From contig NC_092672.1 of assembly GCF_964355755.1 (NCBI RefSeq), positions 30,500,501 through 30,564,500 of the forward strand: a stretch of 64,000 nucleotides of DNA, in the 5' to 3' direction. The notes under the pieces were generated by a model. That model did no database searches, was not told where the DNA came from, and saw only the letters and a program-made list of their open reading frames with translations. The stretch comes from Antedon mediterranea. Its lineage: Eukaryota; Echinodermata; Crinoidea; Comatulida; Antedonidae. Below are positions 1 to 64,000 of the stretch, piece after piece. Position numbers and translations under genes: made by a program. How positions within the stretch are numbered: position 1 is the stretch's first letter; each line of letters starts with the position of its first letter.

Positions 1-1405
1 AACGTCGCAGCTATTCGCTCATGTAGTGGAAAGATAGTAGGCGATTTGTTTCTCTTCGAAACGTTTGATTTGCGCGAACAAATTCGCCTAGTGAAAAATC
101 GGCTTTAATGGAATGGATGGAAGGAAGGAAAGAATAAAAAATGTCAAAACAAGATTTACTGTATGCAGGTGGATGGTGACAAGAAGGATGAAGACCGAAA
201 AGGATGGCTGACATAGAGATGTGACTTAAAGACAGCTCAGCCTTGAGTGCGATGGTCAGGCTGTTGAGACTCATCACTGGTTTCGACGAAACTGGCCATC
301 ATCGCCGCTTAGCTTCCGCACCGTTTTCCTCCAAAACGTTCACTTTCCTACTAGACGTACTGTATCTGACCGTTTGCATTATCAATTATAAGTATAATAA
401 TATCAAAAAGACAACACTCCCATTCCCGCTCAAAAGGGTCGACACGAGTGGGCTCTTTATTATTTTAATTGACATTTATTTTGTTGACAAACCTTTCATG
501 CATATCCTCTTCATTTCCATTTTATCTCTTTTATGTGTGTTTAGGTGTAGAAAAATCGGCTGACATCCGTTCTGAATTGCTGATATGTTTCAGTACATGT
601 GTTAGCATGGCCCAAAAAGTATACTGATAACTTGCATAAAATATAGGCTGTACAAATACAATAGTAATTTACTCGTGATAGCAACGTTCAAAGGTTGACA
701 TTGTTTTTGTATTTCTCTCTCTGACGTTGACGAAGTTCGATTAGTCGTCTCTCGAAGTTCGTGCTTTAAGTTAGTCCTCATCATCAATTTTCACTGAGCA
801 TAATACTAACGTAAGTTACTTGATTTATACTATTTTTTTAACACATTGTAGACCTAGGCGTAACTACATATGTTGTAAATTTGTAAACAGATCTAGTCAA
901 GTTCAGTTAGGAAATATTAGGTTGACTTTGTTTTACAATTGTTGTATTATTACATCTGCTGCAGCCTTTAAAAAAACATGTTCATTTTAGTATTAGCATT
1001 GAGTATTAAGAAATGTTTATAGCTGATGGTTTGTCATGAAATTAGTTAATTAAAAACGGTCAATTCTTCCTTTAATTCAGTTTCGACTGTTTTTGTATAC
1101 TTTTTTGTCTTAGGCATATATACTACTATAACAGTAGGCCTAGGCCTAGCATCTATAGATTACACATAACACACCACGTTGATTTGCGAAAAAGGCATTC
1201 TGCTAAAAGTAACCCTTTAAGTAATAGTGTGGGCATGTAACTAAAATGTAATTGACCGACAAATTAAATCAAACTGCTGTTAGTATCTGTGTAGTTGTTG
1301 TTGCTGTTAAAGCCGGCATTTGGAGAGGATAGTGAATTCCCTTAGTGCACTCATTCATCTCCTGCAACTCTTTGCATCTTTTCTTCATTATTTTGATTAC
1401 TTAGC
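1..1405. other. Intergenic sequence upstream of the first caveolin-like gene
   Basis: No recognisable gene is seen. The short open frames at 11-277 (minus) and 243-563 (plus) show no family motif and no exon signals I trust. From about 602 the sequence matches 24662 onward and so belongs to the segmental duplication carrying the caveolin-like gene. The 5' untranslated region and promoter probably lie here, but I cannot place a transcription start. Confidence 0.5.
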
Positions 1406-2863
1406 ATGATGTCAAGTAAATCTGATGCACCAGCGTATACTGATTATCCACCACCAGCTACTGGAGTGTGGTCGAATAATCAAGGCCAAACTACATTCAA
1501 CTCTACAAACGAAAGTCACAATGACAATGTGTCGCTTATCAAAATCGACAAGTTTAAGGAAACACCATCAAATTATCAGCCAACAGATAATATCTGGAAT
1601 TCAAGAAATGAGGTTATACATGCAATGGATTATCAACAGGTGTGTGGTAATAACATTAGTAATGCATCATCACAGCACATGGAAATCGACGCGCGCGTAA
1701 ATTATAATGCTTGTTAAACGCACATGTAAAAGTATGTATGTGTAGTTCATGAAGTTAAGGCATCATGTGTGTTTATTTGTTTTTTAGGTTCATTTTGAAG
1801 ATGTCATGAAACAACCAAATTCTCCACTCACAATTCCAGGAATAAATACATTCTTTTCTCTAGCCTTTACTTATACTCAGGTAAGAGAAAACCCCATTAA
1901 TATGGTTGGCTTCGATAGATTTCAATTTAAGAAAACTTTCGCAAACTTCATATGTTATCATTTTAGGCCTACCGATATCAATGCAATTTTCAAAAGAAAA
2001 CAGATGCTTTCTTTTATTTTTTTAAAATATGAAAATAATGGTCGCAGCGATGTATTGACGCAAAGTGCTGTATTGCGTAATCACAGGTGGAAACCGACGA
2101 CGCAACAGCGCTGCAAACATCGCAAACATCGCAGGTTTGATTTCACGCAGGCGGGGGCAAACAGAATTATTGAAAGGGCATTTTCTTACTTTGCGTCGGT
2201 TGCGTCGCTAGTGGGAACCAAGCTTTAAGGTTCGAGAATATCAACTTGTTTCCAACGGGGTCCAAATAGATATCTGGGAGACAAAGATTAACAATACAAT
2301 AGAACGCAACGCAGCGACGTATTGACGCAAAGTGCTGTATTGCGTAATCACAAGTGGGAACCGACGACGCAATAGTGCTGCAAGAATCGCAGGTTTGATT
2401 TAACGCAGACGGGAGAAAACACAATTATTAGAAGGGAATTTTCTTACGTTTCGTAGATTGCGTCGCTAGTGGGAACAAAACTTTACATTAAATGATAATG
2501 CAAATAATTTCATTCTTAGGCCTACATATACTTTGCTCTTGATGTAATAACAAATATTATTATTTCTAGGCTGCTATATACACAATGCTAACTCTGATAA
2601 CTGGAATCATCTTCACAGTAGTCTGGGGCATAGTCTTCGCCGTCACCTCTTACGTCACTATTTGGGTATTAAAACCTGTACTACGACTTATTTTGGATAT
2701 TGTAACTCCAATTGGTGCGATTAACCGATTTTTTGTGCGCACGTTCCTAGATCCAATGTTCGGGTCAATTGGTCAGATGTTTGCCTACTTACGTGGTCAA
2801 TTTGGTTTGAACGTTAGTGGCATTTCACGAGAACCAACTAGAGCGTCTGTTCAGAATGTTTAA
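1406..2863 (+). CDS. Caveolin-family protein, three coding exons
   Basis: Coding exons are 1406-1639, 1788-1880 and 2570-2863; both introns have GT-AG ends and phase 0, giving 206 residues. Caveolins insert as a hairpin in the cytoplasmic leaflet and build caveolae. Exon 2 carries FEDVMKQP (residues 81-88), matching the caveolin signature FEDV. The stretch NTFFSLAFTYTQ follows at the scaffolding-domain position. Exon 3 encodes a hydrophobic hairpin containing WGIVFA (compare WGIYFA in vertebrate caveolin), then RTFLDPMFGSIGQMF, matching the family C-terminal block. The N-terminus (about 80 aa) is Pro/Asn/Ser rich and not alignable. The protein contains no cysteine, so the usual palmitoylation sites are absent. 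ATG ATG at 1406 was chosen because this frame is shared by both duplicates and stops occur just upstream. Family assignment is confident; orthology to a specific caveolin is not. Confidence 0.82.
2046..2485. repeat. Duplicated TIR-like element in caveolin intron 2
   Basis: Two related blocks, about 2046-2225 and 2313-2485, each run from GACGCAAAGTGCTGTATTGC to GCGTCGCTAGTGGGAAC. The ends are imperfect inverted repeats of each other. A similar terminal string (GTCCTAGTAGAGACCAAGCT) occurs near 53.2 kb, suggesting one MITE family. Copy 2 of the gene keeps only a short remnant. Confidence 0.5.
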
Positions 2864-2960
2864 GTAAGCCAATCAAACATATTGTCTTTGTTTAAGAAAC
2901 AAATTGAAATGTTGCGTAAATATAATCCGCCATAAATATCCAATGTATAAATATATATTA

Positions 2961-3297
2961 GTATATCATTCATAATAATATCTTTAATTTTTTTTTCATT
3001 TCATTTCATTTATTTCAAATATCTTCATCGCAGCCAAAGCTGAATTACAAGGATATTTATATATTCTAAATATAAAAATGTGTATAAAAGTATAAACCAA
3101 TGGTAATTATATATATAAAAGGATAAAATTGACACCTAAAAAACTATACAGGAAAAGAAAACTGTACTGTACTGTACAAACTTATAGCATAGATTACGCC
3201 TTCTATCAGATAACGTGTCTAGAGAAAGATCATTGAGTGCTTGGTCATAACATATGTAATCATTACACAGTATTCTTCTACAAGTCCTTTTTTAGAC
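2961..3297 (-). mobile_element. Retroposon 3' end inserted after the gene duplication
   Basis: The block is absent from the otherwise matching copy 2 (around 26370). On the minus strand it reads TTGTAATTCAGCTTTGGCTG and then ends in a simple AAATGAAATGAAATG-type tail. A similar string, with CAGCTGAAGCTGAATTACAA on the plus strand, occurs near 8440. A simple-repeat tail and insertion polymorphism between duplicates suggest a SINE or a 5'-truncated LINE; the class is not resolved. Confidence 0.5.
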
Positions 3298-3626
3298 AGA
3301 ATGAATGAACCAGCTGGATGAGCAAAGGTTGAACTTTCAGTAAAACGTATGGCCAACAAATTAATTACTAACATGCATAGTTGTTATATTATATAAATTA
3401 ATATTATTAATACAAATAACATCTTTATTGTTCTAAATTTGGAAAAATCGTTTAGTATTTTGATAAATAATATTGAAGCATTTATTACTACAATTTACTT
3501 GACATTCTGTATTACAAAAGTAAGATAGTGAATACGTATAAAATACGAAATAAAAATTAATGTTGATCTTTGATGTGTTTGTTTTACTTTAAATTCTTAC
3601 GAAGAAATTGTAAGTTTGAAGTGTTA

Positions 3627-3759
3627 AGCCTTGTCTACACTATCACATTATGTGGACATGATGATGTCATATCACTACCATGTGTGAGTATATCAATACC
3701 CGTATTTGGGCAAATCACACTCTTTTGTCACATAAAGTTTGATATTGTAGACTAAGGCT
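3627..3759. mobile_element. Short TIR element (MITE), AGCCTTGTCTACA family
   Basis: Left end AGCCTTGTCTACACTATCA and right end TGATATTGTAGACTAAGGCT are imperfect inverted repeats around about 95 bp of interior. Related copies lie at 26696 (3' part replaced by a minisatellite) and 34974-35128. There is no coding capacity, so movement would depend on a transposase elsewhere. Confidence 0.7.
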
Positions 3760-5180
3760 ATGACTTTACATGCATGCATAGTAATTATTTTTATGCCTTA
3801 AAGGACAACTAGACCGAGGACCACATTTTTACAACGTATTAGAGATGTACATATGATTTCAGAACAATCGCGAGATTAAGGATATTGCCGTACAGTCGTC
3901 CGTCGCCGTAAATTACTGAGACGTCACAGGTGCATCGCAAAATTTACGTCATGAGTTTTCTGGCAAAGTTTGGCAATTCACGAAAATTTCTAGTAAACAC
4001 ACTGTAAATAAATCGTAAAATATAAATGTTGATTATTTTATTAATTGTTTTGCTTATCTGGACTCATTAAGTAGATTTTGCGATGCACCGTACCAATGAG
4101 TGTTACAGTAATGCGCAGTCATCATTTTTATGACCTAAAATTTGTGTTTTCATTTTCAATTAAGTCTTGATATTGTGTGTTGTTTGCAATCTGGTAATTA
4201 CCAACCGATTCTCACACTGTACACTGTTTCAAAGAAAATACATTTCAAGGCAATTTATTGGAGAAAACACTACAGATTCCCGCATTTTTTTCTCTCTAGA
4301 CATAGTACGAGTACAGGGTGATACCGCACTATCTTTTGTAGTTGTTCTATGAATGTTTTATTCACCGAATCTATTCAACAAGCTGTCATACTGTATTCTA
4401 TACATAATTTTTGAAAATCACATGACTATTTGACACAGCTGAATTAATTTTTTTTTATAAAATTTGGAATAAAATAACATTTCTTTTTATCTACAAAATA
4501 GTTACTCGACATACTATGGTAAACATTGGTTGATCTTCCTGCCTATCAATATGTAAATAAAAGGTTTTTTTTATTGAGCTTCACTGTTTACAAAGCTGTG
4601 CATCCAGATCTTAAAAAGATAGCAGTCACATAAAAGATATAACGTCCTATAAACTTTCTCGTGACAAAGTTTAAAGTTCGAAATGTTGATACGCAAATAC
4701 ATTACATAGCAGCAGCAATTCGTTTATCGTACATTTTTAAGTTGATGTAAGTGTTATCTACCCATGGCGGTTATTCCACCATGGTTTCTGTATAAAGTAT
4801 AAAGCAATACAATAGTTTTTTAAGATAATTTTGTAATTTGAACAGTCGAATATTGTAAACAGATCATCATCGTGACATGGCTTTCTCTTTCTCTCTAGTC
4901 TATAGGCCAGTTGTGTTTACAGTTTGTATATGGATTGTACACAATAGTGAATGTCGTCACTTTGGGACAATAACCGTTTAGGTCTAATCTTAAAAGAAAA
5001 CTTGGCTAAGTGCCGGTACAAGTACAGCCCAACTCGGAAGTCACTGACCAAAGGGCGAGAGAATAAACAATTGAAGAGAACAGCAACCACCTCACACTTA
5101 CACACTTCCATCCCCATCCCCACCCTCATTGTCAAATGATATCTGGAATTCAAGAAGTGATGCTTTAAATAGTTAAATAC
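3760..5180. other. Gene-free AT-rich stretch
   Basis: No supported gene, transposon or RNA is seen. Short open frames at 4167-4352, 4917-5216 and 4951-5139 lack motifs and splice context. Confidence 0.45.
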
Positions 5181-5181
5181 G

Positions 5182-5332
5182 ATGTCATATAAACAGGTTT
5201 GTTGGAGTTCATTCATTCATTATTCAATAGTATATACTATTGAATAATGAATGAATTAATTCATTATTCAATAGTATATACTATTGAATAATGAATGAAT
5301 TAATGAACTCCAACCAACCTGTTTATATGACA
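5182..5332. repeat. ~150 bp palindromic element with nested palindromes
   Basis: The left end GTCATATAAACAGGTT and the right end AACCTGTTTATATGAC are perfect inverted repeats. The interior contains two copies of the palindromic string AATAGTATATACTATT, so the block is nearly one long hairpin. This structure is typical of a small foldback or MITE. It directly borders the AACGTT satellite. Confidence 0.75.
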
Positions 5333-5341
5333 AACACAAAC

Positions 5342-7110
5342 ACATAACGTTCAGCTAACGTTATATTTTGGTTAGCGTTTGGTTAGGTTTACTACGAACG
5401 TTCGTATAACATTCAAATAACGTTCATTCACAGAATATTTTTTTCATAACATCGTTTAAACGTTATAAGAACGTTCAGAATAACATTCAAAATATGTTAT
5501 TTACATAACATTGATGATAACATTTTCCTAACGTTATAAGAACGTTCAAAATAACGTTAAAAATGATATTTATATAACGTTATTAGTAACATCTATCTAA
5601 CGTTATAAGAACGTTCAAAATAACATTCAAAATATGTTATTTACCTAACATTGATGGTAACATTTTCCTAACGTTAGAAGAACGTTCAAAATAACGTTGA
5701 AAATGATATTTACATAACGTTATTGGTAATATCTACCTAACGTTAAAAGAACGTTCGGAATAACATTCAACATATGTTTTTTACATAACATTAATGATAA
5801 CATTTTCCTAACGTTAGAAGAACGTTCAAAATAACGTTAAAAATGATGTTTACATAACTTTATAGGTAACATCTCCCTAACGTTATAAGAACGTTCAGTA
5901 TAACATTCAAAATATGTTATTTATATTATAGCATTAATGATAACATTTTCCTAACGTTAGAAGAACGTTCAAAATAATGTTAAAAATTATATTTACATAA
6001 CGTTATTAATAATATCTACCTAATATGTTATAAGAACATTCGGAATAACATTCACAATATTTTATTTACATAACATTATTAATAACATTTTCCTAACGTT
6101 ATAAGAATGTTCAAAATAACGTTAAAATTATAATTACATAATGTTATTAACAAAATCTACCAAACGTTATAAGAACGTTCGGAATAGCATTCAAAATATG
6201 TTATTTACCTAACCTTATTAATAACATTTTCCTAACGTTAAAAGAACGTTCAAAATAATGTTAAAAATGATATCTAGATAACGTTATTGATAACATCTAC
6301 TTATCTTTATATAAGAACGTTCGGAAAAACATTAAAATAGGTAATTTACATAACATTATTGATAACATTTACTTAACGTTATAAAACCGTTCAAAATAAC
6401 GTTAAAAACGATGTTTACATAACTTTATAGGTAACATCTACCTAACGTTATAGGAACGTTCAGAATAACATTCAAAATATGTTATTTACATAACATTAAC
6501 GATAACATTTTCCTAACGTTAACAATTATATTTACATAAATTTAGTAATAACATCTACCTAAAGCTATAAGAACGTTCGGAATAACATTCACAATATGAA
6601 TAACATTAATAATAATATTTTCCTAACGTTATAAGAATTTTCAAAATAAAGTTAAAAATATAATTACATAATACATATTAATAACATCTACCTAACGTTA
6701 TAAGAACGTTCGGAATAACATTTAAAACATGTTATTTTCCTAACCTTATTAATAACATTTTCCTAACGTTATAAGAACGTTCCAAATAATGTTAAAAATG
6801 ATATTTACATAACGTTATTGATAACATCTACCTAACTTTATAAGAAAGTTCGGAACAACATTAAAATAGGTTATTTACATAACATTATTGATAACATTTT
6901 CGTAACGTTAATAGAACATTAAAAATAACGTTAAAAATTATATTTACATAACTTTATAGGTAACATCTATCTAACGTTATAAGAACGTTCAGTATAATAT
7001 TAAATAAATGTTATTTACATAACATTATTGATATCAATTACCTAACGTTATAAAAACGTTCAAAATAACGTTACAATTATAATTACATAATGCTAATAAT
7101 AACATCTACC
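5342..7110. repeat. AACGTT-rich satellite array, left part
   Basis: Diverged tandem units carry strings such as CTAACGTTATAAGAACGTTC. Two alternating versions can be seen: one followed by AAAATAACGTTAAAAATGAT and one by GGAATAACATTCAAAATATG. Each is close to 69 bp, giving a dimer near 138 bp. The same repeat resumes at about 10455-10640, so a LINE fragment has split one original array. It is non-coding. Confidence 0.85.
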
Positions 7111-7471
7111 TAACGTTCTCTCCAAGGACCTTTGCCAACAACTAGTTCAATCGCTCGTGCTGTCACATATTGATTACGCCAATGCATTGTAGTTTTTTAT
7201 TTTTTTTTTATTTTATTTCATCATCACCCTACAGTGACCAAACGTCACCATTAACAGGGCTGAAAGTCGTAAAATATAACATATAATATACAAGCAAAAA
7301 TCTACCTGCTAATACCCTTGCTCCAATGAAGAGGTTACTGCTCCAAGCTGCGAAAATTGTCAGGAAAGGTCGGTATGACAGTGCAACTAACGCCATGCGA
7401 TCCTTGCACTGGCTTCCGATGTCTCATAGATGTCAATTCAAAATAGCGTGTCTTGTATGGCGTTCGCTTAA
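7111..7471 (+). mobile_element. Non-LTR retrotransposon remnant, 5' piece of a split copy
   Basis: Plus-strand translation gives family strings from the C-terminal part of a LINE reverse transcriptase: SHIDYANA, then LPANTLAPMKRLLLQAAKIV, then RSLHWLP and FKIACLVWRSL. About 110 bp of unrelated T-rich sequence (about 7189-7300) interrupts it. The reading resumes at 10116 with GSAPSYLRDIL, so the large foldback at 7472-10115 was inserted into this copy. It is 5'-truncated and not functional. Confidence 0.8.
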
Positions 7472-10115
7472 TAGTCCATGGGATTTAGACTTTTAACTCA
7501 CACAAATTGCAAGAAAAGGTTTTTTTGATGAAATGTGTTCTTTAGACCCTACTGAAGACATTTATCAATGTTAGGACATTTTTCGACAACGGGAAGTAGC
7601 CTAATTTGCATAATTAAAAATGGCGGCCATTTTTGATAACGTACTATGTATCTTGGAAACCGCTAGTCACAGATACTTAATTATGGTGTTAAAATCGTTA
7701 GAATATATGTATTTATATTCACTTTAATGAAAAAGTTTGTCCAAAAATGAATGGAAGTGCTTTTTCTAACATTATTGACCTTTGACCTTGATTTATCATA
7801 TCTCAGCAACCACTAATCGGAGCTATACAAATTAGGGCTTAAATTGTTCAGAAACTACACATTTATATCCAGTCTAATGGCATGTTTTTGCAAAAAATGG
7901 CGGATTCTAACATTATTGACCTTTGACCTTGGTTTATCATATCTCAGCAACCACTAATCGGAGATATACAAATTAGGGCTTAAATTGTTCAGAAACTACA
8001 CATTTATATCCAGTCTAATGGCATGTTTTTGCAAAAAATGGCCGATTCTAACATTATTGACCTTTGAACTTTACACTACATAAAATCGCATAACTTTGAA
8101 AATATTGTAAATATGAAATTATTTTTAGTGTCAAATTGTTCAGAACATACATGTTTCTATAGAGTCCAATAACACATTATGTACAATAATGGCCTATTGT
8201 ATGGTTATTAACATTTGAACGATATTTGAAAAGGATTTAAACCCGGAATCTTCTTTATATGGACATCCATTAGAACATGTGATTTGGCACTCTAAAATGT
8301 AAGAGTTGCAACGTTGACTTATTATGTTTAGTTTAAAGTAGGCCATTGGTACATTAAATTTATAAGCATAAACTATTGCATTCATAAACTGCCTACAAGT
8401 TTACACGTTTGTTTATTTTATTTCTTATCGTCTTCGCAGCTGAAGCTGAATTACAAGATAATTATATTAAAAGAATTAAAATTGATGGTTAAAAATGGTA
8501 AAAATTAAACCACATAGAAACATGGTACATACACAATACATTCACGTAAAAAAAGTACAAAAACAAATTATAAAAGGTTAAAAACTATACACCACTAGTA
8601 GTCATACTGTATAATAATGGTTTATATTGAAATAATAAATAAATTCCATAAGAAACTGAGGTTTTTACTGTATACGGCAAAAATATTGCAAGTGGTGGTC
8701 AGCCTAATTATGAGTCTCGATAGCCAATTTAAACTAAACTAAATATGTTGCATTAATATCGATCTTTTAAAATTCCAGTTGTCAACAATTCGTCTAGTAG
8801 TAGAAAAGGCCTTCTTAATAAGACTATGTTTCAACCTAAAAGAATGCCCTCAAGAGTGATGCTATCCTTAACACAAAATATAAACCAGGGAGTTGTTATT
8901 AGACAACTCCCTGTATAAACTAAATAATCTTTAGAAATTTGTTTGTTGAATATGCCATTTAATGCCAATTTAATTTGACCGAAAAATAAATTACTAATTT
9001 GAAAAAAAACTTTAATAAACCTGCAAAATGACATGGCCTATTTAAAGTATGTACAATATATCATAAAAAAACGACATCTTTGTTGGCTCTGTTAATAGTG
9101 TGAACACCAACTTTCTCCTGAGTAAGATGTAAGACCTAATTTAAAATTTATTAATAATCCAAACCTATAATGTATGTATACATAGTCTAATATTTTTTTT
9201 AAAGTGAATATTTTCAGTAACTAAATTAAATCAACTGGTTACATGCACTTTAAATTACCACCATATTCTAAACAACAAGTACGGTAGTGCCCAATCACAT
9301 GTTCTAATGAATGCCTACATGAAGAAGATTCCGGGTTTAAATCCTTTTCAAATATAGTTCAAATGTTAATAACCATACAATAGGCCATTATTGGACAAAA
9401 TGTGTCATTGGACTCTATAGAAACATGTATGTTTTGAACAATTTGACACTAAAAATAATTTCATATGTACAATATTTTCAAAGTTATGCGATTTTATGTA
9501 GTGTAAAGTTCAAAGGTCAATAATGTTAGAATCGGCCATTTTTTGCAAAAACATGCCATTAGACTAAATATAAATGTGTAGTTTCTGAACATTTTGAGCC
9601 ATATTTTGTGTCTCTCCTATTAGTGGTTGCTAAGATATGATAACTTAAGGTCAAAGGTCAATAATGTTAGAATCCGCCATTTTTTGCAAAAACATGCCAT
9701 TAGACTGGATATGAATGTGTAGTTTCTGAACAATTTAAGCCCTAATTTGTATATCTCCGATTAGTGGTTGCTGAGATATGATAAATCAAGGTCAAAGGTC
9801 AATAATGTTAGAAAAAGCACTTCCATTCATTTTTGGACAAACTTTTTCATTAAAGTGAATATAAATACATATATTCTAACGATTTTAACACCATAATTAA
9901 GTATCTGTGACTAGCGGTTTCCAAGATACATAGTACGTTATTAAAAATGGCCGCCATTTTTAATTATGCAAATTAGGCTACTTCCCGTTGTCGAAAAATG
10001 TCCTAACGTTGATAAATGTCTTCAGTAGGGTCTAAAGAACACATTTCATCAAAAAAACCTTTTCTTGCAATTTGTGTGAGAAAAGGGTCATTTTTTAGCT
10101 AAATCCCATGGACTA
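7472..10115. mobile_element. Large foldback element with ~0.82 kb inverted arms
   Basis: The left arm (7472-about 8300) and the right arm (about 9290-10115) are inverted copies, with ends TAGTCCATGGGATTTAG and CTAAATCCCATGGACTA. A TAA flanks both sides (7469-7471 and 10116-10118). Removing the element plus one TAA restores the LINE reading frame RSLKGSAPSYL, which supports TAA as the target duplication. Each arm holds a further internal duplication of about 140 bp, including AATCGGAG and GACCTTTGACC strings. The spacer of about 1 kb contains a minus-strand retroposon tail near 8410-8540 and a perfect 11 bp hairpin at 8886-8913, but no transposase. It is therefore non-autonomous. A TWA target would fit PIF/Harbinger, but the class is unproven. 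Confidence 0.85.
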
Positions 10116-10457
10116 TAAAGGTTCCGCTCCAAGTTACCTGAGAGATATTCTTACTGTGCGGAATATTTCTCGCAGGCAGTACTCGTTCAAGCACCAGCAA
10201 TTATAACCTGACAATCCCACGAACTAAACGAAAGACATTTGCTGACCGTTCGTTCGCCGTAGCAGGACCCAAAATTTGGAACAGATTACCAAGTCACATT
10301 AAACACTTAGACGACTATAATCAGTTTAAAAAACATTTAAAAGCACTATATTTCAAACAATGTTACGATACTAATTGATGTGAAGCGCCGCTGATTATAA
10401 CTAAATGTTGTATAAATGTGCGCTATACAAGTAATAATAATAATAATAATAATAATA
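10116..10457 (+). mobile_element. Non-LTR retrotransposon remnant, 3' piece of the split copy
   Basis: The frame continues from the piece ending at 7471 with GSAPSYLRDIL. After a frame change it gives FADRSFAVAGPKIWNRLPSH, a hallmark of the C-terminus of LINE reverse transcriptase proteins of the CR1/L2/Rex type. The sequence then ends in GCGCTATACAAG followed by a TAA microsatellite (about 10430-10457), a typical tail for such LINEs. AACGTT satellite resumes immediately after. Confidence 0.8.
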
Positions 10458-10640
10458 ACGTGGGGAATAATGTTAACAACTATACTTTCCATAAAGTTAT
10501 TGATAACATCTACCTAACTTTATAAGAAAGTTCTGAAAAATATTCAAAAATTTTATTTACATAACGTTTTTGATGCCATTTTCCTAACGTTGTAAGAACA
10601 TACAAGATAACGTTTACAATTACCACAGTAATTACAATTA
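10458..10640. repeat. AACGTT-rich satellite array, right part
   Basis: Degenerate units such as CTAACTTTATAAGAAAGTTC and CCTAACGTTGTAAGAACAT continue the array interrupted at 7110. The array fades into unique DNA by about 10640. Confidence 0.7.
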
Positions 10641-10895
10641 ACACAGCCAAAGAAATAGGATTTCTACGGTAGTTCTTTTATCAGACAAATTGCTTACACA
10701 AACACGTTTCTGGAAGGTAGGTTATTTTATATCTATGAATACGTCATTAATTGTAAAATAGTAAATTAAAGACGTAAATGACGACGGTATATATACTAGA
10801 GCACACATTAGGCTAGTACAGGTTTGTTATACAGAAACGTATTATGATGAGCATATGTTTTGGGAGTTAGGAATCCTTTCTTAACAACAACATTA

Positions 10896-11649
10896 GGCGA
10901 TACTGCAGTTTCGCACCACACCGTTATATCTTCGATTTCTGACCTAAATTTTTCTTTTTCACACTCAATACCTAATATTATGTAACATGTTTATACGATT
11001 CGACCACTTACGAAGTAATTTTTTTTAAATAACAATACTTTTCAAAACATTTTAAACAATACTGAACTCGATGTCAACACACTACGAAATGTTCGCCATC
11101 TTATATTTATCACTTAATTGCCAGAATGTATGCTTCATTTTCCCAAAAAAATGTAGAAACAATAGAGGCCAGTGTTATAGAATCCGATTACACATATATA
11201 GGCCTAGGCCTATTTAGATTTGAAAGGCAAGAAATATTTTCAGCTGGCGAAAGAGAGGTTTAATTAATATTTCATTATTAATATTAGTATTATTATTCAT
11301 ATTAATAGGTCCTATCAATGTTTTATGTACAGACTCATATCGTCGCAGTTTTGATATGTACAGCTAGCTGGTTCTTTATAAAAACCACTCTTTGCAATTT
11401 AAAAATAAAAACAGAAAATAAAACATACATTGATTTCTGGCAATTTTCTGATTCTAAAATGGCCACAGTTCGATCAAGGTATTCGCGGAAATGGAGCTGT
11501 TTTGAAAGGCATTTTTTATTGTGATAAAGCTAAATATAACGGTGGCTAAATCATGGAAACATGTTACATTTAAATGGCCCAAAATTGTATGATGTGGGTG
11601 TGAGAAAAATCGAAGATTTAACAGTGTAGTGCGAAACTGCAGTAGCGCC
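10896..11649. mobile_element. 754 bp TIR element with candidate 8 bp target duplication
   Basis: The left end GGCGATACTGCAGTTTCGCA and right end TGCGAAACTGCAGTAGCGCC are inverted repeats, flanked by CAACATTA on the left and CAACATTT on the right (7 of 8 bases match). An 8 bp duplication would fit a hAT-type insertion, but class is inferred. The interior includes an open frame at 11318-11524 (68 codons) that recurs almost unchanged in the inverted relative at 21950-22545. I do not recognise that product and doubt it is a gene. Confidence 0.7.
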
Positions 11650-11697
11650 CAACATTTTTGTGTATTTTTAAATCTTCAAAAAGAGTTCACAATTGTC

Positions 11698-11809
11698 TAG
11701 ACGTATTATTATAGTGACGTCTATACGTATTATTGACGTCTATACGTATTATTATATTGACGTCTATACGTATTATTATAGTGACGTCTATACGTATTAT
11801 TATAGTGAC
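11698..11809. repeat. GTGACGTCTAGACGT satellite, left fragment
   Basis: About four and a half 24 bp units of the form GTGACGTCTATACGTATTAT are present. The array stops at the LTR element and resumes at 16668 beyond it. The 5 bp GTGAC at 11805-11809 is duplicated at 16668-16672, showing insertion into the satellite. Confidence 0.9.
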
Positions 11810-12211
11810 TGTAAAGAAGACCCGTGTCACACGTTAACGTTTCCAAACAACTTTAATTCAACAATGATCAGATGTTCGAAATCTGCAACAACAATAACAA
11901 ATTACATAAACACATGCATAAAGCTAGGCCTAGACCACTGTATAAAGCTCCCAAAAGCAAACTAGACAAAAAACTCATTAGAGCTACAGTATATAATAAT
12001 ATCAAAGTACAATACAGTGAATGCACTACTCAAAGAACTTACACTATTACGTCTACATTAAGGTTATATTTCACGGGAATTCTCATAAGATGTGCGTATC
12101 AATCACCAATTCAAAGATTCACATGGTCAACATGACCTCTGACCCACTCTTATTATCTAGAACTAGAGAGGGCGCTAAACCATTAAACAAGATATAAAGT
12201 CAAACTTTACA
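11810..12211 (-). repeat. 3' LTR of the BEL/Pao element
   Basis: This 402 bp copy starts TGTAAAGAAGACCCGTG and ends AAAGTCAAACTTTACA. It is the 3' LTR in the element's minus-strand orientation. The open frame of 87 codons inside it also occurs in the other LTR and is not a gene. Confidence 0.92.
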
Positions 12212-12230
12212 TTCCGCCCCACGAAACAAA

Positions 12231-15200
12231 CTATTCATTAATGCCGTCTACTGCCACTAGAACGATCAATCGTTGCACTGCACGAGTTACAGTCTGCTTC
12301 GCATTTCTATCTTCATTTCTTAATTCAACTTGCACCGTTCTCACTTTTCCGTTTATGTCTGGATACACACTGGAACCCAATCCCATCCTCCATTTCCCAC
12401 GGGCGGTGTTGCTATCCTGCACCAACACGACATCTCCGATCTGCATATTTCTCTTCTCATGATGCCATTTTTGTCTAACTATTAATGATGGGAAGTAATC
12501 TCTGTTCCATTTACCCCAGAAAGACTTTATTAAGCTTTGTACAAATTCGATACGGTTTCTAATGTTATTGGTAGCTCTCCATGGTCCACTCGGTACTCTG
12601 GTTGTAGCACGTCCCAATAAAATCGTATTTGGACATAAGTATGCCCCATCTTCGGGATCGGTTGGATGTCTCCCAATTGGCCTTTCGTTAACCAAGTTGG
12701 CTACCTCAAATAGCACGGTTTGTAATTCGTTAAATGGAAGAACTTGTCCACCAATGGCATGATGTATACCTTTCTTTATACCTTTGTTCAGTATCTCTGT
12801 TACTCCATTTTGCCAGGGAGAATCCGCGGCTGAAAACTTCCAAGTAGTACCTTTGGTGATGCCGAAATCATGAAGATCACTCTCCTGCCATCCGTCAATT
12901 ACCCCTTTTAACTCCTTCGAAGCAGAAACTAATTGATTGTATATCTCAGTGGGGTATCCTCTTATGGACACAAATCTACGAAATGCTTGTAGAAATCCAG
13001 TTGTGCTGTAGTCCGTGGCGAGGTCTAGATATACGGCTTGAGTAACAAAACAGGTGAATATGATTCCATAAGCTTTTCCTCTTGCTCTCTTGTTTACTTC
13101 GCCACGAGTTATAAATGGACCAAACAAGTCAACACCGATGAATGACCATGGTGGAGAGGGCTTCAATCGCTCAATAGGTAATTGTCCCATCTGTTGTCCG
13201 GACATGTCTTTCTCTCTCTTCCTACAAGGAACACAATGGTGTCTGATGCTTTTGGCTAATCTCTGTAAATTCAGAATCCAATACCTCAAACGAACAAGGG
13301 ATACGGTAGACTGTACACCACAATGACTCCTATTATGTGCATGTGTAACATATAGTTTCGAAAATCGATGGTTTGCTGTCAATAGCGGTACTTCTTGGTT
13401 GTTGTAGCTAAAGTTAATATGCCTCTGCGCACGAGCTCCTACTACAATCACACCATCATCTTGTACTCTAGGTGATAGCTTAGCATACTGGTCATCGAAT
13501 CGTTTTTCATTGTTTATGAGCATGTCCATTATTGGTTTTTGGCACTCGATAATCCACAAGAGTTCGGCTTCATTGATGTCATTTGCTGTTAGAACATTTA
13601 AAGCGCCGGCAATTTTTTTCATTTTATACATGTTTTTCATTTTCGTGTTGTATGCAACAGCCTTCTCTGGATCCTTTTTTAACCTATTCTCAAGAGATTT
13701 TAGAGCGAAAAGTGCGGCGTTTCGATTATTTGGCAATTCAGCTGGGTCTTTAATCCAGGGATATTCTGCAATCCAATGAGAACCACAAAATTTGAGATTT
13801 TTCTCGATCAACGCCAATTCCCTTTCTTCCTTCAGTGTGTATTCCTTTGCGCCAACGGGACATCTCCCACAACGACAGCTACCACATTGAGGGTTGCACT
13901 GAACACCCATTCCTGCCATCTTAATAAATGAATCCAAACTGCAAGTTGTAACATGATGTATTAATGCTGCAGTCTTTACAAGCGTTGTTGTATTTTCTTT
14001 TAGGGTTGGATGTGAACCGCCCAAGCATTTTCCAAATCGGTTCTCGAGCAAAAGTAGATGTTCCGCAGCTTCCATTCTTATTGGGTGATAACCTGCGTAC
14101 TCGTATCCTACAAGCAAGTCAACTTGGCCAGTTGGTCGCTTGATCTCTTCAAATCGGACTTTACTGAATAGTCCCACTACATGCTGCACTGCTATGCATT
14201 CTATATTTGACGTAATCTGGTCAATACCGTATGCAGATATGTTGATCACGGATCCCTGTTTGTCGATTAGAGGTACAATATAATGGAAACTGTCTATTTC
14301 CTCTGTTAGTCCTCCAATCTTCGTAATGGCAATTTTCAGAGGCTGACCCTTAAGCTTGGCTGCCCTTGCCGATTTGTTTGTTACGAGAGATGCCGTTGCA
14401 CAGCCATCAAACAAGACATTCATATGCCCAGCTCCCACCTTTATGCTCATCAACTGCAAAAGGCAGGCTCCAGTTTGTTTAGAAGTGGCGACCCCCGTGT
14501 GGTGATTTAATGTTGTTTTGGGTTGACTATTGTCTCCAACAGTATCGTCATGTAGGCTTGAGTGGTGTAAGCGTGAACATTCAGATACACCACATTGTCG
14601 TTTGTTTTTGCATTCAGCTATACGATGCCCTCTTACTAGGCAGCCAAAACATGCACCCTTGGCCCTAACAAGTTGTGTTTTGTCAGATAGGTTCATTGCA
14701 ATGTAAGCCCGGCATTCAGGCGTGGTATGCTGGCCCATGTCATGGACTAAGCAGTTCTTGTTGTTTTCAGATTTGGGTGCGTCGTTTCTCTCTTCAATGT
14801 TTGTGGTGTTAATGGTAAAGCGCGAAGACGGCTTCGATCTCACTCCCGACACTTCGTATTCTACACTTTTCTTTTCCCTCACTAAAAATTTAAGAAGCGC
14901 AGGAAATCTGTCAGTTCTATCAATTACTGCTTTTTCATCATATAATGACCGTGACCATTCTCTTCGAATAGCAGGTGGCAATCTCCTCTCAATGTCACTA
15001 ACCACTCTGGTGTTGGACATTTCCTTCTCCATTCCTAATTTCCGTAGGTCATTATGACCTCTCTCGATGATGTCGACAAACTCAACAAATCTTTTGTCGT
15101 CTCCGTCTTTGAGTGAGTCGATACTTTCAAAGTCATGCATAACGGCATCTGCTAATTTTATTGGGTCGCCATACCGCTCATCCAATCGCTTCCATATTTC

Positions 15201-16061
15201 GTTGATATCATCATCTACGGCGCCTACAACTTGTAGAGGTTTTTCTCCAAGAGATTTCCGCAAAACGAATGCTGCTTGATCCCTTGTGGTCTCAGGCAAA
15301 ATGAATTTTAGAAAGTCTGTTTTGAATCTAGGGTAGGCCCTTACATCTCCGTCAAAGGTTGGCAATCGCATTTTTTCCAATTGTATACCGCCTTTTCTCT
15401 TTTCATCTACTGTCTTCTGAGTTTTGCTTTTGTCGAGGTGCTCCAAAAATATAGCAACAGCACTACTGGTCTCGCCGTACTTATCACGTACTGACTGGAG
15501 CCACAGATTTTCATTTATTGCCTCTTCATTGGGAAGCATGGAAACGTATTGCATATGTGCAGTTTTTACGTCTTCCATCAATTTTACAAGGTCAGCCCTT
15601 GCAGCTTTAACACCCTCAACAGAATTCTTGTTAATCAATTGGATTATCTGATCGCAAAGTTGTTGAAAATCATCATGTTGTATGCTACGAACGTTTTTCG
15701 CTCTCATTGCTGATATTTGGACTTCTTCCTCCTGCAGATGCCTTCTGTCAATTGCCTCAGAATCTATGTGCTGTTCATTAATGCGTGTTTTGTGTCTAAG
15801 TATCATTTCTCTTACTTCATCATATGTCTTCCCTAGTTGGCCAATCCAATTCTCATTCTCCTCTTCGTCCTTTGCAGACTGTAAAACTACTGATTCATGT
15901 CGATCGTTTACTGATTTCCAGGCTTCCTTCAAGTCAGCATTCAGCATATGTACATATTCTATTGTTTTATTCTGGTCAATTGCGGCGACGATAGAATTAC
16001 AAATTCTTGTAAAACGTCCCTTGGCAATACGTCTCAATTTCTTATAATCGGGGTCAGCCAT
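12231..16061 (-). CDS. BEL/Pao polyprotein lacking reverse transcriptase and RNase H
   Basis: The frame encodes 1276 residues without a break. Residues 1-230 are a charged Gag N-terminus; residues 232-400 match the DUF1759 Gag region (LPTFDGDVRAYPRFKTDF). Residues 437-500 carry Cys/His zinc-knuckle motifs (CFGCLVRGHRIAEC). Residues 535-660 match the retropepsin-like DUF1758 region, but the active-site string is FDGCATASL. At about residue 811 (near 13630) the sequence passes directly from the pre-RT linker (ENRLKKDP) to the linker before integrase (AELLWI). The whole RT with its YVDD box and RNase H are absent, in frame. The integrase HHCC finger (906-946) and core (GVDLFGPF, 976-983) follow. 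The expected SDNG aspartate is missing at IYNQLVSASKEL, and the Glu region is diverged (NGVTEI). The integrase is therefore probably inactive. An intact frame despite these losses suggests selection for Gag/protease or simply youth. Confidence 0.88.
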   Translation of the reverse strand: MADPDYKKLRRIAKGRFTRICNSIVAAIDQNKTIEYVHMLNADLKEAWKSVNDRHESVVLQSAKDEEENENWIGQLGKTYDEVREMILRHKTRINEQHIDSEAIDRRHLQEEEVQISAMRAKNVRSIQHDDFQQLCDQIIQLINKNSVEGVKAARADLVKLMEDVKTAHMQYVSMLPNEEAINENLWLQSVRDKYGETSSAVAIFLEHLDKSKTQKTVDEKRKGGIQLEKMRLPTFDGDVRAYPRFKTDFLKFILPETTRDQAAFVLRKSLGEKPLQVVGAVDDDINEIWKRLDERYGDPIKLADAVMHDFESIDSLKDGDDKRFVEFVDIIERGHNDLRKLGMEKEMSNTRVVSDIERRLPPAIRREWSRSLYDEKAVIDRTDRFPALLKFLVREKKSVEYEVSGVRSKPSSRFTINTTNIEERNDAPKSENNKNCLVHDMGQHTTPECRAYIAMNLSDKTQLVRAKGACFGCLVRGHRIAECKNKRQCGVSECSRLHHSSLHDDTVGDNSQPKTTLNHHTGVATSKQTGACLLQLMSIKVGAGHMNVLFDGCATASLVTNKSARAAKLKGQPLKIAITKIGGLTEEIDSFHYIVPLIDKQGSVINISAYGIDQITSNIECIAVQHVVGLFSKVRFEEIKRPTGQVDLLVGYEYAGYHPIRMEAAEHLLLLENRFGKCLGGSHPTLKENTTTLVKTAALIHHVTTCSLDSFIKMAGMGVQCNPQCGSCRCGRCPVGAKEYTLKEERELALIEKNLKFCGSHWIAEYPWIKDPAELPNNRNAALFALKSLENRLKKDPEKAVAYNTKMKNMYKMKKIAGALNVLTANDINEAELLWIIECQKPIMDMLINNEKRFDDQYAKLSPRVQDDGVIVVGARAQRHINFSYNNQEVPLLTANHRFSKLYVTHAHNRSHCGVQSTVSLVRLRYWILNLQRLAKSIRHHCVPCRKREKDMSGQQMGQLPIERLKPSPPWSFIGVDLFGPFITRGEVNKRARGKAYGIIFTCFVTQAVYLDLATDYSTTGFLQAFRRFVSIRGYPTEIYNQLVSASKELKGVIDGWQESDLHDFGITKGTTWKFSAADSPWQNGVTEILNKGIKKGIHHAIGGQVLPFNELQTVLFEVANLVNERPIGRHPTDPEDGAYLCPNTILLGRATTRVPSGPWRATNNIRNRIEFVQSLIKSFWGKWNRDYFPSLIVRQKWHHEKRNMQIGDVVLVQDSNTARGKWRMGLGSSVYPDINGKVRTVQVELRNEDRNAKQTVTRAVQRLIVLVAVDGINE

Positions 16062-16265
16062 GTTTTATAGAATAAAATTAAAGTCGGTGATTCAAGTGAA
16101 TACAGTTCTGTGTATACAGTAATACAAGGATGTAGCTCCTGGCGCAGTCAAATATTGGTATCACACCGAAAGAACGGTAACTTGAGTGCGTGATGAGCAG
16201 GTTCATAAACAGGTCAGCAGAGTGCTGTCACTTCTCACTGTGCACGTAGAACACAGTATTTCGAA
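16062..16265 (-). other. BEL/Pao 5' untranslated leader
   Basis: About 200 bp lies between the 5' LTR (at 16266) and the start codon of the polyprotein (16061, minus strand). It would contain the primer binding and packaging signals. No canonical TGG-starting primer site is visible next to the LTR. Confidence 0.6.
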
Positions 16266-16667
16266 TGTAAAGAAGACCCGTGTCACACGTTAACGTTTCC
16301 AAACAACTTTAATTCAACAATGATCAGATGTTCGAAATCTGCAACAACAATAACAAATTACATAAACACATGCATAAAGCTAGGCCTAGACCACTGTATA
16401 AAGCTCCCAAAAGCAAACTAGACAAAAAACTCATTAGAGCTACAGTATATAATAATATCAAAGTACAATACAGTGAATGCACTACTCAAAGAACTTACAC
16501 TATTACGTCTACATTAAGGTTATATTTCACGGGAATTCTCATAAGATGTGCGTATCAATCACCAATTCAAAGATTCACATGGTCAACATGACCTCTGACC
16601 CACTCTTATTATCTAGAACTAGAGAGGGCGCTAAACCATTAAACAAGATATAAAGTCAAACTTTACA
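16266..16667 (-). repeat. 5' LTR of the BEL/Pao element
   Basis: This 402 bp copy has the same length as, and by eye the same sequence as, 11810-12211. It is the 5' LTR in minus-strand orientation and should hold the element's promoter. It is followed by the GTGAC target duplication. Confidence 0.92.
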
Positions 16668-19600
16668 GTGACGTCTAGACGTATTATTATAGTGACGTCT
16701 AGACGTATTATTATAGTGAGGTCTAGACGTATTATTATAGTGACGTCTAGACATATTATTATATTGACGCCGAGACGTACTGTTATAGTGACAACTAGAC
16801 GTACTGTTAGTGACGTCTAGACGTGACTGTTATAGTGACGTCTAGACGTACTGTTATAGTGACGTCTAGACGTACTGTTATAGTGACGACTAGACGTACT
16901 GTTCAGTGACGTCGAGACGTACTGTTATAGTGACGTCTAGATGTACTGTTATAGTGACGTCTAGACGTACTGTTATAGTGACGTCTAGACGTAATTATTA
17001 TAGTGACGTCTAGACGTAATTATTATAGTGACGTCTAGACGTAATTATTATATTGACGTCTAGACGTAATTATTATAGTGACGTCTAGACGTAATTATTA
17101 TAGTGACGTCTAGACGTATTATTATAGTGACCTCTAGACGTAATTATTATTGTGACCTGTAGACGTAATTATTATAGTGACGTCTAGACGTATTATTATA
17201 GTGACGTCTAGACGTATTATTATAGTGACCTCTAGACGTATTATTATAGTGACGTCTAGACGCATTATTATAGTGGCGTCTAGACGTACTGTTATAGTGA
17301 CGTCTAGACGTATTATTATAGTGACGTCTATACGTATTATTATATTGACGTCTATATGTATTATTATTGACGTCTATACATATTATTATATTGACGTCTA
17401 TACGTATTATTGTGACGTCTAGAAGTATTATTATAGTGACGTCTAGACGTATTATTATAGTGACATCTATACGTATTATTTTAGTGACGTCTAGACGTAT
17501 TATTATAGTGACGTCTAGACGTATTGTTATAGTGACGTCTAGACGTACTGTTATAGTGACGTCTAGACGTACTGTTATGGTGACGTCTAGACGTACTGTT
17601 ATAGTGACGTCTAGACGTACTGTTATAGTGACGTCTAGACGTAATGTAATAGTGACGTCTAGACGTACTGTTATAGTGACGTCTAGACGTACTGTTATAG
17701 TGACGTCTAGACGTACTGTTATAGTGACGTCTAGACGTACTGTTATAGGTGACGTCTAGACGTACTGTTATAGTGACGTCTAGACGTACTGTTATAGTGA
17801 CGTCTAGACGTACTGTTATAGTGACGTCTAGACGTACTGTTATAGTGACGTCTAGACGTACTGTTATAGTGACGTATATACGTATTATTATATTGATGTC
17901 TATACGTATTATTATAGTGACGTCTAGAGGTATTATTATAGTGACGTCTAGACGGATTATTATAGTGAAGTCTAGACGTATTATTATAGTGACGTCTATA
18001 CGTATTATTTTAGTGACGTCTAGACGTATTATTATAGTGACGTCTAGACGTATTATTATAGTGACGTCTATACGTATTATTATAGTGACGTTTATACGTA
18101 TTATTATAGTGACGTCTAGACGTATTATTATAGTGACGTCTAGACGTATTATTATAGTGACGTCTAGACGTATTGTTATAGTGACGTCTAGACGTATTGT
18201 TATAGTAACGTCTAGATGTACTGCTATAGTGACGTATAGACGTACTGTTATAGTGACACCTAGACGTACTGTTATAGTGACGTCTAGACGTAATGTAATA
18301 GTGACGTCTAGACGTACTGTTATAGTGACGTCTAGACGTACTGTTATAGTGACGTCTAGACGTACTGTTATAGGTGACGTCTAGACGTACTGTTATAGTT
18401 ACGTCTAGACGTACTGTTATAGTGACGTCTAGACATACTGTTATAGTGACGTCTAGACGTACTGTTATAGTGACGTCTAGACGTACTGTTATAGGTGACG
18501 TCTAGACGTACTGTTATAGTGACGTCTAGACGTACTGTTATAGTGACGTCTAGACGTACTGTTATAGTGACGTCTAGAGGTATTATTATAGTGACGTCTA
18601 GACGGATTAATATAGTGAAGTCTAGACGTATTATTATAGTGACGTCTATACGTATTATTATAGTGACGTCTAGACGTATTATTATAGTGACGTCTAGACG
18701 TATTATTATAGTGACGTCTATACGTATTATTATAGTGACGTCTATACGTATTATTATAGTGACGTCTAGACAAATTATTATAGTGACGTCTAGACGTATT
18801 ATTATAGTGACGTCTAGACGTATTGTTATAGTGACGTCTAGACGTATTGTTATAGTGACGTCTAGATGTACTCTTATAGTGACGTCTAGACGTACTGTTA
18901 TAGTGACACCTAGACGTACTGTTATAGTGACGTCTAGACGTAATGTAATAGTGACGTCTAGACGTACTGTTATAGTGACGTCTAGACGTACTGTTATAGT
19001 GACGTCTAGACGTACTGTTATAGTGACGTCTAGACGTACTGTTATAGTGACGTCTAGACGTACTGTTATAGGTGACGTCTAGAGGTACTGTTATAGTGAC
19101 GTCTAGACGTACTGTTATAGTGACATCTAGACATACTGTTATAGTGACGTCTAGACGTACTGTTATAGTGACGTCTATACGTATTATTATATTGACGTCT
19201 AGACGTATTATTATAGTGACGTCTAGAGGTATTATTATAGTGACGTCTAGACGGATTACTATAGTGACGTCTAGACGTATTATTATTGTGACGTCTAGAC
19301 GTATTATTATAGTGACGTCTAGACGTATTATTATAGTGACGTCTAGACGTATTATTATAGTGACGTCTATACGTATTATTATAGTGACGTCTATACGTAT
19401 TATTATAGTGACGTCTATACGTATTATTATAGTGACGTCTAGACGTATTATTATAGTGACGTCTAGACGTATTATTATACTGACGTCTATACGTATTATT
19501 ATAGTGACGTCTATACGTATTATTTTAGTGACGTCTAGACGTATTATTATAGTGACGTCTAGACGTATTATTATAGTGACGTCTAGACGTATTGTTATAG

Positions 19601-20827
19601 TGACGTCTAGACGTATTGTTATAGTGACGTCTAGATGTACTGTTATAGTGACGTCTAGACGTACTGTTATAGTGACACCTAGACGTACTGTTATAGTGAC
19701 GTCTAGACGTAATGTAATAGTGACGTCTAGACGTACTGTTATAGTGACGTCTAGACGTACTGTTATAGTGACGTCTAGACGTACTGTTATAGGTGACGTC
19801 TAGACGTACTGTTATAGTGACGTCTAGACGTACTGTTATAGTGACGTCTAGACATACTGTTATAGTGACGTCTAGACGTACGGTTATAGTGACGTCTAGA
19901 CGTACTGTTATAGGTGACGTCTAGACGTACTGTTATAGTGACGTCTAGAAGTACTGTTATAGTGACGTCTAGACGTACTGTTATAGTGACGTCTATACGT
20001 ATTATTATATTTACGTCTAGACGTATTATTATAGTGACGTCTAGAGGTATTATTATAGTGACGTCTAGACGGATTATTATAGTGAAGTCTAGACGTATTA
20101 TTATAGTGACGTCTATACGTATTATTATAGTGACGTCTAGACGTATTATTATAGTGACGTCTAGACGTATTATTATAGTGACGTCTATACGTATTATTAT
20201 AGTGACGTCTATACGTATTATTATAGTGACGTCTAGACGAATTATTATAGTGACGTCTAGACGTATTATTATAGTGACGTCTAGACGTATTGTTATAGTG
20301 ACGTCTAGACGTATTGTTATAGTGACGTCTAGATGTACTGTTATAGTGACGTCTAGACGTACTGTTATAGTGACACCTAGACGTACTGTTATAGTGACGT
20401 CTAGACGTAATGTAATAGTGACGTCTAGACGTACTGTTATAGTGACGTCTAGACGTACTGTTATAGTGACGTCTAGACGTACTGTTATAGTGACGTCTAT
20501 ACGTACTGTTATAGTGACGTCTAGACGTACTGTTATAGTGACGTCTAGAGGTATTATTATAGTGACGTCTAGACGTATTATTATAGTGATGTCTAGACGT
20601 AATTATTATAGTGACGTCTAGACGTAATTATTATAGTGACGTCTAGACGTAATTATTATAGTGACGTCTAGACGTAATTATTATAGTGACGTCTAGATGT
20701 ATTATTATAGTGACGTCTAGACGTATTATTATAGTGACGTCTAGACGTATTATTATAGTGACATCTAGACGTAATATTATAGTGACGTCTAGACGTATTA
20801 TTATAGTGACGTCTAGACGTATTATTA
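16668..20827. repeat. 24 bp GTGACGTCTAGACGT satellite, about 170 units
   Basis: Units of 24-25 bp share GTGACGTCTAGACGT followed by TACTGTTATA, TATTATTATA or TAATTATTATA. Each standard unit holds the 12 bp palindrome ACGTCTAGACGT. Rare variants recur in order: TAATGTAATAG at 17641, 18290, 18940, 19709 and 20407 (spacings about 649, 650, 769 and 698), usually preceded by a GACACC unit, with AGGTGACG length variants between. This shows higher-order repeats of roughly 27-32 units. Since 24 is divisible by three, long open frames such as repeated TSRRTVIV arise automatically and are not genes. Confidence 0.95.
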
Positions 20828-21949
20828 TGATACTACTACTACTATATAGGACTATATATAATATTATATTTTATTATTAGTATTAGCTGCTAAATTAAAA
20901 ACTAAGGTTTTGTGTACAGTACTAGTAGGCCTTATGGGATATCTGTAGTTCAATAAGTAACATATTGACACCCGGAGATTGACTACGCCTTTGCTGTTTT
21001 AATTTATCTGTATTTATTTTTTTGATGTATAGGCATAAGAAAATGAAATGTATTCTAAAATGTTTTATTTGTTAATATAAAAATTAAACATTTCATTCAT
21101 CTATGTTTCAGGATAGGTTTATATTTTTAGGATGCATGGATTCTTTTTTCTATTTTGGGGAATAAATTAAAATTCATAAGAACACCTGTCAGAATAATGA
21201 ATCTTTTGAATTGAATTGGTGAATTCTCTAGCATTAATGTGTCATTTACATTTTTACCTGCACAGGTGCTTCGGATGCACCAAACATCAAACAAAAGAAA
21301 CAAGTGGATCAAAATGGAAGGTACGTTTACTAGGATGTGCATCTTGATGCAAACAAATAAATTAGAATGAAATATAACTGAGCTGTTGGTGCAATATTGA
21401 ATCCAATAGATTTTGTATAATTGTATCTCCACAGAATTCAGTCTCTATGATTCGACCACGCAAGAGGGTAGACAGAAGACGGATGGATCATATAGAAATT
21501 TCTTTTTTATTATATGAATCTCTTGAGCAACGAAATAGCTAAATTGCATCAACACACTCCACTGGGACATGAATACCACTGATTTCGCACCGTGATATTC
21601 TACAAAACACTTGATTTTCATGTTCCCACCTAAATATCTCGGCTATTAAAAATCAGATTTTTTTGGTTAGTAGCTCAAAATAAACAGTAGACAATACTGA
21701 ACATTATGATATATGTTTGAATTTGTAAATTTAAAAAAAGTATGTGTCATTTTACCTTTTAAAACTCACCATCCACAGTGCCCGCTGACAATTTTTTACC
21801 TATTTTCTAAGGGCCTGTTTCTGCTGCATAAAAATAACCGGTTAAAATCAGTGTGAATAAATTAAAATCGGTGTGAATAAATGAACTCCATTTTCTTGGC
21901 AGCAGAAACAGGACAAATTTGTGGTAACCTGTTAAAAGACAGCGCAAAA
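20828..21949. other. Unannotated stretch with one small inverted-repeat element
   Basis: No gene is recognised. A small TIR pair lies at about 21812-21915: GCCTGTTTCTGCTGC on the left and GCAGCAGAAACAGGAC on the right, likely a roughly 100 bp MITE. The minus-strand open frame at 21127-21432 has no family signature. Confidence 0.45.
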
Positions 21950-22545
21950 TCGCTTTTTTTTTTCACACCCACATCATACAATTTTGGGCCATTATGTAAC
22001 ATGTTTCCATGATTTAGCCACCGTTATATTTACCTTTACAATAAAAAATGCCTTTCAAAACAGCTCCATTTCCGCGAATACCTTGATCGAACTGTGGCCA
22101 TTTTAGAATCAGAAAATTGCCAGAAATCAATGTATGTTTTATTTTCTGTTTTTATTTTTAAATTGCGGAGAGTGGTTTTTATAAAGAACCAGCTAGCTGT
22201 ACATATCAAAACGGCGACGATATGAGTCTGTACATAAAACATTAATTAAAATTCCAGTATATCACCGGGCGGTTTAGAACTAATGTTCTTTGCCTGTCGT
22301 GTTTATATATTATATTCATGAAATGTATTATTTGAAACTCGTACTTACTTTTTTTAATACCTTATTCATTTGTTTTATTATTGATTGAAGGAAAGAAAAT
22401 AAATGTTTACATTGAATTGAATTGAAAATTGATAGGACCTATTAATATGAATAATAATAATATTAATAATGAAATATTAATTAAACCTCTCTTTCGCCAT
22501 CTGAAAATTTGTCTTGCCTTTCAAAACTAAATAGGCCTAGGCCTA
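21950..22545 (-). mobile_element. Inverted relative of the 10896-11649 TIR element
   Basis: The sequence is the reverse complement of about 11205-11620. It includes the 68-codon frame (22036-22242, minus), which differs at one residue (C to R). An insertion at about 22245-22430 ends in a TTGAATTGAATTGAA-type simple tail and looks like a retroposon. The TIR end seen in the other copy is not preserved here. Together the two copies bracket the satellite and BEL element as an inverted pair about 10 kb apart. Confidence 0.75.
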
Positions 22546-23380
22546 AAATAGACTGTGTCAAAATAGCAAAATCTATTTTGAAAAAATCTAAAAAATCCTC
22601 AAAATCGCGGCAAAATTCAATAGGGTTTGCCTGTGTTATCAAGCCTTTACTTGACAGACCGTTGGATTGCAGCTAAGTTTGAGGTTAATTTTTCATTATA
22701 TAATTTGTAAGTAACATTTTAATTTTTATATCATTCTTATGTTTGATATATAAGGAACAATTATTAGGTGTTATTTAGTTCTATATGTCGTTTTTTATAT
22801 TCACAATTGCAAAATTAAGATACCAATGTTTGAATGCAAGCAAGCTGGGATCTACCATTTATCACTCGGGTAATGGTTAAGTTTATCTTTCTGTGACCTG
22901 TTTAATTAATAGATGGTAATTATTACGAAGTCTGGAAATGTTCATACTATACTAGTTTATGTCATTTTAATTTCTTTGGTTAAAACATGTAATCAATAAT
23001 TTTGTAAATTAGTTGTAGTCAAAATGGTTGACCTCCCCTCCTATATAATGGACGATGACAAGACTTGGGTTGCAAGAACTTGGTATGAACCTATAAGTAG
23101 ATAAACAGCTCAATAGGTACATATTAAAAATCACTGTTTGGTTTCAAAATTTACACCAAGAGATTCATATTGAATCATTTAGGCCTATACTTTAATTGTT
23201 TTTGTATGATATATTCAATTAATACTTTATAAATAAATAATTTCTTTTAATTAATACAGGTTGAGTATTTTTTATTCTTATTGTTTAATGATTTTGTTAT
23301 GGTGACCGTGAGATGCGAGATTGGTTCCGAAATTACTACATCGAAACAGCTGTTTGGCAATGGCCACATTAGCAGACAAA
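22546..23380. other. Gene-free AT-rich stretch
   Basis: No exon, transposon end or repeat could be supported. Weak palindromic TAGGCCTA motifs occur, as elsewhere in this genome. Confidence 0.4.
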
Positions 23381-23384
23381 TTCA

Positions 23385-24140
23385 TCAACGTTGAGTGTCT
23401 TCAATAACGTCAGTGAACGTTACTTCAAGGTTAAACCCAACGTTAACAATAACGTTTAACGGACGTCAAAAAAGGGTTCACGTTATTTGAATGTTATTTC
23501 TAAACATTCAAAATACGTAATGGTAATATTCAGCCAACATTTTGGTGAACGTTGGACTCAACGTTCTGTGAACGTTGTTCGAGGGTTAAAACTACGTTAG
23601 TCATAACGTTCAGCTGACGTCAAAAAGGGTCCACAACTTAATGTTATTTGAACGTTATTTCAAAACATTCAAAAAACATAAACGGTAACATTCAACTAAC
23701 GTTCGCTGAACGTTGACTGAACATTAAACTAACGTCAGTTTTGACGTTCTCCGGACGTCACAAAGGGTCCACATCTGAATGTTATTTGAACGTTATTTCA
23801 AAACATTAAAAAAACATAAACTGTAACATTCAACTAACGTTCGATGAACGTTGTGTAAAAGTTAAACTAACGTTAGTTATAACTTTCTCCATCACAAAGG
23901 GTCCACATCTGAATGTTATTTGAACGTTATTTCAAAACATTAAAAAAACATAAACTGTAACATTCAACTAACGTTCGCTGAACGTTGTTTAAAAGTTAAA
24001 CTAACGTCAGTTATAACGTTCTCCGGACGTCACAAAGGGTCCACATCTGAATGTTATTTGAACGTTATTTCAAAACATTCAAAAAACGTAACCGTAACAT
24101 TTAGCTAACGTCATTTCAACGTTAAATTGTTAGCTGGGAT
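23385..24140. repeat. Second AACGTT-rich tandem repeat
   Basis: Units of roughly 130-140 bp share AATGTTATTTGAACGTTATT, AACATTCAACTAACGTTCG and CACAAAGGGTCCACATCTGA. At least five units can be followed between about 23460 and 24100. The AACGTT motif density resembles the 5.3-7.1 kb satellite but the unit is different, so this is a related or convergent family. Confidence 0.75.
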
Positions 24141-24660
24141 GTAGACCCCTTGGCTCAAAATACGAACTAATTATCAAATTAAATCTTACAACATTTTAAG
24201 ACTTTTCTACTCGATGCGATATCATTTTATTTTAATTTGAATCTCCATTGGTCCTATTGGAAATATCTTATTTTTATTTAATTAGGCTAATCGAAAATAT
24301 TTTAATTTCAACAAGGTCCGTACCTATTTTGTTAGATAGAATTCAATCAGTTTTGTTTTAATATCAATACCCAACACAGAATTTCAAGATGATTGAAGTG
24401 AGATCGGTTTAGATTGTTTGACAATATAAATGAATAAGAAATTGACACAGGTACTGATATTTTGCAAAATCTGAACTTACTATAATTATGTTTATAGGCA
24501 TGTACCTTGATTTGTGGGACGGGTGAAAAGTTTTACTAATGACGTTATCTAACCAATGAAATACATTTGATTTGTAATTGATAAATCGATAAAATATTGT
24601 TCTATTGCCTCTTTGCTTGACGTTGGCTATCTTAATCATCCTTTTCTTTTTTTTTTTTCT
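24141..24660. other. Gene-free stretch before duplication copy 2
   Basis: Nothing recognisable is present apart from a T-rich run at 24648-24667. The minus-strand open frame at 24409-24756 has no motifs and overlaps the duplication edge. Confidence 0.4.
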
Positions 24661-24661
24661 T

Positions 24662-26780
24662 TTTTTTAGCATGCTCCAAAAAGTATAATTAATAATTGAT
24701 AATTTGCATACAATATAGGCAGTACAAATACAACAATGATTTACTCGTGATTGCAACGTTCAAAGGTTGACATTGTTTTTGTCTCTCTGACTTTCATGAA
24801 GTTCGATTAGTTGTCGCTCGAAGTCCGTGCTTTAAGTTAGTCTTCATCATCAATTTTCACTGAACATAATACTATATTAATGTAAGTTACTTGATTTATA
24901 CTATTTTTTAACACATAGTAGACCTAGGCCTAACTAGACATGTAACTAAAATTAGATTGACCGACAAATTAAATCAAAATGCGGTTTTAGCCTTGTCTAC
25001 GTACACTGTCACTATGGGATGGAGAGGATAGTGAATCCCCTTGTTGAACTCATTAATCTCCTGCAACTCATTTCATCTTTTCTTCATTCTTTGATTTTTA
25101 AGATGATGTCAAGTAAATCTGATGCACCAGCCTATTCTGGTTATCCACCACCAACTACTGGAGTGTGGTCGAATAATCAAGGTCAAACTATATTCAACTC
25201 TACAAAAAGTCACACTGACAATGTGTAGCTTTTCCAAATCGACAAGTTTAAAGAAACACCAAGAAATTATCAGCCAACGGATAATATCTGGAATTCAAGA
25301 AATGAGGTTATACATGCAATGGATTATCAACAGGTGTGTGGTAATAGCATTAGTATTGCATCACAGCACTTACGCGCGCGTAAATTATAAAGTTTGAACG
25401 CACATGTAAAAGTATGTCTGTGTAGTTCATGAAGTTAAGGCATCATGTCTGTTTATTTGGTTTTTTTAGGTTCAATTTGAAGATGTCATGAAACAACCAA
25501 ATTCTCCACTCAGAATTCCAGGATTAAATACATTCTTTTCTCTAGCCTTTACTTATACTCAGGTAAGAGAAAACGCCATTAATATCGTGGGCTTCCATAG
25601 ATTTCAATTAAGAAAACTTTCGCAAACATCATATGTTATCATTTTAGGCCTATCGATATCAATGCAATTTTCAAAAGAAAACAGATTTTTCGTAAAATAT
25701 GACAATAATGGTCGAATAGTCAAAACATGAACAACAGAACCCAAGTATCTACGCCTGGATAATCCCTAAAATTTTGAGAATATCAACTTGTTTCCAACGG
25801 GGTTCAAATAGATAACTGGGAGTCAAAGATTAACGCTGACGGTGGCAAACACAATTATTAGAAGGGCATTTTTGTTTATGTAGAACCAGTGGGAACCAAG
25901 CTTTACATAAAATGATAATGCAAATCATTTCATTCTTAGGCCTACACATACTTTGCTCTTGATTTAATAAACAATATTTTTATTTTTAGGCTGCTATATA
26001 CACAATACTAACTCTGATAACTGGAATCATCTTCACGGTAGTCTGGGGCATAGTCTTCGCCGTCACCTCTTACGTCACTATTTGGGTATTAAAACCTGTA
26101 CTACGACTCATTTTAGATCTTGTAACTCCAATTGGTGCGATTAACCGATTTTTTGTGCGCACGTTCCTAGATCCAATGTTCGGGTCAATTGGCCAGATGT
26201 TTGCCTACTTACGTGGTCAATTTGGTTTGAACGTTAGTGGCATTTCACGAGAACAAACTAGGGCGTCTGTTCAGAATGTTTAAGTAAGCCAATCAAACAT
26301 CTTGTCTTGGTTTAAGAAACCAATTGAAATTTTGCGTGAATCCGCCTTAACTATCCAATGTATAACTATGTAATATTTAATGAACCAGCCTGGATGAGCA
26401 AAAACCAAACAGTTTTGAACTCTCAGTAAAACGTATGGCCAACAAATTAATTACCAACATGCCGAATTGTTATATCATATATAAATTAATATTATTAATA
26501 CAAATATCATCTTTATTGTTCTAAATTTGGGAAAATCAATCAATTTATTTGTACAATTTACTTGACATGAAATTTGGTATTAAAACAGTAAGACGTAAAA
26601 AATACAATACAAAATAAAAATTAATGTTGATCTTTGATGTGTTTGTTTTGCTTTAATTCCTTAAGAAGGAAACAAATTGTAAATTATGGGAAGTGTTAAG
26701 CCTTGTCTACATTATCAATATGGACATGATGATGTCATATCACTATCATGTTTGGGCATATCAATAACCGTATTTGGGCA
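24662..26780. repeat. Segmental duplication, copy 2
   Basis: It aligns with 602-3720 in the same orientation, from the upstream flank through the caveolin-like gene to the AGCCTTGTCTACA TIR element. It is shorter because it lacks the retroposon at 2961-3297 and most of the duplicated block in intron 2. Confidence 0.85.
25103..26283 (+). pseudogene. Second caveolin-like gene, broken by a nonsense codon in exon 1
   Basis: Exon equivalents are 25103-25333, 25470-25562 and 25990-26283, with the same GT-AG junctions and phases as copy 1. Exon 1 has a 3-base in-frame deletion and then TAG at 25226-25228 where copy 1 has TCG (Ser). The rest of the frame is open to TAA at 26281-26283. Exons 2 and 3 are highly conserved: exon 3 shows three amino acid changes that I can see (M to I, I to L, P to Q) and several silent ones. 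A protein could arise only by read-through, a later start, or an alternative first exon. The pattern fits a recently inactivated duplicate or an assembly/allele effect. Confidence 0.8.
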
Positions 26781-26868
26781 CATCACTACCGTATTTGGGC
26801 ACATCACTACCGTATTTGGGCATATCAATAACCGTATTTAGGCACATCACTACCATATTTGAAAGAAA
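26696..26868. repeat. MITE remnant carrying a ~22 bp minisatellite
   Basis: It starts as AAGCCTTGTCTACATTATCA, matching the TIR element at 3627. The interior is then expanded into about five units such as CCGTATTTGGGCACATCACTA, and the right TIR is missing. The minus-strand open frame at 26761-26976 (repeated PKYGSDV) is a by-product of the repeat. Confidence 0.7.
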
Positions 26869-26869
26869 G

Positions 26870-28059
26870 GAAAATAATTCAGTCCTCCCAAAATCTCCCA
26901 ATTTGTTCTTCAGATATTTATCGTGAGAAAAAGAGAATAGAAAAATTATTTCAAAAGTGAAATAATGAGTTGGCATCGTATTTTCTACCCATGTTTACTA
27001 CAATGCAATTTAGGCCCATTTATAGGGCGATAATGATCAACGATAAATAGATACATATTTTTCATACTTGAAACAAAATCAATTATTTATTATTTATTTT
27101 ATTCATCTATGCTGCCTTTGATGAAAATAATAATTTCACACGTCCAATCAAATGACGTCATCTTTAGTAAGAGCAATAATCGTGACAATATACAACGATA
27201 TAATTGTTTTTACTGATCAAGACGTCATTTAATTGAATTTTTTTTTTAAATTTCAATTTTATCAAAGACAGCTTTCTTTTGTTTTATGCAAGGAAAACGT
27301 ATGTTTATTTATTTATCGTCATCGCTATTGCTCTAGTGTAAATAGGCCTTTAGTTTTATGTATTTTTTTCTAGCGTCCTCTATAGTTTTGAGTTTTTCGA
27401 ATACGCTAGTTCAAATGCTAATAGTTATAACACAGTAACAGTAGCTGGAACCATTCATATGCAAAAATATTATTTAGTAATTAGCCTTAGCCAGAATTTA
27501 AGTAATTAAATTAGGTGCGGCATGGTTGTTTTTAGAGGCCTCATGTGTGCGTGTGACGTGTCTGTGTGATGGAAAATCTAGAAACTTCTCCCCCCCCCGC
27601 CCCCCCCCCCAATCATATAATATTATGCGTACTACTGCGCATGTGCATGTGTTTTGCGTGAGTTTTTTTTCACGAAGTTGCGGCGTTTGATTTTTTAGAC
27701 TGATTAAAATAGTTGGTAAGAATTGTTGGAAACAAATAAATTTGTTCTTCCTGACGTAATTAATGTAAACTATAATATTTTTGTATTATAATCATGCTAT
27801 TTTTGGCTTTTAATAATAAGGGTAGTCATTTTAAAATCAGCTGTCTGGTGTCATGAATGAAGGCTTACCTGCTCTATAATAATAATATGTTTCTCTAGTC
27901 TATGCATGACCGCGGGAGGCTTTACCTATTTTCAGTGGTCGTTTCGCCCCGTTTATTTTGTTATCACTTGTAGCCGACGGTTCTGTAGCTATGCCTAATG
28001 GAAAATAATTAAACCTTTACGTTTTTTTGTTGTAGTAACCTTCGTAATTTACAAGCAAT
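26870..28059. other. Upstream region of the FKBP12 gene
   Basis: No gene is seen. A C-rich homopolymer run (CCCCCCCCCGCCCCCCCCCC, about 27589-27611) and GC-richer sequence around 27540-27690 stand out against the AT-rich background. The FKBP12 promoter and 5' untranslated region should lie between here and 28059, but no TATA box or start site can be fixed. Confidence 0.45.
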
Positions 28060-31000
28060 ATGGGAGTAACAGTGGAAACAATCAAACCTGGTGATGGTAA
28101 GTATTTCACAAATTAGTGAAAGATTCAAACTAGCCTAGTTTTAGGCCTATTCTATTTAATTACATTTTCGTTCGAAGTAAATTCAAATCTTCTATAATAA
28201 TAGACAGTATATATAAAAGTAATTAAGCTGCTTTGTCCAGAAACTTAATGTTTTATTTTTTTTTTGTATTCTTTGTGGTTCACCACCACCTTTATTCATT
28301 CAATGTTTCATTACATATTTTAATTTTTAAACATTTTCTATCTTTTTTCATTATTTTATGTTTTCCCTCATTGATATATCACAATTTTAACCTTTACTTT
28401 TGTACCATAGTAAACATTAGCATTCATTTTTAGTATTTTTGTTTTCTAAATTTACTAAACATTAATAGTAATACAAAGTATACTTTTTTTAATTGTTAAA
28501 TCCTCTATTTACAATAACCAATTGTAGATTAAGTAAAATACTTATATAACTATCTACATACATTAAATGCATTGTTTAAAGATGTATTGTCCCTTGAAAC
28601 ACAAAAAATGAAGGTCAAAATATTCTAAATTTAAATTGGCGATATCAAAGTACCGTATATTTCGGTGTATAAGACGCACTTTTGACACGCAAATTTGACC
28701 TCTAAATTTTGGGTGCGTCTTATACACCGGTAACTTCCTCACGCACCCTTAAAAAGCTAGTTAACAGTGTACAGTAGCTAGCTAGGAGGCCTACCTACCT
28801 AACCTAGCCTATTAAAAATAGTGTACTACTCTGCAATGTAGGCCTAGCTAGTTACTCCTGTCGAATCACGGTTGATCACCACATTGTGGTAACAAGTTTA
28901 TTGAATTTTTAATTAAGGTATAAATTGTCATCCCCGACTGTAATAATTAATATTTACAGTACTTGCATGAGATATTCTATCCAGGCCAAGTACTCTCTGA
29001 ACTCGCAGGTGTGTATTCATCACACAGCACAACATATTTATGGAAGAGTCCATTAATTATGGTGGTGTCAAATTTTAATTACACAAAAACTATTTCCCTT
29101 GATCAAGGTGGTTTATTTTATTACATCTCTATGTCAACAATCCAATAAATTTAAAATCATGTAGGCGATAGTTCGTAGGTCAAGCGATATCTAAAAGAGC
29201 GTGTTGTTATTGTGTTAAGTAGCTTCCCCTAATCTCATAATGTATATGGCCAACAGTGCTGGGCCAGGCAAGGAGGAGCACATGGTTAGTGCTCTCCTTA
29301 CTGTAAATGCATGCATGCATAGGAAAGATTTTCATATACTGTACATGATATTCCTGCTTCATTTTCAGCCCAAAAACTGAACATCGTTTAGATTGATTTT
29401 ATATAATGGTCATACACACAATAAGAAGGTATATATTTAAATAATATGAAATTAAAGTTACTTAAATAGACATAGGCTAGCCCTACCCACACAGTGCATC
29501 GTAACTGAACAAATATGGGGATTTCTCTTTTCACTGAACGTTCAGTTGAGACTGATTACGATGTAATATTAAGGCAATCAAACAAAATTATATCATTTGA
29601 TTCAATAAATATGTCTCAAATTTCATTGTTTTATATGTAAAATACCATTGTTTTGATTGTAAAATGTTAAAATTTCGGCCTAGAAATAAGTGCGTCTTAT
29701 ACATTGACTACATAAAAAATACTAATATTTCAGTCTCCGTTATGGGTGCGTCTTATACACAGGTGCGACTTATACACCAAAATATACGGTAATATTAAAG
29801 TTTTTTACTTTAATTCGAAAATTTGACCCAAAAACAACAATTTTACGTAATTAACAGCTAAATTAATTTGATTACATTTCGTCTGGAAAATCGTCGCGAG
29901 CGAAAGTAAACAAAGATTTCAAACCATGAGTATACATTATGCATGATGTTAATTAGGATTGTTTACAACTCCTCACAGTTGAGAAGGTGTTTTCACACAG
30001 ATCGCGAGGAAGTTTTATGATTATGCGTACAGAGTAGCAAAATAAGCGCGTTGCATTATGAGATATGTTTTGATCGAAAACTTTGACTGGAAGTCAAAGT
30101 TATTTTTTGAACAAAAAAAACAGTCTCTATTTCAGTTAAATGATTTTTTTTTCGACTAATTTTTTGTGAAAGTTAATAACTATTATAATGCTTCAAAATG
30201 ACCCACTTTTTTTCGAAATATTTTTATTTTTATTTTTTTTGGGAATTTGACAAAGGGACAATACATCTTTAATGTACACTGATAATGTAATGTTTAAGTG
30301 TGTATTCTATTGAAGCATAGGAATGAATTAACCTAGGTTAAAGTCTAACAATAACACCCAAGTTTTTTAAATGAACTTCATTTTGTACTTATATTTTCAG
30401 TATTCATTAAGTGTGTGTGTTTTTATTTGTAGGAAAATCATTTCCCAAAGTAGGACAGAAGGTGTCTGTACATTATGTAGGTGAGTCTGGACCACCTTTG
30501 AATCATTTATTTTTTGCCGAACGGATTTTACCCACAACATTCCTACAGTAAAGGCAATGTAATGCAATGCGACATTTATTTAGCACTATTTCATGAAGAT
30601 CAGAGTGCTGTGGAATTAGATGTTACACCTTTTCAACAACATTCTTCTTCCCTAAGGGTTACATCGTGTTATCGGCAGCCAACTACGGCGCCATTACGGC
30701 TGTCCACGACAGTCTGCGTGTGTACTAGTAGTAGTACACTGGGATTACCCCCTACTCGTCTCAAAAGATGTACTGTACTAAGTGTGTACGAGCAGTGTGC
30801 ATACACTGGACCTACGGTTTATAGTCCTGTTAATGTTATGGCTATGGATTACGGTTCCACTGTCTTAACTGTTTGGCAGTTTGATACAGTTGAGTGATCT
30901 GGACACCCATAAGTCTTTTCTTATACCCCTTTCACACCAAAACTCCGGAGTGATCTCCGGAGACACCCCAGGGTTTATGACCATTCAAAACGTCGAGAAA

Positions 31001-34000
31001 TTGCGGAGATACCCCTTTCACACCAACCAACCAACACCGGGGTTTATAAAATAAAATTGTATATGTCGCCCTCTATTTTGTTTGTTTACATAGCGACGAT
31101 CATTAGAATCATTTAAATTAATAATATTTTTAATTTAATAATTACTTTCAAAAGTCTCAGAAGTAATATGATATTTTATTGATACTACTTATATTTTTTA
31201 AACCTGCTATATATTTTGTAAAGATATTTAAAGTATTTTGAAATAAAACTAAAGCAATGAGTGATCGTGTGATGAGGATGACCTTTTGACCTTAAACTCC
31301 GGAGTTTTGATGTTTGTACCTTTTCACACCAAAACACTGGGGTGTCCCCGCAGTTCGCTCTCCGGAGAATGTTCAGCTGTTCAACCCAGCAGTTTTAAAC
31401 TCCGGAGTTGCTTGATTTTACCTTTCGCACCAAAACAGCGGGGCGTCAACTCCGGAGTGTCTCCGGAGTTTTGCACTTGCTTTTGGTGTGAAAGGGGTAT
31501 TGCTAAATACTAGGCTATCGCAGTCAATATTCATACGCAAATGGTTCCAGCACATATCCATTAACATTTTAGACTGTCTTTAGTGGAAGTGGAAGTTTTT
31601 ATTAATATTTTTACAAAAATGTAATGTGCTGGATTGTTTGTTTTATCTTTATACTGGGTGACCTCTTCAGTCAAAGACTGATCTCCCAGAGGGCCCAGTT
31701 GGTCATCAGTGGCTGTGATGTATTAATACACCGGGGTAACCCCCTACTCGTCTCGAAAGATGTACTAGGTTCTTTAAAGTGGACACGAGCAAGTTGTGTA
31801 CACTGGACCTACGGTTTATAGTCCTTATCCGAGAAGACTCGTTCTACCACCAGAACCATGGAGTGAGTGAGCCTCGAACCCCTGCCGATTTTATGGCTAC
31901 GTGATTACGGTTCCACTGTCTTAACCGCTCGGCCACTCACTCACTCACTTACAGTAAGGCAACTGTAAAACATGTTTGTTTTTTCATAGGTACATTAACT
32001 AACGGCAACAAATTTGACTCTTCTCGTGATCGTGGCAAACCTTTTCAATTCAATCTTGGTCAAGGTCAGGTCATCAAAGGATGGGACGAGGGCGTTGCTC
32101 AGGTATGTACTATCGTATACTGTCATGTTTAAGCAGCTATTTTCAGTTTTGATAAGTTTAAAAATATGGACTATTTTCACACTTTTATGAGAAAGCAACA
32201 CACTTTATACTTCCATAAATGTAATGATTTTAGTTATGGTCTAAGTGAAAACTCAACTATTGATATATGAAAGAAAGTTATATTTATTGTATATATAAGA
32301 GATTCTTAAATTTCAAATGTGTCGACACAGGTGAAATAAAGAAATAAATATTTTGCCTTTGTTTTGATTTCAGATGAGCATAGGACAGAGGGCCAAGTTA
32401 ACCTGTTCACCAGACTATGCATATGGATCTCAGGGATTCCACGATGTATATCCTTTTCTAATAACTAAACCTTGAGACAACAAGTCTGGTATTTCTGAGA
32501 GGGTGCTGTAACAAAAAAATGCCATTCTGGACCGGATTTAATATATAGTTTTGCTTGGGGGAAAAAAGGACTCTTGGGTTAGGCTAGGTCTTAGACTCTT
32601 GGCAAGCCTAGGTCTTAGAATGCAAGTAGCAGTGGTCTTAGACTCTTGGCAGGCCTAGGTCTTAGACTCCTGGCAGGCCTAGGTATTTGACTGCAAGTAG
32701 CAGTGATCTTAGCTTAGACTCTTGCTAGGCCTAAGTCTTAGAATGCAAGTAGCAGTGGTCTTAGACTCTTGGCAGGCCTAGGTCGTAGACAGCAAGTAGC
32801 AGTGGTCATAAATTCTTGGTAAGCATATTTCTTAGACTGCATGTACTGTAGCAGTGGTCTTAGACTCGTGGCAGGCCTAGGTCTATGACTGCAAGTAGGA
32901 GTGGTCTTAGACTCTTGGCAGGCCTAGGTCTTAGACTCTTGGTAAGCCTAAATCCTAAGCCTAGTTTTTATATTGCAATCCCCACATCATTTTGTTTATA
33001 GCACCCTTTAGAGATGTCAAACTTGTTTTTATCTTGATGCGATTTTAATACAGGACATACTACTATCATCATACTATTCAGTTACTGTCTAAAGCCTGTT
33101 TTCCTTTCGACGTTGTTCGACGCTATCGTTAACAATAATCGGTGATCTTCTACATAAACATTGAAATTTTAACGATTTACAGGAAAGGTACTATCGTTAT
33201 CATTTCAACTTGATCGTTTTCAAAAGATCGTCGTTGAACTTTTAACGATCAACGACGATATCGTCGAATAACGTCGACAGGAAAACAGGCTTAAGTGATA
33301 AGGTGGGGATGGTTGACATTAAAGAGATATTGATAATTTCCATAAAGTAAATGTTTGTCTCTTAACGTCAACCACACTTACACCATAGTATTATGATTAG
33401 TAGTAATATATATTAATGTATTTCTGGGCCCAACTTAAGTAATGTCTGTTTCCTGCGCTACCAACTCATAAACATCAACATCAAAGTAATGAATGAAGTT
33501 TAAATTAACTCTAAACAGAGAGGCAATATTTTTAATGATTTTGCCCCAGTCAATTAGTATGTACTTGATTTATCATTCCCACTCAATGTGTCTATCGTTA
33601 AAAACAAAAATTAAAGATAAAAAAATTAAAGCAGCTACCAAAAACTTTTTTTGCATTTAATAATTGGTACGATCATAAATCATTCACTTATTCACAGTAG
33701 ATTCCCTTCTTTGGGATGACCTATTCGGAAGAAACCCCTTTAAGGGGACACTTTCCTGTGAAACAAACGAGGGGCAATTTATGTTCTAACACAACAGCCA
33801 ACACCTATTAGGGGGATTCTTTGTTGGTTGGGTCTCAAAGATATCCCTATTAGTTAGTTGACAGTTTTATTTTAGATTATTCGTTCTTTAGCAGTCCAAT
33901 GCTAATTTGCTGCAATTTAATTAGCATAACTATATCTAATAAAACCGCCCATTGATAAAGATTTTAAAAATTATATTTACATTTAGTGTAAAAAAAATGA

Positions 34001-34082
34001 CGACAAACTTTCCTTAACTTTTCACACTATACCACCAAATTCTACACTCATCTTCGAAGTGGAACTCCTCTCTTTTCAATAA
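28060..34082 (+). CDS. FKBP1A: FKBP12-type peptidyl-prolyl isomerase, five exons
   Basis: Coding exons are 28060-28096, 30433-30480, 31990-32102, 32374-32447 and 34028-34082 (327 nt, 108 residues), exactly the usual FKBP12 length. The enzyme catalyses cis-trans isomerisation of prolyl bonds in the cytosol, binds FK506/rapamycin, and in animals associates with calcium release channels and TGF-beta receptors. The pocket residues are visible: Tyr27, Phe37, Asp38 (KFDSSRDR), Phe47, Val56-Ile57, Trp60 ([11 protein letters not shown]), Tyr83 (PDYAYG) and Phe100. Position 55 is Gln rather than Glu, and the human His88 position is Phe with His next to it. Introns 1-3 have GT-AG ends; intron 4 has AT-AC ends with U12-type signals. 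AATAAA lies at 34171. Whether this is the ortholog of FKBP1A or of an FKBP1A/1B ancestor is not resolved. Confidence 0.94.
28577..30272. mobile_element. TIR element in FKBP12 intron 1, TAAAGATGTATTGTCCC family
   Basis: Left end TTAAAGATGTATTGTCCCTT and right end AAGGGACAATACATCTTTAA are inverted repeats. A relative with GGGGGACAATACATCTTTAA lies at about 47674-48217. A second element (28652-29790) sits inside this one, so its own length is only about 560 bp. No transposase is present. Confidence 0.75.
28652..29790. mobile_element. Nested TIR element, ACCGTATATTTCGGTG family, copy 1
   Basis: The left end ACCGTATATTTCGGTGTATA and the right end TATACACCAAAATATACGGT are inverted repeats; subterminal GTGCGTCTTATACA strings recur at both ends. 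A T on the left and an A on the right make the flanks palindromic, so a TA target is possible. A second copy lies at about 62630-63425. The interior has no recognisable transposase. Confidence 0.8.
30690..30890 (-). mobile_element. Truncated SINE copy in FKBP12 intron 2
   Basis: It shares ACCCCCTACTCGTCTC, CACTGGACCTACGGTTTATA and ATTACGGTTCCACTGTCTTA with the fuller SINE at about 31640-31950, but the box B part is deleted. The open frame at 30514-30897 spans intron and SINE sequence and is not a gene. Confidence 0.7.
30924..31499. mobile_element. MITE in FKBP12 intron 2, TACCCCTTTCACACC family
   Basis: Left end TACCCCTTTCACACCAAAAC and right end TTTTGGTGTGAAAGGGGTA are inverted repeats. The interior repeats parts of the terminus several times, with many CTCCGGAG palindromes (around 30960-31030, 31310-31345 and 31410-31465), giving a heavily self-complementary element of about 575 bp. 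No coding capacity. Confidence 0.82.
31640..31950 (-). mobile_element. tRNA-derived SINE in FKBP12 intron 2
   Basis: On the minus strand the head reads GTGGCCGAGCGGTTAAGAC (31918-31936), a box A like that of class II (Leu/Ser) tRNAs. About 40 bases on comes GGTTCGAGGC (31871-31880), a near-perfect box B. The body continues toward lower coordinates and is shared with the truncated copy at 30690-30890. The head does not fold as a proper mature tRNA, so I call it a SINE and not a tRNA gene. Confidence 0.78.
32578..32960. repeat. Minisatellite in FKBP12 intron 4
   Basis: Irregular units built from CTTAGACTCTTGGCAGGCCT, AGGTCTTAGACTGCAAGTAG and CAGTGGT repeat about seven times, with unit sizes of roughly 45-60 bp. 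It lies within the U12-type intron. Confidence 0.8.
33093..33291. mobile_element. 199 bp MITE with TAA target duplication
   Basis: Left end AGCCTGTTTTCCTTTCGACG and right end CGTCGACAGGAAAACAGGCT are inverted repeats; TAA flanks both sides (33090-33092 and 33292-33294). The TWA target fits PIF/Harbinger-derived MITEs. It is inserted in FKBP12 intron 4. Confidence 0.82.
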
Positions 34083-34176
34083 GCTGTATTTTGTGGAATT
34101 GTCCGTACACGTCATTTTGATAACCTCGTACATTAATATTATAATCATTGTTATCAATTAGATTGTTAGTAATAAA

Positions 34177-34970
34177 ATTTGGAATTTACTGTAACTTTCT
34201 GTTGTGTTTGTTAGATGTTTGAACAGCTATGAATTTGTTTTCTACAAATTCGACATGGTCTGCACTGCTTTAAAATACACATACAGTTTTTACTTCAAAT
34301 TTATTATGGTTTAGACGAACCAAACAAGTTACCTTTATTACGCTTGGTTCTTACTTAGACGCAATGCTACAACGTAAGCGCAATACAAAGGAGATCTTTA
34401 AAAATAGCACCAAAAAAAAACCAGAAAAGCAAAAGACAGGACAAGCAAAAGCAATCGAAATATTGCTTCTACCCTAACCTTCGCCTTGTACAGTAGGTCT
34501 ATAACATCTTCTCAGCTTCAGAAACGCCTATCAAATCCTGTTCTGTTATGTACAGAAATTTATGAACATTGCTTCATTATTACCTCAGTAGCTATTTAGT
34601 TATTCCAGGCCTGTAGCCAGGGGGTTTAGTAGGTTTCAAAAGAACCCCCTTCTTCCCTGAAGTGCCCTTTTCAAGGTAGAGACCAGTTACTTGCGCTACA
34701 TATTTGTAGTGCTTGTATTCGTATTATAGCCCAGGTATGTCGGTAATGCTTTAAATAATAACAAACTATACATAACATTAATATAGAAAACCATAAACAA
34801 AGCATTCGAAATAAAAAAACAATAGAATTTATTTGCGGAAAAATTAGGTCTACAAAATAATGGAAAAAAAGTCACTCGAGGAAACATCTAAGCTTAAGTT
34901 TATTTTACAAACAGCTGAGGAATGTAGTGAAACGAGTAAAAAGTACTGTATAACAGGAAAAGCGTTCCTT
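34177..34970. other. Sequence downstream of FKBP12
   Basis: No gene is recognised. The region up to about 34180 likely includes the FKBP12 3' untranslated region. The minus-strand open frame at 34696-34887 is unsupported. Confidence 0.4.
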
Positions 34971-34973
34971 TAG

Positions 34974-35128
34974 CTCTGTCTACACTACCAAACTTGTTTG
35001 ATGTGTGATGTACCCAAATATGGTAGTGATATCTCCGAATATGGTATTGATATGCTGTCATCGTGTCCATATATGGTTACATCACATTTACATCAAACCA
35101 CTAGTTTGATAGTGTAGACAAACAGCAG
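34974..35128. mobile_element. MITE of the GTCTACACTA family
   Basis: Left end CTCTGTCTACACTACCAAAC and right end GTTTGATAGTGTAGACAAAC (approximately) are inverted repeats. Internal strings such as AAATATGGTAGTGATATC match the 3627 and 26696 copies. Confidence 0.72.
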
Positions 35129-36060
35129 CTTGAACCTATCAATTAGTCGAGTTTACAAAATATTAAAAATTTCAGCCTTACATAAATAGATTTCGCATTG
35201 ATACAGTTTCTTATTGAGTATGTCCTCTGGGGTTTTAGCTGAAAAGTGGATGACAATTATCTTCAACAGGAATTATTCAGTGTATCATAATGCGTTCAGG
35301 ACGTAATTACCTTTGAGTAAATTGTTATTAGTGTTTGTCGACATTTTAAATAACAGTTATAAACAATGTTTATCTCTAGTATTTTAAAAGTAATCAATTG
35401 TCGGAAAATAGGCTTATGTTATGTATGTATGTACTAACACTACGGATCTGTATTAATAATATTAATAATAATAATAATATTTATTCGGTCATCAATGTAC
35501 AAAATAACCAGGAATGAGAATAGGCTAAAGTCCAAACAGATTCTGCACTCACTCCATAAATGAATGTGACAATGAAGGTGATTTAGTCGTGATTGTATTG
35601 TATCAACACTGTTGTGAACGATTATGTGTAAGCATACACATTGTATTTGTTAGCAAGCTCCACAAAGAACCTGTTAGCAAGATCACTGTTTCTTTTTAAA
35701 TAACGACAATATCCTGTATTGACTATGCCTACGCAGTTTCAAAATATATATATATATATAATTTCGATTTTGAAAAATAATCTTAATACGAGTCAGTAGG
35801 CCTATATTCTATTTTTGTTGTAATCAGATTAATAGGTTTAGCACATCTGGGTTTAGAACGGCACTTAACGGGTCGAATAAAATGCTCGTAATCTATATTA
35901 TAATTTGAGTAAGGAAAAATGGTTTGTTATTGTAAAACTCGTTAGTGGGTGAACGGATGACGCCCCAATAAATATCCCTGTTATGTATATTATATGTAGT
36001 AATAAATTAATATTTTTGATTTAGATTTTACAGACGTTTCAATGTTTCGATAAAATAAAT
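35129..36060. other. Gene-free stretch with short microsatellites
   Basis: Contains a TAA-rich run (about 35452-35480) and an AT dinucleotide run (about 35746-35762). No gene is supported. Confidence 0.45.
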
Positions 36061-37190
36061 ACTTACCTGAATTATAATCATGATTGTACGAATCCTCTAG
36101 AGGTGAGAATCAATTGCGTATCTAATCTGTTGCATAGGCAATATACCGGTTTTTAAAGAACTCTGGTTCAAACCCCTGATCTACGACCGCTTCCAAAACT
36201 CATTAGGCTTTACCAGGGTGGGTCACTTCCACCCTGCATTACTATATATACAACATAACTTTAAGTAAACCTGACAAAAACAGTGTAAGGGTGGGTAAAA
36301 CAGTAAACAGAAAAAAACGACTGCAACCCCTAATCATGAATAAATTACGTCTACGTGTAAAATCAACACTCTGCAGAACAACGCAGAAAATAAACTGAAG
36401 TACTTCGAACAGTATACATATTTAAAACCACTAAAACATGAGAATCAAAGGAGGGCTATTTTGTCATAAATCTTCGTGGGCGGGAATTGATTCTCACCTT
36501 GAGAGGATTCGTATAATCATGATTATACTTCAGGTAAGTACCCTTGCATAATCATTAATTATACTTCACCTTCTCTCGGCTCGAATTAATTGGCGACTTT
36601 GAAGCTCCTCCACCAAGAACTGTTTCTGTCACTGAAGAAACCGACTAAACGTTGAAGAGGCCCATCCTGCTGCCTCTAAAATATTATTCAATGAAACTCC
36701 CATCCTGTGGGCCAGAGCAGGAAGCCGCTGCTCCTCGAGTTGAATGAGTCCTAAATTGGTCAGTATTAACTCCTGCCAAACCCAGAATGTCAACCATTTA
36801 ACGATTTATTGTAGCCGTGACTACTTTCTTGTATGGTTTAGAATGGCTAATACACATTTGGGTCTTTGACCCTCTGATTGTACTGGTGTGATTCACATAT
36901 TATTAGAAATAGCTTGCACCGGACAAATACAACACGTGCAATCTTTAAAGGCATCAATAGATAATCCGTCTATGTTGCTTATACAATCTAGACGGTACAA
37001 AAACCACATGATTATGTGATATTGTCATGTTCTTAATATCCATAGATATTAAGGAAGATACTCTGCCCAGTGTAACTAAGGCCACCAACAATACCGTTTT
37101 TAATGTTATCATTTTGTTGTTTAGATTTAATTTAGTTGGTGTACGTAGTTGCCACGGTTTGTGAATAAATTCTATATAATAACCCAATAT
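36061..37190 (-). pseudogene. DIRS-like tyrosine-recombinase retroelement remnant
   Basis: On the minus strand, 36954-37187 encodes MITLKTVLLVALVTLGRVSS, the start of a tyrosine recombinase catalytic domain with the first catalytic Arg. Further on, across frameshifts, come FRTHSTRGAAAS (about 36727-36765), the HxxR box, and GVSLNNILEAAGW followed by FSRFL (about 36635-36715). The nucleophile Tyr expected in the final TFxRFY is not present (FSRFLQ, stop). Inverted repeats of about 54 bp (36061-36114 and 36484-36540, sharing AATCATGATT) lie downstream, as expected of DIRS termini. No reverse transcriptase is seen, so this is a 5'-truncated, dead copy. A Crypton is a less likely alternative. Confidence 0.72.
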
Positions 37191-37205
37191 CGTTTGGAGA
37201 ATCCA

Positions 37206-40200
37206 TGTATCGTTTGTTAATTTCTCCCATTGATTTATAAAAAATCGGATCGAGAAAAACCTCGCTACAAAAAATCAATTCGACCTTATGTTATGCCAAA
37301 TCGCAAACTTTTGCTCAGTTATATCCAGGAATTCTATTATAAAGCAATCAACATCACGCTCTGACAAATGGCAGAAAATACGACAACATTTTAGGTTCCA
37401 GTTTTCGGGAGCGCACTTATTGGATCTCTCAAAAATCAAACTGCCAACCGACGAAAAACCTCATGACCTCTATCAACGATTTGTAGCCTTTTCGAGGACA
37501 ATCTTTTAAAAAAGACGGCGGTATCACGCATCATGGTGAGGAGGTGTCCGTATGAAGACTTATCGCCGTCACTGGAAAACACAATTATTGTCATGTGGCT
37601 CCAACTTGTAAATCCGGGCTTGCCACAACTCGTCAAACAAAAGTATGGAGCAGAGCTACGTAATAAATCACTCACTTCTCTTAAACCAGGAATTTCGCAA
37701 GCACTTTCATCTGGACGAACTTCGCAATATCGACCACTCCAAAGCATGTCGCACTGCTATTTTCAACAGACCGCACAGGCCACAGTATAACAACTTGTCT
37801 AAACAAAAGCTACGAAACAAAACTTTCAATAAATCTTGCATTTTGTGCCAATCTTCTGGACGACCAACGAACTTTATTTTTTCCACCGACCTCAATCAAG
37901 CAACTCCATGAGATATTGTGGAGTCACTACACCATTCAAAGGTATTATAGTTTATACACGCTCAGCAATGGGCATGCCTGGTTCGGAGACATACCTCGAA
38001 GAACTTATGTGCCGAGTACTGGGTTATTTAATTCAAGAAGAATGTGTCTCAAAAATCGCAGATGACTTATAGACATTGGAGGCAATACACCCCGAGATAT
38101 TCTCCGCAATTGGCAACGAATACTATCTGCCTTATCTAAAAATAAGCACGAATGTGCGATACTCGGGGTACAGAAAAAGAAGCTGTAATGACGTCATAAG
38201 ACGGGTATGTAACGTCACATACACATCAATAACCTCGTTACCAAATAAAATATTTTTTGCTATTTCCGGGAGCAGAAGTGACGTCATAATATCATAAATA
38301 TGTTTTGCTGTATATATTCTTATTCTCCAAGTCAGGACCTTTGAAATTACACCAAACACGGCTATATTACGACGAAAATCGTTTGGCACCAAGGTACCAT
38401 CTTCGAGACGTCATATGGCTGCATCCGGCTTGAAATTAAAAAATCCGGCTCTATAGCTTTGAGGACATGTCCCTGTAGTATATGCATGCCAAATCCCAGC
38501 TCAATACTTCAACGAATAAGGGAGAAGTAGTACATTATAAATCGCACTTTTTTCGATTGGTACCATTTTTAGGACGTCATAATTCTGTATCCGGTTGAAG
38601 TACGAACATTTTCTCTCTATAGCTTTGTTCACCTATTTACCCTAGTATATGCATGCCATGTTTCAGAGCCGTCAGATTACGCGTAAAGAACTAGTAGGAC
38701 TTGAACGTTGGCTCAATAGTGTCCAGATGGAAGAGGAAGAGGAGAAGATGAGCGAGTCCTAGACTCGGGTACCCCGAGTAATAACCTACGCCTTTCGGCA
38801 CGAAAGACACATGTCTGCCCTAAAACTACTATATATTAGGGTGGATATGGTCAAATGGAACAATTACGAGCCAGTCCACATAAGATTACAGCACTTACTT
38901 CAGTTAAACCTCCAGCAACTATTACAGAATTACGATGATTCGTCGGGGCCTGTAAGGTTCGCAGCCGAGTCCTTAAATGATATGCTGCTCTCATGGATCC
39001 ACTTGACAAAGTCACAGCTGGTCAACAATCAATCACCAAAATTAACTGGACTGAAAATCTGTTACAGTCATTCAACACAGCTCAAAGTGCCCTTAGAGAC
39101 AATAAAACCATTTTTTTTCTCTTTTGTGGCGTTAACCAGTATTTATTCATTTCATCTTCAACAGATTAATACAATTATTTCTAATAATAATAATAACTGT
39201 TTCATTGTTGTTCTTACTAAAAAACTTCTCAATAAAACCATTACCATTCCTAAAGCCCAGGACCAATTATGGATTGTCACTGATGGCTCAGTGAGAGAGA
39301 GGGGGTAATGGCAAAGATTTCTTTACGTTTTTTTCAATGCAAAACTTCGAAAATACCAGGTCACATGGTTACCATATGAGATTGAAGCATTTTGTATTGG
39401 ATCATCTGTCCAACATTTTGCACCCTATATCATACAGTCTATGCACACCACTCAAGTACTCACCGATAGTCGTCCTTGCGTCCAAGCCTATAACAAGCTT
39501 CGGCGTGGTGAATACTCTACAAGCTCTAGAGTCACTACCTTCTTATCATTAATTAGTCGCTACATGGTAGATGTTCAACACATATCCGAAATTGCTGACG
39601 CAACCCACCTGAATGTTCGAACCACTCATGCCAAATCAATCTGCAAATTTTTTGCAGAGATTGAAGACTCCGTGGTACGGGCATTTACAGTCTCAGACAT
39701 GACTGAAGGAACTTAAAAAATGCCATTTACTAACCGTGCAGCCACTTAGATTTTTAGCCAATTAGAATGTCCTGATCTTAGACGCACTCATTCATACCTG
39801 ACACAAGGAACCTGCCCATCTAAGAAAATGGTTAAGATTCCCGATGTTAAGCGGTACCTAAGATCAGCCACGGTTGCTAGCGACGGTCTTCGCACTTCCA
39901 ACATACTAGAGACAGTATTGTATAGTTCCCCGTAATTTTCTCGATTGCCTTCTTACCGTGTTCATCTTCGTTTTCATCATCCATCCACAAACATCACTTT
40001 TCTTTATTGAAAAGCATTCCATATAGTCTTAAACCTCAGTCAACATCACCTCCGTCACATCGTATTGCTCAATCATTTGCAGCAGACGTTATGCGCCGAT
40101 ATCGGCAATTCCTGTTCGTTATCCGTGAAACCGTATCATCATATACTCTTTACTCTCTCATGACTTCGGAAACTCGCGATCAACTACGTACAGCCATTGT

Positions 40201-41170
40201 TACTCTTTGCGCTGAGGCCACTTGGAGATGATAATCTCAATCTATTCGTGTTGACAACGCACCAGGTTTCCTTGGATTGGATCAAGATTCCACCTTGGTA
40301 TTAATATTGAATTTGGTAGGGTTAAAAACATTATTATTATTATTATTATTATTATTGTAACACAATTTATAAAGCGTCAATTCAAAGACCGAGGTACAAA
40401 ATCAATGGCGCTATGCATGTTAGTGGTCGAAAAAATGAGCAATTGTTTAAAAAAGGCAACAGAAGACCAGTGTTTAATTAACAAGAATACAGTCGCAGAA
40501 AACGCAATCAAAGAACTCGGTCTTGTCGAATGTCCTAATGTTAATTCTGAAGGAGACTCTTTAACACCCGTTACTCTCGCGACCGCAACTGCTAATTTGA
40601 ATTCCAGAATTAGACAGGGTGGCCTATCTACACAAGAAATCTAGACTCGGCGGGACCAAATTACTGGACAACAATTACCTATCGAAGATCGACAGCTCAT
40701 CCAAGAAAGACTTTTTTCTCCGTTCAAAATCATGCTTCTAGCTCCAAGTCCAATGCCCATGGTTCATATCCACCCCTACTTCTACAAATGGGTCTATCAA
40801 TCTTGGTGATTTGGCATTCTTGTGTGGAGACCGAGACAAAACCAAACCTCGTGATAAGTATATGGTGGTAGAAATCTGGGACGACCACTGTCAACTTCGT
40901 AAATTTACTAATTAGTCACAGTTCCGTTCCAAGTTATACGATGTCCGATTCTCAGATTGCTATTGTGTACAACCAACATCATTGTTGCATTCACCAAAAG
41001 ATCCGACACGTTGACAACACCACTCCACCGGTTGCTATAAATACACTGCCTGTCTACTGAAACTTCCACTTTTAATGGCAATCCTCAACGTCGTTCTACT
41101 AGAAACAAACAGCCGCCTAGATGACAAAACACTGGAGAATGGGTATTAAACCCTTAGACTTTGCATTGTT
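37206..41170 (+). pseudogene. Decayed Ty3/Gypsy-like LTR retrotransposon (gag-pol)
   Basis: Pieces in all three plus frames follow the order gag, RT, RNase H, integrase. Gag-like: FSGAHLLDLSKIKL (about 37400-37450), then a knuckle fragment [10 protein letters not shown] (about 37840). [22 protein letters not shown] and ADDL followed by a stop (38072). RNase H: DQLWIVTDGSVRERG (about 39260-39305), VLTDSRPCVQAYNKL (about 39450) and SRVTTFLSLISRYMVDVQHI. Integrase: DVMRRYRQFLFVIRETVSSY (about 40090-40140), RVDNAPGFLGLDQD (about 40247-40290), LNSRIRQGGLSTQEI (40600-40641) and LAFLCGDRDKTKPRDKYMVV. The protease and the N-terminal RT are missing, stops and frameshifts are many, and no LTR pair was found. 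A 619 bp insertion (38161-38779) and a TTA microsatellite (about 40323-40357) interrupt it. Confidence 0.85.
38161..38779. mobile_element. TIR element inserted in the Gypsy remnant
   Basis: Left end ACTCGGGGTAC and right end GTACCCCGAGT are perfect 11 bp inverted repeats. The interior has a block duplicated about 190 bp apart (GGTACCAT, GACGTCATA, TATATGCATGCCA strings near 38390-38490 and 38565-38660). It separates the RT piece from the RNase H piece. No target duplication is obvious. Confidence 0.6.
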
Positions 41171-42081
41171 TTTTTCCATTGGACTTTTATTTTTGTTTTT
41201 ACTTCACAGCTGTTTCAACCAATGTAAAATAAATAGAAAAAGTCAAGCGCCCTCAATATTGTCAGACGGCGATATGTGCCTGAGCGTGACGCCGCGCGAG
41301 TGGTTGAATCTCGTTCAACTTTCGCGACATTTGCAACTTTTATAACTACACTTTAAATTAATTTAATCAATTTCGTCATAAATATTATAAAACCATTTTT
41401 ATACTATTTGTTAGAAAATAAGATTCTTAATTACCGATTTTTTGGAAATAGTAAGTAATTAAGCATAACAACAAGTTTACGAAATTATTTACACCCGGAA
41501 GTTTTAAAAATTAACATCGATCGGCCTAGCAAATGTAAACAATGGAAAGTTTGAAAAAATGCTTGTCAAATTGTACACTTTTTGTTTTTATTCGTAATTT
41601 TCATAAATACTTGGAAAATCTAGGTAAAAGTTTGATTATATATGCTTACATGAGACATTGAATTGTTAGGAGGTGACGGTGAAAATCTCAAGAAATTTTC
41701 ATTTAAAAACTCGACTGTTTTGTTAAATGCGAAACAGCGTATTTGGCGAGAGGTCGATGAACGCGGCTGATAACCGCTCGCTAGGCTGTACGCAACTAGG
41801 CCTAGGTTGTAGCTAGGCCTAGTTGGTACGTATAAGTAGTGTAATCATACTATACATCATTTTAATTTACAATAGAATAAATAATAAGCTTAATTATTAT
41901 CATTGTATTTATTTCAACTGAATATAATTCATCATAAATGTAAAAATTTAGTAAAACTACTAACTACCAGGCCTAGCTAGGCCCTTAAAATTAAAGCCTA
42001 TACAAAAATACTCAAACTACTGTATGATTATTATAACATTAAAGGTTGGTAAAATTAAAATTTCTTTTCTTTTTTGTAGGC
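41171..42081. other. Gene-free AT-rich stretch
   Basis: No gene is supported. Several TAGGCCTAG motifs lie near 41790-41830. The open frame at 41121-41345 begins in the Gypsy tail and has no motif downstream. Confidence 0.4.
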
Positions 42082-42144
42082 AACACAGTTTCACGAAAAG
42101 GCTTTACGTTCTACTTGCTTCTGTTGTGGAACAAAATTTTAAGA

Positions 42145-43190
42145 AAAGGATAAAAAATACAACTTAAAAAATATGAAAACCATCACAAATTTGCACTAAA
42201 TCTAACAAATGTAAAATTACAACCTATATACATTTATACAACCTGCCATTCGCGAATTTTCAATGGATACTGTATACTACCACGCTAACATTTAAATTAA
42301 CAGGGCATGGACCAAATTGCTTGGCATGCTACACTTCAACAACAACTATGACCTGGGCCAAAACTACATTCACAAGTGAAAGAACACACTGGCGTTTAAG
42401 GGAACAGTTTTTTGTCTGGTACAGCTGCTCCATAATCTGCTTTTCTTCTTTATATCTTCACTCTTTTTGAAAGTTTATACTAACAAATTTAATTAAATGA
42501 ACATACCTCATAATCAAATAACTGTTTTCTCATCCTAATTTATATACATAGTTTAAAAAGCGCCAATTTTCAATTAAGATTACATCATACATTGTATATT
42601 TCTATTCAACAAAATTGTCAGAACTTTCTTTTATTTAAATGTCTAAGATAGTCAGATCTCGGGTCCATTCTACAGTCACCACAGATTGACTTTTTCATCA
42701 CAAAATTTCTGAAATTATAAAATGTATTAATGTGTAAATTAAGTATTTTTTAATTCCATAAAAATATCATACAAGTATTTTTAGCAGAATACAGGCATAT
42801 TGCACCAGGTGTAATACAGCCTAAGCTACATATGCTTGAGCACCATGCTATTGCATTCATGAGAGAATGGAAGGGGGTCTCTGAGCAAGGCGGGGAGCTA
42901 ATACATGCCAAACTCAACCGTCACAAAACAGCAGTGTGGATTAGAGTCAAACTTAGACTCATCTGATTTTCACATCTCCAATGATACAAAATGAAATAAT
43001 AAAACCCAACAAATGCAAGAAAGCCAACAAAGAATGATTCATTAACATTAATGATCATAAAATATTGTACATTTTTAAATGTTAAAGGAATATTGCATTG
43101 TATTGATTTCCTTTTAACAATGCCTAATGATAATGAATATGTAAAAGTAATACTATAGTATGTCTATATTTCAATTACTAACTAATTACT
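42145..43190. other. Gene-free stretch
   Basis: No supported coding sequence. It leads into the 645 bp tandem array. If the minus-strand exon-like units of that array are real, this would be the 3' side of such a transcript. Confidence 0.35.
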
Positions 43191-43199
43191 ATTGATTGA

Positions 43200-45860
43200 T
43201 AGTACTACTGCTGTACTGTACATGTGTTAGTGATTGATTGTTAAAGTTACAAATTCATAGCATGGTAAACACAATTTAAAATTTACTAGTTCTTGAACAG
43301 TAAAATAAACTTACCTATATAGATGGTAGGTATAGGTATTGGTCCAAATCTGTTTAAAATGTTTTAGCCATTTTGGGTTGCCGCTATATATGTACCTAAA
43401 AAATAGTAATAGTAATAGTATAACATTATAATAAGAATTAATTAAAATTAACTTATTAAATTTACTATGGTTGCATACATACTAATTTGAATATGCAGTG
43501 ATGAGCAAAAACAAATGTTAAAATTCATTATTTATAATAATTGTAATTATTACATACAGGGTAGGCATATATGCCTTATGTCATTGCATAGGGTATATAT
43601 AACCAGGTATCCTCATAATAAACATTATTTGTAATAAATACTGTAAATATATTAAAAATAAAAATTAATAATAATTAAATAATAATATATAGGCATAGAG
43701 CCTCTAGGCCTAATTAGGTAGCCTACTAATACCTAGCCTATTGCTCTAGGCTAGGCTAAATAAGCTGGAAAGCTGCTTCTCTGTAGGCTGCTAGTGCAAG
43801 AGAGCACAGGTCTAGCTAGTATATTAAAATAAAAATAGGGCCTATAATATAGGCCTAGCCTACCCAGCCAGTGGTAGTGATTGGTTGTTAATATTGAAAA
43901 TTAATAGCATGGTAAACACAATTTAAAATTTACTAGTTCTTGAACAGTAAAATAAACTTACCTATAATATAGATGGTAGGTATAGGTATAGGTATTGGTC
44001 AAAATCTGTTTAAAATGATTTTTCCACTTCGGGTTGCCGCTATGTACCTAAAAAATAGTAAAACATTACTATAAGAATTAATTAAAATTAGCTTATTAAA
44101 TTTAATATGGTTGCATACATACTAATTTGAATATGCAGTGATAAGCAAAAACGAATGTTTAAATTCATTATTTATAATACTGTAATTGTAATTATTACAT
44201 ACAGGGTAGGCATATATGCCTTATGTCATTGCATAGGGTATATATAACCAGGTATTCTCATAATAAACATTATTTAAATAAAATACTGTAAATATATTAA
44301 AACTAAAAATAATAATAATTAAATAATAATATATAGGCGTAGAGCCTAGACCTAATTAGGTAGTCTACTTATACCTAGCCTATTGCTCTAGGCTAGGCTA
44401 AATAAGCTGGAAAGCTGCTTCTCTGTAGGCTGCTAGTGTTAGAGAGCACAGGTCTAGCTAGTATATTAAAATAAAAATAGGGCCTATAATATAGGCCTAG
44501 CCTACCCAGCCAGTGGTAGTGATTGATTGTTAATATTGAAAATTAATAGCATGGTAAACACAATTTAAAATGTACTAGTTCTTGAGCAATAAAATAAACT
44601 TACCTACTGTATATAGATGGTAGGCTGCTAGGTATTGGTCCAAATCTGTTTAAAATGTTTTTGCCACTTCGGGTTGCCGCTATGTACCTAAAAAATAGTA
44701 AAACATTATTATAAGAATTACTTAAAATTAGCTTATTAAATTTAATATGGTTGCATACATACTAATTTGAATATGCAGTGATGAGCAAAAACGAATGTTA
44801 AAATTCATTATTTATAATAATTGTAATTATTACATACAGGGTAGGCATATATGCCTTATGTCATTGCATAGGGTATATATAACCAGGTATTCTCATAAGA
44901 AACATTATTTAAATAAATACTGTAAATATATTATTAATTAATTAAAATTAATAATAATTAAATAATAATAGGCCTAGGCCTATATAGGCGTAGAGCCTAG
45001 CCTAATTAGGTAGCCTACTTATACCTAGCCTAATTGCTCTAGGCTAGGCTAAATAAGCTGGAAAGCTGCTTCTCTGTAGGCTGCTGCTAGTGATAGAGAG
45101 CACAGGTCTAGCTAGTATATTAAAATAAAAATAGGGCCTATGATATAGGCCTAGCCTACCCAGCCAGTGGTAGTGATTGATTGTTAATATTACAAATTAA
45201 TAGCATGGTACACAATTTAATATTTGCTACTTCTTGAACAGCAAAATAATCTTACCTATATAGATGGTAGGTATGGTCCAAATCTGCTTAGCCACTTCAG
45301 GTTACTGCTCTATATATGTATCTACAATAGTATAACATTAATAATTATTATAACAATTTTATAAAATTAACTTAACTTATTAAATTTAATATGATTGCAT
45401 ACTAATTTGAATATGCAGTGATGAGCAAAACCGAATGTTAATATGATGCTTGTCATTATTTATATTGTAATTATTACATACATATAGGCCTATAATATTC
45501 CCTATTGCATACATGTTACATAGGGTATATATATAATCCTCATAATATTAAATTTACAGTTTTTGTAATGAATACTGTAAATTTAATAAAACTAAAATTA
45601 ATTATAATGATTAAATAATATTAAAAATATATAGGCCTAGGCGTAGATCCTGGGCCTAATTTTAATTAGGTAGCCTACTAATACCTATAAAGGCTAGTAG
45701 GCTAGCCTACTCAAGGTCAAGGCCAGGCTAACTAAGCCGGAAAGCTGCTTCTCTGTAGTAGGCTGCTAGAGAACACAGGTCTAGCAAGGGCCTAGGCCTA
45801 GTATTAAAATAAAAATAGGGCCTATAATATTGGTATATGCCTACCCTACCCAGCCAGGCA
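43200..45860. repeat. Tandem array of four ~645 bp units
   Basis: The anchor CATGGTAAACACAATT (CATGGTACACAATT in the last unit) recurs at about 43261, 43908, 44550 and 45204, giving spacings of 647, 642 and 654 bp. The units also share GGGTAGGCATATATGCCTTA and GCTAGGCTAAATAAGCTGGA. The first three are very similar and the fourth is more diverged. On the minus strand each unit holds a 75-95 bp segment preceded by TTTTTTAG (TTGTAG in unit four) and followed by GTAAG. Confidence 0.9.
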
Positions 45861-46855
45861 TAAATAATTAAAATAATGTAACATTTCCAAACTCATTTGG
45901 GTCAGCTGTCACATGAAAGGCAGTGTTGCAACTAGAGTAGACATAAGCCTAAGCCTAAAAATGACACAATTTGAAACGGCCATAGCTCAAAAATTCAACC
46001 ATCACCTCTCGACCATTACTATGTTATAACATTCACAGATAACTAAATTATCATGCAGTACCAAAGAATTAGAGTGAAAATTACATTTTTTAAAGATACG
46101 GACAAACAAACATGTACCTAATTTGGAAATGTCACTCACGTGCGTCAATTGGTCTATGCTTGTAATTTATGGTCCACCCTCCCATTAATTTTCAGCGTTA
46201 CATTCCTTCTTCTTAAAAACAAAACGACAACGTGCTTGTTTCATCCCAGGGACTCTTTAATGAATATTCATATTTTTAGCGACCCTTTATTTTTTTATCT
46301 CATTCTCATTGGCTGTTTAAAACATGTCTTTAAATGACGTTTGACTCCACTCTGCACACGTGGATTTGTAAGTAATTGTTTATGTATTGTTACTCCAGCG
46401 ATACGACTTGTAACGTCGAGGGCGCATGACTTAATTCGTATGTTTGAAACAGCTGTGACTTTATTCTGTTTTTGAAAGAAATGTGGAAGGAAGAGGCGTT
46501 GCGCCATCACACGTTATCGTGTATTATTGTTGTTACTGTGCGCCACCTAGTGGCATTGTTTTCGCTGTTAGTTGGTTCGTGTTCATATTATAGTGTCGGT
46601 TGATTTAAGTTAATATAAAAAAGTGTTTATATCTATACATAAAGTTGATGAGTCTTTATTGCCATTCCCTTAAATCGACGATAGTATGCACTTGATCATC
46701 ATCGATCTTAGTCTTACTTTATCTTCTTTTATTTATCAGAAGCCATGAAATCGCTATTATACAAATGGACAAGGATATACGTACCGCCGTTGAACGTATA
46801 ACGTGTTTTTTTCTTATACGTACCGAAGTTGGCCGCCGCTGGACATACAAGGTTT
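45861..46855. other. Gene-free stretch between repeat arrays
   Basis: No family is recognised in either strand. Short open frames at 46140-46337 (plus) and 46295-46510 (minus) overlap and have no motif. Base composition becomes more GC-rich at 46360-46600, which could mark a promoter, but nothing specific is seen. Confidence 0.4.
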
Positions 46856-46856
46856 A

Positions 46857-47036
46857 AAACTCGTCCTAAATAGTAAAACTCGCTCTAAATAATGAAACTC
46901 GTCCTAAATATTAAAACTCGTCCTAAATATTAAAACACGTCCTAAATATTAAAATACCTCCTAAATATTAAAACTCGTCCTAAATAGTAAAACTCGTCCT
47001 AAATAATTTTAAAAAAAAGCTAGTCCTAAATCCGAA
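46857..47036. repeat. ~19 bp minisatellite, about nine units
   Basis: Units of AAAACTCGTCCTAAATATT recur with single-base variants (CGCTCTAAAT, ACGTCC, ACCTCC). It lies directly upstream of the candidate first exon of the sulfotransferase. Confidence 0.88.
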
Positions 47037-47273
47037 TGCTCTATAACTGTTTGCCTTTCGTACCGTCGCTGTACGTATAACCAGTCCCTATAGAATTAAG
47101 CTTACTTACAAGTTCTATTCTTCTTGTAATAATACCAAGTTTCAAATTGGCTATCGCCATTCAGTTTTGAGAAGTGGTCGTAGGTTAGGGGGTTGAACCG
47201 GATGTAGTTCTTTAAAACTGGTATATTGTCTATGCAGATGAGCTTTGTGCAATATTATTTGTGTTATTGATAG

Positions 47274-47436
47274 ATGAACAGACAGATTTGTTGTATAGTC
47301 GATGAACAGGGGAATCGGATTGGCGGAAATTTGCTCAGAATGGCTTGGTCTAGGTTAAATGTGAGAATGTTATTCATGTTTGTCCTCATCTGTGCCGGAT
47401 TTATGTTGATTTTTGATATTACTTATGTATTTGGAA
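47274..47436 (+). CDS. Candidate first coding exon of the sulfotransferase (signal anchor)
   Basis: ATG at 47274 opens a frame of 54 codons up to a possible donor GGAA|GTAATT at 47436/47437 (phase 1). Residues 32-53 (MLFMFVLICAGFMLIFDITY region) form one hydrophobic segment preceded by an Arg-containing short cytoplasmic head. This is the topology of Golgi type II sulfotransferases. The phase fits an acceptor at 59569/59570 (CAACAG|AA) upstream of the catalytic exon. The link is inferred only from topology, phase and position; the 12 kb between is all transposons. The last bases of the exon and start of the intron are also found inside the Helitron units, which weakens confidence in this donor. 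Confidence 0.4.
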
Positions 47437-47605
47437 GTAATTCCCAGGGTGCTAAATTTAGTTGAGTACATAAATCAGTGTCTATTACTTATGTTTATGG
47501 TATGTGGTATTATTTACAGGCAATTAGGCCTAATAACAACATGATTTAAAATGCTAATACACTTGAGGAAACCGTACATTATTGCTAGACATTGTGATAG
47601 GAACA

Positions 47606-48217
47606 AAACGTGAAAATGTCAATGAATTAATATCATTGTTCACCGGTTGTATCTATAAAATAAATTTTATTAAAGATGTATTGTCCCCCTGAAAAAAAAT
47701 GTTCTTAACAAAATTTGTGTTTAATATGTCATTTCAATGTATAATAGGAATCCACTTTGACCAAAAAATTGATCGAAAAAAAATGTATTGTAATAGGTAC
47801 AAAACGTGAAATATCAATGAATTAATATCATTGTTCACCGTTTGTATCTATAAAATAAATTTTATTAAAGATGTATTGTCCCCCTGAAAAAATTATTCTT
47901 AACAAAATTTTTGTTAATATGTCATTTCAATGTATAATAGGAATCCACTTTGACCAAAAATTTGATCGAAAAAAAATGTATTTACCTGAAAAAATTGTAA
48001 TCTAAAAACAAAAAGCGGTCAAATTGGCTGCCAGCCAGTGTGTTTTTAGTTGAATTTAACCATTTATTTTGTCAATTTATCAGTGAAAACATTATTTTTT
48101 TTAATTTTTTTTTCTATGGAAGTGATTAACTTTATTAAAACTACAAAATAACATATTCAAAGTCTGATTTAACTAATCTTCATTTTTCATGTTTTTGGGG
48201 GACAATACATCTTTAAA
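47606..48217. mobile_element. TIR element with duplicated left end, TAAAGATGTATTGTCCC family
   Basis: A block of about 185 bp containing TTAAAGATGTATTGTCCCCC and GTATAATAGGAATCCACTTT occurs twice in tandem (about 47606-47790 and 47791-47980). The right end GGGGGACAATACATCTTTAA lies near 48197-48216. It is the same family as the element in FKBP12 intron 1. Confidence 0.7.
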
Positions 48218-48410
48218 TCATTAGAAAAATGTTCACAAATAAAATCAACAGTAGGCCTAGATGTGAACTTGAAAATGTCACTAGAGAATCAATTATGCTT
48301 GTAACATAAACAAGACTGAAAAGAAATTAGGTAACGTGAAAGAAAAAAATATTAATGTGTATTTCTAAAAACCACATCCTATTCATTTTGTGTGTTTTTT
48401 TTGTCCAGTA

Positions 48411-49446
48411 TCTATATATAAATTTACGTAAGGGCAAAATTCGGTAAATCGCGCGTTATTTCTAGAATGTTTACTCGATGGTATATAAAGTTGCGATGCG
48501 ATGAATGGAACATTCCAATCTCTGTTCCACAAGTGTCTATTCCCTCAGGCGTCGTAAAGGCAAGTACTGTATACTCATAACAGAAATTCGATCCATTTTT
48601 TTTTTCAACCAACCCCACCATTTCAATCTGTGCTGCAGAGGTTGGATATACATTTTTTTTAAACGGATAATGAGCTAGCGTTTTCACTCGCCGTATATTA
48701 TGTACACATCTTTATTATTGCAGTTAGACCACCCACATCACCACCCTTTCCTCACTGGCATGAGTAGCGTTGGTGGGTAGGGTATGAATTAAGTATGAAT
48801 TGGCTCTAAGAAAAAATTGAAAACCATTATGCCTACTAATTAAGTTGAGTTAGATAATTTAATATTTATTGACGATTAAATCGAATTTATGATTTTCGCC
48901 GAATAGAGGTGGTTTTCACAAATTGTGTTATATTATATAAACATAATACACGTCGTAGTGATGTATCGTTACATGTACTTTTCTATTTCAATCGACTATG
49001 ACGGTGATAGTTTCAACAAAGTATTAAATCGCAATGTTTTACTGTGTGTAGTGGAATATTATTTGTAAAACATGAAAACAATTAATATTTCGTTACTAAA
49101 TGGATAAAGAATATATTTAAAAATTGTTCCTCTTTGCACCCATCCTCTTCCCCATCCCTCAACCCTAATGTTACATACAAAACACAAATTAAGTTTGTTT
49201 AAATTTAAACAATTGGTCTCATTTTGTGACAAGTTTCTCTTTTGGAAGTAATTCCCAGGGTGCTAAATTTAGTTGAGTACATAAATCAGTGTCTATTTAT
49301 TCGTTCCTGTAAACGACATGTATTATTGTCCTGCGGTACGTACATTTGAAATCGCCAGTTTTTTAACTCTGAAATTATTATGTATTCGAGAACCATCTGT
49401 GGGCACGACCTAGATGGTACGCGAGCGAAGCGAGCGTACCATCTAG
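48411..49446. mobile_element. Helitron-like unit 1 of a head-to-tail array
   Basis: It begins TCTATATATAAATTTACG directly after an A. It ends in a hairpin (AGATGGTACGC and GCGTACCATCT stems around GAGCGAAGCGA) whose right arm runs into CTAG at 49443-49446. A TC start, a CTRR end, a subterminal 3' hairpin and an A/T insertion site are Helitron hallmarks. No Rep-helicase frame is present, so it is non-autonomous. Length is 1036 bp. Confidence 0.72.
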
Positions 49447-50718
49447 TCTATATATAAATTTACGTAAGGGCAAAATTCGGTATATAAAGTTGGTTCGTAC
49501 TTTCGGTACTGATTTTAACCACCTGGTGTAACCCTGTTTACTAATTAAATTGAGTCAGATAATTAGTTATTGACAATTAAAACGAATTTAGGTTCAACGA
49601 TTTGCCCCAAATAGGGGTGTTTTCCGATCGTGGTGTACACTGTCTAATGCATGTCCATCGTGAAAAATACCCGCATACAATAATACGAGGATGCTTCGCA
49701 TTTTCCTATCTCCTCCTACGATAATTGTTTTTAATGGCTGAAAACCGGTTGAACAGCTCGAGTACAGCATCATAATGTTGAAGACAGGCCGATTTTCTTT
49801 AAAAAATACTATTTTCATAGATTTAATATACGTTTATACAAATGTATTGATTTGCAATGAATGGAACATTCCAAATTATTTGGTTTAACCATACTTGCAT
49901 ACCTCCATGGTTTAACACAAGTAGGTAAATTTATAGACCCTTGGAGAATAAACAGAAATAGTATTGTAATGCTATACAATACTGCAAATAGGTATTAACC
50001 ACGTTTGATCGCCATTTGAATCAAAAGTGTGTTGGTACTGTTAGATATAATATAAACAAATATACTAATAAACTTTATCACTGTGAGTGTGGGTAGCCCC
50101 TACTTTTAGATTATAAACACATAATAATATAATACTTTAATACTGTCAGTTGTTTCTCAACATTTGTATTAATTAATAATTAAAATATAAACATATTAGT
50201 GGTCTTTAAAGGTACTTTACTATTTCAATCGACCATGAGACAGTGACAGTTTTAATAAAGTATTAAATCGGAAATGTTTTACTCTATTTAGTGGTATATT
50301 ATTTATTGGCCTATAAAAAAAATTTCGTTACTGAGTGGATAATAAAGAAATATAAAGAATAATTTAATATAAAGAATATATTAAAAAATGTTTCCTCTTT
50401 GTACCTATCCTCATCCCCACCGCTCAACTCTAATGTTAGATACAAAACCCTGAACTCTAATAGATACAAAATTGGGTTTGTTTAAATGAGTCCAAATAAC
50501 AAATTTGAACTCATTTTGTGACAAGTTTCTAGGTGCTAATTGTGGTTGACTACATAAATCATTGTGTCTATTTGTTTCTGTAAACGACAATGTTTTATAG
50601 TCCTGCCGTACGTACATTTGAAATCGCCATTTTTTTTACGCTGAAATTACTATGTATTCGAGAACCATCTGTGGGCACGAACTAGATGGTACGCGAGCGA
50701 AGCGAGCGTACCATCTAG
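49447..50718. mobile_element. Helitron-like unit 2
   Basis: It starts TCTATATATAAATTTACG immediately after the CTAG of unit 1 and ends with the same hairpin and CTAG (50715-50718). Length is 1272 bp. It has interior parts not found in unit 1 (for example AGGGGTGTTTTCCGATCGTG) and lacks the AAGTAATTCCCAG piece present in units 1 and 3. Confidence 0.72.
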
Positions 50719-52051
50719 TCTATATATAAATTTACGTAAGGGCAAAATTCGGTAAATCGCGCCTTACTTTTAGAATTTTTACTCGATGGTATATAAAGTT
50801 GGTTCGTACTTTCGGTACTGATTTTAACCACCTGATGTAATCCTGTTTACTAATTAAATTGAGTTCGATAATTAGTTATTGACAATTAAAACGAATTTAG
50901 GTTCAACTATTTGCCCCAAATAGGGGTGTTTTCCGATCGTGGTATACACTGTCTAATGGATGTCCGTCTTAAAAATACCCGCAGACAATAATACGAGGAT
51001 GCTTCGCATTTTTCTATCTCCTCCTACGATAGTTGTTTTTAGTGGCTGAAAACCGGTTGAACAGCTCGAGTACAGCATCATAATGTTGAAGACAGGCCGA
51101 TTTTCTTTAAAAAATTTTATTTTGATAGATTTAATATACGTTTATACAAATGTATTGATTTGCGATGAATGGAACATTCCAATCTCTGTTCCACAAGTGT
51201 CTATTCCATCAGGCGTCGTAAAAGCAAGTACTGTATACTCATAACAGAAATTCGATCCATTTTTTTTTCAATCTGTGCTGCAGAGGTTGGATATAATTTT
51301 TTTTTAACGGATAATGAGCTAGCGTTTTCAGTCGCCGTATATTATGTACAACTCTTTATTATTGCAGTTAAACCACCCACTCACTGGCATGAGTAGCGTT
51401 GTAAAGCCAGTAGAGGATAGGCATACGGTGCATCACATGCCCTAAACGCAGAACAACTTTGGTGGGTAGGGTAGGAACCAACTTAAGTATGAATTGGCTC
51501 TAAAAAACAATTGAAAACCATTAGGCCTACTAATTAAGTTGAGTTAGATAATTTAATATTTATTGAAGATTAAATCGAATTTATGATTTGCCCCGAATAG
51601 AGGTGGTTTTCACAAATTGTTATACATTATATAAACATATACACGTCGTAGTGATGTGTCGTTACACGTACTGTACTTTTCAATCGACTAGGACGGTGAT
51701 AGTTTCAGAAAAAGTATTACATCGCAATGTTTTACTGTTCTTCTTTGCACCATCCTCTTCCCCATCCCTCAACCCTAATGTTACATATAAAACACAAATT
51801 AAGTTTGTTTAAACAATTGGTCTCATTTTGTGACAAGTTTCTTTTTCGGAAGTAATTCCCAGGGTGCTAATTTTAGTTGAGTACATAAATCACAGTGTCT
51901 GTTTATTCGTTCCTGTAAACGACATGTATTATTGTCCTGCGGTACGTACATTTGAAATCGCCATTTTTTTAACGCTGACATTATTAGTATTCGAGAACCA
52001 TCTGTGGGCACGACCTAGATGGTACGCGAGCGAAGCGAGCGTACCATCTAG
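50719..52051. mobile_element. Helitron-like unit 3
   Basis: Same termini as units 1 and 2, with CTAG at 52048-52051; length is 1333 bp. Its interior looks like a fusion of the unit 2 type left half (AGGGGTGTTTTCCGATCGTG) and the unit 1 type right half (AGCGTTTTCAGTCGCCGTAT, TGGCATGAGTAGCGTTG). Confidence 0.72.
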
Positions 52052-52590
52052 TCTATATATAAATTTACGTAAGGGCAAAATTCGGTAAATCGCGTGTTAT
52101 TTCTAGAATGTTTACTCGATGGTATATAAAGTTGGTTAGAATCTGGGTACTGATTTTAACCACCTGATGTAACCCTGTTTACTAATTAAATTGAGTTAGA
52201 TAATTAGTTATTGACAATTAAAACGAATTTAGGTTCAACGATTTGCCCCAAATAGGGGTGTTTTCCGATCGTGGTATACACTGTCTAATGGATGTGCTCA
52301 TGAAAAAATACCTGCACACAATAATACGAGGATACTTCGCATTTTCCTATCTCCTCCTACGATAATTGTTGTTAATAGCTGAAAACCGGTTGAACAGCTC
52401 GACAACAGTATCATAATGTTGAAGACAGGCCGATTTTCTTTAAAAAATACTATTTTGATAGATTTAATATACGTTTATGCAAATGTATTGATTTGCGATG
52501 AATGGAACATTCCAATCTCCCAGTTTGTAGGTAAATTTATGAGCCCTTGGTTTAATACAAGTTGATAAATTGATGGGCCTTGGAGAATAA
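52052..52590. mobile_element. Helitron-like unit 4, 3'-truncated
   Basis: It begins TCTATATATAAATTTACG right after the CTAG of unit 3 and follows the unit 2 type interior to about 52590 (CCTTGGAGAATAAC). There the similarity stops without the hairpin end. Confidence 0.65.
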
Positions 52591-53009
52591 CAAACATCGT
52601 TATAACACATTTACTTTCATTATACATGATTAACATTATCATCTATCTCGTTTTGAAATATTTTACACAGAACAATTTTGTGAGTTTTTCATTTAATTTT
52701 TTCCATATCTACCTAATTCCTCTATGATTAAGTTCATCCATGAGGCAAAAATATAATTGCAAAGTAATCATAAAAACAATTGTACTGTTTTTATAGATTG
52801 GGCGATTACCAGGAAAACGAAGCTCAAACACGTACACTTAAGTAACAACACTCATCTAGTGGTAAGTTAACAATTAAACTAACAATTATTGGATTCAACT
52901 ATTTACAGACATATTAAAATAGGCCTACTATATAGGCCTAATCATCGATTCAAGATATATCTTTATGTTTTGTTCTCCGTAACCAGAATATTGCACTAAC
53001 ATCGCAAAC
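52591..53009. other. Unassigned stretch after the Helitron array
   Basis: No gene or repeat family is recognised. It would be intronic if the sulfotransferase model is right. Confidence 0.4.
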
Positions 53010-54535
53010 CGCACGTTAGGTAAGCTTGGTCCTTTCTTGCATTGCGTACGTACCCAATGCAAGAAAGGACGTGTGGCTGCAACGCAAGCGGATACCAATC
53101 ACAATGGTATGGATGGACAATCCATCGCTTTTATTGGTCAATTCGCTTATTTACGTACGGCTTATGTCCATTCGCTGCGTCCTAGTAGAGACCAAGCTGG
53201 GTTGGTACGTGGTTCTTACCACCAAATCAACTTACGTTTACCGTTCGCGGGTGGCGATATTTTTTACGCTCAACGAAACTGCCAGCTAGCCAGAATACTA
53301 TTTTCTGATTGGATGTTGATGTCACGTGAGATGTTCAAATCACTCACGCATGCAGTTCGCCTCAGTAGGTAATTCCTTCTCGCACTCTCCGACCGGTTGC
53401 GACTCGCACTGCACTTTAGGCTAGCAATTTACGTGTTGTAGGAATCCATTTCAACTACTAGCTCCTTGCACAACAGACACAGGCTTACAATTTTTATCGT
53501 GTCGCCATCGTTGAAATGTTTTTTCGTAACATGTATTGCTCTTTTCTATGTACAATGTTTGAGATAAAATAATTATAAATAAGAGCGATTATCGTTGTGG
53601 ATAATACCGTAACGTGGATAATAAAGAAATCACGCATTGGCGATAAAACGTTTGTCTGGATGGTGTCAATTTGTTTTTGTTTATGATCCAACATCATTTG
53701 TTGAAAATTTTCAAAAAATGATAATAAATAATCACAAAAACTATTTCCCTGTGAATTATAAATATATATTTAGATGAGTTGTTGCTTGTAATTCTGCCAA
53801 AGGAATAGAGCCTTTTTTTGTCAGTATATAAAAGGATGACGATGACAAAAGTGTATTTTGACCGTGCCAACCCGATGTTGCCGTCATGAAGGCCCTAAAA
53901 AGATTACCGCGGTGCGACTTGCTTATCGCTTCGCATAAATCATGGTTTTCCACGTGAAATTTGAAATTAATGCATGAAACGTACGCGGAACGTAAATAAA
54001 CATTGAGAGAGGCGAATTCCTCCATGGAAATTTAATTAATTAATTAGATTACTCCATGGCGAGGGAAAGTAAATACTTCCAAGAAACCCTTCACAAGTTT
54101 CCGCTTTTTGGGTTTAGCCGCTCTTATTTATAGTTATTTTATCTCAAACATTGTACATATAGAAAAGAGCAATAAATGTTACGAAAAAACATTTCAACGA
54201 TGGCGACACGATAAAAATGCGGGAAATTGTAAGCCTCTGTCTGTTGTTTCAGGCAGCGTGCTGCTCTCAGGCAGCGAGCCATTGAAATGTACGATTCCTA
54301 CAACACGTGAATTGCTAGACTAGAGCAGTGCGAGTCGCAACCGGTCGGAGAGTGCGAGGGGGAATTACCTACTACTGAGGCAAACTGCATGCGTGAGTGA
54401 TTTGAACATCTCACGTGACATCAACATCCAATCAGAAAACAGTATTCTGGCTAGCTGGCAGTTTCGTTGAGCAAAAAAAAAATCGCACCCAGGTGCCTTA
54501 TTTTTCTTCCCATATTAAGTTATGGCAGAAACTAT
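53010..54535. mobile_element. Inverted-repeat element with ~0.35 kb arms
   Basis: The segments at about 53258-53585 and 54113-54490 are inverted copies, sharing GAGATGTTCAAATCACTCAC / GTGAGTGATTTGAACATCTC and GTCGCCATCGTTGAAATG. The outer left part carries a perfect 16 bp stem hairpin (53029-53044 with 53055-53070, starting GTCCTTTCTTGC). Left-end strings (TAAGCTTGGTCC, GAGACCAAGCT) and the outer sequence TATGGCAGAAACTATAGAGG recur in diverged, inverted form at 59060-59515. The open frames at 53026-53372 lie inside the repeat and are not trusted. Confidence 0.65.
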
Positions 54536-54772
54536 AGAGGGCGTGTATATGTATCTCAAAACAGAAATTTTGTGATCTTTTCTTTTCTGAATTATGTTAT
54601 CCTTCCTAAATATGTTTAATAAAATAAAATAAAATAATGAATGTTCATAATGCCTGCCTGAGCTCATGACGTCATACTTAACAAACACACTTCCCTGATG
54701 CACGTTCGCAGATCAGAATTACTGACAGTAACTTACTGTACTCTTTTTCTCTTGATGTTGTTAAAGACACTA

Positions 54773-57700
54773 GTAGTAGAGGCTATATATGGTTTGACCT
54801 TGAAAAAATTCTAATAAAAGGTCTTTTGGTATTTTCTTGTAGCTTTAGGTGTCAATAATTACCAAAAAAATTTTGCAGCCTTCTGGTTGCTGCGTTAGTG
54901 AGATATTGAGGGTCAAAGGTCAGTGACCTTTTTGTGGCATTTGATGGCTCATAACTCCTCAACTCTTGGGTTTAAAAAGACTAATGTGGTTTCTACATCT
55001 ATGTTTTAGTGGTCAAACAACAAAATAAAGTTTTTGCAAATTTCGGGTTACTTGTGCCATTGGTCAGATAGTCGGGTCAAAGGTCATTGACCTTTATTCA
55101 TTAATAACTACTGCTAGTGTAGGACCTGAGTAAGATTTGTATGCATTCAATTTAGGAGAGAATATCTCAACTGTTATAGGATAATTTGACCCCAAGGAAC
55201 AATATGGGATATGTGTCAAATTCGTTATCTGGGGCGAACATGCCCAAATCGGGGTCAAAGGTTAGAAATGTGTGGTTCTTATATCTCGACAACCACTTGT
55301 CATACAGATTTGCTTTTGGTGTCAAATTGTTCAGAATATACATATTTATATTCAGTCTAACACAACTTTTACCCCAAAAAATGATCGGAAATGCTTTTAC
55401 TGACCTTTTACCAAAACATGACCAAAAAAACACATTTTCGGGTTAAATTATTCCATAAAATGTCAATGGACACACTGTATGGTATAAAATGAAAGCATAT
55501 ACAATATGCTACCCATTGCTACCCAGCTTGTATTGAACATTTTTTAATTAGGAATCTAATCTTATGGAAAATGTGCCTAATTTGATTACTTTTATACAAA
55601 AAATGAATATTTAGTAGTGTAATTGTTGTGCTTATTTATATAATGTTAAATAATTTTAAATAAGTGTTTGGAAGAACTATTTGGTATCAAATAAAAGCCC
55701 ATACAATATTCTATCCATTGCTATCCAACTTGTAATACAAATCTGTAATTATGATGCTACTTTGGTGAAAAATGTGCATATTTTATTGCTTTTTGACAAA
55801 AATGGGTATACATTACCAGATAATTTATTTTGGTTTATTTATGATATTAAATAATTCAAATGTTTGAAAAGACATATTTGGTATCAAAGGAAAGCACATA
55901 CAATATGCTACCTAACTTGTATTTAATTATGTGATGTTATTTTTGGAAAATATGCATATATTTTTATTAAATTTAGACAAAAATGAGTATAAATTAATGT
56001 AAGTTTATTTTGGGTGAAATAATTCTAGCGTTGTAATGAAATATTTGGTATAAAAAAGAAAAGAATTAGTTGTAGTTTATTAAGTTCTTTATTTGGTAGA
56101 CCAAACAAAATGGCATTGCAGTAGTCTAACCGTGATGTTATTAGTGCATGGACAAGTTTAATAAGCGAGGAGTGGGTTAAGGATTTGCGAATTGATCTTA
56201 TGTTACGAAGGTGGTAGGTATCAGATTTACTAATGTTGTTGATATGTCTGGACATAATCATTGCTGAGTCAAATACAACTCCGATATATCTAACCTCCAA
56301 CGATGATGTGATTGATGTTTCTAGCAATGGCCAATTTCTTGAAGTGTTTTGAATGAATAAATAAGATTTCTGTTTTACCAGGGTTAAAAAGAGCATGTTT
56401 TTAGTTAGCCAATCCTGAACATCAACAACACAAGCTTCGATAACCGACTTCGCCTCATTAAACTCTGCTGAATTAAAGCTGATGTATCATCTGCGTACAC
56501 ATGATATTGGACACAATGTCTCTTAATGATATCACTCATGGGCGAGGTGTAAACTAAAAACAATACTGGACCCAGTATTGATCCTTGAGGAACACCGCAT
56601 TTCAGGTTGATAGAGGTGGATTTGACACTACCAATCTGGACCTGCTGCTTCCTAGAAGACAAATATGACTTGAACTAATTTAGAGCAGATCCACGGATAC
56701 CAATAGACGAGAGTCTTGCAATAATAATGGAATAGTCCATGGTATCAGAAGCTGCCGACAGGTCGAGGTACACAGAAAAAAGACAATTACCTTTATCCAG
56801 AGCTAAAATAATATCATTATGCACCTTGAGAATGGCTGACTCTGTACTGTGGCGCTTTCTATATGCTGATTGAAGAGGGTCGAACAGATTATTGTCGTCA
56901 AGAAAATGTATGAGATCTAAAGCAACGCATTTCTCAAGGATCTTAGATAAGAAAGCGACATTAGAAATAGATCGAAAATTTGCCATGCAAGTATGTGAAG
57001 GCGTCTTTAAAATAAGTGTAACTAGACCCAACTTCAAATCATCAGGAAAGGTCGTACCAGTTGATAAAGATAAATTAATAATAATTCTAAATACTGAAGT
57101 CAATTATGCACATTTTCCATAAAGTTATATTCCTAATTAAAAGTGTTTAATACAAGTTGGGTAGCAATGGGTAGTATATTGTATATGCTTTCATTTTATA
57201 CCATACAGTGTGTCCATTGACATTTTATGGAATAATTTAACCCGAAAATGTGTTTTTTTGGTCATTTTTTGGTCAAAGGTCAGTAAAAGCATTTCCGGTC
57301 ATTTTTTGGGGTAAAAGTTGTGTTAGACTGAATATAAATATGTATATTCTGAACAATTTGACACCAAAAGCAAATCTGTATGACAAGTGGTTGTCGAGAT
57401 ATAAGAACCACACATTTCTAACCTTTGACCCCGATTTTGGGCATGTTCGCCCCAGATAACGAATTTGACACATATCCCATATTGTTCCTTGGGGTCAAAT
57501 TATCCTATAACAGTTGAGATATACTCTCCTAAATTGAATGCATACAAATCTTACTCAGGTCCTACACTAGCAGTAGTTATTAATGAATAAAGGTCAATGA
57601 CCTTTGACCCGACTATCTGACCAATGGCACAAGTAACCCGAAATTTGCAAAAACTTTATTTTGTTGTTTGACCACTAAAACATAGATGTAGGCACAACAT

Positions 57701-57922
57701 TTGTCTTTTTAAACCCAGGAGTTGAGGAGTTATGAGCCATCAAATGCCACAAAAAGGTCACTGACCTTTGACCATCAATATCTCACTAACGCAGCAACTA
57801 GAAGGCTGCAAAAATGTTATGGTATTTATTCACACCTAAAGCTACAAGAAAATACCAAAAGACCTTTTATTAGAATTTTTTCAAGGTTACATAGGATAAA
57901 TGTCACATATAGCCTGTACTAT
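54773..57922. mobile_element. Second large foldback element with a LINE remnant in its core
   Basis: The left arm (54773-about 55595) and right arm (about 57095-57922) are inverted copies about 0.82 kb long, sharing for example GGGGTCAAAGGTTAGAAATG and AATTTGACCCCAAGGAACAA. Both arms are rich in GACCTTTGACC-type strings like the foldback at 7472-10115, suggesting a related family. The core holds three tandem units of 170-200 bp (starting TGGTAT near 55479, 55682 and 55880) and a minus-strand LINE fragment. There is no transposase. Mirror-image open frames at 55167-55446 and 57250-57473 reflect the arms. Confidence 0.85.
56030..57103 (-). pseudogene. LINE reverse transcriptase remnant (CR1/L2/Rex type)
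   Basis: Three minus-strand frames in order (56675-57103, 56405-56662, 56025-56396) cover an RT domain. FRSISNVAFLSKILEK and QSAYRKRHSTESAILKVHND come first, then YLDLSAASDT (the first catalytic Asp block, with Ser for the usual Phe), then GVPQGSILGPVLF and YADDTSALIQ (catalytic box intact). RSLTHSSLIKLVHALITSRL and DYCNAILFGLP come last. Frameshifts separate the pieces. The endonuclease domain and the 3' tail are missing, so it is dead. It sits wholly inside the foldback core. Confidence 0.88.
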
Positions 57923-59059
57923 AGGCATATACCTGCATTTATTTACGTTTCGTAAAAATAATACATAAAATATAACTTTAAAAACATTAAACCAGGTCAT
58001 TTCTTGTCTTAAATGTGCGTTCTATTAAGATTAATTATGATAAAAAGTGAAAAACAATGGACTACCTAAGTAGCTCGCGTCGAAAGTTCTCTCGTAGACG
58101 TTTCTAGGCCTAGCTTAGTTGGGCTTAGTTGTGTAGGCCTAATAGCTTGTAAAGAGTGGTAGCGTACGGAGGTTGTCAGTCGATCGAGACCACGGACGGA
58201 ATGTGTGGTCGCGATCGTCTTCATCGTTGGGCCCGATCGTCTTAGCGCAGGGCCCGATAGTCTTGTGTTCAATATGGTAAAATCGATCATCGCGTTTTAT
58301 TTTGGTCCCAATCAAAAGCAGTATTCGGTATGGAGCGTTGCTGATACGCTTGCAGTTGCGTTCGTACTATAAGGAATGAATGTTTGTGAAAGTCCTCTTT
58401 GAAATCATTGTAAACATGTTGTTTCTGAAAAGAAATAAGAAATTAGTTTAGATAGTTTATAATTAGTTAATAGAGTATTTGTTACCAATAGGCATAATGC
58501 GTTCTAATTTCTATGAATACAAGTGGATATAGCAGTACGTGTTTTAGGGTATTATATACAATAATAGATTATTGAGAAGAGATGAAATATACCCTAGCGT
58601 CTTGACAAGACACTATAGATATAAAAGGTGGGCGATTTAACCACAAAAGAGTATATTAAAACATTTAGCCAGATGTTAATTACAAACGGCATTACCATTA
58701 TGTATTAGAAAGATCGACGCAGACTTTTTTGTATGTGTGTTTTTTACTGTAATGATAATGACAAAGAACCTAATCAAAAATATCATAAATTGTGTTGTAA
58801 AATGTTATGTAAAAGTGTTACGGTACCGCTTTTATGTTTCGTAATAAAATATATAATTATCATAATAAATATTCATCGTCTAAAAATATATATAATTATT
58901 ATAACGTTTTTATTTATTTTGTTTTTGCATTAGAAGTTCCAAAGATTTTTCCCATGTATATATAGGAAATAATTCATGATATGTCTGAAAGTACAATGTT
59001 AGACTAACATGAGACATGTACGTCATTTTAGTGTCAAATTCTTAATCAATTTCATTTAC
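57923..59059. other. Unassigned stretch in the presumed sulfotransferase intron
   Basis: No gene or transposon end is recognised. The minus-strand open frame at 58066-58290 and the plus frame at 58733-58933 have no motifs. Confidence 0.4.
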
Positions 59060-59515
59060 ACTCAATTGTTAATACTATACGTACGTAGGTGCGGCTACAT
59101 GGTTGGTGAGTGTTTTGGCAGCATGCAGCTACCCTAGCAGCACGACGAAAGATCATTTTCGGTTACCGCGTGAAAACTATTTCCAGTGTTTGCCTGTGTC
59201 ACCTCATGAATATTCATGTGAAGATTCAGGCCCTTTATAGTTTCTGCCTTAACCTAATGGGAAAAAAAATAATGCTACCCGGGTAAAACTTAAGACTGAT
59301 GATACTGTAGGCGGGACTGCATGCCTATCTTACCGTACCACCGCACCAGGAACGCGTCCATACGCAACACAAGGTCCTAAGAGCATGAACGCCAGTAAAT
59401 TGACAAATAATGAGTCGATTGTTGTGAATCATCCATGTCGTGATTGGTCAAATTTCTTGCGTTGCGCGTATATACGGACTTGTGTTGCGCTGTAAATACT
59501 ATATAGGCACCAAGC
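59060..59515. mobile_element. Diverged fragment of the 53 kb inverted-repeat family
   Basis: TATAGTTTCTGCCTTAACC, CATCCATGTCGTGATTGGTC, CTTGCGTTGCGCG and the end CACCAAGCTTAA correspond, in inverted order, to strings around 54.5 kb and 53.02-53.10 kb. It ends just upstream of the sulfotransferase catalytic exon. Confidence 0.5.
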
Positions 59516-59659
59516 TTAAACCTTTATTTTAACGTAAATTTTATTTTGATCATCAGGCTAATTCAACAGAACAACTAGAAAGTATTGAGGAGTTCATGAA
59601 GAGATATTCGTTAATTCATGTAAAACGAACGAAGCATACTAACGAAATGTGTTTACGGC

Positions 59660-60409
59660 ATGGAAAACGTCTGGCTGGAAAACCTCTTAGTAAATGAGAA
59701 ACACAAGATTGTCTTCTGTCAAACTCCGAAAGTCGGAAGTGTAAGTTGGTGTCGAATAATGTTGGTACTATCGGAATATATGAACTACACACAAGTGATG
59801 AAACTTACCGCATACCAGGTTAGCCGTGCGTGGAAGAAACATGTACCCCGTCTAGGTGCATTCCCATTGAGTAAACAGAAATACATTTTGGCTAACTACA
59901 CTAAATTTATGTTCGTTAGACACCCGTTCACACGACTTTTATCAGCATTTATTGACAAAATGAAGAAGAAAGATGGAAAATACCAACGACGAGGTACTGA
60001 GAAATATGTAAACAAAATTAAGGGTCACTATAGATGGGATAGAAATGCAACTGAAGACGTGGAATTTGTTGATTTTATTAATATGGTAGTCTCTAACGTA
60101 GGCAACATTCATTGGAGTGAGATGTATAAGGTCTGCGGTTCGTGCGATATCCACTATGACGTCATTGGACATTTTGAGGATATGACAAACGATGCTAAAT
60201 ATATTTTAACACTTTCAAATGTGACAAGTGTAGGTTTTCCAGAACCTTCCAAATCACATGCTACGTATAGCTCAGATAATGATAAGATATTTAAAGCCTT
60301 TTCCACTTTACCGGTATCAATGTTAGCTGATTTATATTACAAATTCAAATATGATTTTGCACTTTTTGACTATAAAATACCATTTAACATAAATCAAAAT
60401 AGAAAATAA
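59660..60409 (+). CDS. Carbohydrate sulfotransferase, HNK-1/CHST8-14 type (catalytic exon)
   Basis: The frame encodes 249 residues of a Golgi enzyme that transfers sulfate from PAPS to glycans. The 5'-phosphosulfate loop is PKVGSVSW (residues 24-31; family PKxxCTxW, with Cys-Thr-Asn replaced by Ser-Val-Ser). The 3'-phosphate motif is RHPFTRLLSAF (86-96). Further blocks are EFVDFINMVV, NIHWSEMYKVCGSCDIHYDV, IGHFED, DAKYIL and YYKFKYDFALFDY at the C-terminus. The exon probably starts upstream (acceptor CAG at 59556 or 59569). Another frame there, ending ...MCLRHGKR, resembles the family's pre-catalytic region. The two frames would be continuous if the A-run at 59679-59682 were one base shorter. 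Either ATG 59660 starts a short form, or the gene or assembly carries a frameshift. A signal-anchor exon may lie at 47274. Confidence 0.85.
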   Translation: MENVWLENLLVNEKHKIVFCQTPKVGSVSWCRIMLVLSEYMNYTQVMKLTAYQVSRAWKKHVPRLGAFPLSKQKYILANYTKFMFVRHPFTRLLSAFIDKMKKKDGKYQRRGTEKYVNKIKGHYRWDRNATEDVEFVDFINMVVSNVGNIHWSEMYKVCGSCDIHYDVIGHFEDMTNDAKYILTLSNVTSVGFPEPSKSHATYSSDNDKIFKAFSTLPVSMLADLYYKFKYDFALFDYKIPFNINQNRK

Positions 60410-62430
60410 GTCAAGTTTTCTTGATTTTTTCTAACGATTATATGATAATAACACATTATTTATCACTACAATGCAACGCGATATACTAGAAATGGGAGAG
60501 CGATAGCCTATTGTTATTGTCAAAGATTTCATTTTTTCTCCTCATTTTTTGTCCGCAACAGATCTAAAAAAACGGTGGTTTTCACGGACACAAAATTAAA
60601 CAGCTTAGAAATGCTCCGTTAAGTATAACCGTTTTATTCAATGATTGAATATGTGTGTATGGTACGTATGATAACTGAAAATAACAGAAAGTATAATTCC
60701 TTCAAATCGATATTCAAATACAGTAGTACATATGAAATACTTTAAACCTTGCTATCATATGAATATGATTATATATGCTATATTATTGTTTAAATTGTTC
60801 ATAGTTTGTTGTTTACATACATTATCTTTTATATTATGACATAAACTTACAGAGCTGTGAGCCTATGGATGCAGCACAATGAGAAACATCTGTGAATTTC
60901 TACTGTTAAACTTTAATACCTATGAAGGAAAAAACTATAACTGACAATCTACGAAATCTATAAAACTATTAAAAAGTACAAAATACAACTAATGTAAGCA
61001 TTAAGGGATCACCCTAAACATAACCATCAGAAAGGTACATCCAGTCGCCTTTTCAACACTATCCCTGTTGCCATAGCAACTAAGAAGAAACCATCCCGCA
61101 GACCTAGCCTTGCATTAAAAACAAATTGCGTTGCGCCCGCGCTTTTGCCAACTTAGCCCTTATGCAGCCTAGAAAGCACGTTTTTGCGCTTGATTAATGT
61201 TCTAAGTATTTTTGTGGTATATTTCTTTCATATTTGATGAATTATGAATGTAAAATAATGACACACGTGCACGTCAAACTTTAAAAATCGTGCGCCTGAA
61301 AATGGATAATTTTATGCAAATTTGTGTAAAAATATACCTATTTTGAATCGATTATAGCTCTTCAGGATGGCTGGTGACCCCCTATTTTTTAACTTATTAT
61401 AAAGCGCAATGAGTTGTAGATATGAATTCATGTGAAATTTAGATCATAAATATGTTATGACGTCATCATATGGCCAGCTGAATTTAAAAAATTGGATTTT
61501 TATCTCTTTCGACACAGTTCGTCACATTCAATAGAGCGCATATCGCGTAAACGTTATCAATTTTATTCCAATTTTCAATAATGTTATTACTTAAAACATT
61601 CTCCTTCAGACACATGAACTTTATTTTTAATTTGAAAATGTCATCATATTCAAACAATTACATAAACGTGAGTGGTTTAAAATAAAAACTAACCGTCAAC
61701 TAAACCGTTTTGCCAATACAGTCAACTGTTGACGCTTGTTGAACGATTTTAATCGATGCTATGCTGTTTGTGCAATAGTTGTGGTGCAGCTTACTGTAGG
61801 CTAAGCCTAATAAATAGCATAATGTATTATTACGATGCGTTGCGCGATAGCCTAACTCGTCATCGTGACGAGTTCAAATCTAGTTTATATTAAATACATT
61901 GAGACATTTTACTATTCTTACACACAATTATTTTGGATTTATTTTCAATCTTAATTTCATTATGTTGTTAACTTCAGATATATATTTGCGTCGTGGTATT
62001 TTAGTAAATCGCGGACAGGCGGAGCCGAAATTCGTAAGTAAACATTTGTGAACAAAATTTACTACCAAACCGTGCCCATGAATACACAATTTCTGACGTG
62101 CTTGAAACGCCTTTTTGAAATGTAAAGTGGATTCACTATGGTGTAAAACTACTCTTTGGAAAAGTTAAACTTATTGATAAGCATTGTCTGTATAGAATTG
62201 CGTGACTTGTGTACAAATAGTTATATAATGTTTTTTTTTATAGGCTTAGGAGTCTTGTATTGTCACAATGCATAGTAAAAGCTAGTCTGGGCTCCAGACT
62301 GAGTTTTGTAAAAATATAAATATTTTTGCACATATGGAGTTTCATACGTGTATTACTTTAGTTTGGATACTCCGTCTGGGGAAACACGCATAAGTCACGT
62401 GGTTTGACTCCAAGAATACTTGGTGCATAA
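60410..62430. other. Intergenic region downstream of the sulfotransferase
   Basis: No gene is recognised. The start should hold the sulfotransferase 3' untranslated region. A perfect 9 bp stem hairpin (AACTCGTCA and TGACGAGTT with loop TCG) lies at 61854-61874. Confidence 0.45.
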
Positions 62431-62432
62431 GT

Positions 62433-62578
62433 TAGGCCAAAAAAAAAAAATAGTTTGTTTGCTGTCATCCGCCGCCCCTAATTTCGCCAAAAATTTGGGG
62501 CGGAAATAAGAAAAAGTTTTTTTTTTACGTTGAGGGCGCTTTTTAAAAAAAAGTTTTTTTAATGATTTTTTTTGGCCG
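62433..62578. mobile_element. A/T-run-ended MITE-like element
   Basis: Left end GGCCAAAAAAAAAAAATAG and right end AATGATTTTTTTTGGCC are imperfect inverted repeats; an internal palindrome CCGCCCCTAA / TTGGGGCGG is present. The minus-strand open frame here (62395-62670) is an artefact of Lys/Phe runs. Confidence 0.55.
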
Positions 62579-62629
62579 AAAAGGTGTAAAAATCGAGTGT
62601 GCGAGAATGAAACAATAAAAATAATAACG

Positions 62630-63425
62630 TAGCGTATATTTCGGTGTATAATCGCACTTTTGACACGCAAATTTAACCTCTAAATTAAGGGTGCGTCTTA
62701 TACACCGAACATAAATGCCTCAACACACAGATATCGCCACCTCGTTGGCTAGGCCTGGGCTTTTTAAGGTAAGGCCTACTGTAGGCCTATTAGTATTACT
62801 AAAGTCTAAAGAGTAGGCCTAGCCTAGCTACAGTGTACTAGCGTAACAGCAACCTGCTAGTTTTCAAGGCATTTTAGCGTGATTTTGTACTAAATATGAT
62901 GAAAAGGTTTGTTTATTATGGAGCTGTTTTAGGCGCTCCGATAAAATTTCATTTGAAAACGTTTACGATTGGAATAGTATTATAGTTATACGCACGACCG
63001 TCGTACCCCCAGCGCGAGCGAGCCCTCCTTTTGGCAACCACATTGTGTACACAGTATTCGACTAGTATATTCTCCAGTTGATTATAGCATAGACCTACCG
63101 TACACACTTCTAGGATACATACCCGGATACATAGATACTAATCGAATACGATTGTCCGTGAAAACGTGCGCCTCTCGATAAAAGGATCGAGCGAGGCTAG
63201 CCCACACACACGTGCGGTCATGCACTCGATGTTGCGGGTGCGAAACTCATTCATAACAAGTTAGAAAGAACTGACGGAATGGGGGACTTCCCTTCTTGTT
63301 GAGGCTGGGCGCGGCCGTCTTATACATCGACGATATACAAAATACCGATATTTTACTCTCAGTTAGGGGTCGGGTGCGTCTTATTATACACAGGTGCGAC
63401 TTTATATACACCGAAATATACGGTA
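62630..63425. mobile_element. TIR element, ACCGTATATTTCGGTG family, copy 2
   Basis: Left end AGCGTATATTTCGGTGTATA and right end TATACACCGAAATATACGGT match the element nested in FKBP12 intron 1, including the subterminal GACACGCAAATTTAACCTCT and GGGTGCGTCTTAT strings. The interiors differ strongly, as for independent non-autonomous derivatives. Confidence 0.75.
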
Positions 63426-63641
63426 CACTAACTTCTAAAAATAAAAATATTTAATTAGGCCTGCTAACAACGACCTACTGTGTAGTAGGCCTAGCCTATA
63501 GGCTAGTTTAGACACGGGGCCTAACGCGCCCAAAACAGAATTAAAGTGTGAAACAAATTATGAATAGATGTTTGAGCTCGTTGTTTTATTCAGTGTGTTT
63601 TGTTACTCTCAAATTCGCGAGCAATTAACAGAGAAATTAAC

Positions 63642-63673
<32 letters not shown>

Positions 63674-64000
63674 TTTTTTCCACCCGCCCTCTCCCTACCA
63701 AAAAAAAAAAACTTGACAGCAAACTTATCCAGTTGACTAGTTTCAGCCGCATGCCATTGGCGACTCACTCGTACGTCGTTTTAATATTCATATTTCAGAA
63801 TTTCAAAGACTCAACATCTAAGACGATGCGCATGCGCTATGTTACGTTTAGACAATGTGTACTTGGGTACATTGATGAAAGTTTCTGAGGGCTAAACATG
63901 ATTTTATATGCCTAGTAGTCTGGTAAACATTTGATGAGATTTTTCCCAAGAACATGAAAACTCGTCTTGATATGATAGGCTAGCTTCTCCGCCAAATTAA
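63426..64000. other. Window end: A-rich runs, no gene
   Basis: A homopolymer A run (about 63648-63672) and a second one (63700-63710) flank a C-rich spacer. The open frame at 63568-63888 reads through these runs and is not credible. Confidence 0.45.

Follow-up and report, generated by a model that had tools for sequence, protein, structure and literature searches.

The window analysed here, a 64-kb stretch of contig C3 in the 354-Mb Antedon genome, carries a five-coding-exon FKBP12 gene on its plus strand (window 28060-34082), whose spliced product is 108 amino acids long (Table 1). The spliced protein matches the Pfam FKBP_C profile from end to end (positions 1-94/94, 129 bits). It consists of this single complete domain of ~108 aa, with neither a signal peptide nor TPR, and its best single-domain matches in the PDB are PPIases of the FKBP12/FKBP12.6 type. 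Judged by these features, the gene is an intact FKBP12 (an FKBP1-type peptidyl-prolyl isomerase), as the initial annotation had proposed. Intron 2 contains CTCCGGAGT and CCTTTCACACC repeats in both orientations (window 30920-31510), which adjoin a repeat common to 30720 and 31740 and resemble the remnant of a small DNA transposon.

Table 1. Coordinates of the FKBP12 gene, of the signals of its last intron, and of its paralog (window numbering, except for the paralog on contig C6).
Feature	Position	Strand	Remarks
Coding exon 1	28060..28096	+	12 residues + 1 nt, GTAAGT donor next; intron 1 phase 1
Coding exon 2	30433..30480	+	U2-type GT-AG flanks; intron 2 phase 1
Coding exon 3	31990..32102	+	U2-type GT-AG flanks; intron 3 phase 0
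Coding exon 4	32374..32447	+	24 residues + GT; U2-type acceptor upstream, U12-type AT donor downstream
Read-through extension upon intron retention	32448..32475	+	YPFLITKP, then TGA
Probable U12-type AT-AC intron 4	32448..34027	+	1580 bp, phase 2, last intron
U12-type 5' splice site ATATCCTTTT	32448..32457	+	pairs with the genome's U11 (CCTTTT) and U6atac (TCCTTT)
Branch site TTTCCTTAACT	34009..34019	+	branch A ~34017, 10 nt before terminal C
AC 3' splice site	34026..34027	+	terminal dinucleotide of intron 4
Coding exon 5	34028..34082	+	remainder of V91, 17 residues, stop TAA
AATAAA poly(A) signal	34171..34176	+	~90 bp past the stop; TG-rich stretch 30-40 bp beyond
C6 paralog exons	23535301-23535254, 23534846-23534734, 23533043-23532970, 23532291 onward	-	678-bp AT-AC intron before the last exon

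The last intron runs from ATATCCTTTTCTAA to ACTTTCCTTAACTTTTCACAC, between an exon 4 that closes with ...GGATTCCACGATGT at 32447 and an exon 5 that opens with TATACCACC and closes with CAATAA. Its donor, ATATCCTTTT at 32448, matches the U12-type 5' splice site pattern [AG]TATCCTT. Near its other end, TTTCCTTAAC matches the U12 branch consensus TTCCTTAAC, which lies ~10-16 nt from the 3' end and needs no polypyrimidine tract. The initial annotation had placed the branch site correctly, but the motif it gave, TCCTTAAC, is only a subset of this match. Over both strands of the 64 kb, the donor core ATATCCTTT occurs once (1.0 expected), and that copy is the 5' end of the intron; the branch core TTCCTTAAC also occurs once (0.9 expected), at the intron's 3' end. 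With the intron removed, the junction reads GAT GT/T ATA CCA (the slash marks the splice), the last beta strand is restored, and the product has the predicted length of 108. The terminal AT and AC sit where the protein demands them, and they are the sole combination of a U12 donor with a product of family length.

When the genome was searched at the protein level, a second FKBP12 gene came to light on the minus strand of contig C6. Its first exon was not found within ~14 kb upstream, and the two genes share three downstream intron positions. Their proteins are 73% identical (70/96 aligned positions, stop included), and across the comparable 95 codons pS is 0.75 and pN is 0.21. On this comparison, the two copies are the products of an old duplication, and both are under constraint at the protein level. 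The C6 gene is likewise interrupted by an AT-AC intron, in the same phase and at the same codon (GGTGT/ATATCCTTTA...TTTTCCTTAACTGCTACACAC/TATTCC). In the DNA, its exon 4 boundary reads GGTGT/ATATCCTTTAAATTG, followed 678 bp on by TTTTCCTTAACTGCTACACAC/TATTCCACCATCTTCAACG. The C6 donor, ATATCCTTTA, fits the U12-type 5' splice site pattern as well, and the spacing from branch A to terminal C is 11 nt there and 10 nt in the window gene. Between the paralogs, 9/9 donor bases and 11/11 branch bases (TTTCCTTAACT) are identical, while the intron bodies (1580 vs 678 bp) show no alignment beyond chance. A tandem repeat with a period of about 47/99/123 (window 32590-32937) lies inside the window intron and is missing from the paralog intron, which explains part of the extra length of the former. 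Exon 5 is conserved as protein, the 17 residues of the window gene comparing with IPPSSTLVFDVELLSFV in C6. A tblastn match to C6 that spans the junction as far as residue 101, and that could be taken to mean the intron is absent there, reflects an intron start that happens to read through by chance. Since the sister gene shares both the intron and its position, we take the intron to be real and old; and since both old paralogs share it in codon and phase, it predates the duplication and, as far as these two genes tell, was already in the ancestor of both.

It is conceivable that an ordinary major-class GT-AG intron lies nearby and that the AT-AC motifs are coincidental. We therefore considered the in-frame splice pairs enumerated across both paralogs (GT-AG and GC-AG, with AT-AC also in the list). 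In the window gene, a single GT-AG pair, the GT at 32446 with the AG at 33986, holds the frame through to the stop. However, it exchanges V91 for 14 foreign residues (net +13) in the loop leading to the last strand, unlike every FKBP12 among the PDB matches. Two in-frame GC-AG pairs use the same AG and are worse, so that no GT-AG or GC-AG pair in this gene gives a C-terminus of family length. Each of the remaining in-frame AT-AC pairs either departs from the U12 type in its donor or branch spacing or yields a product of the wrong length. In the C6 paralog, full enumeration yielded no in-frame GT-AG or GC-AG pair that restores the C-terminal strand, since the branch motif itself contains a TAA in frame. 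On the enumeration we rejected GT-AG and GC-AG alternatives in both paralogs, and coincidence also fits poorly with donor and branch bases that were kept while the intron bodies became unalignable; we regard this explanation as very improbable.

Exon 4 might instead be terminal, with the protein ending in YPFLITKP and exon 5 a relic. Its frame is open as far as the TGA at 32475, and several ATTAAA/AATAAA hexamers lie within the intron, from 33318 to 33938. As the initial annotation had pointed out, such a product is without the last beta strand: its match to FKBP_C ends at profile position 76 (102.9 bits). In a phmmer search of the PDB, the spliced form matches the FKBP12-like chain 7dki_A with 179.8 bits (query residues 2-106) and the read-through form with 152.3 bits (2-93); FKBP12-type chains cover residues 1-107 of the former but the latter only to 93. 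Moreover, exon 5 is constrained at the protein level between the paralogs, whereas their read-through peptides diverge after VYP and are therefore not visibly under selection, and a good AATAAA lies downstream of exon 5, at 34171. On the PDB and Pfam shortfall, together with the paralog comparison, we rejected the read-through isoform as the main product, and a terminal exon 4 is hardly credible.

There is also the question of which spliceosome would remove an intron with these ends. U2-type AT-AC introns have an ATAAG-type donor. The donor here is ATATCCTT, unlike that type, and in both paralogs a complete U12 branch consensus stands 10-11 nt before the terminal C, with branch and AC not separated by any polypyrimidine tract. 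AT-AC termini by themselves are no proof of U12 dependence, and SCN4A intron 21 is an AT-AC intron spliced by the major (U2) spliceosome (PMC2831892); for intron 4, with its donor and branch site, we consider that route exceedingly improbable. The motifs, the protein and the C6 paralog all bear out the exact junction first proposed, and there is little room for doubt that 32448-34027, with which the series of introns in this intact FKBP12 gene ends, is truly of the U12-dependent AT-AC type.

All four minor snRNAs are present in the genome above the Rfam cut-offs: U11 (88.6 bits at one locus and 82.9 at another), U12 (125.7 bits), U4atac (97.6 bits) and U6atac (136.6 bits; a further, diverged copy scores 33.7). 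Contig C1 carries a CHHC zinc finger of the U11-48K type (C1:17371156). The initial annotation had predicted an active U11/U12 machinery from the intron, and the snRNA genes agree with this. As an inference it was overstated, because deuterostomes except tunicates keep minor introns at vertebrate-like densities and many other animals retain them (PMC10639083), which makes such a machinery ordinary for an animal. The two U11 genes, at C5:11057853 and C8:13519935, are diverged but share the 5' end AAAAAGGGCTTTT and are probable U11 variants. Two adjoining GTSF1-type CHHC zinc-finger exons, of the piRNA pathway, lie at C1:36872864-36873648 and are distinct from the U11-48K-type finger.

The snRNAs of this genome can be paired with the intron by computation: the U11 5' end AAAAAGG with donor CCTTTT (6 bp), U6atac AAAGGA with donor TCCTTT (6 bp), and U12 AGTAAGGAAA with TTTCCTT(A)ACT (10 bp, one bulged A). 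In the minor-spliceosome pathway, the order of snRNP binding is established. For intron 4 we infer splicing in RNA and the same order of events, in which U11 would bind ATATCCTTTT as the 5' splice site and U12 the branch site TTTCCTTAACT, with the branch adenosine bulged; U6atac would then replace U11 on the donor, and the 3' splice site would be the AC that lies 10 nt past the branch A. If intron 4 were retained, the protein would end in YPFLITKP and lack its final strand (V91 onward); in FKBP12 this strand forms part of the ligand pocket. Because no exon junction lies downstream of intron 4, junction-dependent decay would presumably spare an mRNA that retains it. The control of an immunophilin by the minor spliceosome, which the initial annotation had predicted, is hypothetical. 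For genome annotation, a procedure confined to GT-AG would truncate or mis-splice FKBP12, both in the window and on C6, and lose part of the drug/receptor pocket.

Intron 4 belongs to the well-known class of U12-type AT-AC introns and by itself implies no new mechanism. It shares with other animal members of the class (e.g., in Drosophila; PMC2831892) the AT-AC ends, the ATATCCTT donor, the TTCCTTAAC branch, the branch-to-AC spacing of 10-11 nt, phase 2 and T at -1, and it is, as usual, a lone minor intron among major introns. In U12 introns phase 0 is underused and T is overall in excess at position -1, the latter reported for the GT-AG subtype (PMC7367187); intron 4 is in phase 2 with T at -1. 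The description of AT-AC introns as very rare is right in that the type is rare, but it goes too far, for they make up a sizeable minority of U12 introns (565 GT-AG to 204 AT-AC among U12DB clusters; PMC2831892). What differs from known U12 AT-AC introns is the host gene. Among the papers whose text was searched, none ties FKBP12 to a minor intron.

The human FKBP1A and FKBP1B genes are of the same family and length, and their exons 1-4 seem to correspond to those of Antedon. However, a mutation screen that took in every coding exon of the human FKBP12 and FKBP12.6 genes covered four exons in each and placed the FKBP12.6 3'UTR in exon 4 (PMC3268099). Because four coding exons leave no fifth-exon junction, the human genes appear to lack an intron at the V91 codon in phase 2, whereas in the Antedon gene the C-terminal strand has its own exon behind the U12 intron. 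The suggestion that vertebrate FKBP1A genes hold the homologous intron is thus probably wrong for human. An intron in an FKBP51/52-like gene on contig C7 was considered as a homologue; it is of the U2 GT-AG type and lies after YGSRG, five codons further upstream, and is therefore a different intron. Viral contigs that were searched held only SlyD-like bacterial FKBPs and no animal orthologues. A search for COX1 gave no match in the Antedon assembly.

Intron 4 is a minor intron of a gene whose human copies appear to have none, so that its distribution among animals can be used to date a loss or a gain. The evolutionary interest is modest: the intron is older than an old duplication, yet apparently missing from the human genes. 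Loss is the usual fate of U12 introns (PMC2831892), and on this general pattern a loss on the vertebrate line is more likely than a gain elsewhere. The opposite reading, in which the group to which this animal belongs acquired the AT-AC intron in its FKBP12 lineage, by gain or by conversion, and retention of the intron sets the level of functional FKBP12, is unlikely; if true, it would be a rare example of a U12 intron gained late.

The surroundings of the gene include further features. Just upstream of FKBP12 is a tandem caveolin duplication, with two near-identical caveolin-like last exons on the plus strand, ~23 kb apart (window 2570-2863 and 25990-26283); the second matches Pfam Caveolin (E 8e-14), and the upstream exons of both copies are similar. 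Between the copies sits a retrotransposon, with a repeated stretch on each side (11857 and 16313) and a long open frame of 1277 aa on the minus strand (window 12231-16064) that contains DUF1759, DUF1758, integrase H2C2 and DUF5641. Between this retroelement and the second caveolin copy lies a large array that resembles a minisatellite and can be read in several frames, with TVRLDVTI / RRHYNST repeats (window 17147-20627). A single-exon carbohydrate sulfotransferase-like gene is found at window 59624-60409 on the plus strand (Sulfotransfer_2, E 2e-43).
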